From Streptomyces bambusae (lineage in GTDB: Bacteria > Actinomycetota > Actinomycetes > Streptomycetales > Streptomycetaceae), in contig NZ_JAJAUZ010000005.1 of NCBI RefSeq assembly GCF_020532645.1, positions 62,001-126,000 of the forward strand: DNA of 64,000 nt, written 5' to 3'. Position 1 is the first letter of the stretch; each line of letters begins with the position of its first letter. A program made the position numbers and the translations under genes. A model generated the notes under the pieces. It was given only the letters and a program-made list of their open reading frames with translations, searched no databases and was not told the DNA's origin. Positions 1-64,000 of this stretch are shown here, piece by piece.

Positions 1-536
1 TCCAGCCAGGACAGCGCCACCCGCGACTCGGGCGTGCCGGTCACCGGCCGGTACGTGAGGTCCTTGCGGTGGTGCAGGCGGGCCAGCGACTGCGGCACGA
101 CCAGCAGGCCCACGTTGGCCGCGACCAGCTCGATCGCGTCCGCGGTGGTCGCGGGCCGCTCGAACGCGGGGCGGCCGGGCGGCTGCTCCCAGTCCAGGGT
201 GTCGTCCAGCGGGTGGAAGAAGACCTCGTCGGCGAGTTCCTCCACGGCGACCTCCTCGACCGCCGCCACGACGTGGTCCTTCGGGACCACGACCACGGTG
301 GTCTCGGTGTAGAGCGGGATCGCGCTGAGACCGTCGCGGTCCATGGGGAGCCGCAGCAGACCCGCGTCGGCGCCGCGGTCGCGGAGCAGTGCGGGGCCGT
401 CCGCCGGATCCACCGGCACGAGGGTCAGGGGCACGTCGGGGAGGCGCTCGTTCCAGACCCGGACCCACTTGGTGGGCGTCACGCCGGGGACGTACGCGAG
501 CCGGAACGACGACGGGGTTTCTGCAGGGCCTGTCAC
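1..536 (-). CDS. LysR-type substrate-binding domain protein without HTH (3' end cut by window)
   Basis: The minus-strand frame is open from a GTG at 534-536 to the window edge, 178 codons. It reads as the effector-binding half of a LysR regulator: an opening SFRLAYVPGVTPTKW strand, a central ETTVVVVPKDH segment, and a late LVAANVGLLVVPQSLARLHH stretch. The N-terminal winged helix typical of LysR proteins is absent, so it probably senses a ligand or acts with a partner rather than binding DNA itself. It is divergent from the DUF5997 gene, an arrangement I recall as common in streptomycetes. The true C-terminus lies outside the window. Confidence 0.8.
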   Translation of the reverse strand, partial: MTGPAETPSSFRLAYVPGVTPTKWVRVWNERLPDVPLTLVPVDPADGPALLRDRGADAGLLRLPMDRDGLSAIPLYTETTVVVVPKDHVVAAVEEVAVEELADEVFFHPLDDTLDWEQPPGRPAFERPATTADAIELVAANVGLLVVPQSLARLHHRKDLTYRPVTGTPESRVALSWL

Positions 537-594
537 CCGCCCAGGTTACCGGGCGTGGTCAGAGGTCGTGCACATGCTCGATACCCTTGACGGT

Positions 595-1005
595 ATGAAG
601 TCGCACCAGACCTCCCAGACGATGAAGCCCGCGACCGCGGCGAAGAAGCTGGGTGTGTACCTCGAAGCCACCCCTGCCGAGTTCCGGGAGGGCACCGTCT
701 CCCGCAGTGAGCTCAACGCCCTCCAGGCCGAGCCGCCGCAGTGGCTCACCGACCTCCGGCGCACCGGCCCGCACCCGCGGCCCGTGGTGGCGGCGAGGCT
801 CGGCGTCTCCATCGCCGGCCTGGCCCGCGGCGGGGTGACCGAGGCGCTCACCACCGACGAGATCGAGGCGCTGAAGCAGGACATGCCCGAGTGGCTGCAG
901 AAGGAGCGCGCCACCCAGGCCGAGGTCCGCAAGGAGTCGGCGCGGATCAAGGAGCGGAACGCGGTGCGTGCCGCGAAGACCGCCGCCCGCGGGCCGCAGG
1001 CCTGA
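595..1005 (+). CDS. DUF5997 family protein
   Basis: A 136-residue soluble protein starting at ATG 595 (MKSHQTSQTMKPATAAKK). It is a conserved actinobacterial family of unknown function. The core (LGVYLEATPAEFREGTVSR ... PPQWLTDLRRTGPHPRPVVAARLGVSIAGLARGG) has a helix-turn-helix-like look, and the last 40 residues are charged and helical. It is divergent from the LysR-like domain gene with only 58 bp between start codons. A short inverted repeat (ATACC-6-GGTAT, 581-596) overlaps its start. Upstream in-frame starts exist but would extend into the neighbour's coding region. Confidence 0.85.
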   Translation: MKSHQTSQTMKPATAAKKLGVYLEATPAEFREGTVSRSELNALQAEPPQWLTDLRRTGPHPRPVVAARLGVSIAGLARGGVTEALTTDEIEALKQDMPEWLQKERATQAEVRKESARIKERNAVRAAKTAARGPQA

Positions 1006-1119
1006 CCTTCCCGTCGTGGTTCCGCGGCGCACCCTTGCGCGCGTGCTCACCGCCGATTCAAGGTGGAAGGCAGTAATCCGGACACTGTCCGGGGGAGCCG
1101 GGCGAGGGGGCGGGTCTGC

Positions 1120-1995
1120 ATGGCAGTCGCTGGGACATGGCGGTTCACCGACGACCGGGGCGTGACGGCGGCGGGCCGCCGCCCGTTACGGGTGGCGGCC
1201 TACGTACGGGCCGGGGCCGCGCTGGCGGACCTGGGCGTACGGCCGGTCGCGGTGTACGGGTCGGGGCACGACGGAGCCGGGCTGGACCCGGCCAAGGCGG
1301 GCGGGCTGGCCGCCGGGACCGCGTACGCGGGGGCCGGGCCGGCGCTGGACGAGCGGGCGCTGCGGGACGCGGCGCCCGATCTGATCGTGGACGTCACCTA
1401 CGACGGTGAACGGGCGTACGCCCTGCCGGACGGGGTGGGCGAACGGCTGGACGTACCGGTGGTGGCGCTGTCCGTGGCCGGTGACCGGCCGCTGGACGGG
1501 ATCCTCGAACGGTTCGCGGGGCTGGCAGCGGCGCTGGGCGCGCCGGCGCCGGCGGCGGGTACGGAGCTGGCGGCGGCGGAGGAGGCCGTACGGGTGGCGG
1601 CCGGCGGGGCCGGGCCGCTGCGGGTGCTGGCGCTGTCGGCGGCCGGGGGCGACCGGGTGCACCTGGCGCGGCCGGCCACCTGGCCGGATCTGCGGCGGCT
1701 GGCCGGGCTGGGCGTGCGGCTGGTCGGACCGGAGGCGGGGACCGGGATCAACTGGGCGACCGGCGGATGGGCGGATACCGTCGCCCTGGACGCCGATCTG
1801 GTGCTTGCCGACTGCCGGGGCAGCGCTGCACAGCCGCATGATCTTGCGGGGGTGGCCGGATGGCGGAGCCTTGCCGGGCGGGCCGTCGTCGAGGCGTGGA
1901 ATCCTGAGATCCCGTGCAGCGCGGTGGCCTGTGCGGAGTTCTTCGTACGGGTGGCCGAGGCGGTGGAACTGCTCGGGGCCAAACGGGCCGGCTGA
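1120..1995 (+). CDS. Periplasmic-binding-protein-like protein (ABC substrate-binding, FecB/BtuF type) without signal peptide
   Basis: A 291-residue protein from ATG 1120. It has the two-lobe pattern of cluster-III metal/siderophore/B12 binding proteins: an early RVAAYVRAGAALADLGVRPVAVYG segment, a middle APDLIVDVTYDG segment where family members carry PDLII, and a late DADLVLADCRG segment. There is no signal peptide or lipobox, so it should be cytoplasmic. No permease or ATPase gene adjoins it. It may have been repurposed as a cytosolic sensor or chaperone, or the export signal may have been lost. An upstream ATG at 1063 adds 19 arginine-rich residues but no secretion signal either. Confidence 0.65.
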   Translation: MAVAGTWRFTDDRGVTAAGRRPLRVAAYVRAGAALADLGVRPVAVYGSGHDGAGLDPAKAGGLAAGTAYAGAGPALDERALRDAAPDLIVDVTYDGERAYALPDGVGERLDVPVVALSVAGDRPLDGILERFAGLAAALGAPAPAAGTELAAAEEAVRVAAGGAGPLRVLALSAAGGDRVHLARPATWPDLRRLAGLGVRLVGPEAGTGINWATGGWADTVALDADLVLADCRGSAAQPHDLAGVAGWRSLAGRAVVEAWNPEIPCSAVACAEFFVRVAEAVELLGAKRAG

Positions 1996-2006
1996 GCGGC
2001 CCGGAA

Positions 2007-2035
2007 CCAGCCCGCCCGGCGCTTGAGGACCGGGG
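2007..2035. repeat. Dispersed intergenic repeat, single copy
   Basis: A 29-bp GC-rich segment downstream of the binding-protein gene containing GGCGCTTGAGGACCGGGG. Its reverse complement matches, with few differences, the core of the triple 50-bp repeat at 53821-53970. It looks like a dispersed intergenic element placed after gene ends. Confidence 0.6.
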
Positions 2036-2074
2036 GCCGGGGCGGAGCCGGGGAAGCGCCGCCCCGGCCCCGCC

Positions 2075-2431
2075 TCACGCCCGGTGGTCCAGGCCCGTGT
2101 GGTAGTCGCCGATGACGCGGTGGTAGTCGTCGTTGTTCAGGTGGATGGTGCGGTCGAATTCCGGGGCGGCCTTGATCTGGTCCTTCGTGCGGTCGATGTG
2201 GACCTCGTGGTTCTCCGTGTCGATGCGGGCGATGGTGCCGGCGGGGAGGAGGACCTCCTTGCCGAAGATCCACGGGCCCGTGTCGACGACGAGGTAGGAG
2301 CCTTCCGGTTCATCGACGTGCGTCACCACCTTGCCGATGCTGCCGTCCTGCGCCTCCACCTTGTAGCCGGTGATCTCGCCGGCGAGCAGCCCCACCGGTG
2401 CCTGCCGGTACACCCAGATGTTCGCGGGCAT
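2075..2431 (-). CDS. PRC-barrel domain-containing protein
   Basis: A 118-residue protein. The first ~70 residues (EITGYKVEAQDGSIGKVV ... GSYLVVDTGPWIFGKEVLLPAGTIARID) form a PRC-barrel, the small beta-barrel found in RimM and photosynthetic reaction centre H subunits. The remainder (TKDQIKAAPEFDR ... DDYHRVIGDYH) is a typical tail of streptomycete members. Its role is unknown and probably one of protein binding. It lies 58 bp after the MASE1 gene on the same strand and may be the last gene of that operon. The start has a plausible GAAGGGAG site. Confidence 0.85.
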   Translation of the reverse strand: MPANIWVYRQAPVGLLAGEITGYKVEAQDGSIGKVVTHVDEPEGSYLVVDTGPWIFGKEVLLPAGTIARIDTENHEVHIDRTKDQIKAAPEFDRTIHLNNDDYHRVIGDYHTGLDHRA

Positions 2432-2489
2432 GGTGCACTCCCTTCGCGGTGCCGGTCCCCCGGTCCGCGTCTGCCCGGCCGGCGGCCGG

Positions 2490-3485
2490 TCACGCGTCGC
2501 GGTTGCCGCGGGGCAGGGTGGCGACCAGTTCGGCGAGTTCCTCGCAGGCCTTCTCGACCTTGCGCCGGATGTTGTTCTGCTCGGTGACCAGGGCGGCCAG
2601 CAGCAGGCCGGTGAGGGCCGCGGAGCCGTTGAGGGCCTGGAGGTTGACCATGACCTGGAACAGGCTGTGGTCGGCGAACGGCCCGTCGTGGTCGATGGCC
2701 GCCGAGATCGCCAGGAACGACACGATGAGCGTGCAGGGTGCGGCCCCGGCCAGCTGGAACCGTACGGCGGCCCAGATGAGCAGCGGGAAGACGAGGAACA
2801 GCAGGGACTGCTCGCTGCGGGTGGCGACCTCGGCCACCACGGTCGTACTGACGAGCATGGCGGCCCACTCGGCGGTGCGCAGGTGGTCCCGGCCGATCCG
2901 GAGCATCGGCAGGGCCAGCAGCAGCGGGGTGCCGACGAGGACCCCCATCGCGTCCCCGGCCCACCAGGCCCACCAGACGGGCCAGAACCTCGCGGCGGGC
3001 AGACCGCCGTCGAGGACGATCACGCCGGTGCCGATGGTGGCGCTGATCAGCATGGGCAGCAGGCCTCCGAGGAAGACGAGCGCCAGCCCGTCCCGGAGCC
3101 GGTCCAGCTCGGCGCGGAAGCCGGTGCGGCGCAGCAGGGCGTAGGCGCAGAGCGGGGCGAGGGTGTTGCCGGCGACGATGCCGAGGTCGACCGGCTCGAA
3201 CGCGGAGAGGGTGTGGACGACGAATCCGGCGCCGACCGCGATGCCCGGCCAGATGCGGAGCCCGAACCGGAGCAGGGCGGCGAGCGCGATGCCGGTGGGC
3301 AGCCACAGCGGGGTGACGGACGCCCCTTCGACCTCCACCCGCTGGATCAGGCCGAGCAGGCCGGTGACCGCGTACGCGAGCGCGACGGCGCAGATCCACA
3401 GCAGGGTGGTGGCGGGGCCTCGCCACTGCTCGGTGCGCACCACCGTATGAGACACCCGGCGCCGCCCGGGACGGGGGTGTGACAC
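2490..3485 (-). CDS. MASE1 domain integral membrane sensor without output domain
   Basis: A 331-residue protein with about eight hydrophobic segments. It shows the MASE1 hallmark near the first loop: VEGASVTPLWLPTGIALAAL, then LRIWPGIAVGAGF. MASE1 normally sits N-terminal to GGDEF, histidine kinase or phosphatase modules. Here only a ~45-residue helical tail follows (TEQNNIRRKVEKACEELAELV). The start is a GTG three bases downstream of the stop of the PP2C phosphatase gene, so the two are probably co-translated and may form a split sensor-phosphatase pair. A second GTG at 3449 is an alternative start. Confidence 0.8.
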   Translation of the reverse strand: MSHPRPGRRRVSHTVVRTEQWRGPATTLLWICAVALAYAVTGLLGLIQRVEVEGASVTPLWLPTGIALAALLRFGLRIWPGIAVGAGFVVHTLSAFEPVDLGIVAGNTLAPLCAYALLRRTGFRAELDRLRDGLALVFLGGLLPMLISATIGTGVIVLDGGLPAARFWPVWWAWWAGDAMGVLVGTPLLLALPMLRIGRDHLRTAEWAAMLVSTTVVAEVATRSEQSLLFLVFPLLIWAAVRFQLAGAAPCTLIVSFLAISAAIDHDGPFADHSLFQVMVNLQALNGSAALTGLLLAALVTEQNNIRRKVEKACEELAELVATLPRGNRDA

Positions 3486-3488
3486 GCG

Positions 3489-4310
3489 CTACGAAGGGGC
3501 TTCGTGGCGGAGGACGAGGACGGCGGCGTCGTCGGCGTGGCCGGTGGAGTCGGCCACTTTCATGACCTCGGCGGCCAGGTCGTCGGGGTCGGCGCCGGCG
3601 CCTTCGCGGACCACTCTGGCGACCTCGGCGAGGCCCACGTCGATGGGGAATTCCGGGCCTTCGACGACCCCGTCGGTGAGCAGGACCCAGGCGCCGGCCG
3701 CGTCGAGGCGGCGGCGGGTGACGGGGTAGCCGCCGCCGGGCAGCATGCCCAGCGGCAGGCCCCCCTCGTCCTCGACGATGCCGCAGCGGCCGTCGACGGT
3801 GGCCCAGACGGCGGGTACGTGGCCGGCGCGGGCGCTCTGGAGTTCCCGGGTCTCCGGGTCGTAGCGGAGGAAGGTGCAGGTGGCGAAGAGGTTCCAGTCG
3901 CTGGACAGGAGGAGTTCGTTGGCCCGGCTGAGGACTTCGCCGGGGTCGTCCGCGGCGGCCGCGACGGCCCGGAGTCCGAAGCGGAGCTGCCCCATGAACG
4001 CGGCGGCCTCCACGTCGTGTCCCTGGACGTCGCCGATGGAGAAGGCCAGCGACCCCCCGGACAGCAGGAAGCCGTCGTACCAGTCGCCGCCGATGTCCAG
4101 GCCGTCGCGGGCGGGCGAGTAGCGGGCGGCGGTGCGCAGCCCCGGTATGCCGGGCAGGGTGGACGGCAGCATCTCGCGCTGGAGGGCTTCGGCCAGCTCG
4201 ACCCGGGCCCGCTGGCGTTCCGCCCCTTCCCGCGCCTGGGCCGTGAGCCGGCCCAGGGTGTGCAGGAGGTCGTCGGCGCTCGTCGACCGGGGTGGGCGAC
4301 GCGGGGTCAT
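3489..4310 (-). CDS. PP2C/SpoIIE-type protein serine/threonine phosphatase (RsbU-like)
   Basis: A 273-residue protein. It carries the PPM/SpoIIE motifs: DIGGDWYDGF, SIGDVQGHDVEAAAFM, ARAGHVPAVW, LLTDGVVE and a terminal ADDAAVLVLRH. These supply the metal-binding aspartates and glycines. The N-terminal ~45 residues are a helical linker (TLGRLTAQAREGAERQRARVELAEALQ) with no PAS, GAF or membrane segment, so the sensor must be supplied in trans. The MASE1 gene starts three bases downstream. Such phosphatases usually dephosphorylate anti-sigma-factor antagonists. ATG 4310 was chosen because upstream in-frame codons give glycine- and arginine-rich non-conserved sequence. Confidence 0.87.
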   Translation of the reverse strand: MTPRRPPRSTSADDLLHTLGRLTAQAREGAERQRARVELAEALQREMLPSTLPGIPGLRTAARYSPARDGLDIGGDWYDGFLLSGGSLAFSIGDVQGHDVEAAAFMGQLRFGLRAVAAAADDPGEVLSRANELLLSSDWNLFATCTFLRYDPETRELQSARAGHVPAVWATVDGRCGIVEDEGGLPLGMLPGGGYPVTRRRLDAAGAWVLLTDGVVEGPEFPIDVGLAEVARVVREGAGADPDDLAAEVMKVADSTGHADDAAVLVLRHEAPS

Positions 4311-4438
4311 GTACCGCTCCGATGGCTGTCCGGCTCCCCCGCCGCCCCCATCGTATTTCCGGTGCCGGGAGGCCGCCACGGCGCGCCGGGCCGCCGCAAC
4401 CTTCGTCCGTTCGGGTGAGGTGCGCCCAGACTGGCCCG

Positions 4439-5326
4439 ATGGATCTTGGTATCGCACTGCCCCAGTACGGAAGCCATGCCCGGCCGGAGCTGATCGCCGG
4501 CTTCGCGCGGGACGCGGAGGAGGCCGGGTTCGGGTCGCTGTGGGTCGGGGACCGGGCGCTGGCGCCGGTGGACCCGAGCGACCTGTACCCGGGGCACGCG
4601 AGGGAGGAGCCCTACCCGCCGGGGTTCCGTACGTTCCTCGACCCGCTGACCGTGCTGACGGTCGCGGCGGCGGCGACCGGGCGGGTGCGGCTGGGCACGA
4701 GCACGCTGAACGCCCCCTGGTACCCGCCGCTGCTGCTGGCCCGTTCGCTGGCCACGCTGGACCGGGTGAGCGGGGGCCGGCTGGTCGCGGGGTTCGGGCT
4801 GGGCTGGCTGCGGGACGAGTACACGGCGGTCAACGCCGACTTCGGGAGCCGGGGCGCCCGGCTGGACGAGATCCTCGGCATCCTGCGCGGCCTGTGGACC
4901 GAGGAGGAGTTCGGGCACGAAGGGCCGCACTGGACGATTCCGCGGGCGTACGTGGGCCTGCGGCCGGCCCGTCCGGCCGGGCCGCCGGTGCTGCTGGGCG
5001 GGCTGAGCCCGGCGGCAATGCGGCGGGTGGGGGTGCGGGCGGACGGCTGGGCGGGGGTGGTGCTGCCGGCGGAGCCCATGGCCGCGCTGTGGGACGTGGC
5101 GCGGCGGGCCGCGGAGGAGGCCGGGCGGGATCCCGGGGGGCTGGTGCGGCACCTGCGGCACACCCCTGGCCCGCAGGCCGCGGCCGACGGGGTCGCGGCG
5201 GTCGTGGCGGCCGCCCGGGACGGCGGCGCGGACGGCTGCATCCTCGACTTCCAGCAGTGCACGGCCGATCCCGCGCAGGCCCTGGCGCTGGGGGTGGAGG
5301 TGCTGGAGCGACTGCGGGCGGGCTGA
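4439..5326 (+). CDS. LLM class F420-dependent oxidoreductase
   Basis: A 295-residue luciferase-like monooxygenase fold protein. Visible signatures are MDLGIALPQYG at the start, LWVGDRALAPVDP, the conserved TGRVRLGTSTLNAPWYPPLLLARSLATLDRVSGGR strand/helix region, GFGLGWLRDEY and PVLLGGLSPAAMRRV. Length and motifs fit actinobacterial F420 oxidoreductases; the substrate cannot be inferred. ATG 4439 begins exactly at the conserved first beta strand. The gene is divergent from the phosphatase operon across about 130 bp and convergent with the aldehyde dehydrogenase. Confidence 0.87.
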   Translation: MDLGIALPQYGSHARPELIAGFARDAEEAGFGSLWVGDRALAPVDPSDLYPGHAREEPYPPGFRTFLDPLTVLTVAAAATGRVRLGTSTLNAPWYPPLLLARSLATLDRVSGGRLVAGFGLGWLRDEYTAVNADFGSRGARLDEILGILRGLWTEEEFGHEGPHWTIPRAYVGLRPARPAGPPVLLGGLSPAAMRRVGVRADGWAGVVLPAEPMAALWDVARRAAEEAGRDPGGLVRHLRHTPGPQAAADGVAAVVAAARDGGADGCILDFQQCTADPAQALALGVEVLERLRAG

Positions 5327-5367
5327 GACCCGGCCGCCGCGCCGCGCGCCGGGCCGCCGGGGGCCGG

Positions 5368-6768
5368 TCACTCCGGGTCGGCGGCCTGCCAGACGGTGGT
5401 GATGTTGCAGAACTCGCGGATGCCGTGGCCGGAGAGCTCGCGGCCGTAGCCGGAGCGCTTCACGCCGCCGAACGGGAACGCGGGGTGCGAGGCGGTCATG
5501 CCGTTGACGAAGACCCCGCCCGCCTGGAGGTCGCGTACGCAGCGGTCCACGTCCTGCGGGTCGCGGGTCCACACGTTGGAGCTGAGGCCGAACGGCGTGT
5601 GGTTGGCGCGGGCGACCGCCTCGTCGAGGTCCGCCACCCGGTACAGGGTGGCGACGGGGCCGAAGGTCTCCTCCAGGTCGATCCGCATGGCGGACGTCAC
5701 CCCGGCGAGGACGGTCGGTTCGTAGAACCAGCCGTCCGGCAGCGCCGGGGGCCGGCGTCCGCCGCACAGCACCTCGGCGCCCTGCCGGACCGCGTCGTCG
5801 ACGAGTTCCTCCACGTCGGTGCGGCCCTGCTCGGTGGCGAGCGGGCCGACGTCGGTGCCCTCGGCCATCGGGTCGCCGACGGTGAGGGCGGCCATCCCGG
5901 CAGTGAACCGTTCCGCGAACTCGTCGTACACGTCGGTGTGGACGATGAAGCGTTTGGCGGCGATGCAGGACTGGCCGTTGTTCTGGACCCGGGCGGTGAC
6001 GGCGGTCTGCGCGGCGCGGGCCACGTCCGCGGAGGGCAGCACGAGGTACGGGTCGCTGCCGCCGAGTTCCAGCACGGTCTTCTTCACCTCGTCGCCGCAC
6101 ACGGCGGCGACGGCCCGGCCGGCGGGCTCGCTGCCGGTGAGGGTGGCGGCGGCGACCCGCGGGTCGCGCAGCACGCCCTCGACGGCGCCGGATCCGATCA
6201 GCAGGGTCTGGAAGCAGCCCGCCGGGAAGCCGGCCCGGTGGAACAGCTCGCCCAGGTAGAGGGCGGTCTGCGGAACGTTGGAGGCGTGCTTGAGGAGACC
6301 CGTGTTGCCGGCCATCAGGGCGGGTGCGGCGAACCGTACGACCTGCCAGAGCGGGAAGTTCCACGGCATCACGGCGAGGACCACGCCGAGCGGGCGGTAG
6401 CGGGTGCGGACCGCGGAGGCTCCGGAATCGGCCACGTCGGCCGGGTCCGGGTGCTCGTCGGCGAGCAGGGCTTCGGCGTTCGCCGCGTACCAGCGCATGG
6501 CCTTGACGCATTTGGCGGCCTCGGCGCGGGCCGCCGCGAGCGGTTTGCCCATCTCGGTGGTCATGGTGCGGGCGATCTGCTCGTTGTCCTGTTCCAGCAG
6601 GTCGGCGGCGCGTTCCAGGAGGGCGGCGCGTTCGGCGAAGGTCGTGGTGCGGTGGGCCAGGAAGGCCGCGTGCGCGTCGGCGAGGCACTGCTCGATGCCC
6701 TCGGGGCCGAGCGCGTCGAAGGTGCGCACTGTCTCGCCGGTCGCCGGGTTGACGGTCGCGATGGCCAT
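5368..6768 (-). CDS. NADP-dependent succinic semialdehyde dehydrogenase (aldehyde dehydrogenase family)
   Basis: A 466-residue aldehyde dehydrogenase. Motifs: oxyanion Asn region VLAVMPWNFPLWQVVRFAAP, catalytic base region VLELGGSDPYLVLPSAD, catalytic cysteine in NNGQSCIAAKRF, and the C-terminal HPAFPFGGVKRSGYGRELS. The short N-terminus (MAIATVNPATGETVRTFDAL) and overall pattern match the GabD2-like succinic semialdehyde dehydrogenases of actinomycetes, which oxidise succinic semialdehyde to succinate in the GABA branch. ATG 6768 has a GGAGGCGTCC leader. It is divergent from a small membrane protein gene. Confidence 0.87.
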   Translation of the reverse strand: MAIATVNPATGETVRTFDALGPEGIEQCLADAHAAFLAHRTTTFAERAALLERAADLLEQDNEQIARTMTTEMGKPLAAARAEAAKCVKAMRWYAANAEALLADEHPDPADVADSGASAVRTRYRPLGVVLAVMPWNFPLWQVVRFAAPALMAGNTGLLKHASNVPQTALYLGELFHRAGFPAGCFQTLLIGSGAVEGVLRDPRVAAATLTGSEPAGRAVAAVCGDEVKKTVLELGGSDPYLVLPSADVARAAQTAVTARVQNNGQSCIAAKRFIVHTDVYDEFAERFTAGMAALTVGDPMAEGTDVGPLATEQGRTDVEELVDDAVRQGAEVLCGGRRPPALPDGWFYEPTVLAGVTSAMRIDLEETFGPVATLYRVADLDEAVARANHTPFGLSSNVWTRDPQDVDRCVRDLQAGGVFVNGMTASHPAFPFGGVKRSGYGRELSGHGIREFCNITTVWQAADPE

Positions 6769-6882
6769 GGACGCCTCCTGCTCGGGTTCGGTCGCCTCGA
6801 CCTTCGCGCGGGGGCTGCGTCCGCGCAACCGCTCGGCTACGCTCATGATCACTGCATTCACATGGGTGATTCGGGGGGAATC

Positions 6883-7104
6883 ATGGCAGAACTCGGAGTG
6901 CTGTTCGGTCTGCTCGGCCTGGCCGTGGTGGCTCTGGTGGTGACCGTGCTGCGGCGCGGCCGGCGGCGGCACGACGACGACGGGCACGGGGCGCTGATCG
7001 AGCACGAGCACACGGCTCAGGCGGCGCACACCCGCAAGGAGTACAACTCGTTCTCGGTGCACAACAGCCAGTACGGCGGCAAGCAGGGCGGCTACCGGCC
7101 GTAG
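6883..7104 (+). CDS. Small single-span membrane protein
   Basis: A 73-residue protein with one N-terminal transmembrane helix (AELGVLFGLLGLAVVALVV), an arginine-rich inner boundary (RRGRRRHDDD), and a hydrophilic tail ending HNSQYGGKQGGYRP. ATG 6883 has an excellent GGGGGGAA ribosome site; an ATG at 6862 would add seven residues. I do not recognise a family. It is divergent from the semialdehyde dehydrogenase and precedes the convergent PHP gene by 31 bp. Confidence 0.7.
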   Translation: MAELGVLFGLLGLAVVALVVTVLRRGRRRHDDDGHGALIEHEHTAQAAHTRKEYNSFSVHNSQYGGKQGGYRP

Positions 7105-7135
7105 GCCGTAGGGCCGCTGCCCGCGGCCCGGCGGG

Positions 7136-8152
7136 TTACTCCCCGCGGGTCCAGGCCGCCAGGCGGTCGGCCGGCCAGGTGTTGACGACGCGGTCCGCGG
7201 GGACCCCGCACTCCTCGGCGCGGGCGCAGCCGTTGATCTGCCAGGCCAGCTGGCCCGGGGCGTGGGCGTCGGTGTCGACGGCGAACAGGGTGCCGGCGGC
7301 GACCGCCTCGCGGAGCAGGCGGCGCGGCGGGTCGAGGCGTTCCGGACGGCTGTTGATCTCCACGGCGGTACCGGCCTCGGCGCAGGCGGCGAACACCTCG
7401 GCGGCGTCGAACTCCGACTCGGGCCGGGTCCGGCCGGTGACCAGGCGTCCGGTGCAGTGCCCGAGGACGTCGGCGTGCGGGTTGCGGACCGCGGCCGTCA
7501 TCCGGCGGGTCATGGCCCGCCGGTCCATCCGCAGCTTGGAGTGGACGGAGACGACGACCAGGTCCAGGCGGGCGAGGAGGCCGGGTTCCTGGTCGAGCGA
7601 GCCGTCGTCGAGGATGTCGCATTCGATGCCGGTGAGCAGCCGGAACGGCGCCCAGCCGGTGTTCAGGGCGGCCACCAGGTCCAGTTGTTCGCGCAGCCGG
7701 TCCGGCGACAGGCCGCGGGCCACCGTGAGCCGGGGCGAGTGGTCGGTGAGCACGGCCCATTCGTGGCCCAGGGCCGCCGCGGCGCGCCCCATGTCCTCGA
7801 CGGCGGCGCCGCCGTCGGACCAGTCGGAGTGCAGGTGGCAGTCGCCGCGCAGCGCGGCCCGCAGCTCCGCTCCCAGACCGCCGTTGTCGAGGGGGACGTC
7901 CGCCTCGGCTTCCAGGCCGGCCAGGTAGTCGGGGGTGCGCCCGGCGAGGGCCTGCTCGACGACGGCGGCGGTCTTCGGCCCGATGCCGGGCACCGATTCG
8001 AGGGTTCCGGCCGCGGCCCGCTGCGCCGCCTCGCCGGGTGCCATCGCGGCCACCCGCTCGGCGGCGGTACGGAAGGCCTTGGCCCGGTACGCGGGGGCCT
8101 GGGCGCGTTCCAGCAGGAAGGCGATCCGGCTCAGGGCGGCCACGGGGTCCAT
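7136..8152 (-). CDS. PHP domain protein with N-terminal DNA-polymerase-X-like helical region
   Basis: A 338-residue protein. Residues ~1-85 resemble the polymerase X N-terminal and helix-hairpin-helix region (VAALSRIAFLLERAQAPAYRAKAFRTAA; LESVPGIGPKTAAVVEQAL). The PHP phosphoesterase domain follows: GDCHLHSDWSDGG, WAVLTDHSPRL, GIECDIL, VVSVHSKL, DVLGHCTGR, VEINSRPE and DTDAHAPG, which together give the usual metal-binding His/Asp/Glu set. Members are free-standing relatives of the PolX editing domain; the physiological substrate is unknown. ATG 8152 lies inside the upstream gene, a 22-bp overlap indicating coupling. Confidence 0.85.
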   Translation of the reverse strand: MDPVAALSRIAFLLERAQAPAYRAKAFRTAAERVAAMAPGEAAQRAAAGTLESVPGIGPKTAAVVEQALAGRTPDYLAGLEAEADVPLDNGGLGAELRAALRGDCHLHSDWSDGGAAVEDMGRAAAALGHEWAVLTDHSPRLTVARGLSPDRLREQLDLVAALNTGWAPFRLLTGIECDILDDGSLDQEPGLLARLDLVVVSVHSKLRMDRRAMTRRMTAAVRNPHADVLGHCTGRLVTGRTRPESEFDAAEVFAACAEAGTAVEINSRPERLDPPRRLLREAVAAGTLFAVDTDAHAPGQLAWQINGCARAEECGVPADRVVNTWPADRLAAWTRGE

Positions 8153-8433
8153 GGTGTCTCCGGGCTCGTGGGGGCGGCGGGGCGGCCGGTCAGGGGTGGC
8201 GGCGGGGCGGGCCGGTGGAGCTGCTGCCGGGCCTGCCGCCACAGGCGCAGCCATCCGTACCGCCCGGCTCCCGGACCGGTGGCGGGCCGGCCGTCGGTCA
8301 CGGCCCGGAACCGACGGCGGGTGCGGAGGGACCGGAGCGCTGCGAGGTCGCCCTGGCCCGGCGGCGGGGGCGGCGGGACGCGGTGCCGGGCGGCCCGGGC
8401 GGTGTCGACGAGGTACTGCTCGATCGCGGTCAT
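8131..8433 (-). CDS. Small conserved hypothetical protein
   Basis: A 100-residue protein starting MTAIEQYLVDTARAARH, then a proline loop, a basic segment (LRSLRTRRRFRAVTDG) and a proline-rich tail. Its stop overlaps the start of the PHP gene by 22 bp, so the two are likely co-transcribed. The N-terminal helix looks like a recurring streptomycete small-protein start, but I cannot name a family. The C-terminal third is low complexity. Confidence 0.6.
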   Translation of the reverse strand: MTAIEQYLVDTARAARHRVPPPPPPGQGDLAALRSLRTRRRFRAVTDGRPATGPGAGRYGWLRLWRQARQQLHRPAPPPPLTGRPAAPTSPETPWTPWPP

Positions 8434-8562
8434 GACTCCAGCCTGGCCCGGTCGCCCGCCGGGCGCCCGCCGATTGACGCGTGGCGTCAATCGTCCTGGT
8501 CGGCGCGGGTACCGGGCAGCCCCGGGGGCCGGCGCCGGGAAGGTGTGGCCGAGAATGTCCGC

Positions 8563-9684
8563 ATGAGCGTGACCATCGACATCGCCGGGCTGCCGCGGGA
8601 GCGGATCGTGTTCGCCCCCTCGCCGCTCGCCGAGCTGTGCATGGCCCTGCACGCGCTCTCCCAGCCGGCCCACCATCCCGGGCTCGCCTCCTGGGCCGCC
8701 GGTACCTCGGCCGCCCTGGACCCGTGCCTGGCGGACCGGCTGCTGGAGGCCGCGTTCCTGTGGCGCAGCACGTTCTCGGACATCTTCATGCCGTTCGCGC
8801 GGCCGCCCGGCTGCGGCGTGCCCGCCGCGACGCTCGCCGAGGAGCTCGACGCTCTGGACCGGATGGACGACGCGCAGTTCGTGGCGTCGGCGCTGGAGCA
8901 CTGCCGGCTCGCGCACTACAACGAGGGCGGCGACCCGTCGCCGCTGACCGACCCGGCCGCGCGGGCGCGGGCGCTGGAGACGGCGGCGGCGCGCGGGCCG
9001 CGGGAGCGGGACTTCTCGCAGCGGCTGCTCGACGACCCGGCCGGGGTACGGGCCTGGCTGCGGCGGCTGTTCGAGGACTGCGACGAGGGGTTCTTCGCGG
9101 AGACCTGGCGGCGGATAGAGCCGCAGCAGACGGCGGACGCCCGGCACAAGACGCAGGTGCTGCGGCACAAGGGGCTGCCGGCGGTGCTCAGGGAGGTGTC
9201 GGCGGCGCTCGGCGTGGACGAGGCGCAGACCGTGATCACCGCCGACAAGATGGTGAACGGCTGGACCACGGCCACCGATCCTGCGGTGGGACCCGGGCTG
9301 GTGTTCGTCCCCACCCACTTCGGCTGGCCGCACCTGCTGGTACTGCACGCGCCGGGCTGGACCCCGGTGGTGCACTACCCCCTCGCGTCGCCGGAACTCG
9401 CCCGCGAGCCGGGCTCGGTGGAGCTGCTGCAGCGCCGGATGGAGGCGCTGGCGCACCCGATGCGGATGATGCTGTGCCGGTCGCTGGCCCGGTCCCCCTA
9501 CACGACGAGCGAGCTGGCCTCGGTGTACGGGATCACGGCCCCGGAGGTGTCCCGGCACCTGGGCGTCCTGCGGAAGGCGGGGCTGCTGCACACGCACCGT
9601 CAGGGACGTTACGTACAGCACCAGTTGGATCTGGGAACGGTGGCGCGGATCGGCTCGGACTTCATCGAGGGGATCCTGCGGTAG
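8563..9684 (+). CDS. DUF5937 family / ArsR-type winged helix transcriptional regulator
   Basis: A 373-residue protein. Residues 1-280 match the DUF5937 sensor region (ERIVFAPSPLAELCMALHAL ... AAFLWRSTFSDIFMPFARP). The C-terminal ~85 residues are an ArsR-like winged helix: MEALAHPMRMMLCRSLAR, TTSELASVYGITAPEVSRHL as recognition region, and RKAGLLHTHRQGRYVQHQL as the wing. It probably binds DNA as a dimer in response to an unknown ligand. The 3' end overlaps the convergent ATPase gene by 23 bp. Confidence 0.85.
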   Translation: MSVTIDIAGLPRERIVFAPSPLAELCMALHALSQPAHHPGLASWAAGTSAALDPCLADRLLEAAFLWRSTFSDIFMPFARPPGCGVPAATLAEELDALDRMDDAQFVASALEHCRLAHYNEGGDPSPLTDPAARARALETAAARGPRERDFSQRLLDDPAGVRAWLRRLFEDCDEGFFAETWRRIEPQQTADARHKTQVLRHKGLPAVLREVSAALGVDEAQTVITADKMVNGWTTATDPAVGPGLVFVPTHFGWPHLLVLHAPGWTPVVHYPLASPELAREPGSVELLQRRMEALAHPMRMMLCRSLARSPYTTSELASVYGITAPEVSRHLGVLRKAGLLHTHRQGRYVQHQLDLGTVARIGSDFIEGILR

Positions 9685-10681
9685 GCGCGGCGGGCGCTGC
9701 CCGGGCGGTGCGGCGGGCGGGTGCGCGCAGGGCGCGGAGCAGCGCCTTGCGGGCGGCTGCGGCGACCGGGCGGAGGGCCGGCGGGAGTGGCCGGTCCGGG
9801 CGGGCCGGGGCGGACGCGGCCGGGCAGCGGGGGGCGCGTAGGGGCGTGCCGTGGCGCGCGGGCGGGCGTAAGTACGTGGCCAGCAGGGCTGCGGTGCCCG
9901 CCAGTTGCCGGGCGAGGAGTCCGGGCCCCGGGCGGGCGGCCCGGTTCGGCCGGGCGGGACGGCGTATGCCGGGCGGGCGGCCGGGCGGCGTCAGGTCGAG
10001 GACGGCGGCGGCGCCGCGGCGCCGGGCCCGCGCCAGCAGGGCGGTGGCGGGCCCGGGTTCGGTGCCGGCGGTGACGAGGAGGACGGCGGGCAGCGATCCG
10101 ATGCGGTCCAGCAGGTGTTCGACCCCGGCCAGGGTCGAGGGGTCGGCCCGGTGCAGGTCGTCGAGGACGAGCAGGCAGCCCTGCCGGGCGGCCGCACCGC
10201 CCAGCAGCCCCAGGACGGCATCGGCGACCGCGCGCGGGTCCGTGCCGCCGCCCTCCGCGGCCGGCCGGCCGGCGAGCAGCCGGGCCAGCAGGTCGTGGGT
10301 GCGCACGAGCCGCGGCTCAGCGGGCGTGTCCGCGTCGGTGCCGTACGGGTCGTCCGGCGCGGGCAGCAGGCCGGCGCGGGCCAGCGACAGCAGCGCCTCG
10401 ACGAGAGGGCGGCAGGGGATGGCGGTGCCGTCGGTGCGGGACCGGCCCTGGGCGGTGGCCATGTCGGCCGCGGCCGCGGCGGCGACGGCGGCAGCGGCCA
10501 GCCGGGTCTTGCCGGAGCCGGGGCCGCCGGTGACGAACAGGGTGCCGCCGCGCCCCGCCCGGGCGGCGGTCAGGGCGGCCACGATGCGGTCCAGCCCGGG
10601 CTGCCCGCCGCCCGGTTCGGCCCGGTACAGGTGGCAGCAGCTGCACGGGGCGGTGGCGGGGTGCGGATACGGCGTCGTCAT
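9662..10681 (-). CDS. AAA/STAND-like ATPase module (isolated LAL-type N-terminal domain)
   Basis: A 339-residue protein from ATG 10681, preceded by GGAGAAGCAG. Walker A is FVTGGPGSGKTRLAAAA, Walker B is CLLVLDDLHRADPSTLAGVEHLL, and a LPAVLLVTAGTEPGP strand follows, the order seen at the N-terminus of large LuxR (LAL) or AfsR-like regulators. A CSCCHLYR motif near the start could bind metal. After residue ~230 the sequence is arginine-, proline- and alanine-rich with no recognisable sensor or HTH domain. It is either a truncated regulator or a small stand-alone ATPase. Its stop overlaps the convergent DUF5937 gene. Confidence 0.6.
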   Translation of the reverse strand: MTTPYPHPATAPCSCCHLYRAEPGGGQPGLDRIVAALTAARAGRGGTLFVTGGPGSGKTRLAAAAVAAAAAADMATAQGRSRTDGTAIPCRPLVEALLSLARAGLLPAPDDPYGTDADTPAEPRLVRTHDLLARLLAGRPAAEGGGTDPRAVADAVLGLLGGAAARQGCLLVLDDLHRADPSTLAGVEHLLDRIGSLPAVLLVTAGTEPGPATALLARARRRGAAAVLDLTPPGRPPGIRRPARPNRAARPGPGLLARQLAGTAALLATYLRPPARHGTPLRAPRCPAASAPARPDRPLPPALRPVAAAARKALLRALRAPARRTARAAPAAPTAGSPR

Positions 10682-11160
10682 CTGCTTCTCCTGGACCGGC
10701 AGAGCAGGGGGATGACGGGCGCTGTCGCGGCGCCGTGGCGGGACACGGCGCCGGCGGGGGACGACGGGACGGTGTCGTGCGCAGACCGCTCGCGGCGGCA
10801 CGGCGGCCGGCCCCCTGCGGGCCGCCGGCAGCGCCCGACCGGGGCACCGGCCGGGTCGCCGTACTGCACATCCGGTGGGCCGCGCCCGCGTCCCCACGCG
10901 GCCGCGACCCACCGGCCGGACCGGCCCGGTTCCCGCGGGCCGGCCCGTTCGGCACGTCCTTCTCCCCGTCTCGCGGCCACCCGTTCCCCCACGGGCGGCC
11001 GACGTCCGGACGCTGGCACAGGTCCGGACGCGGACCAACGGTTCATCCCCCCGGCGAGCCGTTCTGGCGCCGCCGTGGACGACGGTACGAGAGGGGCGGC
11101 GGCCCGCCCCAGCCGCCCTTTTGGGGGGGTTGTCCGCCGGGGGGTTGTCCGTCCGGCGGG
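10682..11160. other. Long intergenic stretch with no convincing gene
   Basis: About 480 bp of extremely GC-rich sequence between two minus-strand genes. Open frames here are arginine/proline-rich without a good ribosome site. The distal end contains G and C runs (around 11117-11160) just after the stop of the small basic protein gene, which could act in termination. Nothing else was recognised. Confidence 0.5.
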
Positions 11161-11484
11161 TCAGTGGCCGAGGGCGCGCTTGAGCTCGGCCTTGTCCATC
11201 TGCGAGCGGCCCTTGATGTTGCGCTGCTTCGCCTCGTTGTACAGCTGCTCCTTCGTCGGACCCCGGGCGCCGCTGTGGGACCGCTGTCCGCCGCGCTTCG
11301 ACGAGGACATGTCGTGCGTCGAGGACCGGCTGGCGGTCTTCGACTCGCCGGCGCGGGCGCGTTCCTTGTTGACGGTCCGGGCGGCGATCTCCTTCGCCCG
11401 CTTCTCGGACTCGCCGCGGTCCAGCGCGGACTCCTTGATGTGTTCGTACTGCCGTTCCCGCTTCGGGGAGGAACCGCGGGGCAT
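11161..11484 (-). CDS. Small basic 'plasmid stabilization'-type protein
   Basis: A 107-residue, highly charged protein (MPRGSSPKRERQYEHIKES, then SEKRAKEIAARTVNKERARAGES). The C-terminal ~35 residues (GPTKEQLYNEAKQRNIKGRSQMDKAELKRALG) resemble a SAP/Rho-N-like helical nucleic-acid-binding motif. Streptomycete homologues are usually labelled plasmid stabilization protein, a name without functional proof. ATG 11484 has a GGAGAACACC leader. It may be a nucleoid- or RNA-binding factor. Confidence 0.75.
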   Translation of the reverse strand: MPRGSSPKRERQYEHIKESALDRGESEKRAKEIAARTVNKERARAGESKTASRSSTHDMSSSKRGGQRSHSGARGPTKEQLYNEAKQRNIKGRSQMDKAELKRALGH

Positions 11485-11667
11485 GGTGTTCTCCTTCCGC
11501 TCCGTGGCCGGTGGTCGTCCCGCGGCTACCCGCAACGGCCGGTGTCATGACCCGGACGGCCCTGGCGGGTCCGAAGACGGCCGCCGCGCGGTTGCGCCGG
11601 CGCATGCAGGCGGATTCCGCGGGCAGCCGCCCCGGCAGGGGTCCGGCAACGGCACAGGAGGCACCCC

Positions 11668-12198
11668 ATGTCCACCGACGCGATCGTCATGCTGCGGGAG
11701 GACCACCGGCGGATGCGCCGGCTGATCCGCGCCTACCGCACGTCGCGGGGTGCCGCGGGCCCGGAGCGGGCCGAGGACCCGGCCGCGGACACGGACGGCG
11801 CGGGCGAGATCGTCACCGAGTTCCTGCACGAGCTGACCGTCCACGCGTTCGTCGAGAACGAGGTCGTGTACCCGCGGGTGCGGCTGCTGGCCCCGGACAC
11901 GACACCCCTGATCCTGGAGTTCCGGGAGCAGCACCACGTGGCGGAGGTGCTGGCCGGCGAGCTGGCGGACCTGTCCCCCGGCGACGAGGCGTACGCAGCC
12001 AAGGCGCGCGTGCTGATGGACCTCGTGGGGCGGCACATGGACGCCGAGGAGGAGGCCTGGTTCCCGCAGGTGCGCAGGGAACTGGGGCGTACGGTCCTGC
12101 AGGCCGTCGGCACCCGGATGGCCGAGGTCCGCGAACGGGCCCCGCAGCGCCCGAAGAGGCCGCTGCTGCACAAGATCTCCGACGCCATCGCCGCCTAG
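11668..12198 (+). CDS. Hemerythrin HHE cation-binding domain protein
   Basis: A 176-residue protein with the helical-bundle metal ligands of the HHE family: VMLREDHRRMRRLI, FLHELTVHAFVENEVVYPRVR, EQHHVAEVLAGEL and LVGRHMDAEEEAWFPQVR. It should bind a di-iron centre and may sense or detoxify oxygen, NO or peroxide. GGAGGCACCCC precedes the ATG. A second, unrelated-length hemerythrin lies at 15884-16489. Confidence 0.88.
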   Translation: MSTDAIVMLREDHRRMRRLIRAYRTSRGAAGPERAEDPAADTDGAGEIVTEFLHELTVHAFVENEVVYPRVRLLAPDTTPLILEFREQHHVAEVLAGELADLSPGDEAYAAKARVLMDLVGRHMDAEEEAWFPQVRRELGRTVLQAVGTRMAEVRERAPQRPKRPLLHKISDAIAA

Positions 12199-12282
12199 GG
12201 GGTCTGACGGTGCGTTTCCCCGCCGGCCGGGAGTGAACCGGCCGCCGTCGGGCAGACGCGTACGGCGACGAAAGGAGTGGCC

Positions 12283-12591
12283 ATGCTGCTGCTCGGAATT
12301 CTGCTGCTGGCGGCTGCCGGGACGTTCACGGGCCTGGTCGTCAGTGAGAACCTCTCCGGCGGGCCGGAGTACACGGTGATGCTGTTCGGCGAGTCCCTGG
12401 CCACGCTGGACACCCTGGGCGTGTTCCTCGCCGGGATCGGGCTGGCCCTGGTCTTCTGTGCCGGGCTGGCCCTGGTGGCCGGTGCGGCCAGGCGCCGGCG
12501 CGAGGTGTGGGGGCCGGCTCCCGGAGAGGCCGCCCCGCGCACGCACGGGAGGCACCCGGCCGGCGGGTTCCGGCACCGGTTCGGGAGGTGA
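12283..12591 (+). CDS. Small two-span membrane protein
   Basis: A 102-residue protein with two hydrophobic helices (MLLLGILLLAAAGTFTGLVV and LDTLGVFLAGIGLALVFCAG), followed by a basic cytoplasmic tail (GAARRRREVWGP). ATG 12283 is preceded by AAAGGAG at a good distance; the GTG six bases upstream overlaps that site and is less likely. I do not recognise a named family. It is convergent with the metallophosphoesterase gene. Confidence 0.7.
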   Translation: MLLLGILLLAAAGTFTGLVVSENLSGGPEYTVMLFGESLATLDTLGVFLAGIGLALVFCAGLALVAGAARRRREVWGPAPGEAAPRTHGRHPAGGFRHRFGR

Positions 12592-12604
12592 ACGCCTGAC
12601 GGCG

Positions 12605-12643
12605 GCGTCCTACGGCCGGGACCGGTTCCCGGCCGTAGGACGC
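12605..12643. terminator. 17-bp perfect hairpin between convergent genes
   Basis: GCGTCCTACGGCCGGGA at 12605-12621 pairs perfectly with 12627-12643 around a 5-nt loop. It lies just after the membrane protein stop and overlaps the last codons of the convergent metallophosphoesterase, so it can serve as a terminator for the plus-strand gene. There is no T-run, as is common in high-GC genomes. Confidence 0.7.
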
Positions 12644-13395
12644 TGCGCCGCCGGATCCGGGGGCCGGGTCGCCACCGGATCGAGGTGGTAGACGGCGAAG
12701 GCGCGGTCGATGACGGGCATGGCCACGTTGCGGACCCGGATCCCGCCCGCCGTCATGCCGTGTTCGATGCCCATGTGGGCGTGGCCGTGGACGGCCAGCT
12801 CGCAGCCTGCCTCGTCCATGGCCTCGGCCAGCAGGTAGCTGCCCAGGAAAGGGTGGATTTCCGGGGGTTCGCCGGCCAGCGTGTCGGCCACGGGTGAGAA
12901 GTGCGTGAGGGCGATCCGTACGGCGCAGCCCTGCCCGGCGAGTTCGTACAGCGAGCGGCGCAGGCCGTCCGCGCACCGGCGGGTGAGCCGGATGAAGGCC
13001 TTCATCTCCGGCTCGCCGAACTCGGTCGCGCATCTCCCGGGGAACCCGCCGCCGAAGCCCTTGGTGCCGGCGATGCCGACCGGGCCGCCCGGCAGGTCCA
13101 GGCGGACGGCGTCGCCTTCGAGCACGGTGACGCCCGACTCGGCCAGGATCCGGGTGACGTCGTCCTGGCGGTCGCTGTCGTAGTCGTGGTTGCCGAGGAC
13201 GGCGACCACGGGAACGGGCAGCCCGGCGACCTCGGCCGCCACCACGCGGGCCTCCTCGGGGGTGCCGTGCCGGGTGAGGTCGCCGGCCAGGAGCAGGACG
13301 TCGGCACTGCCGGGCAGTGCGGTGAGCGCGGGCCGCAGCCGGCCCTCCGCACCGGGCCCGAGGTGGATGTCCCCCACCGCGGCGACGCGGATCAC
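12610..13395 (-). CDS. Metallophosphoesterase (calcineurin-like)
   Basis: A 261-residue protein with all five metal/active-site blocks: VGDIHLG, LLLAGDLTRHG, VLGNHDYDSD, IALTHFSPV and LAVHGHAHMG. No signal peptide, so cytoplasmic. Likely a phosphodiesterase or phosphomonoesterase of unknown substrate. It is the last gene of a three-gene minus-strand operon with 4-bp overlaps (nucleotidyltransferase, BON protein, phosphoesterase). The final ~15 codons overlap a terminator hairpin. Confidence 0.87.
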   Translation of the reverse strand: MIRVAAVGDIHLGPGAEGRLRPALTALPGSADVLLLAGDLTRHGTPEEARVVAAEVAGLPVPVVAVLGNHDYDSDRQDDVTRILAESGVTVLEGDAVRLDLPGGPVGIAGTKGFGGGFPGRCATEFGEPEMKAFIRLTRRCADGLRRSLYELAGQGCAVRIALTHFSPVADTLAGEPPEIHPFLGSYLLAEAMDEAGCELAVHGHAHMGIEHGMTAGGIRVRNVAMPVIDRAFAVYHLDPVATRPPDPAAQRPTAGNRSRP

Positions 13396-13673
13396 GGCAG
13401 GGCCTCCGCCCGGCCCGGCGGATCGGCGCAGCTGACCTGTACGTCGTGGTGCCAGGACAGGCCGGCCAGCTCCTCCGCGGCGATCCGCAGCACGGTGTGG
13501 CGGGTGCCGGGGTCCGGTACCCGGCCGCGCAGCACCGCGGTGGCGCCGTGCAGTTCGACGAGGAGGCCGATTTCGCCGACCGCGTCGTGGGCGAGCCGGT
13601 CGCGCAGGCGCTCGATGCGGTATTCCGCCGGGGGCGTCGGGTCCGCGGGGCCCGGCGCGCGGTGGGTGGTCAT
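13392..13673 (-). CDS. BON domain-like small protein
   Basis: A 93-residue protein. Residues 18-83 (YRIERLRDRLAHDAVGEIGL, HGATAVLRGRVPDPGTRH, VLRIAAEELAG) fit the alpha-beta pattern of a BON (OsmY/nodulation) domain with the conserved Gly in the 'L.G.V' turn. No secretion signal is present. Overlaps both neighbours by four bases, so translation is coupled. Confidence 0.7.
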   Translation of the reverse strand: MTTHRAPGPADPTPPAEYRIERLRDRLAHDAVGEIGLLVELHGATAVLRGRVPDPGTRHTVLRIAAEELAGLSWHHDVQVSCADPPGRAEALP

Positions 13674-14296
13674 GGGGTGCGCTCCCTGGGGTCGATGACG
13701 CCGAGGCGTTCGAGCAGGTAGAAGAAGGCGTCGGGCAGCGGGGCGTGCCCGTGTGCCGCGTACAGGGCGTCCCAGTCCATGCGTTCGCGCAGGGTGCGGG
13801 CCATGGGGAGCAGGTCGCCGAAGTCGCAGTAGTGCTCGGTGAGGGCGGCCAGCCTGCTGTCCATCAGGTCGGTGGGGGCCAGGACGGGCATCCGGACCGA
13901 ATCCACCGGGAGGACCTGCGCGCGGGACAGCAGGGCGTCGCCGACGGGCCGGCCGGCGAGTTCGAAGATGAGGTCGATCTCCTCGCCGTCGAGGCTGCCC
14001 TTGATCAGCCAGTCCTCCGGTGCGCCCCGGATGGCGATCCCGCCGTCCTCCAGGGCGCCGGTGACGGCCTCGGCGTCCTCGCGGCGGACGCAGAAGTCGG
14101 TGTCGTGCTGGAAGCGGGCGGGCACGCCGTGCGCGAAGGCGGCCACGCTGCCGGCGAGGGCGAAGGGTTCGCCCGACGCCTTCAGGAGGGCGGCCACGCG
14201 TTTGGTGGTCTCCAGGATCGCCTGTGTGTGGTCGTGCGGCAGAGCGTGTTCCGTCCGTGCCGGGGGGCTGCTCACGGCGTCAGTGGGTGTCTTCAC
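13670..14296 (-). CDS. Nucleotidyltransferase-fold protein
   Basis: A 208-residue protein with a minimal nucleotidyltransferase pattern: FALAGSVAAFAHGVPAR for the GS region, HDTDFCVRREDAEAV for the D-x-D strand, and EIDLIFELAGRPVG for the third acidic strand. Such proteins are often antitoxin- or aminoglycoside-transferase-like; no partner toxin is apparent. It opens a coupled operon with the BON and metallophosphoesterase genes. Confidence 0.75.
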   Translation of the reverse strand: MKTPTDAVSSPPARTEHALPHDHTQAILETTKRVAALLKASGEPFALAGSVAAFAHGVPARFQHDTDFCVRREDAEAVTGALEDGGIAIRGAPEDWLIKGSLDGEEIDLIFELAGRPVGDALLSRAQVLPVDSVRMPVLAPTDLMDSRLAALTEHYCDFGDLLPMARTLRERMDWDALYAAHGHAPLPDAFFYLLERLGVIDPRERTP

Positions 14297-14759
14297 CGTT
14301 CGGCCTTCCTGTCGCCTGCGACGGACAGCGGCTGCCCCCTACGCGCATCCGGAAACGCGGCCGTGCCGGAGCGGCTGCGGCCGCCGGGCCCGGCGGTGGC
14401 CCCCGCGGGCCCGTTCGAAGGGTGCGGGCCGCGGCCGCCGTGGCCGGGACCAGGCCGCCGGACCGGTCAGGGCCGCTTCCGCGGACGGTGTGTGCATCGC
14501 CGGTGTCCTCATCTCCGGCTCTCCTTCCGGTGTGCCGGCGGGCCGCGGTGCCCGGGGCGGCGGGGTGGCCGCCCCGGGCACCGGGCGTCCTGTCTCCGGC
14601 GGGTGCCCGGTCCTGCGGCGGGCACACCCCCGCGGGGTGGCACGGCGCGTGCTTCGAGCCGGGTGCGCTCGGGGCCGCGGGGCGCGGCGGTGCCGTCCGG
14701 TGCCCGGTGGCGGAGGCCGGGCCGTTCGGGGCGACCGGCCCGCGGGCGGGCGCGACGGG
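14297..14759. other. Intergenic stretch with at most one small candidate ORF
   Basis: About 460 bp of GC-rich sequence between two minus-strand genes. The only plausible coding candidate is the 57-codon frame at 14339-14512. No repeat, RNA or promoter was recognised with confidence. Confidence 0.45.
14339..14512 (-). CDS. Possible small basic protein
   Basis: A 57-codon frame (MRTPAMHTPSAEAAL ..., ending GRVSGCA) preceded by a strong AAGGAGAGCCGGAG ribosome site. The composition is arginine- and proline-rich and without recognisable domain, which is also what random high-GC sequence gives. It is listed because of the ribosome site only. Confidence 0.25.
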   Translation of the reverse strand: MRTPAMHTPSAEAALTGPAAWSRPRRPRPAPFERARGGHRRARRPQPLRHGRVSGCA

Positions 14760-15878
14760 TCAGGCCGGTTGGCCGGGCGGGGTGCGGGCGCCGGCTCGGC
14801 CGGCCGGCGTGCTGCCGGGGTCTTCGGGGGGCCCGTGGGCCGCGAAGCCGTCCGGGGGGCCGTAGGCGCCGGTCGCGTCCGGGTGGAGCGGCGGGGTGGG
14901 CAGGCCGGCGCCGTCGCGCAGGCCGCGGAGGAAGGCGGCGAGGGCTTCGGTGGCCGTGTGCCGGGGCCGCCAGCCGAGTTCGTCCCGGGCCCGGGCGGTG
15001 TCGAGCAGCGGCAGCCGCAGCACGGCGTCGTAGAGGCAGGGGTCGGCCGGGACCAGGCGGAGGTGCCAGGCCGCGGCCAGTGCGGCCCGGACGGCGCCCT
15101 GCGGCAGCCGCAGCGGCCGGGCGTGCAGCAGCCGGGCCAGCGTGCCGGTGTCGACGACCGGGTCCGCGGCCAGGTTGAACGCGCCGCGTACGGGGCGTAG
15201 CACGGCGGCGGCGTAGGCGGCGGCCGCGTCGTCGGTGTGCAGGGCCTGGAAGCGCAGTCCGGGAAGGTCCGGAACGGCGGGGACGAGGCCGGGGCGTACG
15301 AGCCGCCCGGGCAGGAGCGGGCCCGCGAAGATCCGGCGCTGCTCGGCGGCCGCGACCTCCTTGAACAGGAAGGCCGGGCGCATCCGGACCACCCGTATCT
15401 CGGGATGGGCCGCCTCGAAGGCGTCGAGGCAGCGTTCCAGGTACGCCTTCTCCCGGGTGTAGGCCGCGCCGGGCCAGCCGTGCGTGGGCCAGGTTTCGTC
15501 CACCGGGCGGCCGTCCGGCGGGCCGGGGGCGTAGGCGCCGACCGAGGAGGCGTGCACGAGGACGGGCACGCCGGCCGCGGCGGCGGCTTCGAACACCCGG
15601 AGGGAGCCGAGTACGTTGGTCCGCCAGGTCGCCACGGGGTCGCGGGCGGGCTGGAACTTCCAGGCGAGGTGGACCACCGCGCCGGCCCCTTCGAAATGGG
15701 CCTCCAGGGCGGTGGCGCCGGGCTGCACGTCGGCCGCGGCCCAGCGGACTCCCGGAGGCCGCCAGTCCGGAAGGCGCCGGGCCAGGCCGAGGACCTCGGT
15801 CACCTCCGGTTCGGCGGCGAGCCGGCGCACGAGGCTGGTGCCGGCGTTCCCGGTCGCACCGACGACGACGGTCTTCAC
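14760..15878 (-). CDS. NAD-dependent epimerase/dehydratase (extended SDR)
   Basis: A 372-residue protein. The N-terminal Rossmann motif is VVVGATGNAGTSLVRRL, followed by GAGAVVHLAWKFQPARDP, VLVHASSVGAYAPG (catalytic Ser) and the YxxxK pair in AAYTREKAYLERCLDAF. The last 45 residues are proline/glycine-rich and probably unstructured. Substrate unknown. GTG 15878 sits five bases after the stop of the hemerythrin gene, so the two form an operon. Confidence 0.83.
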   Translation of the reverse strand: MKTVVVGATGNAGTSLVRRLAAEPEVTEVLGLARRLPDWRPPGVRWAAADVQPGATALEAHFEGAGAVVHLAWKFQPARDPVATWRTNVLGSLRVFEAAAAAGVPVLVHASSVGAYAPGPPDGRPVDETWPTHGWPGAAYTREKAYLERCLDAFEAAHPEIRVVRMRPAFLFKEVAAAEQRRIFAGPLLPGRLVRPGLVPAVPDLPGLRFQALHTDDAAAAYAAAVLRPVRGAFNLAADPVVDTGTLARLLHARPLRLPQGAVRAALAAAWHLRLVPADPCLYDAVLRLPLLDTARARDELGWRPRHTATEALAAFLRGLRDGAGLPTPPLHPDATGAYGPPDGFAAHGPPEDPGSTPAGRAGARTPPGQPA

Positions 15879-15883
15879 GGCGG

Positions 15884-16489
15884 TCAGGCCGCCTCGGGGC
15901 GGCCGGGTCCGGAGGAATCGTCCCGGTCGCCGGAGTCGTCGCCGCGGCCGGTGATCATGTCGCGGACCCGGTCGACGAGGCCGAGGCCCGGGGCCAGCAG
16001 CTTGTTCGCGGGCGGTTCGGAGGGCAGGCCCGGGTGCGGGCGGGTGGGTGCGGTCTTCTTCGCGCGGCGGATCCGGTCTCCGAGGTCTTCCAGGTCCTCC
16101 TGGGGGCAGGCCCTGCGCAGCGCCGGGAACAACGTGCCCTCCTCCTCCCGGAGGTGCGCCAGGACCTCGGCCTCGACCGCGTTCATCGTGTCGGCGAACC
16201 CGGCCCCGGAGGAGTCGAGGTCCTGGAGTTCCTTGAGGAGTTGCTCCACGCGGGCGTGGTCGGCGATCTCCTTGTCGGCGACGGCGTCGCCCCCGTCGAT
16301 GTGGTCGCGGACCGCCGGGTAGAGGTACTCCTCCTCGGCGACCGAGTGGCGCACCAGCTCGATCGTCATCTTGTCGGCCAGTGTGCGGCGTTCGTCGCCC
16401 GCCGCGGTCCGACGGATCTGCCGGAGGAACTCCCTGACCTCGTCGTGGTCCGCGGTCAGCTCTGCGATGACGTCCCCGCCGTGCCCCAT
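15884..16489 (-). CDS. Hemerythrin HHE domain protein with acidic/basic C-terminal tail
   Basis: A 201-residue protein with hemerythrin ligands in ELTADHDEVREFLRQI, LVRHSVAEEEYLYPAV, ADHARVEQLLKEL and VLAHLREEEGTLFPALRRA. The C-terminal ~70 residues are a low-complexity extension (AKKTAPTRPHP ... GRGDDSGDRDDSSG). It is the second hemerythrin within 5 kb and precedes the SDR gene with a 5-bp gap. Confidence 0.88.
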   Translation of the reverse strand: MGHGGDVIAELTADHDEVREFLRQIRRTAAGDERRTLADKMTIELVRHSVAEEEYLYPAVRDHIDGGDAVADKEIADHARVEQLLKELQDLDSSGAGFADTMNAVEAEVLAHLREEEGTLFPALRRACPQEDLEDLGDRIRRAKKTAPTRPHPGLPSEPPANKLLAPGLGLVDRVRDMITGRGDDSGDRDDSSGPGRPEAA

Positions 16490-16891
16490 GGCCGTGCTCC
16501 TCACCGTTCGTGGCGTGCCGTCCGGCGGTGCCCGCGGGCGGGCCGGACGGCCGTACGTCCACGCGCCTGCCCGGTCCGCGCACCGGCATGCACGGCATGC
16601 ACCGGCCAGCCTGGCTTCCGTTCCGGCTCCGGTTTTGGCCGGACCGCACCCTGTCCGGCCGCGGCAGCGGCTTCTACGATTCCGGCACCCGGTCCGTTCG
16701 GGCCGGTCTCCCCCGCGCGCCGTGCCGCACGCGCGCGTCCGTACGCGTTCCGCTTCGGTCCCGTCCGCCCGTGGGCCGCACCGGCCGGTCCCGTGCTCCG
16801 CCGGCCGTACTCCCCCGCCCGCCGGCACGCCCGTACCTGTCCGCGTGCCGGCGGCCTCCGAGTTCCGCAGCAACGGATGGGAGATCACCAC
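16490..16891. other. Divergent intergenic region, no gene seen
   Basis: About 400 bp between the divergently transcribed hemerythrin operon and the DUF4360 gene. It should hold both promoters, but no clear -35/-10 pair or operator was identified. Frames are arginine/proline-rich and lack ribosome sites. Confidence 0.45.
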
Positions 16892-17542
16892 ATGGCCGGT
16901 GGATTCCTGGTCAGCGGGGCGGCCGTCGCCCTGCTGACCGCCGCCCTGCCCGCGCAGCCCGCCCAGGCCGGCATCATCGACCCGCCTCCGGACCGCATCG
17001 TCATCGACGTCGCGACCGTCAACGGGTCCGGCTGTCCGAAGGACACGACGGCGATCGCCGTGTCCGAGGACAACACCGCGTTCACGGTGACGTACAGCCA
17101 GTACCTGGCGCAGACCGGCGGCGGGGCGCCGCCGACGGCCGCCCGCCGGAACTGCCAGCTCAGCCTGGTGGTGCACGTCCCGCACGGCTTCACCTACGCG
17201 ATCGCGAGCGCCGACTACCGCGGCTACGCCTCGCTCGCGCCGGGGGCGACCGGCACCGAGAAGGCCTCGTACTACTTCCAGGGCTCCCCGCAGACGGCGT
17301 ACCGGCAGCACGACTTCCGCGGCCGGTACGAGGACAACTGGCAGGCGACCGACGAGACCGACTGGGCGCAGCTGGTGTGGGCGCCGTGCGGGGTGCAGCG
17401 CAACTTCAACATCAACACGGAGCTGCGCGTCGCCAAGGGCACCTCGGCGCCCGGCGCGACCAGCTACATGACCATGGACTCCACGGACGGCAACATCAGC
17501 ACGGTCTACCACCTGGCGTGGCGGGAGTGCCCCGCGCGGTGA
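16892..17542 (+). CDS. Secreted DUF4360 domain protein
   Basis: A 216-residue protein beginning with a signal peptide (MAGGFLVSGAAVALLTAALP, cleavage after AQPAQA). The mature part has the DUF4360 pattern: IDVATVNGSGCPKDTTAIAV with its first Cys, FTVTYSQYLAQTG, RNCQLSLVVHVPHGFTYAI, and late WAPCGVQRNFNINTELRV. The family is secreted and of unknown function, with paired cysteines. ATG 16892 is preceded by GGGAGATCACCAC; ATG 16877 would add five residues. Confidence 0.87.
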   Translation: MAGGFLVSGAAVALLTAALPAQPAQAGIIDPPPDRIVIDVATVNGSGCPKDTTAIAVSEDNTAFTVTYSQYLAQTGGGAPPTAARRNCQLSLVVHVPHGFTYAIASADYRGYASLAPGATGTEKASYYFQGSPQTAYRQHDFRGRYEDNWQATDETDWAQLVWAPCGVQRNFNINTELRVAKGTSAPGATSYMTMDSTDGNISTVYHLAWRECPAR

Positions 17543-17551
17543 CGGAGGCGG

Positions 17552-17618
17552 GCGTCCGGGCGGGGTGCACTGCCCGGCCCGGACGCTCCCGTTCCGCGCC
17601 CTCAGGGAGCGCGGAACG
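17552..17618. terminator. Two consecutive hairpins between convergent genes
   Basis: The first stem pairs GCGTCCGGGC (17552-17561) with 17577-17586; the second pairs CGTTCCGCGC (17590-17599) with 17609-17618. They separate the DUF4360 gene from the convergent gvpZ-like gene and probably terminate both transcripts. Confidence 0.7.
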
Positions 17619-17631
17619 ACCGGGCGCCGGC

Positions 17632-18741
17632 TCAGCGGCGGCGCCGGCGGCGGGGCGGCGGCTCGGGCTCGGCTTCCTCCTCCTCGTCCTCCTCCTCGTC
17701 CTCCTCCTCGTCCTCCTCCTCGTCCTCGTACGCCTCGTCCTCGTATTCCCCGTCCTCGCGTCCGTCGCCGCCCTCGGGCGGATCGCCGCCTTCGTCTTCC
17801 TCTTCACTGCTCTCTTCGTCTTCGTATTCCTCGTCCGCGTCTTCGTCCTCGGCGCCGTCCTCCTCCGCGTCCTCGTACGTCTCCGGTTCTTCCTCGTCGT
17901 ACTCCTCCCCGTCTTCCGCGGACTCCTCCTCCAGTGCCTCTTCGTGGGTCCGGACGACCTCGCCGTCGCGGATCTCGCCGCGCCAGCCCTCCGGTTCCTC
18001 GTCGGAGAGGCTCACGTAGCGGAGGAAGTGCTTGAGGTCGAGCCGCAGCCGGCGGCCCTGGGCGCGCCAGAGGTTGCCGGTGCGTTCGAACAGACCGGAG
18101 GGGTAGTACTCGACCACCAGGAGCACGCGGGTGAGGGACGGCGCGAGTTCGTGGAACGTGACGCAGCCACGGGTGGTGCCCTTGGCGCCGTCGGAGGTCC
18201 AGACGATCCGCTCGTCGGGGACCTGCTCCTGCACCGTCGCCTTCCAGCTCCGCGTGGACGGCCCCACCTTGACCTTCCAGTCGGTGGTCGTCTCGTCGCC
18301 CTGGGCCACGCTGCGCACGCCCTTGGCGAAGGTGCTGAACTTCTCGTACTGGGTCCAGTGGTTGTACGCGGTCCGCAGCGGAACGCCGACGTCCACGGCC
18401 TCTGCGATGTGCGTCGGTTTGGAACCGGCGCCCTTTCCGCCCTTGCCGCGCTTTCCGCCGCTGCCGACGGCTTCCTTGACCTTGTCCTTCAGGTTGCCGA
18501 GCACCCCGCCGGCCGCGGCCTTCAAGGGCGAGTCGCCTTGGAGCAGCCGACCGCCCACACCGGTCAGCGTGCCACCGTTCTCGACGGCGTCCTCCATCCG
18601 GTCGGTGAGGTCGAGGACCTTGTCGGTCGCCTTGTCCGCCAACTGGCCCGCCTGGGCTGAGAGATACCCTCCGAGTTCTTCCAGCAGATCATCGAGGGCG
18701 GACCGGGTGCCCTTGGAGCGGGCCCGCTGAGTGGTGGCCAT
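17632..18741 (-). CDS. gvpZ: SRPBCC/cyclase-type gas vesicle-associated protein with acidic tail (GvpZ-like)
   Basis: A 369-residue protein. Residues ~1-105 are helical and lysine/glycine-rich; ~110-260 form a SRPBCC (START-like, polyketide cyclase/COQ10) domain: HIAEAVDVGVPLRTAYNHWT, YEKFSTFAKGVRSV, ERIVWTSDGAKGTTRGCVTF, RVLLVVEYYPSGLFERTGN. The last ~105 residues are almost entirely Glu/Asp, ending PPPRRRRRR. As I recall, streptomycete gvp loci carry two extra genes, gvpY and gvpZ, with this domain in gvpZ; the name is used on that basis. It starts 4 bp after the gvpY-like stop, its ribosome site overlapping that stop. The pair is divergent from gvpO. Confidence 0.78.
   Translation of the reverse strand: MATTQRARSKGTRSALDDLLEELGGYLSAQAGQLADKATDKVLDLTDRMEDAVENGGTLTGVGGRLLQGDSPLKAAAGGVLGNLKDKVKEAVGSGGKRGKGGKGAGSKPTHIAEAVDVGVPLRTAYNHWTQYEKFSTFAKGVRSVAQGDETTTDWKVKVGPSTRSWKATVQEQVPDERIVWTSDGAKGTTRGCVTFHELAPSLTRVLLVVEYYPSGLFERTGNLWRAQGRRLRLDLKHFLRYVSLSDEEPEGWRGEIRDGEVVRTHEEALEEESAEDGEEYDEEEPETYEDAEEDGAEDEDADEEYEDEESSEEEDEGGDPPEGGDGREDGEYEDEAYEDEEEDEEEDEEEDEEEEAEPEPPPRRRRRR
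17675..17727. repeat. 12-bp tandem repeat encoding Glu/Asp tract
   Basis: The plus strand shows a CCTCCTCGTCCT-type unit with exact 12-base periodicity over about four copies. It encodes the EEEDEEEDEEEDE run near the C-terminus of the SRPBCC protein. Such coding microsatellites can vary in copy number by slippage. Confidence 0.8.
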
Positions 18742-18745
18742 GTCC

Positions 18746-19630
18746 CTACCTCCGTGCCGCCGTCTTGCGGGCGGCCGTCTTCTTCGCGGGCGCCGGCGAC
18801 TTCCGTGACGCCGCGGCCGTCTTCTTCCGCGGCGCCGCGGTCTTCTTCGCGGGCGCCGCCCGCTTCCGGGCCGGTGCCGCGGTCTTCCTCGCCGGCGCCG
18901 TCTTCCCGGCCGAGGTCCTCGCGGCCGTCGTCTTCTTGGCCGTCGTCTTCTTGGCCGTCGTCTTCTTGGCCGGCGCCGCCTTGGCCGTAGTCCTCGCGGA
19001 CGCCGTCTTCTTGGCCGCCGTCTTCCTCTCCGCCGTCTTCCGGGCCGGGGCCCGCTCGGCCGGCCCGCTCTCGGCCGGCGCCGACCGCCTCGCCGGCGCT
19101 CTCTTCGCCGCGCTCTTCCCGGCGGAAGCCGTCTTCGGTGCGGCCCTCTTCGCCGACGGCCTCCGCGGGGCCGCCCTCCTCGCACGCCCTCTCGGCTCTT
19201 CCGGTTCCTCCTCGTCCGGCTCCGGTTCCGCTTCTTCCGGCTCCTCCTCGTCCGGCTCCTCTTCCTCGTCCTGCTCCGGCTCCGGTTCCTCGGGCTCCTC
19301 GTCGTCCCGGCCGTTGCCGCGGGTCAGTTCGCGCGTGCGCTCGTGGAGGGTGTCCGCCAGGCCGGTCAGTTCGCGCTCGGTGGCGGCCTTGAGGGCCTTG
19401 CGGCCCGCCTGCAGCGCCTCGCCGCGGATCTGGTCGCCGAGTTCGGCGAACTGGGGCATCTCCGCGAGCTTGCGCAGCCCCTGGCCGACCAACTGGCCCG
19501 GCTGGAGGCCGAACCGGCGGCCCGCCAGGTAGGTGGCCAGCGAGAGGGCCATCCGCCCCTTCTTCACCCGGCCCAGCAGGTAGCCGCCCGCGAGGGCGAC
19601 GCCCAGGGCGATTCTGCTCGTGTCCTGCAT
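18746..19630 (-). CDS. gvpY: Gas vesicle-associated protein with acidic region and histone H1-like tail (GvpY-like)
   Basis: A 294-residue protein. Residues 1-100 are a conserved-looking helical part (RIALGVALAGGYLLGRVKKG, LGLQ-like GLQPGQLVGQGLRKLAEM, then LTGLADTLHERTREL). Residues ~105-150 are Glu/Asp/Pro repeats, and residues ~155-294 are Lys/Ala/Arg-rich with AAKKT and KKTTA repeats like histone H1 or HupS tails. Automatic annotation of such tails as DNA primase or histone is unreliable. It begins 208 bp upstream of gvpO on the opposite strand and is followed by gvpZ after 4 bp. The name is inferred from cluster composition. Confidence 0.72.
   Translation of the reverse strand: MQDTSRIALGVALAGGYLLGRVKKGRMALSLATYLAGRRFGLQPGQLVGQGLRKLAEMPQFAELGDQIRGEALQAGRKALKAATERELTGLADTLHERTRELTRGNGRDDEEPEEPEPEQDEEEEPDEEEPEEAEPEPDEEEPEEPRGRARRAAPRRPSAKRAAPKTASAGKSAAKRAPARRSAPAESGPAERAPARKTAERKTAAKKTASARTTAKAAPAKKTTAKKTTAKKTTAARTSAGKTAPARKTAAPARKRAAPAKKTAAPRKKTAAASRKSPAPAKKTAARKTAARR
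18931..18972. repeat. 15-bp tandem repeat encoding KKTTA
   Basis: TCTTCTTGGCCGTCG occurs twice perfectly and a third time with changes at the end. It encodes the KKTTAKKTTAKKTTA run of the H1-like tail and is a likely site of copy-number change. Confidence 0.8.
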
Positions 19631-19712
19631 CAGCCTTGCCCTTCCGGCAGTGGATCATCGGGCCGGCTGCCGCCGGCTGTGCGCCGAGGGCCGCCCGGTC
19701 CGAGCGTTACCT

Positions 19713-19731
19713 ACAGGGCTGCTCGCCCTGT
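19713..19731. promoter_or_regulatory. Inverted repeat in the divergent gvpY-gvpO promoter region
   Basis: ACAGGGC-TGCTC-GCCCTGT, a perfect 7-bp inverted repeat with a 5-nt spacer, sits in the middle of the 208-bp region between the two divergent gas vesicle transcripts. It is well placed to be an operator controlling both. No regulator gene for it is evident in the cluster. Confidence 0.45.
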
Positions 19732-19838
19732 CGACCTGTATGCACCGATATGCGAAGAACTTTCCTCCGGGATGCATGACCGGATGCCGTGTGGGGAGCG
19801 GACAGGGTCCATGGAGATCCGCTGCACGAGGGGAGCAG

Positions 19839-20210
19839 ATGACCGCGCGAGAGCCCGCCCGCAGACGCCGCCCCGGCGGCGACGAGGTGCGCGGAAAGCC
19901 CGCCGCCCCGTCCGGCCGCCCGGCGGCCGGCGCACACCGGCCCGGCGTCCGGAAGGCGGCGCCTGTGATCCGGTCGGCCGTCGAGCAGCTCGCGGAGCTG
20001 CTGGGCCGCCGCCCGGACTCGGTGTCCTCGCTCCGCCCGACGGAAGACGGCTGGGAGGTCGTGGTGGAGGTGCTGGAACTTGCCCGCATCCCCGACACCA
20101 CCAGCGTGATGGGCAGCTACACGGTCACTCTGGACCCGGACGGCGAACTGATCTCGTACGAGAGGACCCGGAGGTACAGCCGGGGCATGATCGACCGGCC
20201 CGCAGGCTGA
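19839..20210 (+). CDS. gvpO: Gas vesicle protein GvpO
   Basis: A 123-residue protein with a basic, disordered N-terminal ~45 residues and the GvpO core: AVEQLAELLGRRPDSVSSL, DGWEVVVEVLELARIPDTTS and MGSYTVTLDPDGELISYERT, ending RRYSRGMID. GvpO is an accessory protein needed for gas vesicle formation. ATG 19839 has a GAGGGGAGCAG ribosome site. First gene of the plus-strand operon, 28 bp before gvpA. Confidence 0.88.
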   Translation: MTAREPARRRRPGGDEVRGKPAAPSGRPAAGAHRPGVRKAAPVIRSAVEQLAELLGRRPDSVSSLRPTEDGWEVVVEVLELARIPDTTSVMGSYTVTLDPDGELISYERTRRYSRGMIDRPAG

Positions 20211-20238
20211 TGCCGACGGGGCCGGGAAGGGAAGCGCC

Positions 20239-20808
20239 ATGACGATGGTGCCGCAGGGAGCGGGGCCCGTGGCCGGCCGCAGCGGCGGGGGCAACACCAG
20301 CAGCCTGTACGACGTCCTGGAACTGATCCTCGACCGGGGGCTGGTCATCGACGCCTTCGTGCGGGTCTCCGTCGTCGGAATCGAGCTGCTGAAGATCGAC
20401 GCCCGGATCGTGGTCGCGAGCGTGGACACCTACCTCCGCTTCGCCGAGGCGTGCAACCGCCTCGACCTCGAAGCGGGCCCGAACGCTCCGGCAACACTGC
20501 CCGACGTGGTCGGCAAGACTCTGGAGGGCGGCAGCAAGGGCAAGGCCAAGGGCGCACTGAGCGGCGCACTGGAGGCGGTCACGCAATCGCTGACCGGCGG
20601 CCGCGACGAAGACGAAGAGGAAGCGGACGAAGACGAGTACGAGGAGCCCGCGGAGGAGGACGAAGCAGAGGGCGACGAGGCAGAGGAGGACGAGGCAGAG
20701 GCGGAAGCGGAGGAAGCGGAGGACGACGAGGGCCCGGAACCCGAACCGGAACCCGCCCCGCGCCGCCGCCGGTCCTCCCGCCGGCCGGTGCAACGGGAGA
20801 GGGGCTGA
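20239..20808 (+). CDS. gvpA: Gas vesicle structural protein GvpA with long acidic tail
   Basis: A 189-residue protein. Residues 20-80 contain the highly conserved GvpA shell fold (SLYDVLELILDRGLVIDAFV, RVSVVGIELLKIDARIVVAS, TYLRFAEACNRLDL). GvpA proper is usually about 70 residues and streptomycete forms are moderately longer. Here ~110 further residues follow: a Gly/Lys segment, then a Glu/Asp-rich run and an Arg-rich end (PRRRRSSRRP). It is the only GvpA-type shell protein before gvpJ and gvpS, so it is the main shell candidate despite the tail. Confidence 0.87.
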   Translation: MTMVPQGAGPVAGRSGGGNTSSLYDVLELILDRGLVIDAFVRVSVVGIELLKIDARIVVASVDTYLRFAEACNRLDLEAGPNAPATLPDVVGKTLEGGSKGKAKGALSGALEAVTQSLTGGRDEDEEEADEDEYEEPAEEDEAEGDEAEEDEAEAEAEEAEDDEGPEPEPEPAPRRRRSSRRPVQRERG

Positions 20809-20811
20809 CCC

Positions 20812-21528
20812 ATGGCCGTCCACGTGTACGCCGTCACCCTGCGCGACCACCCCTGCCGGGTGGAGGACCTCACCGGGGTGGGAGGCGACGGCACACCGGT
20901 ACGGGTCCTCGCCGCCGGCGGGCTCAAGGCCGTGGTCAGCGACTGCGCCGAGGACCTCCGGCCCAAGCGCCGTGACGTGGCGGCCCATCAGGCCGTCCTG
21001 GAGCGCCTGATGGCGGACGGCACTCCGCTGCCCGTGCGGTTCGGATACACCGCCGCCGGGGACGACTCCGTGCGCGAGGTCGTCACCGCTCAGGCAGACG
21101 TGCACCTCGCGGCCCTGGCCAGGGTCCGGGACTGCGCCGAGTACAACGTCAAGGCATGGCGGGAGCAGGACCTGCTGCTCCGCGAGATCCTCGACGAATC
21201 GCCCCGGGCCCGCCGGCTCAACCGGGAGATCCTGGCCGGCGCGTCGGACCCTCGCCTGCCGCTGGAACTGGGGCAGTTGGTGGCGGCCGAGGTCCAGTTC
21301 CGCCACACCCGCGCGTCCGGGGAGCTGATCCAGGCACTGGTGCCGCTGGCCCGCGCGCACGTGGTCCACCCGCCGGTCGGGGAGGACTTCCTGAACCTGT
21401 CGCTCCTGGTCCCACGGGACGACGGGGGCCCGCTGCTGGCCGAGCACGCCCGGCTCGCGCGGGACGGCGGCGCCGGTGTCCACACCCGGGTGGCCGGGCC
21501 GCTGCCGCCGTACAGCTTCGTTCCGTGA
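20812..21528 (+). CDS. gvpF: Gas vesicle protein GvpF (GvpL/GvpF family)
   Basis: A 238-residue protein with family signatures: MAVHVYAVTLRDHP at the N-terminus, VAAHQAVLERLMADGTPLPV and RFGYTAAGDDSVREVV in the first domain, ARVRDCAEYNVKAWREQDLL, and a terminal RVAGPLPPYSF. GvpF binds GvpA and is a minor, probably interior, assembly factor. It follows gvpA by 3 bp. Confidence 0.9.
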   Translation: MAVHVYAVTLRDHPCRVEDLTGVGGDGTPVRVLAAGGLKAVVSDCAEDLRPKRRDVAAHQAVLERLMADGTPLPVRFGYTAAGDDSVREVVTAQADVHLAALARVRDCAEYNVKAWREQDLLLREILDESPRARRLNREILAGASDPRLPLELGQLVAAEVQFRHTRASGELIQALVPLARAHVVHPPVGEDFLNLSLLVPRDDGGPLLAEHARLARDGGAGVHTRVAGPLPPYSFVP

Positions 21529-21573
21529 CCGCCTTCCCGGCCTCGGCCGGGCCGGCGAGAGGAGGTGACCGCG

Positions 21574-21840
21574 ATGGGTCTGGTGACCGCACTGCTCACT
21601 GCACCCCTGCTGCCCGTCCGCGCCGTGCTGTGGGCGGCGCAGCGGGTGGCGGAGCGGGCGGAGGCCGAGTACTACGACCCGGCGCCCGTCCTGGCCGGAC
21701 TCGTCCGGCTGGAGCAGCAGCTGGCCGCGGGAGAGATCGACGAGGACGCGTTCGACCGGCAGGAGGACGCGCTGCTGGACAGGCTGGCGGAGATCGAGGA
21801 GTTCCGCCGCGCACGAGCGTCGGGAGGCGACACCACGTGA
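21574..21840 (+). CDS. gvpG: Gas vesicle protein GvpG
   Basis: An 88-residue protein: MGLVTALLTAPLLPVRAVLW, AAQRVAERAEAEYYDP and a helical acidic end (LLDRLAEIEEFRRAR) match GvpG. ATG 21574 is 8 bases after GGAGG; a GTG at 21565 overlaps that site. The stop overlaps gvpJ as GTGA. Confidence 0.9.
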   Translation: MGLVTALLTAPLLPVRAVLWAAQRVAERAEAEYYDPAPVLAGLVRLEQQLAAGEIDEDAFDRQEDALLDRLAEIEEFRRARASGGDTT

Positions 21841-22277
21841 CCGAACCCATGGGCCGCCCGTCGGCCCGCCCGGCGATGGCCGGCTACCCGCCGGCTTCCT
21901 CGGCGAGCCTGGCCGACGTACTGGAACGGGTCCTCGACAAGGGCATCGTCATCGCCGGCGACATCCGCATCAACCTGCTCGACATCGAGCTCCTGACCGT
22001 CAAGCTGCGCATCCTGATCGCCTCCGTGGACAAGGCGAAGGAGATGGGCATCGACTGGTGGGAGCACGACCCGTCGCTCTCCTCGCGCGGTGGCGACCGG
22101 TCGCTGGCCGCGGAGAACCGGCGCCTGCGGGCGGAGCTGGACGCGCTGCACCGCGGCGGGCCCGGAACCGGAACCGCCGCCGGAGCGGAGACCACCGGCG
22201 CGCCCGCCGCCCGCGGACCCGGCACCACCGGGCACGACAGTCCTCCCGGCCCAGCGGAACGAAGGCCCCCGCCATGA
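21837..22277 (+). CDS. gvpJ: Gas vesicle protein GvpJ (GvpA family)
   Basis: A 146-residue GvpA paralogue: SLADVLERVLDKGIVIAGDI, RINLLDIELLTVKLRILIAS, VDKAKEMGIDWWEHDPSL. The IDWWE motif after the shell fold is typical of GvpJ. The GTG start overlaps gvpG by 4 bp and the stop overlaps gvpL by 4 bp. GvpJ is a minor shell protein, thought to act at the conical tips or in nucleation. Confidence 0.88.
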   Translation: MTEPMGRPSARPAMAGYPPASSASLADVLERVLDKGIVIAGDIRINLLDIELLTVKLRILIASVDKAKEMGIDWWEHDPSLSSRGGDRSLAAENRRLRAELDALHRGGPGTGTAAGAETTGAPAARGPGTTGHDSPPGPAERRPPP

Positions 22278-23107
22278 CTGCCCGTCGCGATCCGCCCGCG
22301 GGCGTGCCACCCGGCAGCGCCGCACAGATGCTCACCTACGTCTACGCCGTCACGCCCGACGTGCCACCGCCCGTTCCCGGGCCGGTGCTCACCGGTGTCG
22401 CGGGCCGGCCCGTCGGCTTCCTCCGGCTGCCCGGCTCCGGTCCGGTCGCCTTCGCCGTGAGCACCGTGCCGGCCTCCAAGTGGAACGAGCACGCCCTCCG
22501 CGCCCACTTCGAGGACCTGGAGTGGCTCCAGGACACCGCGCGCGCACACCACCGGGTCGTCGAAAGCCTCGCGGCCCGCACCACCGTCCTGCCGATGCGG
22601 ATGGCCACCTTGTACGACAGCCGGGCCAGGGCCCTGGAAGCCCTCGCCGGGCAGGCCGAGACCTTCGCCGTGCAGCTGGCCCGGCTGAGCGGGCGCACCG
22701 AGTACGGGGTCAAGATCTACATGTCCCCGGTCGCCGACGCGCCCGCCCCCGCGGACACGGACACCGGACCGGGCAGGGCGTACCTGCAGGCGCGGCGGGT
22801 CCGGCAGCGGACCCTTCAGGAGCACTACGGCCAGGCGCAGGTGGCAGCCGACCGGATCGCCGAGGCGGGCCGGCGCTGGGCGGACGGGCATGCCTGCCAT
22901 CCCGTCCAGAGCGGACCGCTCACGGCCGGCACCGCCGAGGAGAACGTCCTGAACGACGCCTACCTCGTGGCGGTCGACCGGGCCGCGCAGTTCCGCGCGG
23001 CCGTGGAGGACGCGGCCCGGCACCTGCCGGGCGTCCGCCTGGAGGTGACCGGCCCGTGGGCGCCCTACTCCTTCGCCGCGCCGTCGACCCCGCCCCCCGA
23101 GCCGTGA
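22274..23107 (+). CDS. gvpL: Gas vesicle protein GvpL (GvpL/GvpF family)
   Basis: A 277-residue protein, second member of the family in the cluster: MLTYVYAVTPDVPPPVPGPV, HFEDLEWLQDTARAHHRVVE, TVLPMRMATLYDSRARALE, TEYGVKIYM and a terminal LEVTGPWAPYSF. It carries an N-terminal extension of ~18 residues before the conserved strand. Coupled to both neighbours by 4-bp overlaps. Confidence 0.88.
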   Translation: MTARRDPPAGVPPGSAAQMLTYVYAVTPDVPPPVPGPVLTGVAGRPVGFLRLPGSGPVAFAVSTVPASKWNEHALRAHFEDLEWLQDTARAHHRVVESLAARTTVLPMRMATLYDSRARALEALAGQAETFAVQLARLSGRTEYGVKIYMSPVADAPAPADTDTGPGRAYLQARRVRQRTLQEHYGQAQVAADRIAEAGRRWADGHACHPVQSGPLTAGTAEENVLNDAYLVAVDRAAQFRAAVEDAARHLPGVRLEVTGPWAPYSFAAPSTPPPEP

Positions 23108-23343
23108 ACACCACCGGCCCCCGGGATCCGGCGCTGCCCGCCCGCCAGGTCGCCCTCGTCGACCTCCTGGACCGGCTGCTGGCCGGCGGTGTCGTCATCG
23201 TCGGCGACGTGGTGCTGTCCGTCGCCGGGATCGACCTCGTGCGGATCTCCCTGCGCGCCCTGGTGAGCTCCGTCACGGCCGACGGAGCGCCCGACCCTGC
23301 GGACGGGGAGGTGCGGCATGGGTTCCGGACCCCGGGTGCCTGA
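23104..23343 (+). CDS. gvpS: Gas vesicle protein GvpS (GvpA family)
   Basis: A 79-residue short GvpA paralogue: QVALVDLLDRLLAGGVVIVG, DVVLSVAGIDLVRISLRALV. The order after gvpL and before gvpK matches streptomycete clusters where this gene is gvpS. GTG start overlaps gvpL; the 3' end overlaps gvpK by 26 bp. Confidence 0.84.
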   Translation: MNTTGPRDPALPARQVALVDLLDRLLAGGVVIVGDVVLSVAGIDLVRISLRALVSSVTADGAPDPADGEVRHGFRTPGA

Positions 23344-23737
23344 CGGCCCAGGCCGGAGCCGCGCCGGTGTGCCGGATCTGCGGGACACCGGACGGGCCCT
23401 GGCCGATGCGGTGCGCCTGCTGCCCGCGACCCCGTCCGAGACGGCCTCGGCCGGCGGTCCGGGCCACCGCCTGCGCACCGGCCCGGACTCGGCCGGCGAG
23501 GATCTCGTCAGGCTGGTCCTCACGGTCGTCGAACTGCTCCGGCAGCTCGTCGAACGTCAGGCGGTGCGCCGCGTGGAGGCCGGCGGCCTGACCGAGGCGC
23601 AGGAGGAGGAGCTGGGCGCCACCCTCCTCGCCCTGCACGACACCATGGCCGAGCTGTGCACCCGGCACGGCTACACCCTCGCGGACCTCAATCTCGACCT
23701 CGGGCCGCTGGGCCCGCTCCTGCCCCCGGGACCCTGA
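23318..23737 (+). CDS. gvpK: Gas vesicle protein GvpK
   Basis: A 139-residue protein with the GvpK core: DSAGEDLVRLVLTVVELLRQ, LVERQAVRRVEAGGLTEAQ, ALHDTMAELCTRHGY and LADLNLDLGPLGPLL. GvpK is an accessory protein required for vesicle formation. ATG 23318 has GGGGAGGTGCGGC upstream, inside gvpS. It ends the operon and is convergent with the DUF6766 gene after 41 bp. Confidence 0.9.
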   Translation: MGSGPRVPDGPGRSRAGVPDLRDTGRALADAVRLLPATPSETASAGGPGHRLRTGPDSAGEDLVRLVLTVVELLRQLVERQAVRRVEAGGLTEAQEEELGATLLALHDTMAELCTRHGYTLADLNLDLGPLGPLLPPGP

Positions 23738-23778
23738 CGGAGCGCAGGGGCCGGGGCCGTGCGGGCGTCCGGCTCCCG

Positions 23779-24462
23779 TCAGCCCTCGACCCCCGTGGCG
23801 CCGTGCGGGGAGCCGACCGGCTTGGATTCCGGGGAGCCGCGCTGGCGGAGGTAGACCGAGAGGATGGCCATCGCCGCGACGGCCAGCAGCTCGGACTGCC
23901 AGTTCTGCAGCGACCGGTTCCAGAAGTCCGCCGAGCCGAGGTACGCGCCCCAGCCCAGGGGTTCCTGGAGCTGCCGCAGCTGCTGCTCGTCGTACGCGGC
24001 GACGCCGGCGACGGACTGGGCGAGCCAGGACAGCAGGAAGAGGGCGGCCATGACGGTGCCGAGCGAGCGGGAGTACAGCGTCTGACGCCAGTCCTTGGTC
24101 GCGGCCCAGCGGGGCGAGTCGGCACGGGCGTGGTCGCCCACGTGCTGGTCCCGGTCGCTCTCCGGCCCGGCCTTGTGCAGCTCCTTGGACTCCGGCGAGC
24201 CGCGCTGGAGCAGCCAGACGGTGCCGAAGACGTACAGGAAGAACTGGAGGAACTCCGACTGCCAGTTCTCGGTGACGTCGACGGCGAAGTCCGAGGACAT
24301 GAGGTACTCCCCCAGCGTGAGCTGCTGGAGGCCGTCGACGGCCAGCGCCTCGTTGAACTCCGCGTGCCCGGCGAGTGCCTGGCCGGCCAGGACGAGGAAG
24401 AACCCGGTGCCGAAGGCCAGGGTGAGGCTGTTGTCGTGCCAGAAGCTCCGCCGTCCGCTCAC
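23779..24462 (-). CDS. DUF6766 family membrane protein
   Basis: A 227-residue protein made of two similar halves: an N-terminal helix (LTLAFGTGFFLVLAGQALAG), an ENWQSEFLQFFLYVFGTVWL helix ending QRGSPESK, then a second pair (MAALFLLSWLAQSVAGVAAY; NWQSELLAVAAMAILSVYL) again ending RQRGSPESK. The repeated NWQSE...QRGSPESK motif shows internal duplication. Four transmembrane segments; function unknown. The GTG start overlaps the stop of a 27-codon ORF as GTGA. Confidence 0.85.
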   Translation of the reverse strand: MSGRRSFWHDNSLTLAFGTGFFLVLAGQALAGHAEFNEALAVDGLQQLTLGEYLMSSDFAVDVTENWQSEFLQFFLYVFGTVWLLQRGSPESKELHKAGPESDRDQHVGDHARADSPRWAATKDWRQTLYSRSLGTVMAALFLLSWLAQSVAGVAAYDEQQLRQLQEPLGWGAYLGSADFWNRSLQNWQSELLAVAAMAILSVYLRQRGSPESKPVGSPHGATGVEG

Positions 24463-24542
24463 CGGTGCATCGCCCCGATCGCGAGGAAGTATCCGAGGCC
24501 GCCGAGGAGGACCAGCAGGCAGCCGAGGAACAGGACCCGCAT
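24459..24542 (-). CDS. 27-residue membrane micropeptide coupled to DUF6766
   Basis: ATG 24542 opens a 27-codon frame, MRVLFLGCLLVLLGGLGYF followed by LAIGAMHR, that is one hydrophobic helix with a short basic end. It starts 3 bp after the lipoprotein stop and its TGA overlaps the DUF6766 GTG start (GTGA), so all three genes are tightly packed. Such placement and composition are unlikely by chance. It may be a real subunit, or a leader ORF whose translation delivers ribosomes to DUF6766. Confidence 0.65.
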   Translation of the reverse strand: MRVLFLGCLLVLLGGLGYFLAIGAMHR

Positions 24543-24545
24543 CTC

Positions 24546-24989
24546 TCACTGCCCTTCGACGGTGCACGAGTACGGCTGCTCCCCGCGCGGGGTGCAGCCG
24601 GCGGCCGCCACCTTCCAGCCACCGCGGAACTGGGACAGGAAGAGGGTGTCGGCCGTGAGCTTGAGCAGCGCCTGCCGCCCGTACACCTCGGTGGTGCGGA
24701 CGGCGCCCCCTTGCGGCAGGTGCTGCCCGGGGAGCGCGTCCGGGCAGGGCTTCGACTCGTCCTGCTCCAGCCGGGCGCGGGTGGCGGGGACGAGCAGGGC
24801 GCAGGCCGCGCGGTGGTCGGCGGCCGCCAGCGCGCGTTCGAAGGCGGCTCCGGCGTCCCGGGCCCCGTCCCGGCGCCCGGCGGGAGCCCCGCAGCCGGCG
24901 AGGAGCACGGCCGCGGCGGCTCCGGCCAGGGCCCGCAGCGGCCAGGGCGGACCGGGGGCTCGGGCGGGCGGCGAGAGGGTGGTGGGCAT
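24546..24989 (-). CDS. Putative lipoprotein
   Basis: A 147-residue protein with a lipoprotein signal (LRALAGAAAAVLLAGC, Cys as the lipidation site). A NTF2-like segment follows: AFERALAAADHRAACALLVP, LFLSQFRGGWKVAAAGC. The layout resembles small secreted lipoproteins with a lumazine-binding/NTF2-like fold. Three bases before a micropeptide ORF and DUF6766, suggesting an envelope operon. Confidence 0.75.
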   Translation of the reverse strand: MPTTLSPPARAPGPPWPLRALAGAAAAVLLAGCGAPAGRRDGARDAGAAFERALAAADHRAACALLVPATRARLEQDESKPCPDALPGQHLPQGGAVRTTEVYGRQALLKLTADTLFLSQFRGGWKVAAAGCTPRGEQPYSCTVEGQ

Positions 24990-25161
24990 GACGGTCCCGT
25001 TTCTGCCGGGCGGCTCCTCGGCGGCGCGCCGCATGTGTCGCGGTGTTCCGTTCCCGGCCGAGGGCGGGTCGCCGCGGGCGGCGGGCGGAATGCACCCGTC
25101 TGCGGTACCCCGGCGGGTCAGCGGGCTGCGGCGGGTGGCCGGCCGGCGGGTCCTCGGGGGG

Positions 25162-25641
25162 TCAGCCCGGGAGGTGGGCGGTGGGCGGCAGCCAGGCGTC
25201 GCCGTCGTCCCGTTCGATGACGGCCGGGTCGGCGGCGAACACGTGGACGCTGACCGTCGGGCCCGCGTCGTGGGCGGCGCGCATACGGTGGTAGAAGGTC
25301 TCGTCGAAGCAGAACCCGGTACTCGGGCCGAATTCCCGGGTGTGCGGGGCGCTGCCGAGCCGGACCCGTTCGTGGGTGAGGGTGCCGCGGGCCACGTAGA
25401 CGGCGCCCCTGATGCCCTCGTGGTCGAGGTAGCAGGTGCCGGGCGGCATGTGGTGCCAGCCGACCGCCCAGACGCCCAGCGGGCCGGACCGGTACAGCAG
25501 GATCCAGCTGCGATCCTGCTGCGCGTCCGTCAGCCGCGGGCGCCAGCGCGTGTAGTCGCGTCCGACGTCGCAGGCGATCGTCAGCAGCTCCTCCGGCTCG
25601 GGCAGGACGCCGGAAGCTCTCGGGGCCGGTTGTCGCTCCAT
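25162..25641 (-). CDS. Cysteine dioxygenase-family cupin protein
   Basis: A 159-residue cupin. GWHHMPPGTCYLDHEG contributes the first-motif histidines, HERVRLG and FDETFYHRMRAAHDAGPTVS the later strand and His. The pattern fits the bacterial cysteine dioxygenase/thiol dioxygenase family, which oxidises a thiol to sulfinate using Fe(II). ATG 25641 was chosen; upstream in-frame codons are non-conserved. It stands alone. Confidence 0.72.
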   Translation of the reverse strand: MERQPAPRASGVLPEPEELLTIACDVGRDYTRWRPRLTDAQQDRSWILLYRSGPLGVWAVGWHHMPPGTCYLDHEGIRGAVYVARGTLTHERVRLGSAPHTREFGPSTGFCFDETFYHRMRAAHDAGPTVSVHVFAADPAVIERDDGDAWLPPTAHLPG

Positions 25642-26066
25642 TCCCTGCGACTGCCCCGGCGGCGGACGGCCCAAGCAGATGCGTCCGGGGCGGGGCGGCG
25701 GGGGCATGGCGTGACGGGGCGGCCGGCAGGGCTGCACAGGTCCGGCCGGACCGGCAGGAGGACTGCGCCGGCGCCGGGCACCGGCCGGAGCGCCCGCGGT
25801 GGACGCCGCGGGTCCGGACCAGTGGGAGGTTCCCGTGACGCCGCGGGCGGCACGTTCGCCCACTCCTGGACCGGAGGCGGCGGAGATCTGGCCGCCGAGG
25901 TGTTCCGTGCTTCTGAGGCCGGGAACGCGCGACGGGGCCTCACGGCCCGGCGCGGCTTCGCCCGGCGGATGCCGGCGCCGGGCCGAGTACCACCGCCGGG
26001 GCCGGGTACGCGCGCTTCGGGGACCGCCGCGGCAGGCCGGGCCCCATCCGGAGGAGGAGCGCACTC
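25642..26066. other. Divergent intergenic region, no gene seen
   Basis: About 425 bp between the cysteine dioxygenase-like gene (-) and DUF6328 (+). No ribosome-site-backed ORF, repeat or RNA structure was recognised; GGAGGAG near the end serves the DUF6328 start. Confidence 0.45.
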
Positions 26067-26699
26067 GTGCACGGCAAAGCGACGACCCGCAGCAAGAGCC
26101 CGCCGGAGTTCCCCGACGGGAGCCGGCCGGAAGGGGCCCGGGAGCGGGTGAACCGGCGGTGGGCCGAGATCCTGCAGGAGACGCGGGTCGCGCAGACCGG
26201 CGGGCAGATCCTGTTCGGGCTGCTGCTGAGCATCGCATTCACGGCCCGGTTCGACGCACTGACGGCGTTCGACCGCGCCCTGTACGTGGTCACGGTGGTC
26301 CTCGCGGCATCCTCCACGGCGGCGCTGATCGCACCGGTGGCGATCCACCGCTGCCTGCGGGGGCTGCGGCGCAAGCACGAGGTGGTCGAGGCCGCGGGGC
26401 GCATGATGGCCTGCGGCATCGTGCTGCTCGCGCTGACCATCGCGTGCACTTTGCTGCTCATCCTCGACGTCGTGCTGCCGCGGCCGCTCGCCCAGGTGAT
26501 CGTAGGGTTCGTCATGCTGTGGTTCGTCCTGTGCTGGTACGTGCTGCCGGTCCGGCTGCGGCGCCGGGCCCGGCCGCCGACCGGCCGGCGGGCGGCCCGC
26601 CGACGGGCGGCCGGCATCCGCGGGGCACGCGCCACGCGCCGGCTGCCCGGTGCCGGCGGTCCGGTGCTGGGCCCGGCAGCCGCGACGCGACGCCGGTGA
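26067..26699 (+). CDS. DUF6328 family membrane protein
   Basis: A 210-residue protein with a cytoplasmic N-terminus (RERVNRRWAEILQETRVAQTG), then four hydrophobic segments (GQILFGLLLSIAFTARF, ALYVVTVVLAASSTAALIAP, ACGIVLLALTIACTLLLIL, QVIVGFVMLWFVLCWYVLP) and a very arginine-rich tail. ETRVAQTGGQILFGLLL is the family hallmark. Function unknown. GTG start with GGAGGAG upstream. Confidence 0.85.
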   Translation: MHGKATTRSKSPPEFPDGSRPEGARERVNRRWAEILQETRVAQTGGQILFGLLLSIAFTARFDALTAFDRALYVVTVVLAASSTAALIAPVAIHRCLRGLRRKHEVVEAAGRMMACGIVLLALTIACTLLLILDVVLPRPLAQVIVGFVMLWFVLCWYVLPVRLRRRARPPTGRRAARRRAAGIRGARATRRLPGAGGPVLGPAAATRRR

Positions 26700-26745
26700 G
26701 GGGCTGCGCCGTGCTTCAGCGGCGCGGACGGGGGCAGGGGCGGGT

Positions 26746-27486
26746 ATGGAGACCACGAGCAGCACGGGCGCAACCGGCTTCGAGCTGGTGACCATCGATT
26801 TCCTCGGCGACGGGCTCACACGGATCGGCGTACCGGTCGACGGTGAACCGGCGGCCGGGCCTCTCGGCATCCCCGCGGGCACGGTGATCACCGTCGCGTT
26901 GACGTTCCGGCTGCACGCGGCCGCCACCGGCCTGGCGTTCACCGAAGTCCGCTCGCGGGACGGCGTGGTGCTGTCGACGGCGCGCACGCCGCTCGGCAGC
27001 TACCGCGCCGGTGGCCCGTACGAGGTCCGCCTGCCGCCCGAGCGGGTGCCGAACAGCCGCGCCGATGCCGTGACGTACGAGGTGACGGGCACGTTCACGG
27101 ATGCGGCGGGCCGGGTGCTGGCCGAGGAGCGGCACTGCATCCGGATCCTGCCCCCGCCCCCCGCCGGCGGCGGGCATCGTACGGCGGCGGGCGAGGGCCG
27201 GGGGCGGAGGGTTTTCCGTCCGCATGCCCGGCCCCATCCCGGGGAGACGCACCACATGAACGGCAACCTTCCCGACCCCGATCCCCGTCCCGCTTCCGGC
27301 CTGCCCGGCGGAGTCCGCGTACCGCCCGGCGAGACGCCGCCCGCCGAGTCGGGCACCGGCCCGGCCACCGGCCCCTACCGTCCGATCGTGCGCGGCTGGG
27401 GCAAGGGCCCGCTTGCCGCCATCATTGCCCTCGCGGTGATCGTGGCCCTGTTCTTCCTGGCCTACGGCATCGTGGTGGCCCTTTGA
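26746..27486 (+). CDS. RhoGDI-like beta-sandwich domain continuing in frame into a DUF6480 membrane anchor
   Basis: One uninterrupted 246-codon frame. Residues ~10-140 align by eye with eukaryotic Rho GDP-dissociation inhibitors: IPAGTVITVALTFRLHAA matches the 'L.EG..Y.IKISF.V' strand, TGLAFTEVRSRDGVVL matches 'SG.KY.....R.GV', TPLGSYRAGGPYEVRLP matches 'M.GSYGP..EEYEF', and VTYEVTGTFTDAAGRV matches 'Y...S.FTDDD'. A proline/arginine linker follows, then residues 171-246, which look like a complete DUF6480 protein with a terminal helix (LAAIIALAVIVALFFLAYG). No stop separates them. Either a tail-anchored fusion or two genes whose stop was lost. Confidence 0.6.
   Translation: METTSSTGATGFELVTIDFLGDGLTRIGVPVDGEPAAGPLGIPAGTVITVALTFRLHAAATGLAFTEVRSRDGVVLSTARTPLGSYRAGGPYEVRLPPERVPNSRADAVTYEVTGTFTDAAGRVLAEERHCIRILPPPPAGGGHRTAAGEGRGRRVFRPHARPHPGETHHMNGNLPDPDPRPASGLPGGVRVPPGETPPAESGTGPATGPYRPIVRGWGKGPLAAIIALAVIVALFFLAYGIVVAL
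27256..27486 (+). CDS. DUF6480 family protein (internal in-frame start)
   Basis: ATG 27256 has its own GGGGAGACGCACCAC ribosome site and begins MNGNLPDPDPRPASGLPGG, the usual DUF6480 start, followed by RVPPGETPPAESGTG and one C-terminal helix. This 76-residue product may be made separately from, or instead of, the 246-residue fusion that shares its frame. The downstream gene starts 12 bp after its stop. Confidence 0.6.
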   Translation: MNGNLPDPDPRPASGLPGGVRVPPGETPPAESGTGPATGPYRPIVRGWGKGPLAAIIALAVIVALFFLAYGIVVAL

Positions 27487-27497
27487 AGGGAGTCCGC

Positions 27498-27866
27498 ATG
27501 ACCAGCACCGAAGTGACGGTCGTGCTCGGCGACTGTGCGGAGACGGACGCGCGGGCCGTGCTGGCCGCGCTGGGCGAGGCGTTCCCGTCGGCAGAGGGGC
27601 CGGCCGGCCCGGCCGCCGGCGGGGGCGGCGCGACCGTGTGGACGTCCGTCTTCGACGTGGCGGCCCCCGGCGGGCACTCACCGGCCGGGCCGGTGCCGCT
27701 GGGCCGTCCGGTGACCGTGGAGGCGCAGGGCGGCTACGGTGCCGTGGACCGGCTCCTGGCCGAACTGGCTGCGGTGTTCGCCGTCGAGGACCAGGGGACG
27801 GCCGCCGGCGACCAGGAGAAGGACGTCCACCTGCGGCTCCGGTCGCGGGCCTCGCAGAACGCGTAG
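27498..27866 (+). CDS. Hypothetical protein
   Basis: A 122-residue soluble protein (MTSTEVTVVLGDCAETDARA, then AVDRLLAELAAVFAVEDQG and EKDVHLRLRSRA). The pattern suggests an alpha/beta fold with a glycine-rich loop; I do not recognise a family. ATG 27498 with GAAGGGAGTCCGC upstream. It is 11 bp after the RhoGDI-like/DUF6480 frame and probably co-transcribed. Confidence 0.65.
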   Translation: MTSTEVTVVLGDCAETDARAVLAALGEAFPSAEGPAGPAAGGGGATVWTSVFDVAAPGGHSPAGPVPLGRPVTVEAQGGYGAVDRLLAELAAVFAVEDQGTAAGDQEKDVHLRLRSRASQNA

Positions 27867-27891
27867 CCGCGGGCTGCCCGCCGGCCCGGCC

Positions 27892-27946
27892 GGCACCGCG
27901 GTGGGCGCCTCCGTCGCGCATGGCGGAGGCGCCCGACCGCGGTGCC
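27892..27946. terminator. 22-bp hairpin between convergent genes
   Basis: GGCACCGCGGT plus GGGCGCCTCCG (27892-27913) pairs with CGGAGGCGCCC and ACCGCGGTGCC (27924-27946) with one unpaired G at 27935. It separates the convergent hypothetical gene and CBS gene and can terminate both strands. Confidence 0.8.
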
Positions 27947-27948
27947 GG

Positions 27949-28404
27949 TCAGCCCGGTCGGCGCTCCACGCGCCGGTCGTCCGGCGGGGTGTCCGGTGCC
28001 GCACGGCTGATGTCGGCCAGCGCCGAGCCCGGGTCGCGCTCCACGGCGAGGTCCCCGAGGCTGACGATGCCGACGACGTGGCCGTCGTCCATCACGGGCA
28101 GCCGACGGACGGCGAACTGCCGCATCAGGTCCACGGCCGCGGACACCGGGTCCCGGGGGCGGACGCTGACGGGCCCGGGGGTACAGGTCTGCCCCACCGT
28201 GACCTGCTCCGGTTCGAATCCCTCGGCGACCGCCCGTACGACGATGTCCCGGTCGGTCAGGATCCCGACGACCTGCTCCCCGTAGGCGACGACCACGTCT
28301 CCGATGTCGCGGTCACGCATGGCCCTGGCCGCCTCCGCGAGCGAGGCGGCGGGGCGCACCGTGGCGACGCCGGGCGTCATCACGTCCTGGACGAGCACTG
28401 TCAT
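27949..28404 (-). CDS. CBS-domain pair protein
   Basis: A 151-residue protein consisting of two CBS motifs: VQDVMTPGVATVRPAASLAE ... VVGILTDRDIVVRAVAEG, and PVSVRPRDPVSAAVDLM ... HVVGIVSLGDLAVE. Stand-alone CBS pairs bind adenosine nucleotides and act as energy or stress sensors. ATG 28404 has a GGAGGGAGCC leader. No partner is adjacent. Confidence 0.9.
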   Translation of the reverse strand: MTVLVQDVMTPGVATVRPAASLAEAARAMRDRDIGDVVVAYGEQVVGILTDRDIVVRAVAEGFEPEQVTVGQTCTPGPVSVRPRDPVSAAVDLMRQFAVRRLPVMDDGHVVGIVSLGDLAVERDPGSALADISRAAPDTPPDDRRVERRPG

Positions 28405-28558
28405 GGCTCCCTCCTTTCGGCGGTACCCGGACCGGACCTCCCGGTGCCGGTGCCGGGCGGCTACCCGCCCCGGCCGCCGCCATGCTGCGCGGGCAGTGCC
28501 GGGCGCCATGGCGGCGGGGTCGTTTGTGGCGGCCGCGCACCTGGGCCGGGGCGGGACG

Positions 28559-28580
28559 GGTGCCTAGCCTCCCTGGCACC
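28559..28580. promoter_or_regulatory. Inverted repeat with embedded -10-like TAGCCT upstream of PHA depolymerase
   Basis: GGTGCC and GGCACC flank a 10-nt spacer that begins TAGCCT (28565-28570), a good match to a TANNNT -10 element, 26-47 bp before the depolymerase ATG. The repeat would place an operator across the promoter. No clear -35 was found. Confidence 0.4.
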
Positions 28581-28605
28581 GCAGTGTCGTGTGCCTGGAG
28601 GTTCC

Positions 28606-30264
28606 ATGAGCCCGTCCGACGCCGTCCGGTTCCGCCGGGCCGCATCCCGTGCCCCGTTCCCGCGGCTCCGCCGGTGGGTCGTGCTGATGCTGGTGGTCTG
28701 CACGGCCCACCTCGCCGTGCCGGCCGGCGGGGCGGTGGCCGTGCCGGTGACGGTGACGGTGCCGGTGCCGGTCGCCGCCGGGGAGCTGGGGGCGTACCGG
28801 GCCGGGGCGGTGTACAGCGCCGGGGTGTCGTCCGGCGGGTACATGGCGACGCAGCTGCACGTCGCGTACTCCGGTACGTTCGCCGGTTCCGCGGCCTTCG
28901 CCTCCGGCCCGTACGGCTGTGCGCGCAACGACCTGTCCACGGCGCTGTACGCATGTATGGACACCGTGCAGGACCTCCGGCCGGCCGAGCTGGAGCAGAC
29001 CGCCCGCAGCTGGTCGGCGCAGGGCCTGGTGGATCCGGTGGCGAACCTGGCCGGTGATCCGGTGTACGTCTTCAGCGGTTCGGGCGACCCGACGGTGAAG
29101 CGGCCGGTGGCGGACGCGCTGGCCGCGTTCTACGGCCGGTTCGGCGCCCGGGTCCGGTACGACGACACGACGGCGGCCGGGCACGCCTGGATCAGCCCGC
29201 GGGGCCCGAACTCCTGCACGGTCACGCAGAATCCGTGGCTGAACGACTGCGGCATCGACGCCGAGGGGGACCTGCTGGGCCACCTCCTCGGGCCGGTCGC
29301 CGCACCGGCCGCCCACCCGGCCGGCACTCTGGTCCGGTTCGACCAGAACAGGTACGCCCCCGGCGGGGCGGCGAAGCCGGTGTCGATGGACGAGCAGGGC
29401 TTCCTGTACGTGCCGGCCGGCTGCGCGGCGGGCGCGGAGTGCCGGCTGGTGGTCGCCCTGCACGGCTGCAAGCAGGGCCACTCGTACCAGGGGTTCGGGA
29501 CGCGGTTCGTGGAGAACGCCTACCTCAACGAGTACGCCGACACGAACGACCTGCTCGTGCTGTACCCGCAGGCGGTGCCGACGGCGACACCGGACAATCC
29601 CAACGGCTGCTGGAACTGGTGGGGTTACCTCGGCGATCCGGCGTACGCCCGGCACGGCGGCCGGCAGCTGGAGACGGTGATGAACATGGTCCGGGAGCTG
29701 CGCGGCAGGGGTGTTCCCCCGGGACCGGAGCGGGTGGTCATCGCGAGCACCGACGCGCAGGACGGCTACGTGAAGGCCGCTGCCGACGGCTCGGGCGCGG
29801 TGCCGGGCACCCTGGAGGACGTGTACGGGCTGGCCGTCGGCCGCGGCAGCGACGGCAGGTTCAACCGGGCGGTGCTGTCGTTCGACACGTCGCTCATCCC
29901 GGCCGGGCGGGAGGTCACCCGGGCCTGGGTGACGGTGACGCGCAGCGGCGGGTCCGGCGACCCGTGGTCGCTGCCGGCCGGGAACCGGCTGCTCGCCGAT
30001 GTCCGGACGGGCTGCTTCGGCGGGAGCTGCGCGGTGGAGGGTGCGGACTGGGCGGCTGCGGCGACCGCGGCGGGGGCTGCGGAGATCGGGTCCTTCGCGG
30101 CCGGCCCGGAGGACTCCACCGACGTGTCGGCGGCAGGTCTGGCCGCCCTCGCCCGCTCCGGCACCACGCAGATCCGGCTCCGGTTCCAGTCCGGCCAGAC
30201 GGCCACCGCGTACGCCTTCCTCAACCGGGACTCCCAGGCGACGCTGACGGTCGAGTACCGCTGA
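28606..30264 (+). CDS. Secreted short-chain-length polyhydroxyalkanoate depolymerase with C-terminal DNRLRE-like domain
   Basis: A 552-residue protein with a long signal peptide (RRWVVLMLVVCTAHLAVPAG). The alpha/beta-hydrolase domain carries a lipase box AGVSSGGYMATQ (Ser75), FSGSGDPT for the catalytic Asp, and TTAAGHAWIS for the His. CKQGHSYQGF and DNPNGCWNWWGY are also typical of type-2 extracellular PHA depolymerases. Residues ~385-552 form a separate beta-rich module (STDAQDGYVKAAADGSGAVP ... RAVLSFDTSLIPAGREVTRA ... TAYAFLNRDSQATLTVEYR) like the DNRLRE/CBM96-type repeats of secreted actinobacterial proteins. Likely degrades polyhydroxybutyrate outside the cell. GGAGGTTCC precedes the ATG. 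Confidence 0.83.
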   Translation: MSPSDAVRFRRAASRAPFPRLRRWVVLMLVVCTAHLAVPAGGAVAVPVTVTVPVPVAAGELGAYRAGAVYSAGVSSGGYMATQLHVAYSGTFAGSAAFASGPYGCARNDLSTALYACMDTVQDLRPAELEQTARSWSAQGLVDPVANLAGDPVYVFSGSGDPTVKRPVADALAAFYGRFGARVRYDDTTAAGHAWISPRGPNSCTVTQNPWLNDCGIDAEGDLLGHLLGPVAAPAAHPAGTLVRFDQNRYAPGGAAKPVSMDEQGFLYVPAGCAAGAECRLVVALHGCKQGHSYQGFGTRFVENAYLNEYADTNDLLVLYPQAVPTATPDNPNGCWNWWGYLGDPAYARHGGRQLETVMNMVRELRGRGVPPGPERVVIASTDAQDGYVKAAADGSGAVPGTLEDVYGLAVGRGSDGRFNRAVLSFDTSLIPAGREVTRAWVTVTRSGGSGDPWSLPAGNRLLADVRTGCFGGSCAVEGADWAAAATAAGAAEIGSFAAGPEDSTDVSAAGLAALARSGTTQIRLRFQSGQTATAYAFLNRDSQATLTVEYR

Positions 30265-30373
30265 GCCGGGCCGCTCACACCGCCTGCGGGCCGGTGGCGG
30301 GCCGCTGACGGGGGGCCGGTGGCGGGGGCTGCCGTGAGGGCCCGCCGTCGGGGGCTGCCGTCGGGGGCCGGCG

Positions 30374-31465
30374 TCAGCGCCCGCGGGCCGCGGCCCGGTC
30401 CGCTGCGTCGAAGCGGGCGAGGGCCAGCGCGCCGGGCCGGACGGCGCGTTCCAGGGCGGCGGCGAGGCCTGCGTCCAGCCCGCCGACCGCTTCGGCGGAC
30501 TCCTCCAGGACGTCCCGGACGATCTCCTCGGCGACCTCGCGGGCGGGGGTGCGGGGTCCCGTCTTGCTCACGGCGGCCGCGGCGCGGGCGGGCGTGAGCA
30601 GCGAGGTGACCTGGCCGAGGAGCCAGCCGGGCACACCGGCGGCACCCTCGGGCGGCACCGTGTGGGGGCGCGCGCCGTCGAAGCGGTCGTCCTCCGCGAA
30701 GGCGGGGTGCTTCACCTTGGCGACCGGGCGCGGTCCGGTGCCCGCCGCCGGGCCGGTCCCGCCGGCAGACGCCGCAGCGGCGTCGGGGTCCTGCGACCAC
30801 CACTCCCCCGCGGGTTTGACGACGAATCCCTCGGCCGCGTTGTCCGCCAGCCCGGGCAGGCCCAGCAGGGCCGGCACCCGGGTCGGGAACACCGGGCTGC
30901 GGTCCTGTACGCGGTCGAGCGGGCCTCGGGCGAGCAGCGGGGCGCAGTGCAGACCGGCGGTGTGCGCGGCCTCCCGCAGGGTCCGGTCGGCGACCCAGAG
31001 CAGGCCGCCGGGGGTGCCGATCGCCGCGTCGAACGGCAGCCAGAGGAGGCCCGGCGCATACCAGACTCCGGTCTGCACGGGCTCGGCCGCGGGCTCCGGT
31101 GGCACGTCCGGGTGCGGGTAGCGGCCGCCGGCGAGTTCGCCGTAGACCGTGACCGGGGCCGAGGCGGGCGCTCCGTGCCGCCGGCGCAGGACGGCGGCGC
31201 AGCGGTCCGCGGCGACGGCCAGCGCGGGCCAGATCCGCCCGACGCCGAAGAAGTCGTCGAGCCCGCTCTCCCCGAGCAGCCGGCGCCGCTTCGCCGGGCG
31301 GACCCCGGCGGCGTCGCACAGCACGGCGAAGTTCGCGCCGTGGACCTTCTCCAGGGCGGCCCACTCCCGGACCCGCGCCCCGCCGAGCCGGACCCGGGAA
31401 GGGATCTTCGGGTACGGCACCCACAGAGGGTCGGGGACCCCGGGCCGCGGGGCTGCGTGGCTCAT
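30374..31465 (-). CDS. Rnl2-type RNA ligase
   Basis: A 363-residue protein with the nucleotidyltransferase motifs of the T4 Rnl2 family: motif I ALEKVHGANFAVL (adenylated Lys40), VYGELAGGRYPHP for motif III, APLLARG, AEGFVVKPAGEWW for motif IV and VAKVKHPAFAEDD for motif V. About 100 further residues form a helical C-terminal domain, as in full-length Rnl2 proteins. It should join a 3'-OH to a 5'-phosphate in duplex RNA. GGAGGACCG precedes ATG 31465. It stands alone, with an 8-copy GGGGC repeat 30 bp upstream. Confidence 0.83.
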   Translation of the reverse strand: MSHAAPRPGVPDPLWVPYPKIPSRVRLGGARVREWAALEKVHGANFAVLCDAAGVRPAKRRRLLGESGLDDFFGVGRIWPALAVAADRCAAVLRRRHGAPASAPVTVYGELAGGRYPHPDVPPEPAAEPVQTGVWYAPGLLWLPFDAAIGTPGGLLWVADRTLREAAHTAGLHCAPLLARGPLDRVQDRSPVFPTRVPALLGLPGLADNAAEGFVVKPAGEWWSQDPDAAAASAGGTGPAAGTGPRPVAKVKHPAFAEDDRFDGARPHTVPPEGAAGVPGWLLGQVTSLLTPARAAAAVSKTGPRTPAREVAEEIVRDVLEESAEAVGGLDAGLAAALERAVRPGALALARFDAADRAAARGR

Positions 31466-31494
31466 CGGTCCTCCGTCGGACGCAGTGGTCGGGT

Positions 31495-31534
31495 GGGGCG
31501 GGGCGGGGCGGGGCGGGGCGGGGCGGGGCGGGGC
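31495..31534. repeat. Eight tandem GGGGC pentanucleotides
   Basis: Eight uninterrupted GGGGC units on the plus strand, directly upstream of the RNA ligase start. The G strand can form stacked G-quadruplexes and the tract is prone to slippage, so it could modulate ligase expression. Confidence 0.9.
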
Positions 31535-31699
31535 AGCCGATCGTAGCGGCCGGATGCGGGGACGGCCTGCGGTTTTCCCGCGGGAGGAGGGCAGCCGGCC
31601 AACCGGCCGGGCGGGGTGCGCCCTTGACGGCCCGCACCGCCTCCGGGACTCTGCGTACGGGCGTCGGGGGGCGCCCCACGGTGACGAGGGGGGACACTC

Positions 31700-32293
31700 A
31701 TGCCACTCACGACCGATCTGGCCGAGGCACTGAAGCTGCCGTCCGGCAGTGCCAACCAGCTGGCCCATCTGGGCCGCCTCTGGCACGCCTACGTGTGGCT
31801 GGAGAAGGACACGACGACGGCGACCGACGCGCGGACCAGGATCTGCGAGGCCGTCAACGGGCAGCTCGCCACGGCGAAGATCAAGATCACCCGCGGCTTC
31901 CAGGCGTACGACCCGGTGGTCCGGCGCGGCCGGCCCAAGCGGTACGTCGCGCTCGCGGCGACGATGTCCGGCGGCACCGACGGCGGCGCCGGGCACGCCA
32001 CGGCCATCATCGAATGGATCAAGGGCAGCCGGGTGCTGTCCGCCCTGCCGGAGGCGGCGCAGGAGTTCGTGGTCATCACGCACTTCGCCGAACTGGGGCG
32101 CGGCTACGGCTCGGAGCTCGACGCCCTGTACAAGCGCCTCGTGGAGATCGCCCAGACCGGCTCGGCGGTGAAGTCCAAGGCGCTGTGGGGGGACTTGGCC
32201 ACGAAGTGGTCGCCGGTCCTGACGTACAAGGAGGACTCCTCGACCGACTGGGACCCGGAGAAGGACGGCGACACCGAGATGTCGAAGGACTGA
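31700..32293 (+). CDS. Hypothetical protein
   Basis: A 197-residue soluble, helix-rich protein: MPLTTDLAEALKLPSGSANQ, LAHLGRLWHAYVWLEKDTTT, a basic strand (KIKITRGFQAYDPVVRRGRP) and HATAIIEWIKGSRVLSALPE, ending with an acidic tail (DSSTDWDPEKDGDTEMSKD). I do not recognise a family. GAGGGGGGACACTC precedes the ATG. It is divergent from the Rnl2-type ligase and followed by a strong hairpin. Confidence 0.7.
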   Translation: MPLTTDLAEALKLPSGSANQLAHLGRLWHAYVWLEKDTTTATDARTRICEAVNGQLATAKIKITRGFQAYDPVVRRGRPKRYVALAATMSGGTDGGAGHATAIIEWIKGSRVLSALPEAAQEFVVITHFAELGRGYGSELDALYKRLVEIAQTGSAVKSKALWGDLATKWSPVLTYKEDSSTDWDPEKDGDTEMSKD

Positions 32294-32304
32294 CGGGCCC
32301 GGTG

Positions 32305-32332
32305 GCAGCGGCGGCGGGTGCGCCGCCGCTGC
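32305..32332 (+). terminator. 12-bp hairpin after hypothetical gene
   Basis: GCAGCGGCGGCG (32305-32316) pairs with 32321-32332 around GGTG, twelve bases after the stop at 32293. Confidence 0.7.
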
Positions 32333-32345
32333 GGCGTCCCCCGGC

Positions 32346-32408
32346 CCCGTCCACCCCGTCCGCCCCGTCCGCCCGGTCCGCCCCGTCCACCCCGTCCGCC
32401 CCGTCCGC
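32346..32408. repeat. Seven tandem copies of a 9-bp unit
   Basis: Consensus CCCGTCCGC repeated seven times, with one-base changes in copies 1, 4 and 5, immediately after the terminator hairpin and before the next gene. Noncoding; likely variable in copy number. Confidence 0.85.
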
Positions 32409-32449
32409 GGCACGTGTGACCATCTCATGATCGGTTCGTTGACCGCGGT

Positions 32450-34327
32450 GTGGGACGAAGAAACCGGGACGGGACGGCGGTGCGCCGGGCCGAGGCCGTC
32501 GTGGTCGAGCGCTATCCGCAGTGGGTGCGCCTCGCCTATCTGACGCTTCCGGCCGGACTGGGCCGGCACACGCGCGTGCTGCGTGCCCACCGTGCCGTGC
32601 AGCAGGCGCTGCGCCCGGCAGGCCGGCGGGCCGGGCAGGGCGAGGACCCGGTGGCGGCGGTGCGCACCGAGGTCGTGCGGCGCGCGGCCGGGCGGATGCG
32701 GCCGCTGCCGCCGTGGGTCGGCGTGTGGGGGCTGCGGATGTGGCCGGGCGCCGAGGAACTGGAGGAGGCCGCCCGGGACCTGGCCGGGCTGTCCGCCTTC
32801 GCGCGCGCCGCGCACGTGCTGTGCCATTGGGACGGGCTGCCCGGGGACGCCGCGGTGCAGGTCCTGGCGGCGGCGGGCGCGCCGGGTCCCGCGGAAGCGG
32901 TCCGGGCCGGTCTCGCGGTGGCACCGCGGGCGGCGGCGGGCCGCGGGAGCGCGGCCGGCGTGCACCCGGCCCAGGTGCAGACCCGTCCCGCGGACCTGCT
33001 GCTGCGGAGCCACCGGGCGCGGGCGGGGTGGGCGGCGGCCGGAGCCCTGGCGCTCTGTGCGGCGCTCGTCACGGCCTCCGGGGAGGACGGGACACGGAGG
33101 CCCGTGCCGTACGCCGGGGCACCGGCGGGACGGGGCGCGCTCGACCCCGGCCGCCTCGTGCAGGTGCCCGGCCGGACCTGGTCGGACACCGGCCGGGTGG
33201 ACTTCACGGCCTGGCCGGCCCGCGGCGGCCGGACGGCGGACCGGCCCCTGCTGGCCCGCGCGCTCGCCACCTGGGGTGCGCCGCCCGCCGGCGCGGACGT
33301 GACCGCCGCGCCCGGCACCACGGACGAACCGCCTTCCCGGTCACCGCAGTTGCTGTACGCCGGAGAGCCGGCGGCCGGGGCCGCGGTGGTGGTGCTGCTG
33401 GACGGCGACCGGCTCGTCCGGTACACGGAGCGCGGCGCGTCCCGCAGCCTGGACTTCGTGCGGGTGGACGACGCGAACGTGACGACCGCGGCGGCCGTCG
33501 TCCTGCTGCGCGGGGCCGACGGGGCGGGCCCGGTACGGAAGTTGCTGGGACCGTGGATCACGAGCGCAGGCCTCCGGGACCTGACGGCGCCCGGAACTCC
33601 GGTGCGCCGCCTGCCGGTCGGGGCCGACGGCACGGTGACGGTGCCGGCCGGGGTGCGCCGGGGCTGCGCGCCGGGACCCGTGCTGGAGGTGGCGTCCTCG
33701 GCACGGATCGTGGAGAAGCACGCGTTCCTGCTGGCCGACCTGGGCGGCGTGCTGCCGGTGCACCTGACCTACACGCCGCTGCCGGAGGAGGCCGGGGTGG
33801 CCCATGCCCGGCAGCCCCGCGAGGCCACCGGGCGGGCGGCACTGGAGCGCTGGGCCCGGGAGGCCTGCGTGCTGCGGGAGGTGGACGGGCGGGCGGTCCG
33901 GGCCGTCAACCTGTGGGACTTCGCGCGGGCCGGTCTTCCCGAGGGAGCCGGGCCGGCGGTGTGGTCCTGCATCCGGGCCACGCACTGGACGGGGCGCGGC
34001 GACGTGCTGGTCAGGCTGCGCCCGCCGTCCGGGGAGCCGCTGACGGCGGCCCGGGTGCCGGCGACGGCGGCGTGCGGCCGGTTCGGGCAGCACGTCCTGG
34101 CGGGCACGGTGTGGCGTGCTCCGTCCGGGCGGGCGTACCAACTGGCCGCGGGGAGCCGGGAGGTGGCGGGGATCACCGCGTCCGGCTCGGTCCGGGCCGG
34201 GGCCGCGGGCCGGACGTTCGCGGCCCCCGCCGCACCGCCGGGAGCCGAGCCGCCCGTCCTGAGCGCCCGCCTGCACAGCGGTACGGTCCTCACCGCGCTG
34301 GACGGGGGGAACGGAGGCCGGGACTGA
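32450..34327 (+). CDS. Membrane-anchored protein with sigma-factor-like N-terminal region
   Basis: A 625-residue protein. Residues ~20-150 resemble a degenerate ECF sigma factor: YPQWVRLAYLTLPAGLGRHT in region 2 position and LSAFARAAHVLCHWDGLPGD in region 4 position, without strong DNA-contact helices. One transmembrane helix follows (RAGWAAAGALALCAALVTA, ~residues 190-207), then ~410 extracytoplasmic residues with no recognised domain (e.g. DDANVTTAAAVVLLRGADG, EVASSARIVEKHAFLLADL). The order cytoplasmic, helix, outside suggests a transmembrane sensor. GTG 32450 is the longest start; a GTG at 32480 is possible. Confidence 0.6.
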   Translation: MGRRNRDGTAVRRAEAVVVERYPQWVRLAYLTLPAGLGRHTRVLRAHRAVQQALRPAGRRAGQGEDPVAAVRTEVVRRAAGRMRPLPPWVGVWGLRMWPGAEELEEAARDLAGLSAFARAAHVLCHWDGLPGDAAVQVLAAAGAPGPAEAVRAGLAVAPRAAAGRGSAAGVHPAQVQTRPADLLLRSHRARAGWAAAGALALCAALVTASGEDGTRRPVPYAGAPAGRGALDPGRLVQVPGRTWSDTGRVDFTAWPARGGRTADRPLLARALATWGAPPAGADVTAAPGTTDEPPSRSPQLLYAGEPAAGAAVVVLLDGDRLVRYTERGASRSLDFVRVDDANVTTAAAVVLLRGADGAGPVRKLLGPWITSAGLRDLTAPGTPVRRLPVGADGTVTVPAGVRRGCAPGPVLEVASSARIVEKHAFLLADLGGVLPVHLTYTPLPEEAGVAHARQPREATGRAALERWAREACVLREVDGRAVRAVNLWDFARAGLPEGAGPAVWSCIRATHWTGRGDVLVRLRPPSGEPLTAARVPATAACGRFGQHVLAGTVWRAPSGRAYQLAAGSREVAGITASGSVRAGAAGRTFAAPAAPPGAEPPVLSARLHSGTVLTALDGGNGGRD

Positions 34328-34346
34328 CGCCGGACCGGGGGTCCGC

Positions 34347-34394
34347 GGGGCCGCGGGGCTGGGGGGCCGCGGGGCTGGGGGGCCGCGGGGCTGG
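34347..34394. repeat. Three perfect copies of a 16-bp unit
   Basis: GGGGCCGCGGGGCTGG repeated three times between convergent genes (stops at 34327 and 34422). Flanking GGGGTCCGCGGGG segments are degenerate further copies. Embedded CCGCGG dyads could also fold and help termination. Confidence 0.85.
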
Positions 34395-34421
34395 GGGTCC
34401 GCGGGGCCGCGGACGGCGGTC

Positions 34422-34967
34422 TCAGCTCCGGCCGAGGGCCGCGGCGCCGAAGGAGACGTCGAAGCGGTCGCACCAGATGGTCATGCTGGTGTAGTCGGCC
34501 AGACGGGTGTCTGCCGGGATCGGGTAGTTCTGGTTGCCCTTGTTCCCCTTGAGCTTGCCGAGGCTGAGGTGTTTTCCGTCGTCGAAGACGTGCCAGCCGT
34601 CGGAGCCCGGCTTCACCGGGGCGTCGGTGAGCCAGACCCGCAGGTCGGGGCCGTCGCTGGTGTCCAGGCCCTCCAGCCGGAGGATGCGGGAGCCGTCGGG
34701 CAGCTCGATGATCTTCACCGTGCCCTTGGTGGCGTGCTCGTGGCTGATCAGGGTGCCTTCCGCGAGGACCCTCAGCCCGCGCTGCACGCCGGGGCTTGCG
34801 GAAGCCGCCGCGGTGGGGGTGCCCGAGACGCCCGGCAGGGCCTCGTCCACGTTCGTGTCCGTCCACAGTTTCCACGGCTGGAACCAGTACAGACCGAAGC
34901 CCCCCAGGACCGCCGCCACCGCCAGCGCCCCCAGCACCAGTCCGAGCCGCTTGCGCTTCAGCGCCAT
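34422..34967 (-). CDS. Membrane-anchored DM13 domain protein
   Basis: A 181-residue protein with an N-terminal signal anchor (LGLVLGALAVAAVLGGFGLY). The DM13 domain follows: EGTLISHEHATKGTVKIIEL, ILRLEGLDTSDGPDLRVWLT, HLSLGKLKGNKGNQNYPIPA, MTIWCDRFDVSFGAA, with the conserved Cys in the C-terminal strand. DM13 is a proposed redox or electron-transfer domain on the outer face of the membrane. ATG 34967 is backed by GAGGTGGCGGC. Confidence 0.85.
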   Translation of the reverse strand: MALKRKRLGLVLGALAVAAVLGGFGLYWFQPWKLWTDTNVDEALPGVSGTPTAAASASPGVQRGLRVLAEGTLISHEHATKGTVKIIELPDGSRILRLEGLDTSDGPDLRVWLTDAPVKPGSDGWHVFDDGKHLSLGKLKGNKGNQNYPIPADTRLADYTSMTIWCDRFDVSFGAAALGRS

Positions 34968-35133
34968 GCCGCCACCTCGCCCTTCCGCCTTGTCGCCGCC
35001 GTCGTGCCGCCGGCCGGGGCCGGCGTGCCCCCGATTCAACCGGCTGGACGGCCCGGGCTCCAGCACAGGGCCGGGGTGGCGGCCGGGGAGGCCGCCGGGA
35101 CCGGGAGGGGCCGGCCCCGGCGGCCCGTACCGG

Positions 35134-36288
35134 TCAGGCCGCGGGCTGCTGCTGGGTGACGCAGTGGATGCCGCCGCCGCCCGTGCCGAGGCGGTCGATG
35201 TTGAGCTGTTCGACGACGCGGCCGGGGAAGAGGCGGGTGAGGGTGGCCCGGGCGGCGCTGTCCGCGCGGGTGTCGCCGAAGTGGGCGGAGATCACCGCGC
35301 CGTTGCAGACGTAGTAGTTGGCGTAGGAGGCGAGGAAGTCCGGGTTGGACGAGCGGATCTTGTAGTAGTCGGGGCCCTGGATCTGGTCGACGGCCCTACG
35401 GGTGCCGTCGGCGGCCGTCGACGCGGACAGGATCTGGTACTGCTGCCGGGCGTCCTTCGCGTAGACGTCGGTGTCCGTGCTCAGCGGCATCTGGACGAGG
35501 GCCCGGCCGGGGGCGAGGAAGCGGGACGTGGCGTCGACGTGGTCGTCGGTGATGTCCTGGCCGCGGACGCCGTCGAACCAGATGACCTTCGAAGCGCCGT
35601 ACGCGGTGCGCAGGGCCGCCTCGATCTGCGCCTCGGTCAGCCCGGGGTTGCGGTTGCGGTTCACCAGGCTGCTGCGGGTGGCCATGAGGGTGCCGGCGCC
35701 GTCCTGTTCGACGGCACCGCCCTCGCCGACGATGGGGGCGGCGGTGAAGGGGACACCGACGTGGGCGGCGACCCGGCCGGTGACGAGGGCGTCCTTGGCG
35801 TGGGTCTGCTTGTTGCCCCAGCCGTTGAAGTTCAGGCCGACCGCGTCCAGGCCGCCGGTCCCGTCGGTACGGAAGACCGGACCGGTGTCGCGCATCCAGC
35901 AGTCGTCGACGGGGATCGTCGTCAGGACGGTGACCGACGGTCCGCACAGCGAGCGGGCCCGGGAGGCGCTGCCGGGGTTGGCACACAGGTAGACCGGCTC
36001 GTACTTGGCGATGGTGCGGGCGATCAGGGCGATGTCGGACTGGACGCCGGAGAGCTTGCCGCCCCAGATGGCGCTGCTGTCCGGCCAGGCCATCCAGGTG
36101 CGGGTGTGGCGGACGTCCTCGATCGGCACCCGGAAGGCTCCGGCCGCGACGGGCCGGGCGGCGGCCCGGACCGGGGTGCCGACGGCCGCGAGGGCGGCGC
36201 CGGCGGCGGTGAGTCCGGCCGCGGCGAGGAACCGGCGGCGGTCCAGGCCGGCCCGGGGCGGCAGGTCTGCTGCTGCGTGATCGGTCAT
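35134..36288 (-). CDS. Tat-exported agmatine/peptidylarginine deiminase family protein (copy 1)
   Basis: A 384-residue protein with a twin-arginine signal (LDRRRFLAAAGLTAAGAAL). The guanidino-modifying fold is complete: DDCWMRDTGPVF, GEGGAVEQDGAGTLM, LVNRNRNPG, DDHVDATSRFL for the catalytic His, and the terminal GTGGGGIHCVTQQQP with the nucleophilic Cys. It should deiminate agmatine or arginine residues, releasing ammonia, outside the cytoplasm. A consensus promoter overlapped by operator-like repeats lies upstream, shared with the divergent TetR gene. Paralogues are at 42566-43579 and 43700-44851. Confidence 0.87.
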   Translation of the reverse strand: MTDHAAADLPPRAGLDRRRFLAAAGLTAAGAALAAVGTPVRAAARPVAAGAFRVPIEDVRHTRTWMAWPDSSAIWGGKLSGVQSDIALIARTIAKYEPVYLCANPGSASRARSLCGPSVTVLTTIPVDDCWMRDTGPVFRTDGTGGLDAVGLNFNGWGNKQTHAKDALVTGRVAAHVGVPFTAAPIVGEGGAVEQDGAGTLMATRSSLVNRNRNPGLTEAQIEAALRTAYGASKVIWFDGVRGQDITDDHVDATSRFLAPGRALVQMPLSTDTDVYAKDARQQYQILSASTAADGTRRAVDQIQGPDYYKIRSSNPDFLASYANYYVCNGAVISAHFGDTRADSAARATLTRLFPGRVVEQLNIDRLGTGGGGIHCVTQQQPAA

Positions 36289-36305
36289 GGGGGGTCTCCT
36301 TGGAG

Positions 36306-36339
36306 GGTCAACTCGCCTTGGCAGTAAGGGGAGTTGACC
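36306..36339. promoter_or_regulatory. 9-bp inverted repeat operator
   Basis: GGTCAACTC (36306-36314) and GAGTTGACC (36331-36339) form a perfect inverted repeat with a 16-bp spacer. It covers the predicted transcription start and leader of the deiminase gene, suggesting a repressor site. Confidence 0.6.
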
Positions 36340-36342
36340 GGA

Positions 36343-36371
36343 AAATTAAAACTGGCCAAGCGCTCGGTCAA
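36343..36371 (-). promoter_or_regulatory. Sigma-70-type promoter overlapped by TetR-like operator
   Basis: On the minus strand TTGACC (36366-36371) and TAATTT (36343-36348) are separated by exactly 17 bp, an excellent vegetative promoter for the deiminase gene. The quasi-palindrome GGCCAAGCGCTCGGTC (36354-36369) overlaps the -35 and spacer and resembles TetR-family operators. The AT-rich core is striking in this GC-rich window. Confidence 0.65.
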
Positions 36372-36434
36372 GTCTTTCGGCAGGACTGTTCCGGCGGATC
36401 CGGCAAAGCCGCAGGTGGCGCGGCGGGCAGTCGT

Positions 36435-36440
36435 TAGAGT
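36435..36440 (+). promoter_or_regulatory. -10 element for probable leaderless TetR transcript
   Basis: TAGAGT ends six bases before ATG 36447, the spacing expected when transcription starts at the A of the start codon. No ribosome site precedes the ATG. A -35 is not evident. Confidence 0.4.
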
Positions 36441-36446
36441 GCGGCC

Positions 36447-37160
36447 ATGAGTGCCGACGCGAAGGACAACCCGACCGCTGCCGTGCCCGCCGCCCGCGCG
36501 GGCCGACCGGGCCGGACCCGGGCCTCGGCGAAGGGCGAGCAGACCCGGGCGCGGCTGATCGCCGCCGCCCGGACGCTGCTCGCCGGCGGCATGAGCGAGC
36601 GGTTCACCACCCGTAACGTGGCGGCCCTCAGCGGGGTCTCGCACGGGATGTGCCACTACCACTTCCAGGACCGCACCGACCTGGTGCTGGCCGTCGTCGC
36701 CGACATCCGGCCGGAGTGGATCCTGCCGCTGGAGGAGGCGGTCGCGGCGCCCGGCACGTTCGCCGAGCGGGCCGGACGGGTGGTGGACCTGCTGTCCCGG
36801 CCGGAGGGTGCCGAACTCTCCCATCTGCACGCGGCGTTGCACTGGCACGCGCTGAACGACGCGCGCGTACGGGAGTGCCTGGAGGCCGAGTACCGGCGGT
36901 GGCGCGGCTGCTTCACCGCGCTCTTCGAGGTGCTGGCGGCGGAGCGGGGCGGGGGGGTGGACGCGCGGCTCCTCGGGGAGGCGGTGGCCGCTGCGGTGGA
37001 CGGGCTGGCGGCGGTGGAGTCGCTGGGGGCGGAGGTGGATCCGGGGGCGGTGCTGCGTGCGCTTCTCCGTACGGTCGCCGCGGGCAGTTGGGCCGGGGCT
37101 CCGGAGCGGGGCTCCGCCCCGGACCCCGCGCCTCGCACTCCCCCGGCCGCAGGGGGCTGA
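36447..37160 (+). CDS. TetR/AcrR family transcriptional regulator
   Basis: A 237-residue regulator. An N-terminal basic tail precedes the HTH: EQTRARLIAAARTLLAGG, FTTRNVAALSGVSHGMCHYH, FQDRTDLVLAVVADI. The C-terminal ligand domain contains AALHWHALNDARVRECLEAE. It is divergent from deiminase copy 1 across a 158-bp region with operator repeats, and convergent with the ABC importer operon. The natural inference is that it controls the deiminase/importer locus. Confidence 0.87.
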   Translation: MSADAKDNPTAAVPAARAGRPGRTRASAKGEQTRARLIAAARTLLAGGMSERFTTRNVAALSGVSHGMCHYHFQDRTDLVLAVVADIRPEWILPLEEAVAAPGTFAERAGRVVDLLSRPEGAELSHLHAALHWHALNDARVRECLEAEYRRWRGCFTALFEVLAAERGGGVDARLLGEAVAAAVDGLAAVESLGAEVDPGAVLRALLRTVAAGSWAGAPERGSAPDPAPRTPPAAGG

Positions 37161-37192
37161 AAGATGCCCCCGGCGGGGTTGGACCTGCCCCG

Positions 37193-38014
37193 TCAGAGCG
37201 CGCGCCGGGCCGCGGCGATTGCCTCCGGGTCCCAGCCGGGGCGGGGTACGGACTCCAGGAGGAGCCGGGTGTACGGGTGGCGGGGGGCGGCCAGGACCTC
37301 CTCGGTGGCGCCGCGTTCGACCACGGCCCCGTGGCGCATGACGACGACCTCGTCGGTGACGCAGCGGACGACGCCGAGGTCGTGGGTGATGAACAGGTAG
37401 CCGATGCCCGTCTGCTCGCGGATGTCGGCCAGCAGGTTGAGGATCTGGGCCTGGACCGACACGTCGAGGGCGGCGACGGCCTCGTCGAGGACGAGGACGG
37501 CCGGCTCGACGGCGAGCGCGCGGGCGATGGCCACCCGCTGGCGCTGGCCGCCGGAGAGCTGCCGGGGCCGTGCGTCGGCGGCCCGGCTGCCCAGACCCAC
37601 CTGGTCGAGCAGTTCCCGTACCCGCGCGGTGTGGTCGCGGCCGGGGAAGTGCAGGGCGAGGGTTTCGCGAAGGGCGGCCGCGACGCCGGTGCGCGGGTCG
37701 AGGGAGAGGAAGGGGTCCTGGAAGACCATCTGGACCTCGCGGGCGCGGGCCAGCCGGGCGGCCCGGCCGCGGGCGGGCCCGGTCCGGGTCCGGCCGCGGA
37801 CCAGGACCTCGCCCCCGTCGGCCTGTTCGAGGCCGGCGACGATCCGGGCGGTGGTGGTCTTGCCGGAACCCGACTCACCGACGATGCCCAGCGAGCCGCC
37901 CCCGGGAAGGACGAAGGACACGTCGTCGACGGCGCGGACGCCTCCGAAGTCCCGCCGCAGGCCGCGCACTTCCAGGAGGGCGGATGACGTGCTGTCCGCG
38001 GTGCTAGCGGGCAT
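37193..38014 (-). CDS. Peptide-type ABC transporter ATP-binding protein (DppF-like)
   Basis: A 273-residue ABC ATPase: Walker A VGESGSGKTTTARIV, Q-loop QMVFQDPFLSLDPRTG, signature RQLSGGQRQRVAIARAL, Walker B VLVLDEAVAALDVS, H-loop LFITHDLGVV. The usual DEPTS/VSALD after Walker B is altered to DEAVAALD. Last gene of a five-gene importer operon, overlapping the preceding ATPase gene by 11 bp. Confidence 0.88.
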   Translation of the reverse strand: MPASTADSTSSALLEVRGLRRDFGGVRAVDDVSFVLPGGGSLGIVGESGSGKTTTARIVAGLEQADGGEVLVRGRTRTGPARGRAARLARAREVQMVFQDPFLSLDPRTGVAAALRETLALHFPGRDHTARVRELLDQVGLGSRAADARPRQLSGGQRQRVAIARALAVEPAVLVLDEAVAALDVSVQAQILNLLADIREQTGIGYLFITHDLGVVRCVTDEVVVMRHGAVVERGATEEVLAAPRHPYTRLLLESVPRPGWDPEAIAAARRAL

Positions 38015-38996
38015 CGGCAGGGCTCCCTTCGAGCCGGTCGCTGTGGTGGCAGGCGGCCGTGTGGTCGGGCCCGCCGGGGGCCGCGGCGGGGGCCGGGGCC
38101 TGCCGGTCGCACACCTCGGTGGCGAGCGGGCAGCGGGCCGCGAACCCGCAGCCGGGCAGGGGTTTGCGCAGGTCGGGCGGCTGGCCGTCGATGGCGGCGA
38201 GCCGGCCGCGGGGGCCGTCCATCCGCGGCGTGGAGGCCAGCAGGGCGGCCGTGTACGGGTGCCGTGGGGCGGCGAACAGGGCCTGGGCCGGACCGGTTTC
38301 GACGATCCGGCCCGCGTACATGACGTAGACCCGGTCGCTGATGGCGGCGGCGAGGTCGAGGTCGTGGGTGACGAACAGCAGTCCGGTGCCGAAGTCCCGC
38401 CGCAGCCCCGCCAGCAGGGCGATGACCTCGGCCTGGCTGGTGACGTCCAGCGCGGTGGTGGGTTCGTCCGCGAGCAGCAGGACGGGGTCCCCCATGAGCG
38501 CGGCGGCGATCACGATGCGCTGGAGCATGCCGCCGGAGACCTGCGCCGGGTAGCGGCGCATCACGGACTCGTCCAGGCCCACGGCCCGCAGCAGGCGGCC
38601 GGCCCGGGCGGCGGCGTCGGCCCGGGTCAGGGCGCCGGTGAGGACGGCGCCCTCGGTGAGGAAGTCGCCGATCCTGCGCAGCGGGTTGACGGCGGCGCGC
38701 GGGTCCTGGAAGACCATGGCGGCCGTGCCGGCGCGTACGGTGCGCAGCTCGGCCGGGGTCATGGCGAGGACGTCGCGGCCGTCGACGCGGACCTCTCCGG
38801 CGGTGCCGGCGCCGGGTGGCAGCAGGCCGAGTGCGGTGCGGGACGTGAGGCTCTTGCCGGAGCCGGATTCGCCGACGAGGGCGACGGTCTCGCCGCGGGC
38901 GACGGCGAGGTCGACGCCGTCGACGACGGGCCGGGCGGTGCCGGGCAGGGTGATGCGCAGTCCCGCGATGTCGAGGGCGTTGCCGGGTGTGGTCAT
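38004..38996 (-). CDS. Peptide-type ABC transporter ATP-binding protein (DppD-like)
   Basis: A 330-residue ATPase: Walker A VGESGSGKSLTSRTAL, AMVFQDPRAAVNPLRRIG, signature QVSGGMLQRIVIAAAL, Walker B VLLLADEPTTALDV, and the cysteine-containing oligopeptide-transporter C-terminal motif (LPGCGFAARCPLATEVCDRQ) that can bind an Fe-S cluster in Dpp/Opp ATPases. Four-base overlap with the upstream permease gene. Confidence 0.9.
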   Translation of the reverse strand: MTTPGNALDIAGLRITLPGTARPVVDGVDLAVARGETVALVGESGSGKSLTSRTALGLLPPGAGTAGEVRVDGRDVLAMTPAELRTVRAGTAAMVFQDPRAAVNPLRRIGDFLTEGAVLTGALTRADAAARAGRLLRAVGLDESVMRRYPAQVSGGMLQRIVIAAALMGDPVLLLADEPTTALDVTSQAEVIALLAGLRRDFGTGLLFVTHDLDLAAAISDRVYVMYAGRIVETGPAQALFAAPRHPYTAALLASTPRMDGPRGRLAAIDGQPPDLRKPLPGCGFAARCPLATEVCDRQAPAPAAAPGGPDHTAACHHSDRLEGSPADAR

Positions 38997-39847
38997 CGGT
39001 CTCTCCTGGCGACACGGTCGGCCCAGCGTTCGCCCACCACGTTGAAGGCGACCACGGTGAGGACGATGGCCGCGCAGGACAGGACCGCGGACAGCGGGTA
39101 GCCGTGCTGGATCGCGGTCTGCCCGTCGAAGACCATGCGGCCCCAGTCGGGGGTGAGCGCGGGGACGCCGAGGCCGAGGAAGGACAGGCCGGCGAGGTCC
39201 ATCAGGGCGTAGCCGAAGTTGATGGTGGACTGGGCGAGGACGACGGGGGCGATGTTGGGGAGGACGTGGCGCAGGCAGATCTGGAGGGCGGAGTGACCCT
39301 GGACCCGGTAGGCGCTCACGTAGGGGCGTTCGCGTTCGGCGAGGACGAGCGAGCGGGTGAGGCGGCTGACGTACGGCAGGTAGGCGACAGCGAGTGCGAG
39401 GACGGGGGCGAGCAGGCCTTCGCCGTACACGGAGATGATGAGGATGGCCAGCAGCATGCCGGGGAAGGCGAAGACCAGCTCGGTGCTGCGGGACAGCAGG
39501 GTGTCGAGGCGGCCGCCGCGCCAGGCGGCGGCGGTGCCGATGGCGACTCCGGCGACGGTGGAGAAGACCACGACGCCGAGCGGGCCGAGCAGTGAGGTCC
39601 GGGCACCGAGCAGCAGCCGGGAGAGGGTGTCGCGGCCGGCTGCGTCGACGCCGAGCGGGTGTCCGGCAGAGGGTGCGGCGAGGGCGCTGCCGAGGTCGAC
39701 GGCGTTGGGGTCGTGGGGCACCAGCCAGGGTGCGGCCACGGCGGCCAGGGTGACCAGGACGACGACGGCCAGGCAGAGGTGGTGGAGCGGGGAGCCCGCG
39801 GTGCGGATCCGGGCGAGGCCGGGCCGCCGGGTGAGGACGGCGGTCAT
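38993..39847 (-). CDS. Peptide-type ABC transporter permease (DppC-like)
   Basis: A 284-residue membrane protein: N-terminal helix LCLAVVVLVTLAAVAAPWLV, the DppC loop HPLGVDAAGRDTLSRLLLGA, TSLLGPLGVVVFSTVAGVAI, and the EAA-type loop AYRVQGHSALQICLRHVLPN. ATG 39847 overlaps the upstream permease stop by 4 bp. About six transmembrane helices. Confidence 0.88.
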   Translation of the reverse strand: MTAVLTRRPGLARIRTAGSPLHHLCLAVVVLVTLAAVAAPWLVPHDPNAVDLGSALAAPSAGHPLGVDAAGRDTLSRLLLGARTSLLGPLGVVVFSTVAGVAIGTAAAWRGGRLDTLLSRSTELVFAFPGMLLAILIISVYGEGLLAPVLALAVAYLPYVSRLTRSLVLAERERPYVSAYRVQGHSALQICLRHVLPNIAPVVLAQSTINFGYALMDLAGLSFLGLGVPALTPDWGRMVFDGQTAIQHGYPLSAVLSCAAIVLTVVAFNVVGERWADRVARRDR

Positions 39848-40803
39848 GCGGCGGCTCCCCTGGTGCCGAGGGTGATCCGGGGGTCGACGAGCGGCAGCAG
39901 CAGGTCGACGATCAGGTTCACGGTCATGAACAGGGCGACGATGATCAGGGAGATGGCCTGCACGGTCGGGAAGTCCTTGGTGCTGGTGGACAGTTCGAGG
40001 AGCTGCCCGATGCCGCCGACGCTGAACGCGGTCTCCACGAGCACGGTGCACACCAGGAGGGTCGAGACGACGAGTCCGCCGGTGGTGAGCACGGTGCCGA
40101 GGGAGTTGCGGAACACGTGGCGCCGGATGACCTGGCGTTCGGGCACGCCGCGGCTGCGGGCGACGGTGACGTGCTCGCTGTCGAGGGCTTCGAGCATCGC
40201 GGAGCGGGTGACCCGGGCGAGCATGCCGATCAGGTAGAGGGCGAGGGCGATGGCGGGCAGGGTGAGGTGCCACACCTTGTCGGCGAAGCCTTCGCCGGCG
40301 CCGCTGCTGGGGAACCAGCCGAGCCGGACGGCGAACAGGCCCTGGAGCAGGACGGCCGCGACGAACGACGGGGTGCCGACGGCGAAGGTGGTGGCGACGA
40401 GCACCGCCGAGTCGGTCGCCCCGCCGCGGACCGCGGCCAGCCGGCCGAGGAACAGGCCGACGACGGCGACCACGAGGAGCGCCATGGCGACCAGCAGCAG
40501 GGTGGTCGGCAGCCGGTCGGCGAGCAGCCGGGAGACGTCGGTGCGATAGGTGAGGGAGCGCCCGAAGTCGCCCTGGAGCACGTCGCCGAGCCAGTGGCCG
40601 TACCGGACGAGGAAGGGGTCGTCGAGGTGGTACTGGGCCTTGACGGCGGCCAGCGCCTCGGGCGAGGCGGAGCGCCCCGCGAGGAGGAAGCTCGCCGGGT
40701 CGCCGGGGGCGAGGTAGAGGGCGCCGAAGACCACGAACGAGGCGGCGAACAGGGTGACCGCCATCTCCAGCAGCCGGCGGGCGGCGAATCCGGCGAAGCT
40801 CAT
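39844..40803 (-). CDS. Peptide-type ABC transporter permease (DppB-like)
   Basis: A 319-residue permease: MSFAGFAARRLLEMAVTLFA, YLAPGDPASFLLAGR, LDDPFLVRYGHWLGDVLQGD, FGRSLTYRTDVSRLL, and the EAA loop VARSRGVPERQVIRRHVFRN. Six helices with the conserved C-terminal LLPLVDPRI. Coupled to its neighbours by 4-bp overlaps. Confidence 0.88.
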   Translation of the reverse strand: MSFAGFAARRLLEMAVTLFAASFVVFGALYLAPGDPASFLLAGRSASPEALAAVKAQYHLDDPFLVRYGHWLGDVLQGDFGRSLTYRTDVSRLLADRLPTTLLLVAMALLVVAVVGLFLGRLAAVRGGATDSAVLVATTFAVGTPSFVAAVLLQGLFAVRLGWFPSSGAGEGFADKVWHLTLPAIALALYLIGMLARVTRSAMLEALDSEHVTVARSRGVPERQVIRRHVFRNSLGTVLTTGGLVVSTLLVCTVLVETAFSVGGIGQLLELSTSTKDFPTVQAISLIIVALFMTVNLIVDLLLPLVDPRITLGTRGAAA

Positions 40804-42461
40804 CCGGCGGCCCCCACGTCGGCGGCCCACGGGTGGTACATGTAGGAGATGGTGGTGGGGGCGCCGGTGATCCGCTTGCCGAGGAAGACGGCGGTGGGCC
40901 ACTCGGCGACGGGGATCCACAGCAGCTGCTCGGCCGCGCGGCGCTGCAGCTTCGCCTCGATCGCCAGCCGCTGCCGGGGGTCGTAGGCTGCGGTCGCCTC
41001 GTCGACGAGCCGGTCGTAGCCGGGGTCGCTGTAGCCGGCGAAGTTCAGGTACGCGCCGGTCTTGAAGTTGGTGAGCAGGTCGAGCGGGTCGGTGATCGAG
41101 TCGTAGTAGGTCAGCGGGAACATGTCGATGCCCTCGCGCGCCTGCGGGTCGGTGAACAGGGCGGTGAACGCGTTCGGAGCGATGGTCTTGAGCCGGATGT
41201 CCAGCCCGATCTGAGTACCGGCGGCCTGGACGGCGGTGGCGAGGAGGGAGACGTCCTGGCCGATGGAACTGGTGGCGACGGTGAGGGTCTTCCCGGTGGC
41301 GCCGGCCTCCTTGACAAGGGCGCGGGCCTTTTCGAGGTCCTGGCCGGTGGGCGGGAGACCGTCGAAGGCGGTCTTCAGGACGGGCTCGGGGGCGGCGGCC
41401 CAGGCGGCGCGGGTGGTGAGGGAGTTGGTGACGGTTCCGGCGCCGCCGAGACCGGCCTTGACGAAGCCGGAGCGGTCGAGGGCGAGGGACAGGGCGCGGC
41501 GGACCCGGACGTCGCCGAGCGCGCCGCGCATGTTGGTGACGTTGACGTTGACGGTGCTGAGGCCCTCGCCGAAGTAGAGGGTGCCGGCGCCGCTGCCGCG
41601 CAGCCGGGCGTAGCTCTCGGTGGGGATGAGGTAGCCGCCGTCGACCTCGCCGCTGAGCATGGCGTTGGTGCGGGCCGAGGGGTCGGTGAGGAAGCGGAAG
41701 ACCGCCTTCTTGGCCTTGGCCTTGGTGCCCCAGTAGCCGGCGAAGCGCTTCAGTTCGATGGACTGGCCCTTGTTCCAGGTGCCGAGTTCGAACGGGCCGG
41801 TGCAGGCGAGGCCGCCGGAGGTGCCGTAGTCCTTGCCGGCCGCCTCGGTGCCGGCCTTGGAGGCGACGACGCCCGCGGCGGTGGCCATGTACTGCGGGAA
41901 CTGCGAGTCCGGCTGTTTGAGGGTGACGGTGACCTGGAGCGGGCCGGTCTTGGTCACGGACTTCACGTTGCGGAAGACCTGTGCCCAGGCGGCGGCGTTG
42001 GCGGGGTCCGTCTGCCGGCGGAGGCTGTGGACGGCGTCGTCGGCGGTCAGCTCGCCGCCGTTGTGGAAGCGGACGCCGGGCCGCAGGTCGTAGACCCAGG
42101 TGGTGGGGTCCGGGTTGGACGCCTTGCGGGCGAGGCCGGGTTCGGTCTTGAGGTCCGGGGTCCAGCGCATCAGGGACTCGCACACGTTGGCCAGGACGGT
42201 GTTCTGCGGGTAGTCGAAGGCCATCGTGTAGTCGAGGGTGGGCGGCTCGGCGTACACGGCCCAGGTGAAGGAGTCGATTTCGCCGCGGGCCAGCGGGGTG
42301 GACGCGGAGAGCCGTACGTCGGTGAGGGCGGTGCCTGCGTCCCCGGGCGGGCCTGAGCAGGCCGCGAGGAGCGCGCAGGCGGCCAGGGCGGCGGCCGCGG
42401 TACGGGTGGGGCCGGACCGGTGCAGGGGGCGTCTGCGGGTGCGGGGCGGGAAGGTGGTCAT
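40800..42461 (-). CDS. ABC transporter substrate-binding lipoprotein (family 5 peptide-binding)
   Basis: A 553-residue lipoprotein with signal and lipobox (AALAACALLAACS). SBP family 5 features: WAVYAEPPTLDYTMAFDYPQ, VCESLMRWTPDLKTEPGLA, WVYDLRPGVRFHNGGELTAD, GPFELGTWNKGQSIELKRFA, VRRALSLALDRSGFVKAGLG. This family captures peptides, nickel, or other small cationic ligands. The stop overlaps the DppB-like start. The cytoplasmic deiminase gene lies 104 bp upstream on the same strand. Confidence 0.88.
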   Translation of the reverse strand: MTTFPPRTRRRPLHRSGPTRTAAAALAACALLAACSGPPGDAGTALTDVRLSASTPLARGEIDSFTWAVYAEPPTLDYTMAFDYPQNTVLANVCESLMRWTPDLKTEPGLARKASNPDPTTWVYDLRPGVRFHNGGELTADDAVHSLRRQTDPANAAAWAQVFRNVKSVTKTGPLQVTVTLKQPDSQFPQYMATAAGVVASKAGTEAAGKDYGTSGGLACTGPFELGTWNKGQSIELKRFAGYWGTKAKAKKAVFRFLTDPSARTNAMLSGEVDGGYLIPTESYARLRGSGAGTLYFGEGLSTVNVNVTNMRGALGDVRVRRALSLALDRSGFVKAGLGGAGTVTNSLTTRAAWAAAPEPVLKTAFDGLPPTGQDLEKARALVKEAGATGKTLTVATSSIGQDVSLLATAVQAAGTQIGLDIRLKTIAPNAFTALFTDPQAREGIDMFPLTYYDSITDPLDLLTNFKTGAYLNFAGYSDPGYDRLVDEATAAYDPRQRLAIEAKLQRRAAEQLLWIPVAEWPTAVFLGKRITGAPTTISYMYHPWAADVGAAG

Positions 42462-42565
42462 CGTGGCGCTCTCTGTTCCGGGAGGGATGCGGGGAGGAGG
42501 AGCGGGGCGGACCGCCGGGGCGGTCCGCCGGGTACGCCGGGGTGACGGTGCGGGCGGGTGCGCGG

Positions 42566-43579
42566 TCAGCCGGTGGTGCGCGGCAGGGGGATCTGCTGGG
42601 TGATGCAGTGGACGCCGCCGCCGCCGAAGGCGATGGCGAGGGCGCGGACGCCGACGACCTTGCGGCCGGGGTGCGCGGAGGCGATCACGGCGAGGGCCGC
42701 TTCGTCCTGGGGCAGGCCGGCGACGGGGACCACGACACCGCCGTTGGCGATGTAGTAGTTGAGGTAGGACACCTCGATCTCGCCGCCGGCCAGGTCTGCG
42801 AACGCGGTCTGCGGGACGTCGATGATCTCCAGACGGCGTCCTCGGGCGTCGGTGCTGGCCTCCAGCACGGCCAGGTTGGCGCGCATCCGGACGTAGTCGG
42901 GGTGCGCCGGGTCGGCGGGGAGAGAGACGACGACGGTGCCGGGGGCGGCGAAGGCGCAGACGCCGTCCACGTGGCCGTCGGTCTCGGTGTCGAGGAGACC
43001 GCCGTACGGCAGCCAGATGATCTTCGTGACACCGAGCCGGGCCTTGAGTTCGGCCTCGATCTCCTCGCGGCCGAGGCCGGGGTTGCGGTTGGGGTGCAGG
43101 AGGCACTGCTCGGTGGTGATGAGGGTGCCTTCGCCGTCGACCGTGATCGCGCCGCCTTCGAGGACCATCTCGGAGGGGATGCGCTCGACGCCCAGGTGCT
43201 CCAGGAGGAGGGCGCTGATCCGGTCGTCGGCGTCCCACGGGTGGTGCTTGCCGCCCCAGGCGTTGAAGCGGAAGTCGACGGCGGCCCGGTTGCCGTCGCC
43301 GTCGAGGACGAACAGCGGCGCGGAGTCGCGGAACCAGGAGTCGTCGACGGGCATCTCGACGATGGTGATCCCGTCCCCGCAGTGGGCGCGGGCGTCGTTG
43401 CCGTGACCGGGCGGGGCGACCATGGTGACGGGCTCGAAGGCGGCGATGGCGCGGGCCACGTCCGCGTACTCCTCCTTGACCTCGGCGAGGACGCTGCCCC
43501 ACAGGTCCTCGCGGGTGGGCCAGGCCATCAGGCAGCCCTCGTGCGCGGACCACTCGGCGGGCATACGGTAATCAGCCAT
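42566..43579 (-). CDS. Cytoplasmic agmatine deiminase family protein (copy 2)
   Basis: A 337-residue protein with no signal peptide, starting MADYRMPAEWSAHEGCLMAW, typical of agmatine deiminase. Active-site blocks: DDSWFRDSAPLFV, LEGGAITVDGEGTLI, LLHPNRNPG, DGHVDGVCAFA, and FGGGGVHCITQQIP with the catalytic Cys. Converts agmatine to N-carbamoylputrescine if the annotation holds; no N-carbamoylputrescine amidase gene is visible in the window. A perfect 16-bp palindrome lies 40 bp upstream. ATG 43579 is preferred to ATG 43591. Confidence 0.87.
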   Translation of the reverse strand: MADYRMPAEWSAHEGCLMAWPTREDLWGSVLAEVKEEYADVARAIAAFEPVTMVAPPGHGNDARAHCGDGITIVEMPVDDSWFRDSAPLFVLDGDGNRAAVDFRFNAWGGKHHPWDADDRISALLLEHLGVERIPSEMVLEGGAITVDGEGTLITTEQCLLHPNRNPGLGREEIEAELKARLGVTKIIWLPYGGLLDTETDGHVDGVCAFAAPGTVVVSLPADPAHPDYVRMRANLAVLEASTDARGRRLEIIDVPQTAFADLAGGEIEVSYLNYYIANGGVVVPVAGLPQDEAALAVIASAHPGRKVVGVRALAIAFGGGGVHCITQQIPLPRTTG

Positions 43580-43618
43580 CGGGTGTCTCATTTCTTGCGT
43601 TGGAAGAGTCTGACATTC

Positions 43619-43634
43619 GACTGAAATTTCAGTC
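43619..43634. promoter_or_regulatory. Perfect 16-bp palindromic operator
   Basis: GACTGAAATTTCAGTC, a perfect palindrome, upstream of deiminase copy 2. Followed by AAGA, it shares 17 of 18 bases with the site at 44904-44920 upstream of copy 3. On the minus strand it overlaps a TTGACT -35 candidate. Confidence 0.7.
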
Positions 43635-43699
43635 AAGAGTCGGGGTGTGAATCGGCTCGCGGCGCGGACGGCCCGGAGAGGCGGCGGCGCCGGGTACGA

Positions 43700-44851
43700 C
43701 TACGCCGGCGGGGCGGCCGGGTGCGACTGGGTGGCGCAGTGGATGCCGCCGCCCCCGCTCGCAATGTTGTCGATGGCGATCTGCACCACCTGCCGGTCCG
43801 GGTACGCGGCCTGCAGGATCGCGTACGCCACGCCGTCGGCGTACCCGTCGCCGAAATGCGGGGCGACGACGGCCCCGTTCGGCGTGTAGTAGTTGGTGTA
43901 GCTGGACAGGAACTCGGCTCCCCCGCCGCGGATGAACCGCTTGTCCGGGCCGGGGAGTTCGGTGATGGCCAGCCGCCGGCCGCGGGCGTCGGTGGCGCCC
44001 TCCAGGACCCGCTTCGTCTCCTCGTACACGGCGACCCACTTGGGGTCGGCGCCGGGACCGGGCCGGTCGAGGATGACCCGGCCGGGGGCGGTGAAGCGGG
44101 CCAGGCAGTCGATGTGGCAGTCGGTGATGTCCTGGCCTGCCAGGCCGGGCACCCAGATCACCTTGGCGATGCCGAGCGACGTCCGCAGCGCCTCGTCCAC
44201 CTGCTGGAGGCTCATGCCGGGGTTGCGGTTGGGGTTGACCAGCGAACTGACCGTGGCCATCAGGGTGCCCTCGCCGTCGGTCTCCAGAGAGCCGCCCTCG
44301 CCGACGAATCCGGCCCGGATCCGCGGGACCTGGTACTCGTCGAGGAGGATGCCGGCCGCGGCGGCGTCGTTGGCGAAGGGCTGTGCGTACTTGGTGCCGG
44401 CCTTGCCCCACCCGTTGAAGCGGGTGTCCACGCCGGCGACGGCCCCCGGACCGGCCAGGAAGGTGGGGCCGAAGTCGCGTATCCACAGGTCGTCGACGGG
44501 GATCTCGATGACGTCGACGGCGTACCGGGCGCCGCGCCCGCAGAGGTGGCGGGCATCCGCGGCCTGACCGGGCCGGGCGAGCACCACGACCGGCTCGAAC
44601 CGCGAGATCGTGTGGGCGACCTCGGCGATGTCGGAGCGCACCCGGTCGAGCGAGCGCTCCCAGACCGAGGAGAGCGCAGGCCAGGCCAGGTACGTGCGGA
44701 CGTGGCGGTCGGTCTCCGCCGGCATGGTCAGCGCGGGTGCGGCGGCCGCCCGGGCCGGGGCGGCGGCGAGCGCCGGACCGAAGGCCGCCAGCGGCACGGC
44801 CGCCGCGCCGAGGCGGAGCATGCTGCGGCGGGAGGGGGTGGGGATGTCCAT
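43700..44851 (-). CDS. Tat-exported agmatine/peptidylarginine deiminase family protein (copy 3)
   Basis: A 383-residue protein with a twin-arginine signal (PSRRSMLRLGAAAVPLAAFG). Motifs: DDLWIRDFGPTFL, GEGGSLETDGEGTLM, LVNPNRNPG, DCHIDCLARFT, and ASGGGGIHCATQSHP with the nucleophilic Cys. It is closer in layout to copy 1 than to the cytoplasmic copy 2. It is the first gene of the minus-strand series copy 3, copy 2, importer. The operator-like repeat at 44902-44915 lies ~50 bp upstream. Confidence 0.87.
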   Translation of the reverse strand: MDIPTPSRRSMLRLGAAAVPLAAFGPALAAAPARAAAAPALTMPAETDRHVRTYLAWPALSSVWERSLDRVRSDIAEVAHTISRFEPVVVLARPGQAADARHLCGRGARYAVDVIEIPVDDLWIRDFGPTFLAGPGAVAGVDTRFNGWGKAGTKYAQPFANDAAAAGILLDEYQVPRIRAGFVGEGGSLETDGEGTLMATVSSLVNPNRNPGMSLQQVDEALRTSLGIAKVIWVPGLAGQDITDCHIDCLARFTAPGRVILDRPGPGADPKWVAVYEETKRVLEGATDARGRRLAITELPGPDKRFIRGGGAEFLSSYTNYYTPNGAVVAPHFGDGYADGVAYAILQAAYPDRQVVQIAIDNIASGGGGIHCATQSHPAAPPA

Positions 44852-44901
44852 GGGGTCTCCGTCAGGGGAAGGAGCGGGGAACGATCGGCATCCTTCCGCT
44901 A

Positions 44902-44915
44902 ACTGAAAATTCAGT
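44902..44915. promoter_or_regulatory. Inverted repeat operator matching the 43619 palindrome
   Basis: ACTGAA-AA-TTCAGT followed by CAAGA. The 18-base block CTGAAAATTCAGTCAAGA differs from the one near 43621 at a single base. On the minus strand TTGACT sits at the edge, 17 bp before AAGGAT, a fair promoter for deiminase copy 3. Confidence 0.68.
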
Positions 44916-45048
44916 CAAGATGTGAAACGATCTCGCCGACGACACGAAGCAGCGCCACCGTCCGGCGAACCGGCCCGGCCCGCACCCTTGTCGTACGGCC
45001 CGGGAGCCCTCCCCGGCCCGTCCCGCCGGTCCGCGATCGGAGCCCGCA

Positions 45049-45921
45049 GTGCCGAAGAAGTCCCCCGTCCGCCACGAACTCCTCGCTCCCGGCCTGGTGC
45101 TCCTCGCCGTCGTCGCGGTCATGGTCACCGGCGGCTGGCTGCAGTTCGGCGAGCGCCAGGCCCTGGACACCGTGTACACCGCCGGCCGGTCCGCCCCCGA
45201 CCGGGTCGACGTACGGGCGACCGTGCAGCGGGTGGACGCCACCGCCCGGGAAATGGTGCTGCGCGTCCAGGTCACCCCGCGGGGCGCGCTGGCCGAGCCG
45301 GGCGGCGTCTCCCCGGTCGAGGACCTCACGCTGCAGACCTCGGCGGCGTCCCGGGGCGACCTCACGTACAAGGCCGGGCAGCGGATCTCCACGGTGGACG
45401 TTCCGGTGGCCCTCGTCAGCGGCTCGGTCATGGACTACCCGTTCGACTCCTACGAGACGTCCGTCGAGTTCGCCGCCGTGCTCGGCGGCGAGAGGGTGCC
45501 GGTCCAGGTCCGGCTGACCAACAACGACGTGCTGTTCTCGGCGGCGGTCGACACCGCCGAGGCGAACGGCGCCGCGGTCCTCGACCTCGGGCTGGCCCGC
45601 TCCAGCAGCGTCCTGGCCTTCGCACTGTTCATGATGGTCGCCATGTGGGCGCTCGCCGTGGCCGTCCTGATCGGCGGCTGGTACCTGGTCACCCGCCGCA
45701 AGGGCCTCACCTGGCCGGCCCTGGGCTGGATGGCCGCGACCCTGTTCGCCCTCGCCGCGTTCCGCAACACCGCGCCCGGCGGCCCTCCGATCGGCTGCCT
45801 GCTGGACTACCTGGCGTTCATCTGGGCCGAGTTCATCGTCGCCTTCTGCCTGATCACCGTGGTCGTCTCGGCCATCCGCGCCGAACCCCCGGCGGAGCCG
45901 GACCCTGCACCGGCCTCCTGA
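45049..45921 (+). CDS. DUF4436 domain membrane protein
   Basis: A 290-residue protein. N-terminal helix LLAPGLVLLAVVAVMVTGGW, an extracytoplasmic beta-rich domain (VDVRATVQRVDATAREMVLR, MDYPFDSYETSVEFAAVLGG), then three helices (VLAFALFMMVAMWALAVAVL, WMAATLFALAAFRNTAP, FIVAFCLITVVVSAIRA). The PFDSYE motif is characteristic of DUF4436. Function unknown. GTG start, with GGAGCCCGCA upstream. Confidence 0.83.
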   Translation: MPKKSPVRHELLAPGLVLLAVVAVMVTGGWLQFGERQALDTVYTAGRSAPDRVDVRATVQRVDATAREMVLRVQVTPRGALAEPGGVSPVEDLTLQTSAASRGDLTYKAGQRISTVDVPVALVSGSVMDYPFDSYETSVEFAAVLGGERVPVQVRLTNNDVLFSAAVDTAEANGAAVLDLGLARSSSVLAFALFMMVAMWALAVAVLIGGWYLVTRRKGLTWPALGWMAATLFALAAFRNTAPGGPPIGCLLDYLAFIWAEFIVAFCLITVVVSAIRAEPPAEPDPAPAS

Positions 45922-46346
45922 CCGCGCCCCGGCCCGCAGGTCCAGAGGCTGCGGAGCGGGCGGCGGACGGCGGACGGGGGGCGGCTCCAGAGGCGGCCCG
46001 CAGGGGGCGGGGCGCGGCCGGTGCGTCTTCCCCCGTGCTCTTGCGGGCGTTCACCCGTTTGGGGGTACGGGGCCGGTGGGTAGTTCGGCGGGCGCTGCCC
46101 CGCGGACGGCCGGGGGCGGGGAGGGGGAGGCGCATGCGGGCGACGAGGGAGGGGCACGGGCCGGTACGGACCCGGGCGGCGCTCGACGGTCCGGGCGGCC
46201 CGCCGGCCCGTGCCTGGTGCGCGGCATCAGGGCGGGCGGGAGTGAGCCCGCGTACCGCCTCCGAAGCGCCCCCGGCAACTGCCGGTCCCGGTGCCCGGTG
46301 CGCGAGACCGTTGGCGCTGTCCACCACCACCCGCTGAGGAGATCCC
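45922..46346 (+). other. Leader region of the lanthipeptide locus; no gene seen
   Basis: About 425 bp between DUF4436 and LanKC. It contains purine-rich GGCGG runs but no clear promoter elements. GAGGAGA just before GTG 46347 is the LanKC ribosome site. No ORF long enough or well enough placed for a second precursor, transporter or regulator was found. Confidence 0.45.
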
Positions 46347-48971
46347 GTGCCCGAAGGCTTCGGCGAGGCGCTCGCCGACCGGGAGTACTACGTGCCGCTG
46401 CCGTCCGCGGCCGATCCCGGGCCGCGCTTCGCACCCCGCGACGTGCCGCCGGGCATGCAGGGCGCCGCCCGGGGCATCTGGACGGTCTGGGGCGACACGC
46501 GGACCGGGCTCCCCGAGCAGGGCTGGAAGATCCACGTGTCGGCGCGGCTGGACCGGGCGCAGCACGTGCTCGACACGGTCGCCCGGATCTGCTTCTCGGA
46601 AGGCGTTCCGTTCAAGCACCTGAGCGCCCGGCTGTTCTTCCTGTTCCTCCACCACAAGCACGCCCCGCGGGCCCAGTCGGGCAAGTTCTGCGCCGTCTAC
46701 CCGCCGGACCCGGCCACCGCCCGCCGGCTGCTGGAGCGCCTGCGTGACGCGCTCGACGGGGAGGAGGGTCCGTACGTCCTCACCGACCGGCGCTTCCGCG
46801 ACTCGCGGACGGTCCACTACCGCTACGGCGCCTTCGGTGCCCGCAGCCGGCTGCTGGCCGACGGCACCCGGGAGCCGCTGGTGCGCGACGGCGCCGGGCG
46901 CGAGGTCGCGGACCTGCGGGTGCCCGCCTTCCACCTGCCCGCCGGGATCACGGACCCCTTCGCCGGGAAGGAGGAGGAGCCGCACGCGGGCCCCATCCTG
47001 ATCCGCGACTACGAGGTGACCCGCGCGGTGCGCCTGGGCAACGCCGGCGGCACCTACCTGGCCCGGGACCGGCGCGACGGCCGCACCGTCTTCGTCAAGG
47101 AGGCCCGCGCCCACAACGGCCTGGTCTTCGACGGGACCGACGCGCAGCAGCGGCTGCGGCACGAGTACGAGGTGCTGCGCGCGCTGCACGCGGCCGCCCC
47201 CGGAGCGGCCCCCGAGCCCCTGGAGCACTTCACCGAGTGGGAGCACGACTTCCTCGTCACCGAGTACGTGGAGGGGCAGCCGCTGGTGGGCTGGCTGAGC
47301 CGGTCCTCCCCGCTGGCCCGCGCCGACCGCACGGCCGGGTCCGTCGCCGCGTACTACGGGGCGTGCCGGCAGCTGCTGGACGCGCTGGACGCCACGCTGG
47401 AGCGGGTGCACGCCGCCGGCTACCGGTTCGGGGACCTCAGCCTCGGCAACATCATGGTCACGCCGCCGGGCGGGGTCCGGCTGGTGGACTTCGAGGCGGC
47501 CTCGGCGCTGTCCGCGGCGCCCTCCGGGATGGGCACCCCGGGGTTCACACCGCCGCCCGGCCTGCTGCGGACCGGCACGGATCCGTTCCTGCAGGATCGT
47601 TACGGCATGGCGGCCGTCGCGTTCGCCTTCCTGGCGCCGTTCCAGGAGACCGCGGAACACGCCCCCGGCAACCTGGCGCTGCTGCGCCGCGACCTGGCGG
47701 ACGTGGCCCCGCCGCAGGACCTGTGGCAGCGGGCGACCGCATTCCACCCGACGGCGGGCCGGCCGCAGGACCCGGACGGTCCCGGCCGCCTGCCCTCGCC
47801 CGCCGAGCTGGACGCCGATCCGCGCGGCAGCCTCACCCGGCTGGCCGGTGAGGTGGCCGCGGGCCTGCTGGAAACGGCCGACCCCGACCGGCCCGACTGG
47901 GCCTTCCCGCCCTCGCCCGATGCGTTCCGCACGAACACCGTGTGCCTGGCCTACGGCACGGCCGGGGTGGTGCACGCCCTGCAGCGTGCCGGGACCGCGG
48001 TGCCGGAGGAGATCCGCGCCCGGCTGCGCCGCGACACGCTGGCGCAGCGCCACGCGCTGCCCCCGGGCCTGCTCGTCGGCTCGGCCGGCATCGCCCGGAC
48101 CCTGGCCGGCCTCGGCCTGCCGGACGAGGCGGCCGACCTGCTCGGGGCCGCCGACGCCCACCCGCTCACCGCCTCCTGCGCCACGCTGGCGGGCGGGCGC
48201 GCCGGGGTCGGCCTGGGCTGGCTGGCCCTGCACCGGCTCACCGGGGAGGGCAGCCACCTGGAGCGGGCCGCCGCGGCCGGGGAGGCCCTGCTGCACATCC
48301 CCGACCTGCAGGCCGGCCTCGGCGAGCACGACGCCCGCGGTCTGCTGCACGGCCGCTCGGGGCTCGCCCTCTTCCTCCACCGCCTGGCCGGCGCCACCGG
48401 CGAGGCCCGCTACCGGGAGGCGGGCCGCCGGCTGCTGCACCAGGAGCTGGACCGGACCTTCCCGCTGGACGACGGCGCCCTGTCCGTCTCCGACAACGCG
48501 CGCCTCACCCGCGCCATGCCGTACCTGGCCACGGGCGCGGCCGGGGTCGCGGCAGTGCTCACCCGCTACGTGGCCACCGCGCCGGACGAGCGGTGCGCCG
48601 AGGCGCTGCCGCGGCTGGTCGCCGGCATCCGGGTCTCGTGCACCACGAAGGAGGCCGGCCTGTACCGGGGGCTGGCCGGCCTGACCTGGTGCCTGACCGG
48701 GCACGCCGAGCTCACCGGCACCGACGCCGACCGCCGGGACGCCGTACGCGCCGCCACCGGTCTGCTGAAGTACGCCGTCCCGTACCGGCGCGGGGTCCGC
48801 TTCCTCGGCGCGGGCTCGCAGCGCTTCACCGCCGACCTGTCCAGCGGCGGGGCCGGAGTCCTGCTGGCCCTCCACCGCCTGCTGTCCGGCCCGCTCCTGA
48901 CCGAGCCCCACCCGGGCTCCCACGAACCCCTGGGCACGGCGGCATTCAGCCCCGTGCCGAGGCCTGCCTGA
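46347..48971 (+). CDS. lanKC: Class III lanthionine synthetase LanKC
   Basis: An 874-residue trifunctional enzyme. Lyase region (~1-215): WKIHVSARLDRAQHVLDTVA, VPFKHLSARLFFLF, GKFCAVYPPDP, HYRYGAFGARSR, FHLPAGITDPF. Kinase region (~215-490): TVFVKEARAHNGLVFDG for the catalytic Lys, FGDLSLGNIMVTPPGG (near residue 362) and LVDFEAASAL for the catalytic and metal Asp. Cyclase region (~520-860) has the LanC barrel repeats (GTAGVVHALQ, GSAGIARTLAGLG, GRSGLALFLHRLA, GLYRGLAGLTWCL) without the zinc ligands, as in class III. It phosphorylates, eliminates and cyclises Ser/Thr/Cys in the precursor that follows 42 bp downstream. Confidence 0.92.
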   Translation: MPEGFGEALADREYYVPLPSAADPGPRFAPRDVPPGMQGAARGIWTVWGDTRTGLPEQGWKIHVSARLDRAQHVLDTVARICFSEGVPFKHLSARLFFLFLHHKHAPRAQSGKFCAVYPPDPATARRLLERLRDALDGEEGPYVLTDRRFRDSRTVHYRYGAFGARSRLLADGTREPLVRDGAGREVADLRVPAFHLPAGITDPFAGKEEEPHAGPILIRDYEVTRAVRLGNAGGTYLARDRRDGRTVFVKEARAHNGLVFDGTDAQQRLRHEYEVLRALHAAAPGAAPEPLEHFTEWEHDFLVTEYVEGQPLVGWLSRSSPLARADRTAGSVAAYYGACRQLLDALDATLERVHAAGYRFGDLSLGNIMVTPPGGVRLVDFEAASALSAAPSGMGTPGFTPPPGLLRTGTDPFLQDRYGMAAVAFAFLAPFQETAEHAPGNLALLRRDLADVAPPQDLWQRATAFHPTAGRPQDPDGPGRLPSPAELDADPRGSLTRLAGEVAAGLLETADPDRPDWAFPPSPDAFRTNTVCLAYGTAGVVHALQRAGTAVPEEIRARLRRDTLAQRHALPPGLLVGSAGIARTLAGLGLPDEAADLLGAADAHPLTASCATLAGGRAGVGLGWLALHRLTGEGSHLERAAAAGEALLHIPDLQAGLGEHDARGLLHGRSGLALFLHRLAGATGEARYREAGRRLLHQELDRTFPLDDGALSVSDNARLTRAMPYLATGAAGVAAVLTRYVATAPDERCAEALPRLVAGIRVSCTTKEAGLYRGLAGLTWCLTGHAELTGTDADRRDAVRAATGLLKYAVPYRRGVRFLGAGSQRFTADLSSGGAGVLLALHRLLSGPLLTEPHPGSHEPLGTAAFSPVPRPA

Positions 48972-49013
48972 CCAGACCGGACCACCCACCCACAGAAGAG
49001 AGGCAGTACACCG

Positions 49014-49127
49014 ATGACCCAGATCCTCGCGCTCCAGGAACTCGACACCGAGCCGGAGTCCGCCGTCCTTCCCCCCTGCTTCAGCGTCTCCTGGAGCATC
49101 AGCGACATCTTCCCCGAGCCGATGTAA
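49014..49127 (+). CDS. lanA: Class III lanthipeptide precursor peptide
   Basis: A 37-codon gene from ATG 49014 to TAA 49127. The leader starts MTQILALQELDTEPES; ILALQELD is the conserved hydrophobic leader motif recognised by LanKC enzymes. The putative core, LPPCFSVSWSISDIFPEPM, contains one Cys followed by Ser at alternate positions (C-x-S-x-S-x-S-x-S). Normal labionin cores read S-xx-S-x(2-5)-C with Cys last, so ring topology must differ here. There is no obvious protease site. It follows LanKC by 42 bp, as ramS/amfS-type precursors do, and is closed by a strong terminator. Confidence 0.8.
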   Translation: MTQILALQELDTEPESAVLPPCFSVSWSISDIFPEPM

Positions 49128-49144
49128 CGAGCCCGCACCCCGCG

Positions 49145-49181
49145 AGGGGCCGGGCCCGGTGGCACCACCACCGGGCCCGGC
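49145..49181. terminator. 16-bp perfect terminator stem after the precursor gene
   Basis: GGGCCGGGCCCGGTGG (49145-49160) pairs perfectly with 49166-49181 around CACCA. It lies 17 bp after the precursor stop and 10 bp before the convergent pirin stop, so it probably terminates both transcripts. Confidence 0.85.
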
Positions 49182-49191
49182 CCTGCGCCGT

Positions 49192-50157
49192 TCAGCGCAC
49201 CCGGCCCCGCGGCTTCAGGTGTGCCGGCGGGAGGGCCGGGGCCGGGATCGGGGCGCCGTCGTAGCCTTTGACCTCGCCGAAGCGGGTGCCGTTCGTCCAG
49301 TCCTCGCGGGCCTGGGCGATCTCCTCGTGGGAGCGGCCGATCCAGTTCCAGAACATGACCAGTTCCTCTTCGAACGGTTCGCCGCCCAGGAGCATCACGG
49401 AGGCGGGGCCGTCGGTGCGGAGGGGGAGGTCGGGGCGGCCGCAGCCGAGGTAGAGCATCGAGCCGGGGTGGACGGGGACGCCGTCCACGTGGGCCTCGCC
49501 CGACATGCCGAGGACGGCGTACTCGAAGTCGGGCTCCAGCGGGAGGCGGGTGTCCGCGCCGGCGGCCAGGGTGATGTCGGCACCGACGATCGGGGTGTAG
49601 GCGTCACCCGGAGAGGTGGTGCCGTCGAGGCTGCCGAGGATGACGGTCGCGTCCAGGCCGGGCGCGGTGACGCGCGGCAGGTCGGCGTGGTGCCGGAAGT
49701 GCGGCTCGATGTGGCGGTGGGTGTCCGGCAGGGCCACCCACAGCTGCGCGCCGTGCAGGTAGCGGGCGTGCGGGCGGGGGCTCTCCTCCGAGTGGCTGAT
49801 CCCCCGCCCGGAGGTCATCAGGCCCAGCTCGCGGGGACGTACGGTCTGGAGACTGCCGGTGCTGTCGCGGTGCAGCACCTCTCCCTCGTGCAGCCAGCTG
49901 ACGGTCTGGAGGCCCATGTGCGGGTGCGGGGGCACCTGCATGCCGGGCTCGTCGGCGATGTCGTCCGGGCCGTAGTGGTCGACGAAGCACCAGGCGCCCA
50001 CCATTCGGCGGCCGAGATTGGGGAGCAGCCTGCGGACCTCGGAGGATTCGCCCAGCTTGACCTGGCGCGGGGTGAGGAGTTCGCGTACGGGTTCGGCGAC
50101 GACGAAGCCCCGGCCGCCGCACACGGAGAGCGCGGCCTGGCGATCGAGATTGCTCAT
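49192..50157 (-). CDS. Pirin family protein
   Basis: A 321-residue bicupin. Pirin signatures: LGRRMVGAWCFVDHYGPDD, VPPHPHMGLQTVSWLHEGEV with the metal-binding His pair, MTSGRGISHSEESP, LHGAQLWVALPDTHR. The C-terminal cupin holds GSMLYLGCGRPDLPLRTDG. Some pirins are quercetin dioxygenases or metabolic regulators. Convergent with the lanthipeptide operon and divergent from the TPR gene. Confidence 0.88.
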   Translation of the reverse strand: MSNLDRQAALSVCGGRGFVVAEPVRELLTPRQVKLGESSEVRRLLPNLGRRMVGAWCFVDHYGPDDIADEPGMQVPPHPHMGLQTVSWLHEGEVLHRDSTGSLQTVRPRELGLMTSGRGISHSEESPRPHARYLHGAQLWVALPDTHRHIEPHFRHHADLPRVTAPGLDATVILGSLDGTTSPGDAYTPIVGADITLAAGADTRLPLEPDFEYAVLGMSGEAHVDGVPVHPGSMLYLGCGRPDLPLRTDGPASVMLLGGEPFEEELVMFWNWIGRSHEEIAQAREDWTNGTRFGEVKGYDGAPIPAPALPPAHLKPRGRVR

Positions 50158-50218
50158 GGCGACAACCTAGTGCTGTGGGTGCCGTTGCGGGGCCCGGGCG
50201 GCACCGCGGCCAGTTCGT

Positions 50219-50244
50219 GGAATTTTCAACTTCATCGTGCGGTT
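50219..50244 (+). promoter_or_regulatory. SigR-type promoter GGAAT-N18-GTT
   Basis: GGAAT at 50219-50223 and GTT at 50242-50244, with exactly 18 bp between, match the consensus of the thiol-stress sigma factor SigR of streptomycetes. It points at the TPR gene (ATG 50295). Confidence 0.6.
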
Positions 50245-50294
50245 GACGCGTCCGAACGGCCCGCAACGGACGGGCCGCCGGCCGGAAGGGCGCC

Positions 50295-50648
50295 ATGAGC
50301 GAGCGTACGACGTACTACGAGCACGGGACGGCAGCCGAGCGCTGGGCGCGGGCCCGGCTCTTCTTCGACGCGAAGGAGTACGCGACGGCAGCGAAGGTGC
50401 TCGACGGGCTGGCGGCGGAGGCGCCCGAGCAGCTGGCGACGCGGCTGCTGCTGGCCCGCGCCTACTACCACTCGGCGCAGCTGCGGAAGGCGGAGGCCGA
50501 GCTGCGGGGCATCCTGGAGCGGTGGCCTGTGGAGGACTACGCCCGGCTGATGCTCGGGCGGACCCTGGAGCGGCAGGGCCGGGCGGCGGAGGCCGCGCCG
50601 CACCTGCGGATCGCCGCCGCGATGGCGGGCGAGCTGCCGGGCGAGTGA
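50295..50648 (+). CDS. Tetratricopeptide repeat protein
   Basis: A 117-residue protein of about three TPR units: WARARLFFDAKEYATAAKVL, LATRLLLARAYYHSAQLRKA, EDYARLMLGRTLERQGRAAE. Cytoplasmic, probably a protein-interaction module. GGAAGGGCGCC precedes the ATG. The SigR-type promoter upstream suggests induction by thiol-oxidative stress. Confidence 0.83.
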   Translation: MSERTTYYEHGTAAERWARARLFFDAKEYATAAKVLDGLAAEAPEQLATRLLLARAYYHSAQLRKAEAELRGILERWPVEDYARLMLGRTLERQGRAAEAAPHLRIAAAMAGELPGE

Positions 50649-50748
50649 GCAGTGCGGGGTCCGGGGTTCCGCCCCGGACCCCGCACCCCGGCCGGCGGGG
50701 CTGCGAAGTGCCGGGCCGGGGCCCGGCTCGGATAGCCTGGGCGGCACG

Positions 50749-51951
50749 ATGACTGGCACCACTGAGAACCGTTTCACGACGCCGTGGGGTGAGTTCGGCC
50801 TCGGCCGCTACCCCGAGGACCCCCGCGACCGGCTGCGCGCCTGGGACGCCGCCGACGAGTACCTGCTGCGGCACCTCGCCGGGGAGGTGGGGGACGGCGG
50901 GCCGGTGCCGCAGGACGGCCGGCAGGTCACCGTGCTGGGTGACCGCTGGGGCGCCCTGACCTGCGCCCTCGCCGCGCGCGGCGGGGCGGCCGGGCTCACC
51001 CAGATCACCGACTCGTACCTCACCCACCAGGCCACCCGAGCCAACCTCGCGCGCGCCGGGGTGCCCGCGGCCGCGGTCCGGCTGCTGACCACGCAGGACG
51101 CCCCGCCGGAGCGGATCGACCTGCTGGTGGTCCGGGTGCCCAAGAGCCTGGCCCTGCTGGAGGACCAGCTGCACCGGCTGGCCCCGCACGTGCACGCGGA
51201 CACCGTCGTGGTGGGCACCGGCATGGTCAAGGAGATCCACACCTCGACGCTGAAGCTGTTCGAGCAGATCCTCGGCCCGACCCGGACCTCCCTCGCGGTC
51301 CGCAAGGCCCGGCTGATCTTCTGCACGCCGGAAGGCGCCGCCGACCGCGCCGCCGGGCCGGGCGCGGGCTCCTGGCCGCTCACGTACACGCTCGACGGGG
51401 ACGAGGGCGCGGCGGCCGGGCTCACGGTGACCAGCCACGCGGGCGTGTTCTGCGCCGACCGGCTCGACGTCGGCACCCGGTTCTTCCTCGGCCACCTGCC
51501 GCACGAGGCCGGCCGGGCCCGGATCGCGGACCTCGGCTGCGGCAACGGTGTGGTCGGCACCGCGGTGGCGCGCGCCAACCCGGCCGCCGAGCTGGTGTTC
51601 ACCGACGAGTCGTACCAGGCGGTGGCCTCCGCCGAGGCGACGTTCCGGGCGAACCTGCCGTTCGGCGCGGCCGAGTTCCTCGTCGGCGACGGGCTGGCCG
51701 GGGTGCCGGAGGGCTCGCTGGACCTCGTGCTGAACAACCCGCCGTTCCACTCGCACCAGGCGATGACGGACACCACGGCGTGGCGGATGTTCACCCAGTC
51801 GCGGCGGGCGCTGCGGCCCGGCGGCGAGCTGTGGGTGGTCGGGAACCGGCACCTCGGATACCACCTGAAGCTGCGGCGTCTGTTCGGGAACTGCGAACTG
51901 GTCGCCGGGGACCCGAAGTTCGTGGTCCTGCGGGCCGTGAAGCGGCGCTGA
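50749..51951 (+). CDS. Class I SAM-dependent methyltransferase, RlmG/RsmC type
   Basis: A 400-residue protein with two tandem methyltransferase folds, as in RlmG/RsmC. The N-terminal half is degenerate (RQVTVLGDRWGALTCALAAR). The C-terminal half is active: FLGHLPHEAGRARIADLGCG, GNGVVGTAVARANPAAELVF, LDLVLNNPPFHSHQAMTD with the NPPF motif for base N-methylation. Likely methylates a guanine in rRNA (G1835 of 23S or G1207 of 16S in E. coli numbering). TAGCCT at 50733-50738 gives a near-leaderless transcript. Followed by a canonical terminator. Confidence 0.83.
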   Translation: MTGTTENRFTTPWGEFGLGRYPEDPRDRLRAWDAADEYLLRHLAGEVGDGGPVPQDGRQVTVLGDRWGALTCALAARGGAAGLTQITDSYLTHQATRANLARAGVPAAAVRLLTTQDAPPERIDLLVVRVPKSLALLEDQLHRLAPHVHADTVVVGTGMVKEIHTSTLKLFEQILGPTRTSLAVRKARLIFCTPEGAADRAAGPGAGSWPLTYTLDGDEGAAAGLTVTSHAGVFCADRLDVGTRFFLGHLPHEAGRARIADLGCGNGVVGTAVARANPAAELVFTDESYQAVASAEATFRANLPFGAAEFLVGDGLAGVPEGSLDLVLNNPPFHSHQAMTDTTAWRMFTQSRRALRPGGELWVVGNRHLGYHLKLRRLFGNCELVAGDPKFVVLRAVKRR

Positions 51952-51985
51952 TCGCACACCGCACCCCACCTGCTCCACCCCCTGG

Positions 51986-52018
51986 AACCTCCCGCCGCCC
52001 GGCGGGAGGTTTCCTTTT
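51986..52018 (+). terminator. Intrinsic terminator with T-rich tail
   Basis: AACCTCCCGCC (51986-51996) pairs with GGCGGGAGGTT (52001-52011) across GCCC, followed by TCCTTTT. This is a textbook rho-independent terminator, rare in this window, 35 bp after the methyltransferase stop. Confidence 0.9.
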
Positions 52019-52030
52019 GACTCTGAATTG

Positions 52031-52064
52031 GGTCACAAGACCTAGATTTATGGGTCAGGCGACC
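52031..52064. promoter_or_regulatory. Two tandem GGTC-N4-GACC operators
   Basis: GGTC-ACAA-GACC at 52031-52042 and GGTC-AGGC-GACC at 52053-52064 are spaced exactly 22 bp start to start, two helical turns. Both sit within the wider motif GGGTCA-NNN-GACCTA. They directly precede the operon that encodes a TetR regulator, the probable ligand. Confidence 0.75.
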
Positions 52065-52070
52065 TATAGT
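52065..52070 (+). promoter_or_regulatory. -10 element for probable leaderless transcript
   Basis: TATAGT ends six bases before ATG 52077. There is no ribosome site, so transcription probably begins at the start codon. The element abuts the second operator, making repression by occlusion likely. Confidence 0.5.
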
Positions 52071-52076
52071 TGCCGC

Positions 52077-53189
52077 ATGACCCTGATCACCGATGCCCTG
52101 CACCACGACCCGGCCGGTCCCGTGCTGATCGCCGGCGGCTACGGCACCGTCGGCGCCGAACTCGCCCGGCTGGCCGCCGCCGACCGGCTCCCGGTCCTGC
52201 TCACCGGGCGGACCCCCGAGCGCGGCGCGGCGCTGGCCGACGAGCTGGGCGGCGCCGTGCGCCGCTGGGACCTTGCGGCTCCCGAGCCGTTCCGGGCCGG
52301 CGTACGGGCGGTCGTGGGCGCGGTGAACGACCCGGCGGACCGGGTGCTGCGCGCGGCCGTCGCGGGGGCGGTGCCGTACGTGGACATCACCCGCTGGACC
52401 TCGCGGCTGCAGCGCGCCCTCGGGGTGGCTGCCGCGCTGCGGCCCGCCGCGCCCGTGCTGCTGTCGTCGGCGTGGATGGGCGGGGTGAGCGCCCTGGTGG
52501 CGGCGGCGCTGGCGGACCGGCTGGGCGGGGCCGACCGGGTGGAGACGGCCGTCCGCTGGGACCTCGCGGACCGGGCGGGGGCCGATTCGGTGGAGTTCAT
52601 GGACCGGCTCGGTGTGCCGTTCGAGGTGGTCGAAGCCGGGCGGACCCGGCTCGCGGTGCCGCTGGGCGACGTGCGGACGGTGCTGGTGGGCGGGGAGCGG
52701 ACGCGGGTGGCGCGGATCGACACGCCGGAGCAGTTCACGCTGCCGTTCACCCTCGGGGCGGGGACGGCCGCCACCCGGATCGGATTCAGCTCGGCGGCCG
52801 CGACCTCGGCGCTGCTGGCGGTGGGCCGGACCGGGTTCTTCCGGTGGGGCGGCGGGGAGCGGTGGGCCGGGGCGCGGCGGTCGCTGCTGTACTCCCCCGG
52901 CGACGGCGGCACGGCCCGGCTGCGGGTCGACGTGGCACGGGCCGGGCGGGAGCTGACGGCCACGGTCACCGATCCGCGGGGGCAGGCCCGGCTCACGGCG
53001 GTCGGTGCGCTGCTGGGGCTGCGGCGGGTGCTGGGTGCGGACGGGGCGGCGGCACCGGACGGGGTGAGCTTCCCCGAGCTGACTCCGCTGCCGGGCGGGG
53101 TGCCGGGGGCACTGGCCGCGCTGGGCGTGGAACTGGCGGTGTCCGGAGACGGTGCCGGTGCCGGTGCCGGTGCGGGGGTCGCCGCGTGA
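52077..53189 (+). CDS. Saccharopine dehydrogenase-like NAD(P)-binding oxidoreductase
   Basis: A 370-residue protein. The N-terminal Rossmann motif is PVLIAGGYGTVGAELARLAA with PVLLTGRTPERGAALADELG, followed by VVGAVNDPADRVLRAAVAGA and VPYVDITRW. The rest fits saccharopine dehydrogenase-like proteins. The last residues are a GAGAGAG run. Substrate unknown. The GTGA overlap with the TetR gene and the tandem operators suggest an autoregulated detoxification or catabolic operon. Confidence 0.77.
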   Translation: MTLITDALHHDPAGPVLIAGGYGTVGAELARLAAADRLPVLLTGRTPERGAALADELGGAVRRWDLAAPEPFRAGVRAVVGAVNDPADRVLRAAVAGAVPYVDITRWTSRLQRALGVAAALRPAAPVLLSSAWMGGVSALVAAALADRLGGADRVETAVRWDLADRAGADSVEFMDRLGVPFEVVEAGRTRLAVPLGDVRTVLVGGERTRVARIDTPEQFTLPFTLGAGTAATRIGFSSAAATSALLAVGRTGFFRWGGGERWAGARRSLLYSPGDGGTARLRVDVARAGRELTATVTDPRGQARLTAVGALLGLRRVLGADGAAAPDGVSFPELTPLPGGVPGALAALGVELAVSGDGAGAGAGAGVAA

Positions 53190-53776
53190 GTGCGCCGACG
53201 CCGAAGGGCAGCCGGCGGCGGGCCGAGCTGCTGGATGCGGCGGAGCGGGTGCTGGCGGCCGGCGGCGGGGCCGAGCTGACCATGCGGGCGGTGGCGGGCG
53301 AGGCGGGGGTGCGGCTCGGGCACCTCCAGTACTACTTCCCGGGCCGGCCGGACCTGCTGGCCGCACTCCTGGAGCGGGTGCTGACGGGGGCGCTGGAGCG
53401 GGTCGCCGCGCTGGCCGGGGCGGACGCAGAGCAGCGGCCCGCGGCCGGGGACGTACTGGACGCCGTACTGCTGGCCGATCACGACGATCCGCGCCTGGTG
53501 CGGGTGTTCACGGAGATCTGGGCCATGGCGGCGCGGGAGGAGCCCGCCGCCGCGGCCGTGCGGGGCTTCTACGACGCGTACGCCGGGCATGTCGCGGAGT
53601 ACATCGCGCGGGGGGCGCCGGGGGTGCCGGCGTCGGTGTGCCGGGCTCGGGCGGAGACGCTGGTGATGCTGGTGGAAGGGGCGGCGCTGATGCGGTCCGG
53701 GGTTGCGGGGGTCCGGTCGGCGGCGACGGATGCGGAGGTGCGGAGGGTGGCGCTGTCCCTGCTGGCGCCGGGGTGA
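53186..53776 (+). CDS. TetR family transcriptional regulator
   Basis: A 196-residue regulator starting at GTG 53186 inside the previous stop. HTH: RRAELLDAAERVLAAGGGAE, LTMRAVAGEAGVRLGHLQYY, FPGRPDLLAALLERVL. The C-terminal domain contains LVRVFTEIWAMAAREEPAAA and VLVEG-like LVMLVEGAALM. Expected to bind the two GGTC-N4-GACC sites and repress its own operon. Confidence 0.88.
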   Translation: MSAPTPKGSRRRAELLDAAERVLAAGGGAELTMRAVAGEAGVRLGHLQYYFPGRPDLLAALLERVLTGALERVAALAGADAEQRPAAGDVLDAVLLADHDDPRLVRVFTEIWAMAAREEPAAAAVRGFYDAYAGHVAEYIARGAPGVPASVCRARAETLVMLVEGAALMRSGVAGVRSAATDAEVRRVALSLLAPG

Positions 53777-53820
53777 CCCTGCGGAGGCTTTTCCCCTGCC
53801 CGCCCCTTCCCGAACCGGGG

Positions 53821-53970
53821 CTCCGCCCCGGACCCCGGTCCTCAAACGCCGGACCGGCTGGAAAGCTGGCTTCCGTCCCGGACCCCGGTCCTCAAGCGCC
53901 GGACGGGCTGGGAGGCGGGCTTCCGCCCCGGACCCCGGTCCTCAAACGCCGGACCGGCTGGAGGCGGGCT
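53821..53970. repeat. Three tandem copies of a 50-bp intergenic repeat
   Basis: The block GACCCCGGTCCTCAA recurs at 53831, 53881 and 53931, giving an exact 50-bp period. Each unit carries an AACGCCGGACCGGCTGG-like core; a single related copy in inverse orientation lies at 2007-2035. It fills the gap between the TetR and DUF2087 genes. Confidence 0.85.
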
Positions 53971-54060
53971 TGCGTCCCGGGGCCGGCGGGCATGCGCCGG
54001 AGGGGTCTGGGCAGGGAAAAGGCGTTGCCGTGGGCTCCGTTGGCGGGAGACGCTTCCCGC

Positions 54061-54348
54061 ATGTCCACGATCACGAACGAATCCTCCCGCGGCGTCTCCG
54101 ACCTGTTCCGCGACGGACGCCTCCAGGCGATCCCCCGCCGGCCCGCCCGCCGCGAGCAGTTGCTCGACCACCTGGCCGAGACCCTGTTCGAGCCGGGCCG
54201 TTCGTACACGGAGTCCGAGGTCAACCACGCCCTGCGGACGGTGCACGAGGACTGTTCCGCCCTGCGCCGCTACCTGGTGATCGGCGGGCAGCTGTCGCGC
54301 ACCAGGGACGGGAGCGCCTACCGGCGTGCCGACCGGGCGGCCGGATGA
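54061..54348 (+). CDS. DUF2087 domain protein
   Basis: A 95-residue protein: VSDLFRDGRLQAIPRRPARR, QLLDHLAETLFEPGRSYTES, EVNHALRTVHEDCSALRRYL, VIGGQLSRTRDGSAYRR match DUF2087, a small winged-helix-like domain often found in transcriptional regulators. GGGAGACGCTTCCCGC precedes the ATG. It stands alone and is convergent with the M4 protease. Confidence 0.87.
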   Translation: MSTITNESSRGVSDLFRDGRLQAIPRRPARREQLLDHLAETLFEPGRSYTESEVNHALRTVHEDCSALRRYLVIGGQLSRTRDGSAYRRADRAAG

Positions 54349-54409
54349 TCCGGCCGCCCGGCGGCGGGCCGTCCGCGAGGGCCCCTTTCCCGGCGCGGAC
54401 GTGGCCCGG

Positions 54410-56599
54410 TTACGGGTTGGTCAGACCCAGGGTGTAGGAGCCGGAGCCGCTGTAGGCGTCCACCACGTAGCGGTAGTAGCCCGCGGTGCCGGTGTAGCGG
54501 ATGTCCTCGTTGGCGGTCTCGTTGCCGGAGACGGCGACGTCCACCCAGCCCGCGCCGTTCCACTTCTGCAGGTAGAGGTCGAAGTCCGCGCCGGCCGGGC
54601 CGCGCAGGCAGCCGAGGTGGCTGCCGGAGACGGACGAGTAGTAGTACGAGCCGTCGGGCTGGGCCTGGGCCTGGCCGGAGGCCAGCGTGCCCTGGTAGGT
54701 GAACTCGGCGTTGGCGCAGCCGGTGGGCGGGGTGGTGGTGCCGACCGTCAGGCTGTACGTGACGGTGTGGGTGGCGGAACCGGTGCCCTTGACGGTGATC
54801 GGGTAGGTGCCGTTCGCCGTGCCCGCCGCGACCGCGACGGTCATGGTGGCGGAGCTGCCGGAGGTCACCGAGGACGGGCTGAAGGAGACGGTGACGCCGC
54901 TCGGCTGGCCGCTCGCGGACAGCTGCACGGTCTGTGCGCTGCCGCCGGTGGTGCTGGTGTTCACCGTGGCGGTGACGGAGGCGCCCGCCTGGACCGAGCC
55001 GGCGGCCGGGTTCAGTGCGAGGGAGAAGTCCGGCGTGGTGGTGCCGCCGCAGTCGGTCTCACCGGACTGGGCGGGGACCCGGACGGCGTCCCAGGCGGTC
55101 TTGACGGCCTGGCACTCGGCGCTGCCGTAGGTGTTCTTGGCGCTGGCCAGGGTGGCCTTGCGGGCGGCCGGGTGGTTCCAGCCGGAGGTCTTGGCGAGCA
55201 GGGCGCCCATGAAGATCTTGCCGGCCTTCTGGATGCCGATGCCCGTCACCGACGAGGGACCGCCGGCGCATATCGGGCTGGCGGGCTTGCCGCCGCCCGG
55301 GTTCGAGCCCTCGGCGAGCAGGTAGAACCAGTGGTTCTGCGGGCCGGCCGCCGCGTGCACCTCGGTGCCGGAGGTGAGCTGGTTGTAGCAGTTGGGGTCG
55401 TTGTTCGCGAGCGACGGGTTGTACATGTACCGGATCGGCTTGTTGTCGCCGAGGAAGTTCAGCTTCTCGCCGACCGTGTAGTCCGGGGTGTCGTTGGGGT
55501 TGTTGGCGTAGTGCTCGGTCAGGGCGCCGAAGATGTCCCCGGTGGACTCGTTCATCCCCCCGTTCTCGTTGCTGGATCCGGCGCTGCCCGGGGTCTTGTC
55601 GAAGATCTCGTGGCCGTACTCGTGCGCCACGACGTCGATGCCGGTCAGCTGGTTGGTCTGGTTCTGGTTGCGGCCGTACGTGGTCTTGGTGCCGTCGTAG
55701 TAGGCGTTGACCTCGGACAGGCCGGCGCGGGCCGGGACCATGCCGCCCTGGCCGTTGACGCCGTTGTAGCCGAGCCAGTTCTTCAGCATGTCGGACTCGC
55801 GCTGGGCCGCGTACATGATGTCGACGCAGGCGGTCACGAGGTCGTTGGCGCCGCCGTTGCCCCAGGGCGAGGAACCGGTGTAGGCGCTGCCGTTCTGGCC
55901 GCCGCACTTGAAGCCGCCGCGGCTGGTGTCCGTCATGGAGGTCGCGGCGGTGTCGATGGTGACGTTGCCGTTGTGGTGGCCGCGGCCGTCGGCGTGCATG
56001 ACCTTGTCGGTGGACCGGGCCACCTTGCCGGTACGGGCGTCGACGAAGGTGTCAAGGACGCTGGGTGCGTTCCCGGCCGTCCGGCCGCTGACCGTGGTGC
56101 GCCAGGTGAGGACCGCCTTGCCGCCCTTGAGGAGCACCGTCAGGCGGGGTGCGCTCGCGCTCTCCACCCGGGCGAGCTGCTTGCGGGCGGTGGCCAGGGC
56201 GGCGGCCCTGGAGACCTTGGCGGTGGTGCCGGTGCGGATGGCGGGGGCGGCGGCCGCGGTGACGTTGCGGACCCTGCCCTTGCTGTCGCTGAGCACGACC
56301 GCGTCGCCGCCGACGACCGGAAGGCCGCGGTAGGTGCGCTCGTACGAGGCGTAGTAGAGGCCGTTCGACCAGGGGGTCACCCCGGTGCGCACGAGGTCCT
56401 CGTCGGCGCCGTGCCGCAGGCCGTCGAGGCCGCTGGCGGCCGCCTGGTCGGCGGCGGCGAGGGCGAGCGACCTGCCCTGCTGGGGAGGCACGGGGCTGCT
56501 GCTCGGCGCGGCTGCCGATGCGGTGCCGGCGAGGGTGCCGGCGAGGCTCGCGGTCAGCGCGAGTGCCGCCACGGTCGCCGTCAGTCGGGTGGACTGCAC
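54410..56599 (-). CDS. Secreted M4 (thermolysin-type) metalloprotease with Ig-like and PPC domains
   Basis: A 729-residue preproprotein. GTG 56599 has GGAG five bases upstream; the signal peptide is LTATVAALALTASLAGTLAG. Residues ~40-200 are the propeptide (FTP and PepSY: YERTYRGLPVVGGDAVVLSD). Catalytic zinc site: IDVVAHEYGHEIF (326-330), with third ligand Glu351 in GGMNESTGDIFG. Then AAAGPQNHWFYLLAEGSNPG. After residue ~530 come an Ig-like/NPQ-type domain (PDFSLALNPAAGSVQAGASV) and a C-terminal PPC domain (ADFDLYLQKWNGAGWVDVAV; RYVVDAYSGSGSYTLGL). Extracellular general protease, divergent from a LysR gene. Confidence 0.92.
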   Translation of the reverse strand: MQSTRLTATVAALALTASLAGTLAGTASAAAPSSSPVPPQQGRSLALAAADQAAASGLDGLRHGADEDLVRTGVTPWSNGLYYASYERTYRGLPVVGGDAVVLSDSKGRVRNVTAAAAPAIRTGTTAKVSRAAALATARKQLARVESASAPRLTVLLKGGKAVLTWRTTVSGRTAGNAPSVLDTFVDARTGKVARSTDKVMHADGRGHHNGNVTIDTAATSMTDTSRGGFKCGGQNGSAYTGSSPWGNGGANDLVTACVDIMYAAQRESDMLKNWLGYNGVNGQGGMVPARAGLSEVNAYYDGTKTTYGRNQNQTNQLTGIDVVAHEYGHEIFDKTPGSAGSSNENGGMNESTGDIFGALTEHYANNPNDTPDYTVGEKLNFLGDNKPIRYMYNPSLANNDPNCYNQLTSGTEVHAAAGPQNHWFYLLAEGSNPGGGKPASPICAGGPSSVTGIGIQKAGKIFMGALLAKTSGWNHPAARKATLASAKNTYGSAECQAVKTAWDAVRVPAQSGETDCGGTTTPDFSLALNPAAGSVQAGASVTATVNTSTTGGSAQTVQLSASGQPSGVTVSFSPSSVTSGSSATMTVAVAAGTANGTYPITVKGTGSATHTVTYSLTVGTTTPPTGCANAEFTYQGTLASGQAQAQPDGSYYYSSVSGSHLGCLRGPAGADFDLYLQKWNGAGWVDVAVSGNETANEDIRYTGTAGYYRYVVDAYSGSGSYTLGLTNP

Positions 56600-56681
56600 G
56601 TCTGCTCCGTTCGTGGGGGGAGACGGATGTTTCGCGCCGAGTATGGATGTGAACATGACGTGTCAGGGACATCTCATCGGT

Positions 56682-56699
56682 CATAACGCGCGGGTTATG
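56682..56699. promoter_or_regulatory. Inverted repeat between M4 protease and LysR genes
   Basis: CATAAC-GCGCGG-GTTATG, an interrupted palindrome in the 133-bp divergent region. Its form (ATAAC-N6-GTTAT) is like LysR-family binding sites, and it lies 34 bp upstream of the LysR start. Confidence 0.6.
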
Positions 56700-56732
56700 G
56701 TGCCGCCGCCGAACGGGCCGTACGCTGCCCGA

Positions 56733-57692
56733 ATGCAGCTGGAGTTGAGGCACTTGGAGGCGGTCTGCACGATCGCGGAGGCGGGCAGTCTCGGCCGCGC
56801 GGCCCAGCGCCTGGGGGTCTCCCAGCCCGCGCTCTCGGCCCAGCTCCGCCGCATCGAACGGGTCACCGGCGGGGAGCTGTTCGCCCGCGGCCGTGGTGGC
56901 GTACAGCCCACTCCGCTCGGCGAGTTCGTCCTCTCCAAGGCCCGCCGGGTCCTGGGCGAAATGGACGAACTGGTCGCAGGCGCCCGGGCCGTGGCCACCG
57001 ACACCCCGCTGCGCCTGGGCTGCATCCTGCTCGTCCTGATCGACGGACTGCTGGCACAGCTCGACCAGGTGACGGGGGGTCAGGACGTGGCGATCGGCCT
57101 GGAGAACTCGGCGACCGCACTCAGCCGGATGCTCGGCGCCGGACAGTACGACGTCATCGCGTTCGGCGAGGTCAACGATCACGAAGTGCCGCTGCCGGCC
57201 GGGGCGGCGGCCCGTACGCTCGTCCAGAAGGAGCCGTTCTGCGTGCGCATGTCGGCGGCCCACCCGCTGGCCGGCCGCGACCGGATCGACCTCGCCGAGC
57301 TGGCGGACGAACCGTGGATGACGCTCGTCGAGGACGACGACGGCGGCCCCGAGGCACTCGTCGAGGCCTGCGCGAAGGCCGGGTTCACTCCGTCACTGCG
57401 CTACCGGATCACCGACCGCAAGATGCACTACGACCTCATCGCCGCGGGCCGCGCGGTCTCGCTCAGCCAGCCCACCGCGCAGGCCGCACCGGGCACCGTG
57501 ATGGTGCCGCTGGCCGGCGATCCGGTCACCGGCCGGATCCGGCTGGCGTGGAACCGCTCCGCGGTCTCCGCCCGCCAGGCCGACCTGCTGTACCGCGCCG
57601 CCGCCCGCGCCTACCTCGCGAACATCGGCAACAACGCCTTCCACCAGGCCTGGTGGGACGCCCGACCGGAACTCCACCCGGTCCTCGACTGA
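56733..57692 (+). CDS. LysR family transcriptional regulator
   Basis: A 319-residue full-length LysR protein. HTH: ELRHLEAVCTIAEAGSLGRA, AQRLGVSQPALSAQLRRIER, GGELFARGRGGVQPTPLGEF. The effector domain follows (DTPLRLGCILLVLIDGLLAQ; AGQYDVIAFGEVNDHEVP). Its divergent position next to the M4 protease with a palindrome between suggests it controls the protease. Confidence 0.9.
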   Translation: MQLELRHLEAVCTIAEAGSLGRAAQRLGVSQPALSAQLRRIERVTGGELFARGRGGVQPTPLGEFVLSKARRVLGEMDELVAGARAVATDTPLRLGCILLVLIDGLLAQLDQVTGGQDVAIGLENSATALSRMLGAGQYDVIAFGEVNDHEVPLPAGAAARTLVQKEPFCVRMSAAHPLAGRDRIDLAELADEPWMTLVEDDDGGPEALVEACAKAGFTPSLRYRITDRKMHYDLIAAGRAVSLSQPTAQAAPGTVMVPLAGDPVTGRIRLAWNRSAVSARQADLLYRAAARAYLANIGNNAFHQAWWDARPELHPVLD

Positions 57693-57698
57693 CACGGC

Positions 57699-57732
57699 GC
57701 CGCCCCGGCGGCCGTACGGCTGCCGGGGCGGC
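57699..57732. terminator. Hairpin between convergent LysR and PNK genes
   Basis: GCCGCCCCGGC (57699-57709) pairs with GCCGGGGCGGC (57722-57732), with further GCCGTACGGC pairing in the loop. It lies between the two stops. Confidence 0.8.
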
Positions 57733-57757
57733 GGCAAAGTGCCCCAGGGGGCTGCCC

Positions 57758-58693
57758 CTAGAAGTTGCCGTAGTTGACCTGCCAGGTCGGCAAGCCCATC
57801 CGGCGCCAGACCGCGACCACCCGGTCCCGGTCGTCCAGCGACACCCGGACCGCGAACCGGTTCCGGACGTGCGCGTCGAACAGCTCCGCCTTCACGATGT
57901 CGTCGCTGCGCCCGTCGCCCGCCGCGCGCATCCACAGCTCGTCGTACACGACCTCGTGCCTGCGCAGCCACGCCTCGGTCTGCGGGCGGTGCTCCTCGCT
58001 GCGCCCGGACAACAGCACGACGGTGTCGCCGTCGGCCCGCCGGAAGGCGTCGAGGGCCTGCTTGACCGGCGGGTTCAGGAGGTCCAGCTCGCAGCGGGTG
58101 AAGTCGTACGGGCCGCGGTCCCCGCGCAGCGCGAGGGTGCCGTCGATGTCGCACAGCACCGCCGACGGCAGCGCCGGGTCGGCCGTGTACGGCTCGGCGG
58201 ACGGCCGGTCGTTGAACCAGTCGCCGGTGAGCCGCCAGCCGCCGCGCCGGGACTTCGCGTGCTTGTCCGCCAGGATCCGGATGATCTCCTCGCCGACGCC
58301 GGGCTCCCGGGCCGCGTCGCGCGCCACGCACTCCTCCACCGGCACGTCGGTGAAGTCGTGCACCACGAAGGTGGCGTCCAGGCCGGTGACGGCGGCCTTG
58401 AGGCGCTTGGGGATGTGCGGGGTCAGGTGGGTGTTGTCGACGACCACGTCGAAGCCGTCCTCGACGGCCGCCCGGACCGCCGCGTCCTGTACGGCGAGCA
58501 CGGTCTGCTCGTGGCCGTGGGAACGCTCCCCGCGCGCGGCGGGCAGGTCCATCATGGCCCGCAGGTCGTCGAGGTTGATCCGGCGCATCCGGCCCCCGGA
58601 CTCCTCCTGGAGCCGCCGGGCCGCGGTGGTCTTGCCCGAGGCGGGCAGCCCGGTCATCACGTGTACGAAGGGCACGGGGTCAGTTCTCCTCAT
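57758..58693 (-). CDS. Polynucleotide 5'-kinase/3'-phosphatase (T4 Pnkp-like)
   Basis: A 311-residue protein in the same domain order as T4 polynucleotide kinase. Kinase (1-~155): P-loop VMTGLPASGKTTAARRL, NLDDLRAMM, VVDNTHLTPHIPKRL. Phosphatase (~175-311): DIDGTLALRGDRGPYDF (DxDGT), VVLLSGRSEEHRPQTEAWL, VRVSLDDRDRVVAVWRR. It would heal broken RNA ends by adding a 5'-phosphate and removing a 3' or 2',3'-cyclic phosphate. Its start overlaps the Rnl1-type ligase gene by 14 bp. Confidence 0.87.
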   Translation of the reverse strand: MRRTDPVPFVHVMTGLPASGKTTAARRLQEESGGRMRRINLDDLRAMMDLPAARGERSHGHEQTVLAVQDAAVRAAVEDGFDVVVDNTHLTPHIPKRLKAAVTGLDATFVVHDFTDVPVEECVARDAAREPGVGEEIIRILADKHAKSRRGGWRLTGDWFNDRPSAEPYTADPALPSAVLCDIDGTLALRGDRGPYDFTRCELDLLNPPVKQALDAFRRADGDTVVLLSGRSEEHRPQTEAWLRRHEVVYDELWMRAAGDGRSDDIVKAELFDAHVRNRFAVRVSLDDRDRVVAVWRRMGLPTWQVNYGNF

Positions 58694-59888
58694 CGGTGGT
58701 GAAGGGGTCGGAGGCCTCCGGCCGCACCGAGCGCCAGACCAGGAGCTCGGTCGGGCGCCCGTCGAGGCGCAGGAAGACGGCGGCCCGGACGCCGCGGTCC
58801 GGCAGCGCCTTGGCGGCCCGGGCGAACGCGGCCCGGTCGGCGGCGAGCGGGGCGAGCGAGCGGTAGGCCTCGTCGATGGCCGCCTCGCGGAGCGCGGCCG
58901 CCTCCTCCATCGCCTCGATCCGCTCGCGCACCCAGGCGTCGAACTCGTCGGGGACCTGCTCCAGGAGGGCGTCGAGCGGCTTGCCGCCGGAGGCCTGGAC
59001 GTCGGCGACGGAGCAGCCGATGCCTTGCGCGACCTGCCGGGCGGGCAGGCCGGCGAACCGCTGGATGCCGTGGCTGCGCCAGATGTCCCGCTCGGTGACG
59101 CCGGTGAGCACCTTGTGCAGCCGTACGTACTCGGAGAACTTGGCCTTGGCCCGGACCCCGGAGGCGAAGCGCAGCACGAAGCCCTCGGCGTCGGTGCCGG
59201 TGGCCGCGGTGCCGCCCGGCCGGGTGTCGGTCGCGGTGAGGGCGAGCAGGTCGGCCAGCGGCATGGCGGGCCACACGGTGACGACCGAGCCGATGCCCGC
59301 CCAGGCGGGCGCCGCGCGCTCCAGCGGCACCTCGGTGCCGGCCGCGCCGAAGGCGGCGAGCAGCACCAGGTCCCGGCGGTCGCCGTAGTCGACGACGATA
59401 CGGTTCTGCGGGTACAGGATCTCGGCGAGGTAGGTGGTGCCGGGGACCAGGGCGGCGGTGTCCGCGGCGTCCAGGCGGCGCTGCGCCCAGGTCGCCTGTT
59501 CGCTGGTGAAGGACCCCTTGGACGCCACCTGCCAGCGGCCGGCGTAGTGGAAGACCACGGCGAGGCTGCCGTCGACCTTGTCGTAGACCTCGAACGGCTC
59601 GTCCGGCAGGGCGGGGGCGTACGGCTGCCCCGACTCGTGCTCGCCGACGTTGAAGAACTTGGGCAGCGGCAGCGCCACGACCGCGCCGGTCTCGTCGTCG
59701 GCGACGAGTCCCCGGCACCGGGTGGTGACGGTGTTCCAGATGCGCTCGTACTGGCACACCCGCGTGTAGGTGTACAGCGACAGCGGCAGTTCGGGGTGCC
59801 GTTTGCGGACGACGTGTCCGGCGTCGAGGGCCTGCGCGAGCTCCTGCTGCGGCATCAGGTCGTGAAGAGTCAGGCGGTCCTGGCTCAT
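58680..59888 (-). CDS. Rnl1-type RNA ligase
   Basis: A 402-residue ligase of the T4 Rnl1 type. Motif I is FEVYDKVDGSLAVVFHY (adenylated Lys104), preceded by RCRGLVADDETGAVVALP and LPKFFNVGEHE. Motif IV is DAEGFVLRFASG, motif V is VRAKAKFSEYVRLHK. A ~150-residue helical C-terminal domain follows. Rnl1 seals RNA loops such as cleaved anticodons. Overlap with the downstream kinase-phosphatase gene makes this a complete heal-and-seal cassette. ATG 59888 has a GGGAGGACCCC site. Confidence 0.88.
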   Translation of the reverse strand: MSQDRLTLHDLMPQQELAQALDAGHVVRKRHPELPLSLYTYTRVCQYERIWNTVTTRCRGLVADDETGAVVALPLPKFFNVGEHESGQPYAPALPDEPFEVYDKVDGSLAVVFHYAGRWQVASKGSFTSEQATWAQRRLDAADTAALVPGTTYLAEILYPQNRIVVDYGDRRDLVLLAAFGAAGTEVPLERAAPAWAGIGSVVTVWPAMPLADLLALTATDTRPGGTAATGTDAEGFVLRFASGVRAKAKFSEYVRLHKVLTGVTERDIWRSHGIQRFAGLPARQVAQGIGCSVADVQASGGKPLDALLEQVPDEFDAWVRERIEAMEEAAALREAAIDEAYRSLAPLAADRAAFARAAKALPDRGVRAAVFLRLDGRPTELLVWRSVRPEASDPFTTDEEN

Positions 59889-60014
59889 GGGGTCCTCCCG
59901 TGGGTGATGCGCCATTCTCACGTGCGGGAGCGGCCTGCCGGTACCCATTTACGGGGCCGGCAGGCCCAAGAGTCGCAGGTCACGGCCGGTGGCGCCAAGC
60001 CGGGAGGGGCGGGG

Positions 60015-61451
60015 TCAGCCGCTGCCGTCGCGGTACGCCTCCAGCAGCCGGAGCCAGACCTCGCTGACGGTGGGGAAGGCGGGGACGGCGTGCCACAGCC
60101 GGGCGAGGGGGACTTCGCCGGCGACGGCGACGGTGGCCGAGTGCAGGAGCTCGCCGGTGCCGGGGCCGACGAAGGTGGCGCCGAGCACCACTTCGCGGTC
60201 GAGGTCGACGACCATGCGGGCCTTGCCGCGGTAGCCGTGGGCGTACAGGCCGGCGCCGGTGACGGCACCGAGGTCGTGGTCGACGGCCCGGGCCCGGTGT
60301 CCGGCCCGTTCGGCTTCGGCGAGCGTCAGGCCGACGGACGCGGCCTCCGGGTCGGTGAACACCACCTGCGGGCGGGCGGCGTGGTCGGCGGTCGCCGCGT
60401 GGGCGCCCCAGGGGGTGGTGTCGGGTGCGGTGCCGGCGGCCCGGGCGGCGATGGCCGCGCCGGCGATCCGGGCCTGGTACTTCCCTTGATGGGTCATCAG
60501 GGCGCGGTGGTTGGCGTCGCCGACGGCGTACAGCCAGTCGGTGCCGTCGACGCGGCAGCTCTCGTCGACGGGGAGCCAGGCGGCGGGGGCGAGACCGACG
60601 GTGTCGAGGCCGATGTCCTCGGTCCGGGGGGCGCGTCCGGTGGCGAAGAGCACCTCGTCGGCGCCGATCATCTCGCCGCCTTGGAGGACCACGGTGACGG
60701 GTCCGGTGCTGCCGTCGCGGACCAGCGCCTCGACGGTCACGCCGGTACGGATCGCCACCCCGGCCTCGCGCAGGCCGTCGGCGACGAGTTCGCCGGCGAA
60801 CGGCTCCATGCGGGGCAGCAGCTGCGGGCCCCGGACGAGCAGGGTGACGCGGGCTCCGAGGGCCTGCCAGGCGGTGGCCATCTCGACGGCTACGACCGAG
60901 CCGCCGACGATCGCGAGCCGGCCGGGGACGTGCTGGGAGCTGGTGGCCTCGCGACTGGTCCAGGGCCGGGCGGCGGGCACCCCGGGCAGGTCGGGGAGGA
61001 CGGCGCGGCTGCCGGTGGCGAGGACCACGGCGTGCCGGGCGACCAGGACGTGGTGGTCGCCCTCGGGGCTGGTGACGGTGATCTTCTTCTCGCCGTAGAG
61101 GCGGCCGTGGCCGCGGTAGACGTGCGCTCCGATGGAGGCGAGCCAGTCCACCTGGCCGTCGTCCTTCCAGTGCCCGGTCCACCAGTCGCGGTGGGCGAGC
61201 ACGGCGGGTGCATCCAGCCTGCCCTGCACGGCCGGGGCCAGGCCCGGGACCCGGCGGGCATCGGCGCGGGCGAGGGCGGGGCGCAGCAGGGCCTTGCTGG
61301 GCACGCAGGCCCAATAGGAGCACTCGCCCCCGATCAGCTCGGCTTCCACCAGTGCGGTGCTCAGCCCCGCGGCGCGGGTCCGGTCGACGACGTTCTCGCC
61401 CGCCGGCCCCCCGCCCAGGACGACGACGTCGTACTCCACGGCTTCGGTCAT
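60015..61451 (-). CDS. Pyridine nucleotide-disulfide oxidoreductase
   Basis: A 478-residue flavoprotein of the lipoamide dehydrogenase/mercuric reductase type. FAD motif DVVVLGGGPAGENVVDR; redox disulfide in GGECSYWACVPSKAL (Cys44, Cys49); NAD(P) motif LAIVGGSVVAVEMATAW; second FAD motif WLYAVGDANHRALMTHQG; dimer domain HAVPAFPTVSEVW. The intervening SYWA residues between the redox cysteines are bulky and aromatic compared with the usual LNVG. 40 bp downstream of a thioredoxin gene and probably under the same SigR promoter. Confidence 0.87.
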   Translation of the reverse strand: MTEAVEYDVVVLGGGPAGENVVDRTRAAGLSTALVEAELIGGECSYWACVPSKALLRPALARADARRVPGLAPAVQGRLDAPAVLAHRDWWTGHWKDDGQVDWLASIGAHVYRGHGRLYGEKKITVTSPEGDHHVLVARHAVVLATGSRAVLPDLPGVPAARPWTSREATSSQHVPGRLAIVGGSVVAVEMATAWQALGARVTLLVRGPQLLPRMEPFAGELVADGLREAGVAIRTGVTVEALVRDGSTGPVTVVLQGGEMIGADEVLFATGRAPRTEDIGLDTVGLAPAAWLPVDESCRVDGTDWLYAVGDANHRALMTHQGKYQARIAGAAIAARAAGTAPDTTPWGAHAATADHAARPQVVFTDPEAASVGLTLAEAERAGHRARAVDHDLGAVTGAGLYAHGYRGKARMVVDLDREVVLGATFVGPGTGELLHSATVAVAGEVPLARLWHAVPAFPTVSEVWLRLLEAYRDGSG

Positions 61452-61491
61452 GGGGACAGTCTCGGGGAACGGGCGGGCGGGTGCACCCGGG

Positions 61492-61872
61492 TCAGGCGCC
61501 CGCGGCGCCGGCGCCGCGTGCCTCGGCGATCTTCGCGCGGACCTCGTCCATGTCCAGGGCGCGGGCCTGGCCGATGACGTCCTCCAGGAGGGTCTCGGGC
61601 AGTGCGCCGGGCTGGGCGAACACGGCCACCTGGTCCCGGATGATCATCAGGGTGGGGATGGAACGGATCTCGAAGGCGGCGGCCAGCTCCTGCTGGGCCT
61701 CGGTGTCGACCTTGCCGAAGACCAGGTCGGGGTGGGTTTCGGAGGCCTTCTCGAAGACCGGGGCGAACTGCCGGCAGGGACCGCACCAGGACGCCCAGAA
61801 GTCGATCAGCACGAATTCGTTCTCGCTGACGATCTGGTCGAAGTTGTCCTTGGTGAGTTCAACGGTGGCCAT
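61492..61872 (-). CDS. Thioredoxin
   Basis: A 126-residue thioredoxin: VLIDFWASWCGPCRQFAPVF with active Cys30 and Cys33, FGKVDTEAQQELAAAFEIRS, and the cis-Pro in SIPTLMIIRD. A C-terminal extension of ~20 residues (DEVRAKIAEARGAGAAGA) exceeds canonical thioredoxin. ATG 61872 begins the fold. A perfect SigR-type promoter lies ~60 bp upstream, and the disulfide reductase follows, forming a thiol-stress operon. Confidence 0.93.
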   Translation of the reverse strand: MATVELTKDNFDQIVSENEFVLIDFWASWCGPCRQFAPVFEKASETHPDLVFGKVDTEAQQELAAAFEIRSIPTLMIIRDQVAVFAQPGALPETLLEDVIGQARALDMDEVRAKIAEARGAGAAGA

Positions 61873-61933
61873 GGCGTGGTCCCTCTTTCGTCGTGTGCGG
61901 CGCTTTCCTCGGGTGCGGGCAGCCGTCCGCCTC

Positions 61934-61959
61934 AACGGTGGTCCGGTCCCGGCTATTCC
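61934..61959 (-). promoter_or_regulatory. SigR promoter GGAAT-N18-GTT for the thioredoxin operon
   Basis: On the minus strand, GGAAT (61955-61959) and GTT (61934-61936) are separated by exactly 18 bp, matching the SigR consensus. Transcription would start near 61927, leaving a ~55-nt leader before the thioredoxin ATG. The gene content (thioredoxin and disulfide reductase) independently supports it. Confidence 0.82.
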
Positions 61960-61966
61960 GGTCCCT

Positions 61967-63406
61967 TCAGAACGGGTACCCGGCGGGCTCGCTCCTGACC
62001 GTGGTCCAGCGGAGTTCCGTGAACGCGTCGAGGTTGGCCTCGCCGCCGAAGCGGGCGCCGGTGCCGGAGGCGGCGACCCCGCCGAAGGGCGCCACGGCCT
62101 CGTCGCCCACCGTCTGGTCGTTGATGTGGGCGATGCCGGTGGGGATGCGGTCGGCGAGGTCGAGGCCGCGGGCGGTGTCCCGGGTGACGATGCCGAGGGA
62201 GAGTCCGTACGGGCCGGCGGCGGCGAGCGCGGCGGCCTCGTCGAGGGTGCGGAAGGAGCGGACGGGGGCGACGGGGCCGAAGACCTCCTCGGCGTAGGCG
62301 GGGGTGTTGTCGTCGGCGCCGGCGAGGACGGTGGGGCGGTAGTGGAGGTCGCGGTGGGTGCCGCCGGCCACGAGCTTGGCCCCGGCGGCGGTGCTCGCCT
62401 CGACGAGGGCGTGGACGCGGTCGCGCTGGGCGGCGTCGATCAGCGGGCCGAGGTGCACCTGCTCGCGGTACGGGTCGCCTACCGCGAGGGCTTCGGCGCG
62501 GGCGGCGAGGGCCTCCACGTAGGCGTCGTAGCGGGATTCGTGGACCAGGTGGCGGCCGGCGGTCATGCAGATCTGGCCCTGGTGGAAGAAGGAGCCCCAG
62601 GCGGCGAGGCCGACGGCCGCCTCGACGTCCGCGTCGTCGAGGACGACGAGCGCCGAGTTGCCGCCCAGTTCAAGGTGGGCCCGCTTGAGGGCGCGGCCGG
62701 CGGCCTCGCCGACGGTCCGGCCGGTGGCGGTGGAGCCGGTGAACGAGACGACGCGGACCCGGGGTTCGGCGACCAGGGCGCGGCCGGTCTCGGCGCCGCC
62801 GGGCAGGACGTGCAGGAGGCCGTCGGGGAGGCCGGCCGCGGTGAACACGGCGGCGAGGGCGAGTCCGCCGCAGACGGCGGTGCGGGCATCGGGCTTGAGG
62901 AGGGCCGCGTTGCCGAGGGCCAGGGCCGGGGCGACCGAGCGGACGGCGAGGATCAGCGGGGCGTTGAAGGGGGCTATGACGCCGACGAGCCCGGCGGGCA
63001 CCCGGCGGGTGTACGAGAGGCGGGGGGCCTCGCTGGGCAGTACCTGGCCGGTGGGGCGGGAGGCGAGGGCGGCGGCCTCGTAGCACTCCTGGGCGGCCAC
63101 GTGCAGTTCGAAGGCGGCCTTGCCGGGGATGGAACCGGATTCGCGGACCAGCCAGGTGGTGAGTTCCCCGGCGTGCTCGGTGAACAGGTCGCCGGCCCGG
63201 CGCAGGACGGCGGCGCGCTCGGTGTGCGGGGTGCGGGCCCAGGTGTGCTGGGCGGCCTCGGCGCGGGCGGCGGCGGTGGCGACGTCGGCGGGGGCGGCGA
63301 GGCGGATCTCGGCGAGCGCGTCGCCGGTGGCGGGCTCGGTGACCGGGGCGGTGCCGCCGGTGCCGGGGTGGCCGTCCTGCCAGGTCGTCGGGTCGAGCAG
63401 CGGCAT
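61967..63406 (-). CDS. Benzaldehyde dehydrogenase-type aldehyde dehydrogenase
   Basis: A 479-residue aldehyde dehydrogenase: VGVIAPFNAPLILAVRSVAP, KRAHLELGGNSALVVLDDAD with the Glu base, WGSFFHQGQICMTAGRHLVH with the catalytic Cys, EEVFGPVAPVRSFRTLDEA, and VAPFGGVAASGTGARFGG. FHQGQICMTAGR with 'FGGEANLDAFTELRWTTV' fits benzaldehyde/vanillin-type dehydrogenases acting on aromatic aldehydes. Its stop lies 8 bp from the SigR promoter of the thioredoxin operon on the same strand. Confidence 0.85.
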   Translation of the reverse strand: MPLLDPTTWQDGHPGTGGTAPVTEPATGDALAEIRLAAPADVATAAARAEAAQHTWARTPHTERAAVLRRAGDLFTEHAGELTTWLVRESGSIPGKAAFELHVAAQECYEAAALASRPTGQVLPSEAPRLSYTRRVPAGLVGVIAPFNAPLILAVRSVAPALALGNAALLKPDARTAVCGGLALAAVFTAAGLPDGLLHVLPGGAETGRALVAEPRVRVVSFTGSTATGRTVGEAAGRALKRAHLELGGNSALVVLDDADVEAAVGLAAWGSFFHQGQICMTAGRHLVHESRYDAYVEALAARAEALAVGDPYREQVHLGPLIDAAQRDRVHALVEASTAAGAKLVAGGTHRDLHYRPTVLAGADDNTPAYAEEVFGPVAPVRSFRTLDEAAALAAAGPYGLSLGIVTRDTARGLDLADRIPTGIAHINDQTVGDEAVAPFGGVAASGTGARFGGEANLDAFTELRWTTVRSEPAGYPF

Positions 63407-63519
63407 GGGGTGCGCCTCCGGTCTGGGCGGGCCCGGCGGGGGCCGGGATCGCGCGCCATGCTAACGAGCCGGCCCCTTCAAATCTGTTCAGTTATTGGGC
63501 AGTTGCTGACCGAAAATGA

Positions 63520-63586
63520 TCCACTGCGGGGGCGGGGAGACCCCGCGGCGGCGAGGCGGCGGCGTGACCGGTGCCACCGCAGTGGA
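63520..63586. terminator. Nested inverted repeats downstream of thiolase
   Basis: TCCACTGCGG (63520-63529) pairs with CCGCAGTGGA (63577-63586), enclosing a second hairpin GCGGGG-AGA-CCCCGC (63532-63546). It lies 20 bp after the thiolase stop and before the aldehyde dehydrogenase gene, so it probably separates the two transcripts. Confidence 0.65.
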
Positions 63587-63605
63587 GCAGTGCTCTGAGC
63601 CGTGA

Positions 63606-64000
63606 TCAGCGCTCCAGGACGAGAGCGATGCCCTGGCCGACGCCGATGCACAGCGCCGCAACTCCGGTGCCGGAGCCGGCGGCGGCCAGCTGGTGGGCGA
63701 CCGAACCGGCAAGCCGGGCGCCCGAGGCGCCGAGCGGGTGGCCGAGGGCGATGGCGCCGCCGCGCGGGTTGACCACGGCCGGGTCGAGGTCGGGCCACTC
63801 GGCGAGGCAGCCCAGCGCCTGGGCGGCGAAGGCCTCGTTCAGCTCGAAGGTGGTGAGGTCGGCGAAGCCGCGGCCGGCCTTGCCGAGGGCGCGCTGCACC
63901 GCGTCGACCGGGCCGAGGCCGAAGAGCTGCGGCTCGATGCCGGTGACGGCCGAGGTGCGGATCCGGGCGAGCGGCTCGCGGCCGGTGGCGCGCAGGCCCT
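63606..64000 (-). CDS. Thiolase (acetyl-CoA acyltransferase), C-terminal part; 5' end outside window
   Basis: 131 codons of the C-terminal thiolase domain. Catalytic blocks: TTFELNEAFAAQALGCL, NPRGGAIALGHPLGASGARL with the active His, and CIGVGQGIALVLER with the second Cys. The preceding TSAVTGIEPQLFGLGPVDAV resembles PcaF/acetyl-CoA acetyltransferase sequences. The nucleophilic N-terminal Cys lies beyond the edge. Either beta-ketoadipyl-CoA or acetoacetyl-CoA thiolase. Confidence 0.88.
   Translation of the reverse strand, partial: GLRATGREPLARIRTSAVTGIEPQLFGLGPVDAVQRALGKAGRGFADLTTFELNEAFAAQALGCLAEWPDLDPAVVNPRGGAIALGHPLGASGARLAGSVAHQLAAAGSGTGVAALCIGVGQGIALVLER

Follow-up and report, generated by a model that had tools for sequence, protein, structure and literature searches.

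A two-gene class III lanthipeptide unit in Streptomyces bambusae probably makes a peptide whose ring runs against the usual direction: Ser24 and Ser28 of a 37-residue precursor would be dehydrated, and Cys22, which precedes both, would close toward the C terminus to give a reversed lanthionine, possibly a reversed labionin. We put this reading at roughly two chances in three. The unit lies in the window, by which we mean the whole stretch of 64,000 nucleotides that was analysed, and a small fraction of Streptomyces and their relatives carry it. What we have from sequence is the enzyme with its catalytic residues, the precursor, an invariant C-x-S-x3-S pattern, the joint occurrence of both genes, and the placing of these enzymes in one clade beside forward-order relatives.

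The LanKC gene, its precursor gene and their surroundings

The LanKC gene (46347–48971, + strand) starts with GTG and encodes 874 amino acids in a single open frame, with lyase (residues ~1–212, Pfam RamC_N), kinase (~213–495, Pkinase) and LanC-like cyclase (~500–850, LANC_like) domains. It scored 761.6 bits against NF038151, the NCBIfam model for class III lanthionine synthetases (cut-off 575), and stayed under the cut-off of the class IV model (395.8 bits versus 650); the closest solved sequences were 8sap, 8sao and 8sam (E ~1e-68). With three domains in one protein and a score above the curated cut-off, the enzyme is, on these matches, a class III LanKC. An AlphaFold model built from 10 alignment rows had a mean pLDDT of 46.7 and was set aside.

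Equivalents of catalytic residues were mapped by hand from the alignment in 20 LanKCs sampled from the clade. K251, D363, N368 and D381, which we take to be the kinase motif residues, are kept in 20/20. The lyase set was taken from ThurKC (PMC10604976, in the part available), and the equivalents of its K65, H67, K94, K108, K117, D152, R163 and R191 are also kept in 20/20. Two of the three Cys/Cys/His zinc-ligand positions of the cyclase could be mapped, to Tyr773 and Arg774, neither of them a ligand. Arg774 is the equivalent of ThurKC Asp771, whose Ala variant lost cyclisation according to the same article (PMC10604976). Inside the clade this position varies (R in 10, D in 5, G in 3, Q in 1 and T in 1 of the 20). 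It is Arg in all four synthetases of the same alignment that, from their cores, we take to be SapB-type. We therefore rejected cyclase inactivation through loss of this Asp as a special feature here, since Arg occurs in the four SapB-type enzymes and Asp in five clade members; because SapB-type synthetases have it, Arg774 is not decisive against cyclisation.

The precursor gene begins 42 bp after the LanKC stop codon and runs from ATG 49014 to TAA 49127 (+ strand, 37 codons, MTQILALQELDTEPESAVLPPCFSVSWSISDIFPEPM), completing the minimal class III pair that an earlier note on this DNA had described. Its leader region (residues 1–21, 49014–49076) carries the motif ILALQ. The predicted core (residues 22–37, CFSVSWSISDIFPEPM, 49077–49124), for which we place the probable leader border between residues 21 and 22, contains Cys22 (49077–49079), Ser24 (49083–49085) and Ser28 (49095–49097), and the window peptide also carries Thr12 and Ser16 upstream of Cys22. 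The precursor scored below the cut-offs of the NCBIfam lanthi_III_a, lanthi_III_b and lanthi_III_c models scanned and of the noursin model NF050143 (13.7 bits, cut-off 40); one of eight scanned relatives passed lanthi_III_a (28.4 against a cut-off of 22). The 37-codon frame is not due to chance, because its relatives recur in the genus and in a species collection.

Homology among the type A relatives, the group that includes the window locus, starts ~110 bp before LanKC and stops near a hairpin beyond the precursor; sequence further upstream differs. The upstream block that these loci have in common (46240–46346, + strand, bounds approximate and drawn by eye) holds a putative promoter region and the ribosome-binding site GAGGAGAT; it was aligned from 18 of 19 type A loci, L031 being left out as its contig starts too close. 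The hairpin 3' of the precursor is GC-rich (49142–49188, + strand), with 21-nt arms (49142–49162 and 49168–49188) that are 90% complementary; the segment 49125–49200 folds at −52.5 kcal/mol (z −5.5, with 0/200 shuffles as good), and by eye a like inverted repeat is present in most of the 19 aligned type A loci. The sequence has no T run after the hairpin, so that of the terminator claimed here the strong hairpin stands, as a terminator-like element rather than a classic intrinsic terminator. The end once given for the locus, 49181, takes in most of this hairpin, and the precursor itself ends at 49127.

A scan of eleven other ORFs from the 38.0–52.0 kb region recognised no exporter or leader protease, in agreement with the earlier note, and the nearest ABC genes (38004–40273) are of the oligopeptide-importer type. 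Near the latter lie two adjoining genes of the PF04371 peptidyl-arginine deiminase family (42566–43636 and 43700–44851, both on the − strand). Thirteen other window genes were sought at 20 other loci and were absent save for weak ABC ATPase matches at two; across 23 loci, LanKC apart, two gene groups recurred at three or more, one at four loci and one at three. Nor was a conserved exporter, protease or regulator found beside the pair in the loci and neighbours scanned, which included a Pfam scan of the surroundings (16 neighbouring genes, nine other loci). At L120 genes for an ABC-2 permease and ATPase precede LanKC; when these were searched for at 20 loci, the one match outside L120 was to an ATPase in L023 (29%). 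The scarcity of common flanking genes, taken with the limits of type A homology, suggests that the pair acts as a small cassette whose setting changes from locus to locus. Many class III clusters lack a linked protease, according to the accessible portions of PMC8960859 and PMC7268733, and the genome itself has eight M1-peptidase matches.

Relatives of the precursor and conservation of its core

Twelve of 295 genomes in the genus, the window's own among the twelve, carry precursor relatives, which also occur at 21 loci in an 84,980-species collection, one of them in Streptacidiphilus; the latter search relied on two leader/core patterns, which can pick up only close relatives. Relatives are also present in other genera of the family. 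Matches to the precursor at E up to 0.1 came from 45 of 394 genomes, 14 of which had reversed-order cores; among the rest, three had Cys-less precursors (G657, G664 and G596), one was forward-order (G546), 25 others were all weak, and two (G683 and G479) look like chance matches. A class-wide draw of 394 genomes gave three matches with E no higher than 0.001, each from the window's genus, so in that sample the precursor was not seen outside the family. A plasmid search with the precursor gave a single half-length match (E 0.5), which we discounted. After de-duplication the set stands at 43 precursors from 35 loci, spread over four genus groups within one family.

The small ORF lies beside LanKC at 34/34 loci that have neighbouring sequence (the contig of L044 ends before LanKC). 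Four arrangements were seen. At 25 loci a single precursor of the window type, PCFSV[AS]WSISDIFPEPM or a close variant, is downstream of LanKC; L050 and L117 have one precursor upstream and one downstream; L118, L074, L119, L121 and L125 each have one precursor found, downstream, with other cores; and L120, L122 and L123 have three precursors in a row. Some of the LanKC genes are irregular. At L141 (genome G578) the LanKC has one in-frame TAA beside an intact precursor, and at L042 (S. diastatochromogenes) it is in several frame pieces, again with the precursor intact; each is either a pseudogene or an assembly error. At L017 (6825–9701) the LanKC matches overlap (query 1–525 and 474–855) in one open frame, and by its alignment the linker between kinase and cyclase apparently carries an insertion or is partly duplicated.

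The pattern C-x-S-x3-S is present in 43/43 precursors at the 35 loci. When the last 20 residues were shuffled 2000 times, it appeared in at most 5/43 (mean 0.74), a control that ignores shared descent. In the 36 of the 43 precursors that were aligned, the invariant columns are the start, L5-A6-L7-Q8, L10, Cys22, Ser24 and Ser28 (the three core residues in 36/36 aligned and in 43/43 of the full list), so that an LxLQ-type N-terminal motif beside LanKC is found in 36/36. The reversed order of Cys and Ser reported in the earlier note thus holds throughout, as does the conservation of the frame beside orthologous lanKC genes, whose failure the note had named as grounds for abandoning the idea. Its fuller core formula, C-x-S-x-S-x-S-x-S, keeps Cys22, Ser24 and Ser28 and loses the rest: residue 26 is Ala in most type A peptides, residue 30 can be Gly or Thr, and the alternate Ser belong to the window peptide and a few other members. 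The forward core pattern S-x2-S-x(2-5)-C is absent from 41/43; the other two, both from L122, match as T-x2-S-x3-C upstream of the conserved Cys. CxSxxS occurs in 0/43.

Among 16 type A sequences, the window's included, uncorrected pN/pS was 0.18 for residues 21–37, 0.57 for residues 1–11 and 0.86 for residues 12–20; at the amino-acid level the core therefore changes slowest and the spacer fastest, with the leader between. Ser and Thr in the spacer between leader and Cys are not invariant among the 36 aligned precursors, and one (L123:6611-6706) has no Ser or Thr between residue 8 and the Cys, thus lacking a forward partner outside the leader recognition region. Synonymous sites of the core (49074–49124) are also quiet (pS 0.068, whereas the spacer of this gene has 0.287), perhaps through codon preference.

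Enzyme lineage and the order of Cys and Ser

We recruited LanKCs independently of the precursor, scoring the best four or five candidates per genome. LanKCs with at least 60% identity were found in seven of 199 genomes sampled from the genus, with a reversed core in 7/7, and in nine of 180 sampled from the family, with a reversed core in 9/9; these are 15 distinct genomes (the window's own is in both samples), all 15 with a reversed core. The family search gave 21 further LanKCs at 41–53% identity, 16 with a precursor recognised by pattern and five without. All 16 recognised loci carry at least one forward-order core; 11 have two or more Cys, and at L164, L167 and L168 an extra Cys precedes the forward motif.

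As a control we took 32 loci outside the clade (44 precursors), and S/T-x2-S/T-x(2-5)-C was present at 32/32. The string C-x-S-x3-S appeared in two of the 44 peptides (L029 and L165), both two-Cys cores that have the forward motif, and there was no single-Cys core lacking the forward motif among the 44. This control took Cys-containing precursors, leaving out three Cys-less loci, five without a recognised precursor, and L129 (the same as L157). The window's own genome has two more LanKCs, 36–37% identical to the first and each with its own short precursors: one locus (L028) is in ordinary forward order, and the other is L029, whose core joins the forward motif to the C-x-S-x3-S string.

For LanKC trees we sampled 20 of the 34 clade members, leaving out broken ones. 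The 20 reversed-order enzymes fell on one side of a branch with SH-aLRT support of 99 (16 other rows, including L126 and L127, whose cores have no Cys) and 100 (30 other rows); both trees came from quick searches, and their outgroup branches are long. The nearest outgroup (L149, L150, L152 and L166) is forward-order, as is the next wherever a precursor was recognised, and the reversal is thus most simply a single derived change; the reversed order looks derived within the LanKC tree. Lining up by eye S-M-I-S-I-F-S-S-C of L166 (forward) with P-C-F-S-I-Y-A-S-S of L123 (reversed) puts the second Ser in common; the first Ser would have gone, with a Cys appearing next to its place and a Ser at the old Cys position. 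Positions that the clade has fixed and that four sister LanKCs lack were not enriched in the cyclase (29/167, against 22/112 in the kinase and 8/102 in the lyase).

Two other sets of loci were noted. L124, L126 (7231–7320, − strand) and L127 (7165–7227 and 7296–7358, + strand), from another genus of the family, have LanKCs ~35% identical to that of the window, and precursors with an ILALQ-type leader and no Cys, several of whose cores read S-H-W-S followed by A-H-like residues. L080 (8052–8570) and L128 (7425–7860) are class III loci in forward order, each with four precursors in tandem.

Proposed product and comparison with known systems

The course that we infer, from dehydration through ring closure and its direction to leader removal, export and a role, is as follows. 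The ILALQ leader helix would be bound by LanKC, which would phosphorylate at least Ser24 and Ser28 and eliminate them to dehydroalanines. The cyclase would then add the Cys22 thiol to dehydroalanine 24 or 28, the thioether to one of these two residues being the most likely outcome, and such a bridge would run N to C (a reversed lanthionine) because Cys22 is N-terminal to both Ser. Closure toward the C terminus, which the earlier note thought necessary for any ring, is therefore the likely outcome on present evidence. A second dehydroalanine may be captured to give a reversed labionin. The leader would be removed by a protease encoded elsewhere, and export would rely on a protein with no gene at the locus. 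As to role, our guess is a hydrophobic, SapB-like surface or signalling peptide.

A bolder version, which we hold tentatively and think rather doubtful, is a retro-labionin: the Cys22 thiolate would attack one dehydroalanine of C-x-Dha-x3-Dha and the resulting enolate the other, fusing a carbacycle between residues 24 and 28 to the N-to-C thioether. If true, a LanKC lineage descended from forward-order ancestors, and moving about as a cassette of two genes, would be forming a class III crosslink that points in reverse. Reversed-ring chemistry itself has precedent in another class, since the class II LanII product is reported to contain a ring in which Cys8 precedes its Ser partner, residue 14 (PMC9576775, in the text available).

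Dehydration might also occur without cyclisation, leaving two or more dehydroalanines and a free Cys22 that could later form a disulfide or other adduct. The Asp771 equivalent is not Asp in 15/20 sampled clade LanKCs, as this would lead one to expect; however, Arg is there in 4/4 SapB-type synthetases too, the window LanKC keeps its LANC_like domain, and the Cys is invariant in 43/43 at a fixed distance from two invariant Ser, a spacing that suggests a joint role, so we regard a free Cys as unlikely. The chances seem lower still for an ordinary forward ring, with Cys22 joined to Ser16 or Thr12 of the spacer and the downstream Ser left as dehydroalanine or serine. Both partners are present in the window peptide and T-x2-S-x3-C precedes the Cys in two L122 precursors, so that forward closure may occur in some members; yet the spacer is the fastest-changing part (pN/pS 0.86) and its Ser and Thr are not invariant, the L123 peptide has none after residue 8, and the invariant Ser are the downstream pair, Ser24 and Ser28.

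A possible objection is that the pair is a decayed or silent remnant that makes no product. No exporter or protease was seen beside it, and two relatives have a LanKC with an in-frame TAA (G578) or broken into frames (L042), perhaps by assembly; but the window LanKC reads through as one open frame, all 20 sampled enzymes keep the catalytic residues, and the core is slow at the amino-acid level, making decay very improbable. It could be argued instead that the small ORF is not the substrate and that a precursor elsewhere is used, as unclustered substrates exist in other lanthipeptide families. We consider this extremely improbable: the ORF stays beside LanKC at 34/34 loci while few flanking genes are in common, and the genome's other two LanKCs have short precursors of their own. 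We thus return to the reversed ring as our preferred reading; two genes would then yield a short scaffold as their product.

In the literature searched, 'reverse labionin' and its variants appear in PMC11251773 alone, for a different family. CFSVAWS and CFSVSWS were in no text searched, supplements and most subscription journals being outside reach, and titles and abstract openings (again with most subscription journals outside reach) named no class III product in which the Cys precedes the Ser that it pairs with; such precursors are likely listed, uncharacterised, in mining supplements. The 'new subclass' of the earlier note thus survives as a LanKC clade with its own precursor type, uncharacterised in the literature within reach: it is a genuine variant and not a new lanthipeptide class, and the idea of a 'reverse labionin' substrate was already in print (PMC11251773).

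The available text on that other family, 'Subfamily C' of Cotroneo et al. 2024 (PMC11251773), describes single-Cys Streptomyces peptides that likewise have Cys before two Ser, with a proposed 'reverse labionin' that is only predicted; it differs in its CxSxxS pattern, in its hybrid class II and class III clusters, and in having a second, Cys-less peptide. Noursin (NorKC, PMC10206099, in the part available) is also a short LanKC substrate with one Cys and weak leader similarity; there, residues 3 and 7 before Cys15 enter a labionin, with an added His-butyrine link, whereas Thr and His are both missing from the window core, which puts Cys first. SapB/AmfS-type and labyrinthopeptin-type systems are alike in LanKC enzyme and leader recognition, but their cores use S-x2-S-x(2-5)-C (PMC8960859 and PMC7268733, as far as accessible), and the window core has Cys first and one Cys only.

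The forward-order class III loci of our own searches (L149–L169, L073, L075 and L076; LanKC 41–53% identical) share the architecture, the LxLQ leader and adjacent short precursors, and differ in the Ser/Thr..Ser/Thr..Cys motif, found in 16/16 of those recognised. We know of no characterised product for these forward-order LanKCs. Set against them, the clade is a natural experiment, in which related enzymes ~50% identical, with the same leader motif, have substrates with opposite Ser/Cys order, and swaps of cores or cyclase domains between the reversed and forward groups could reveal the determinant of direction.
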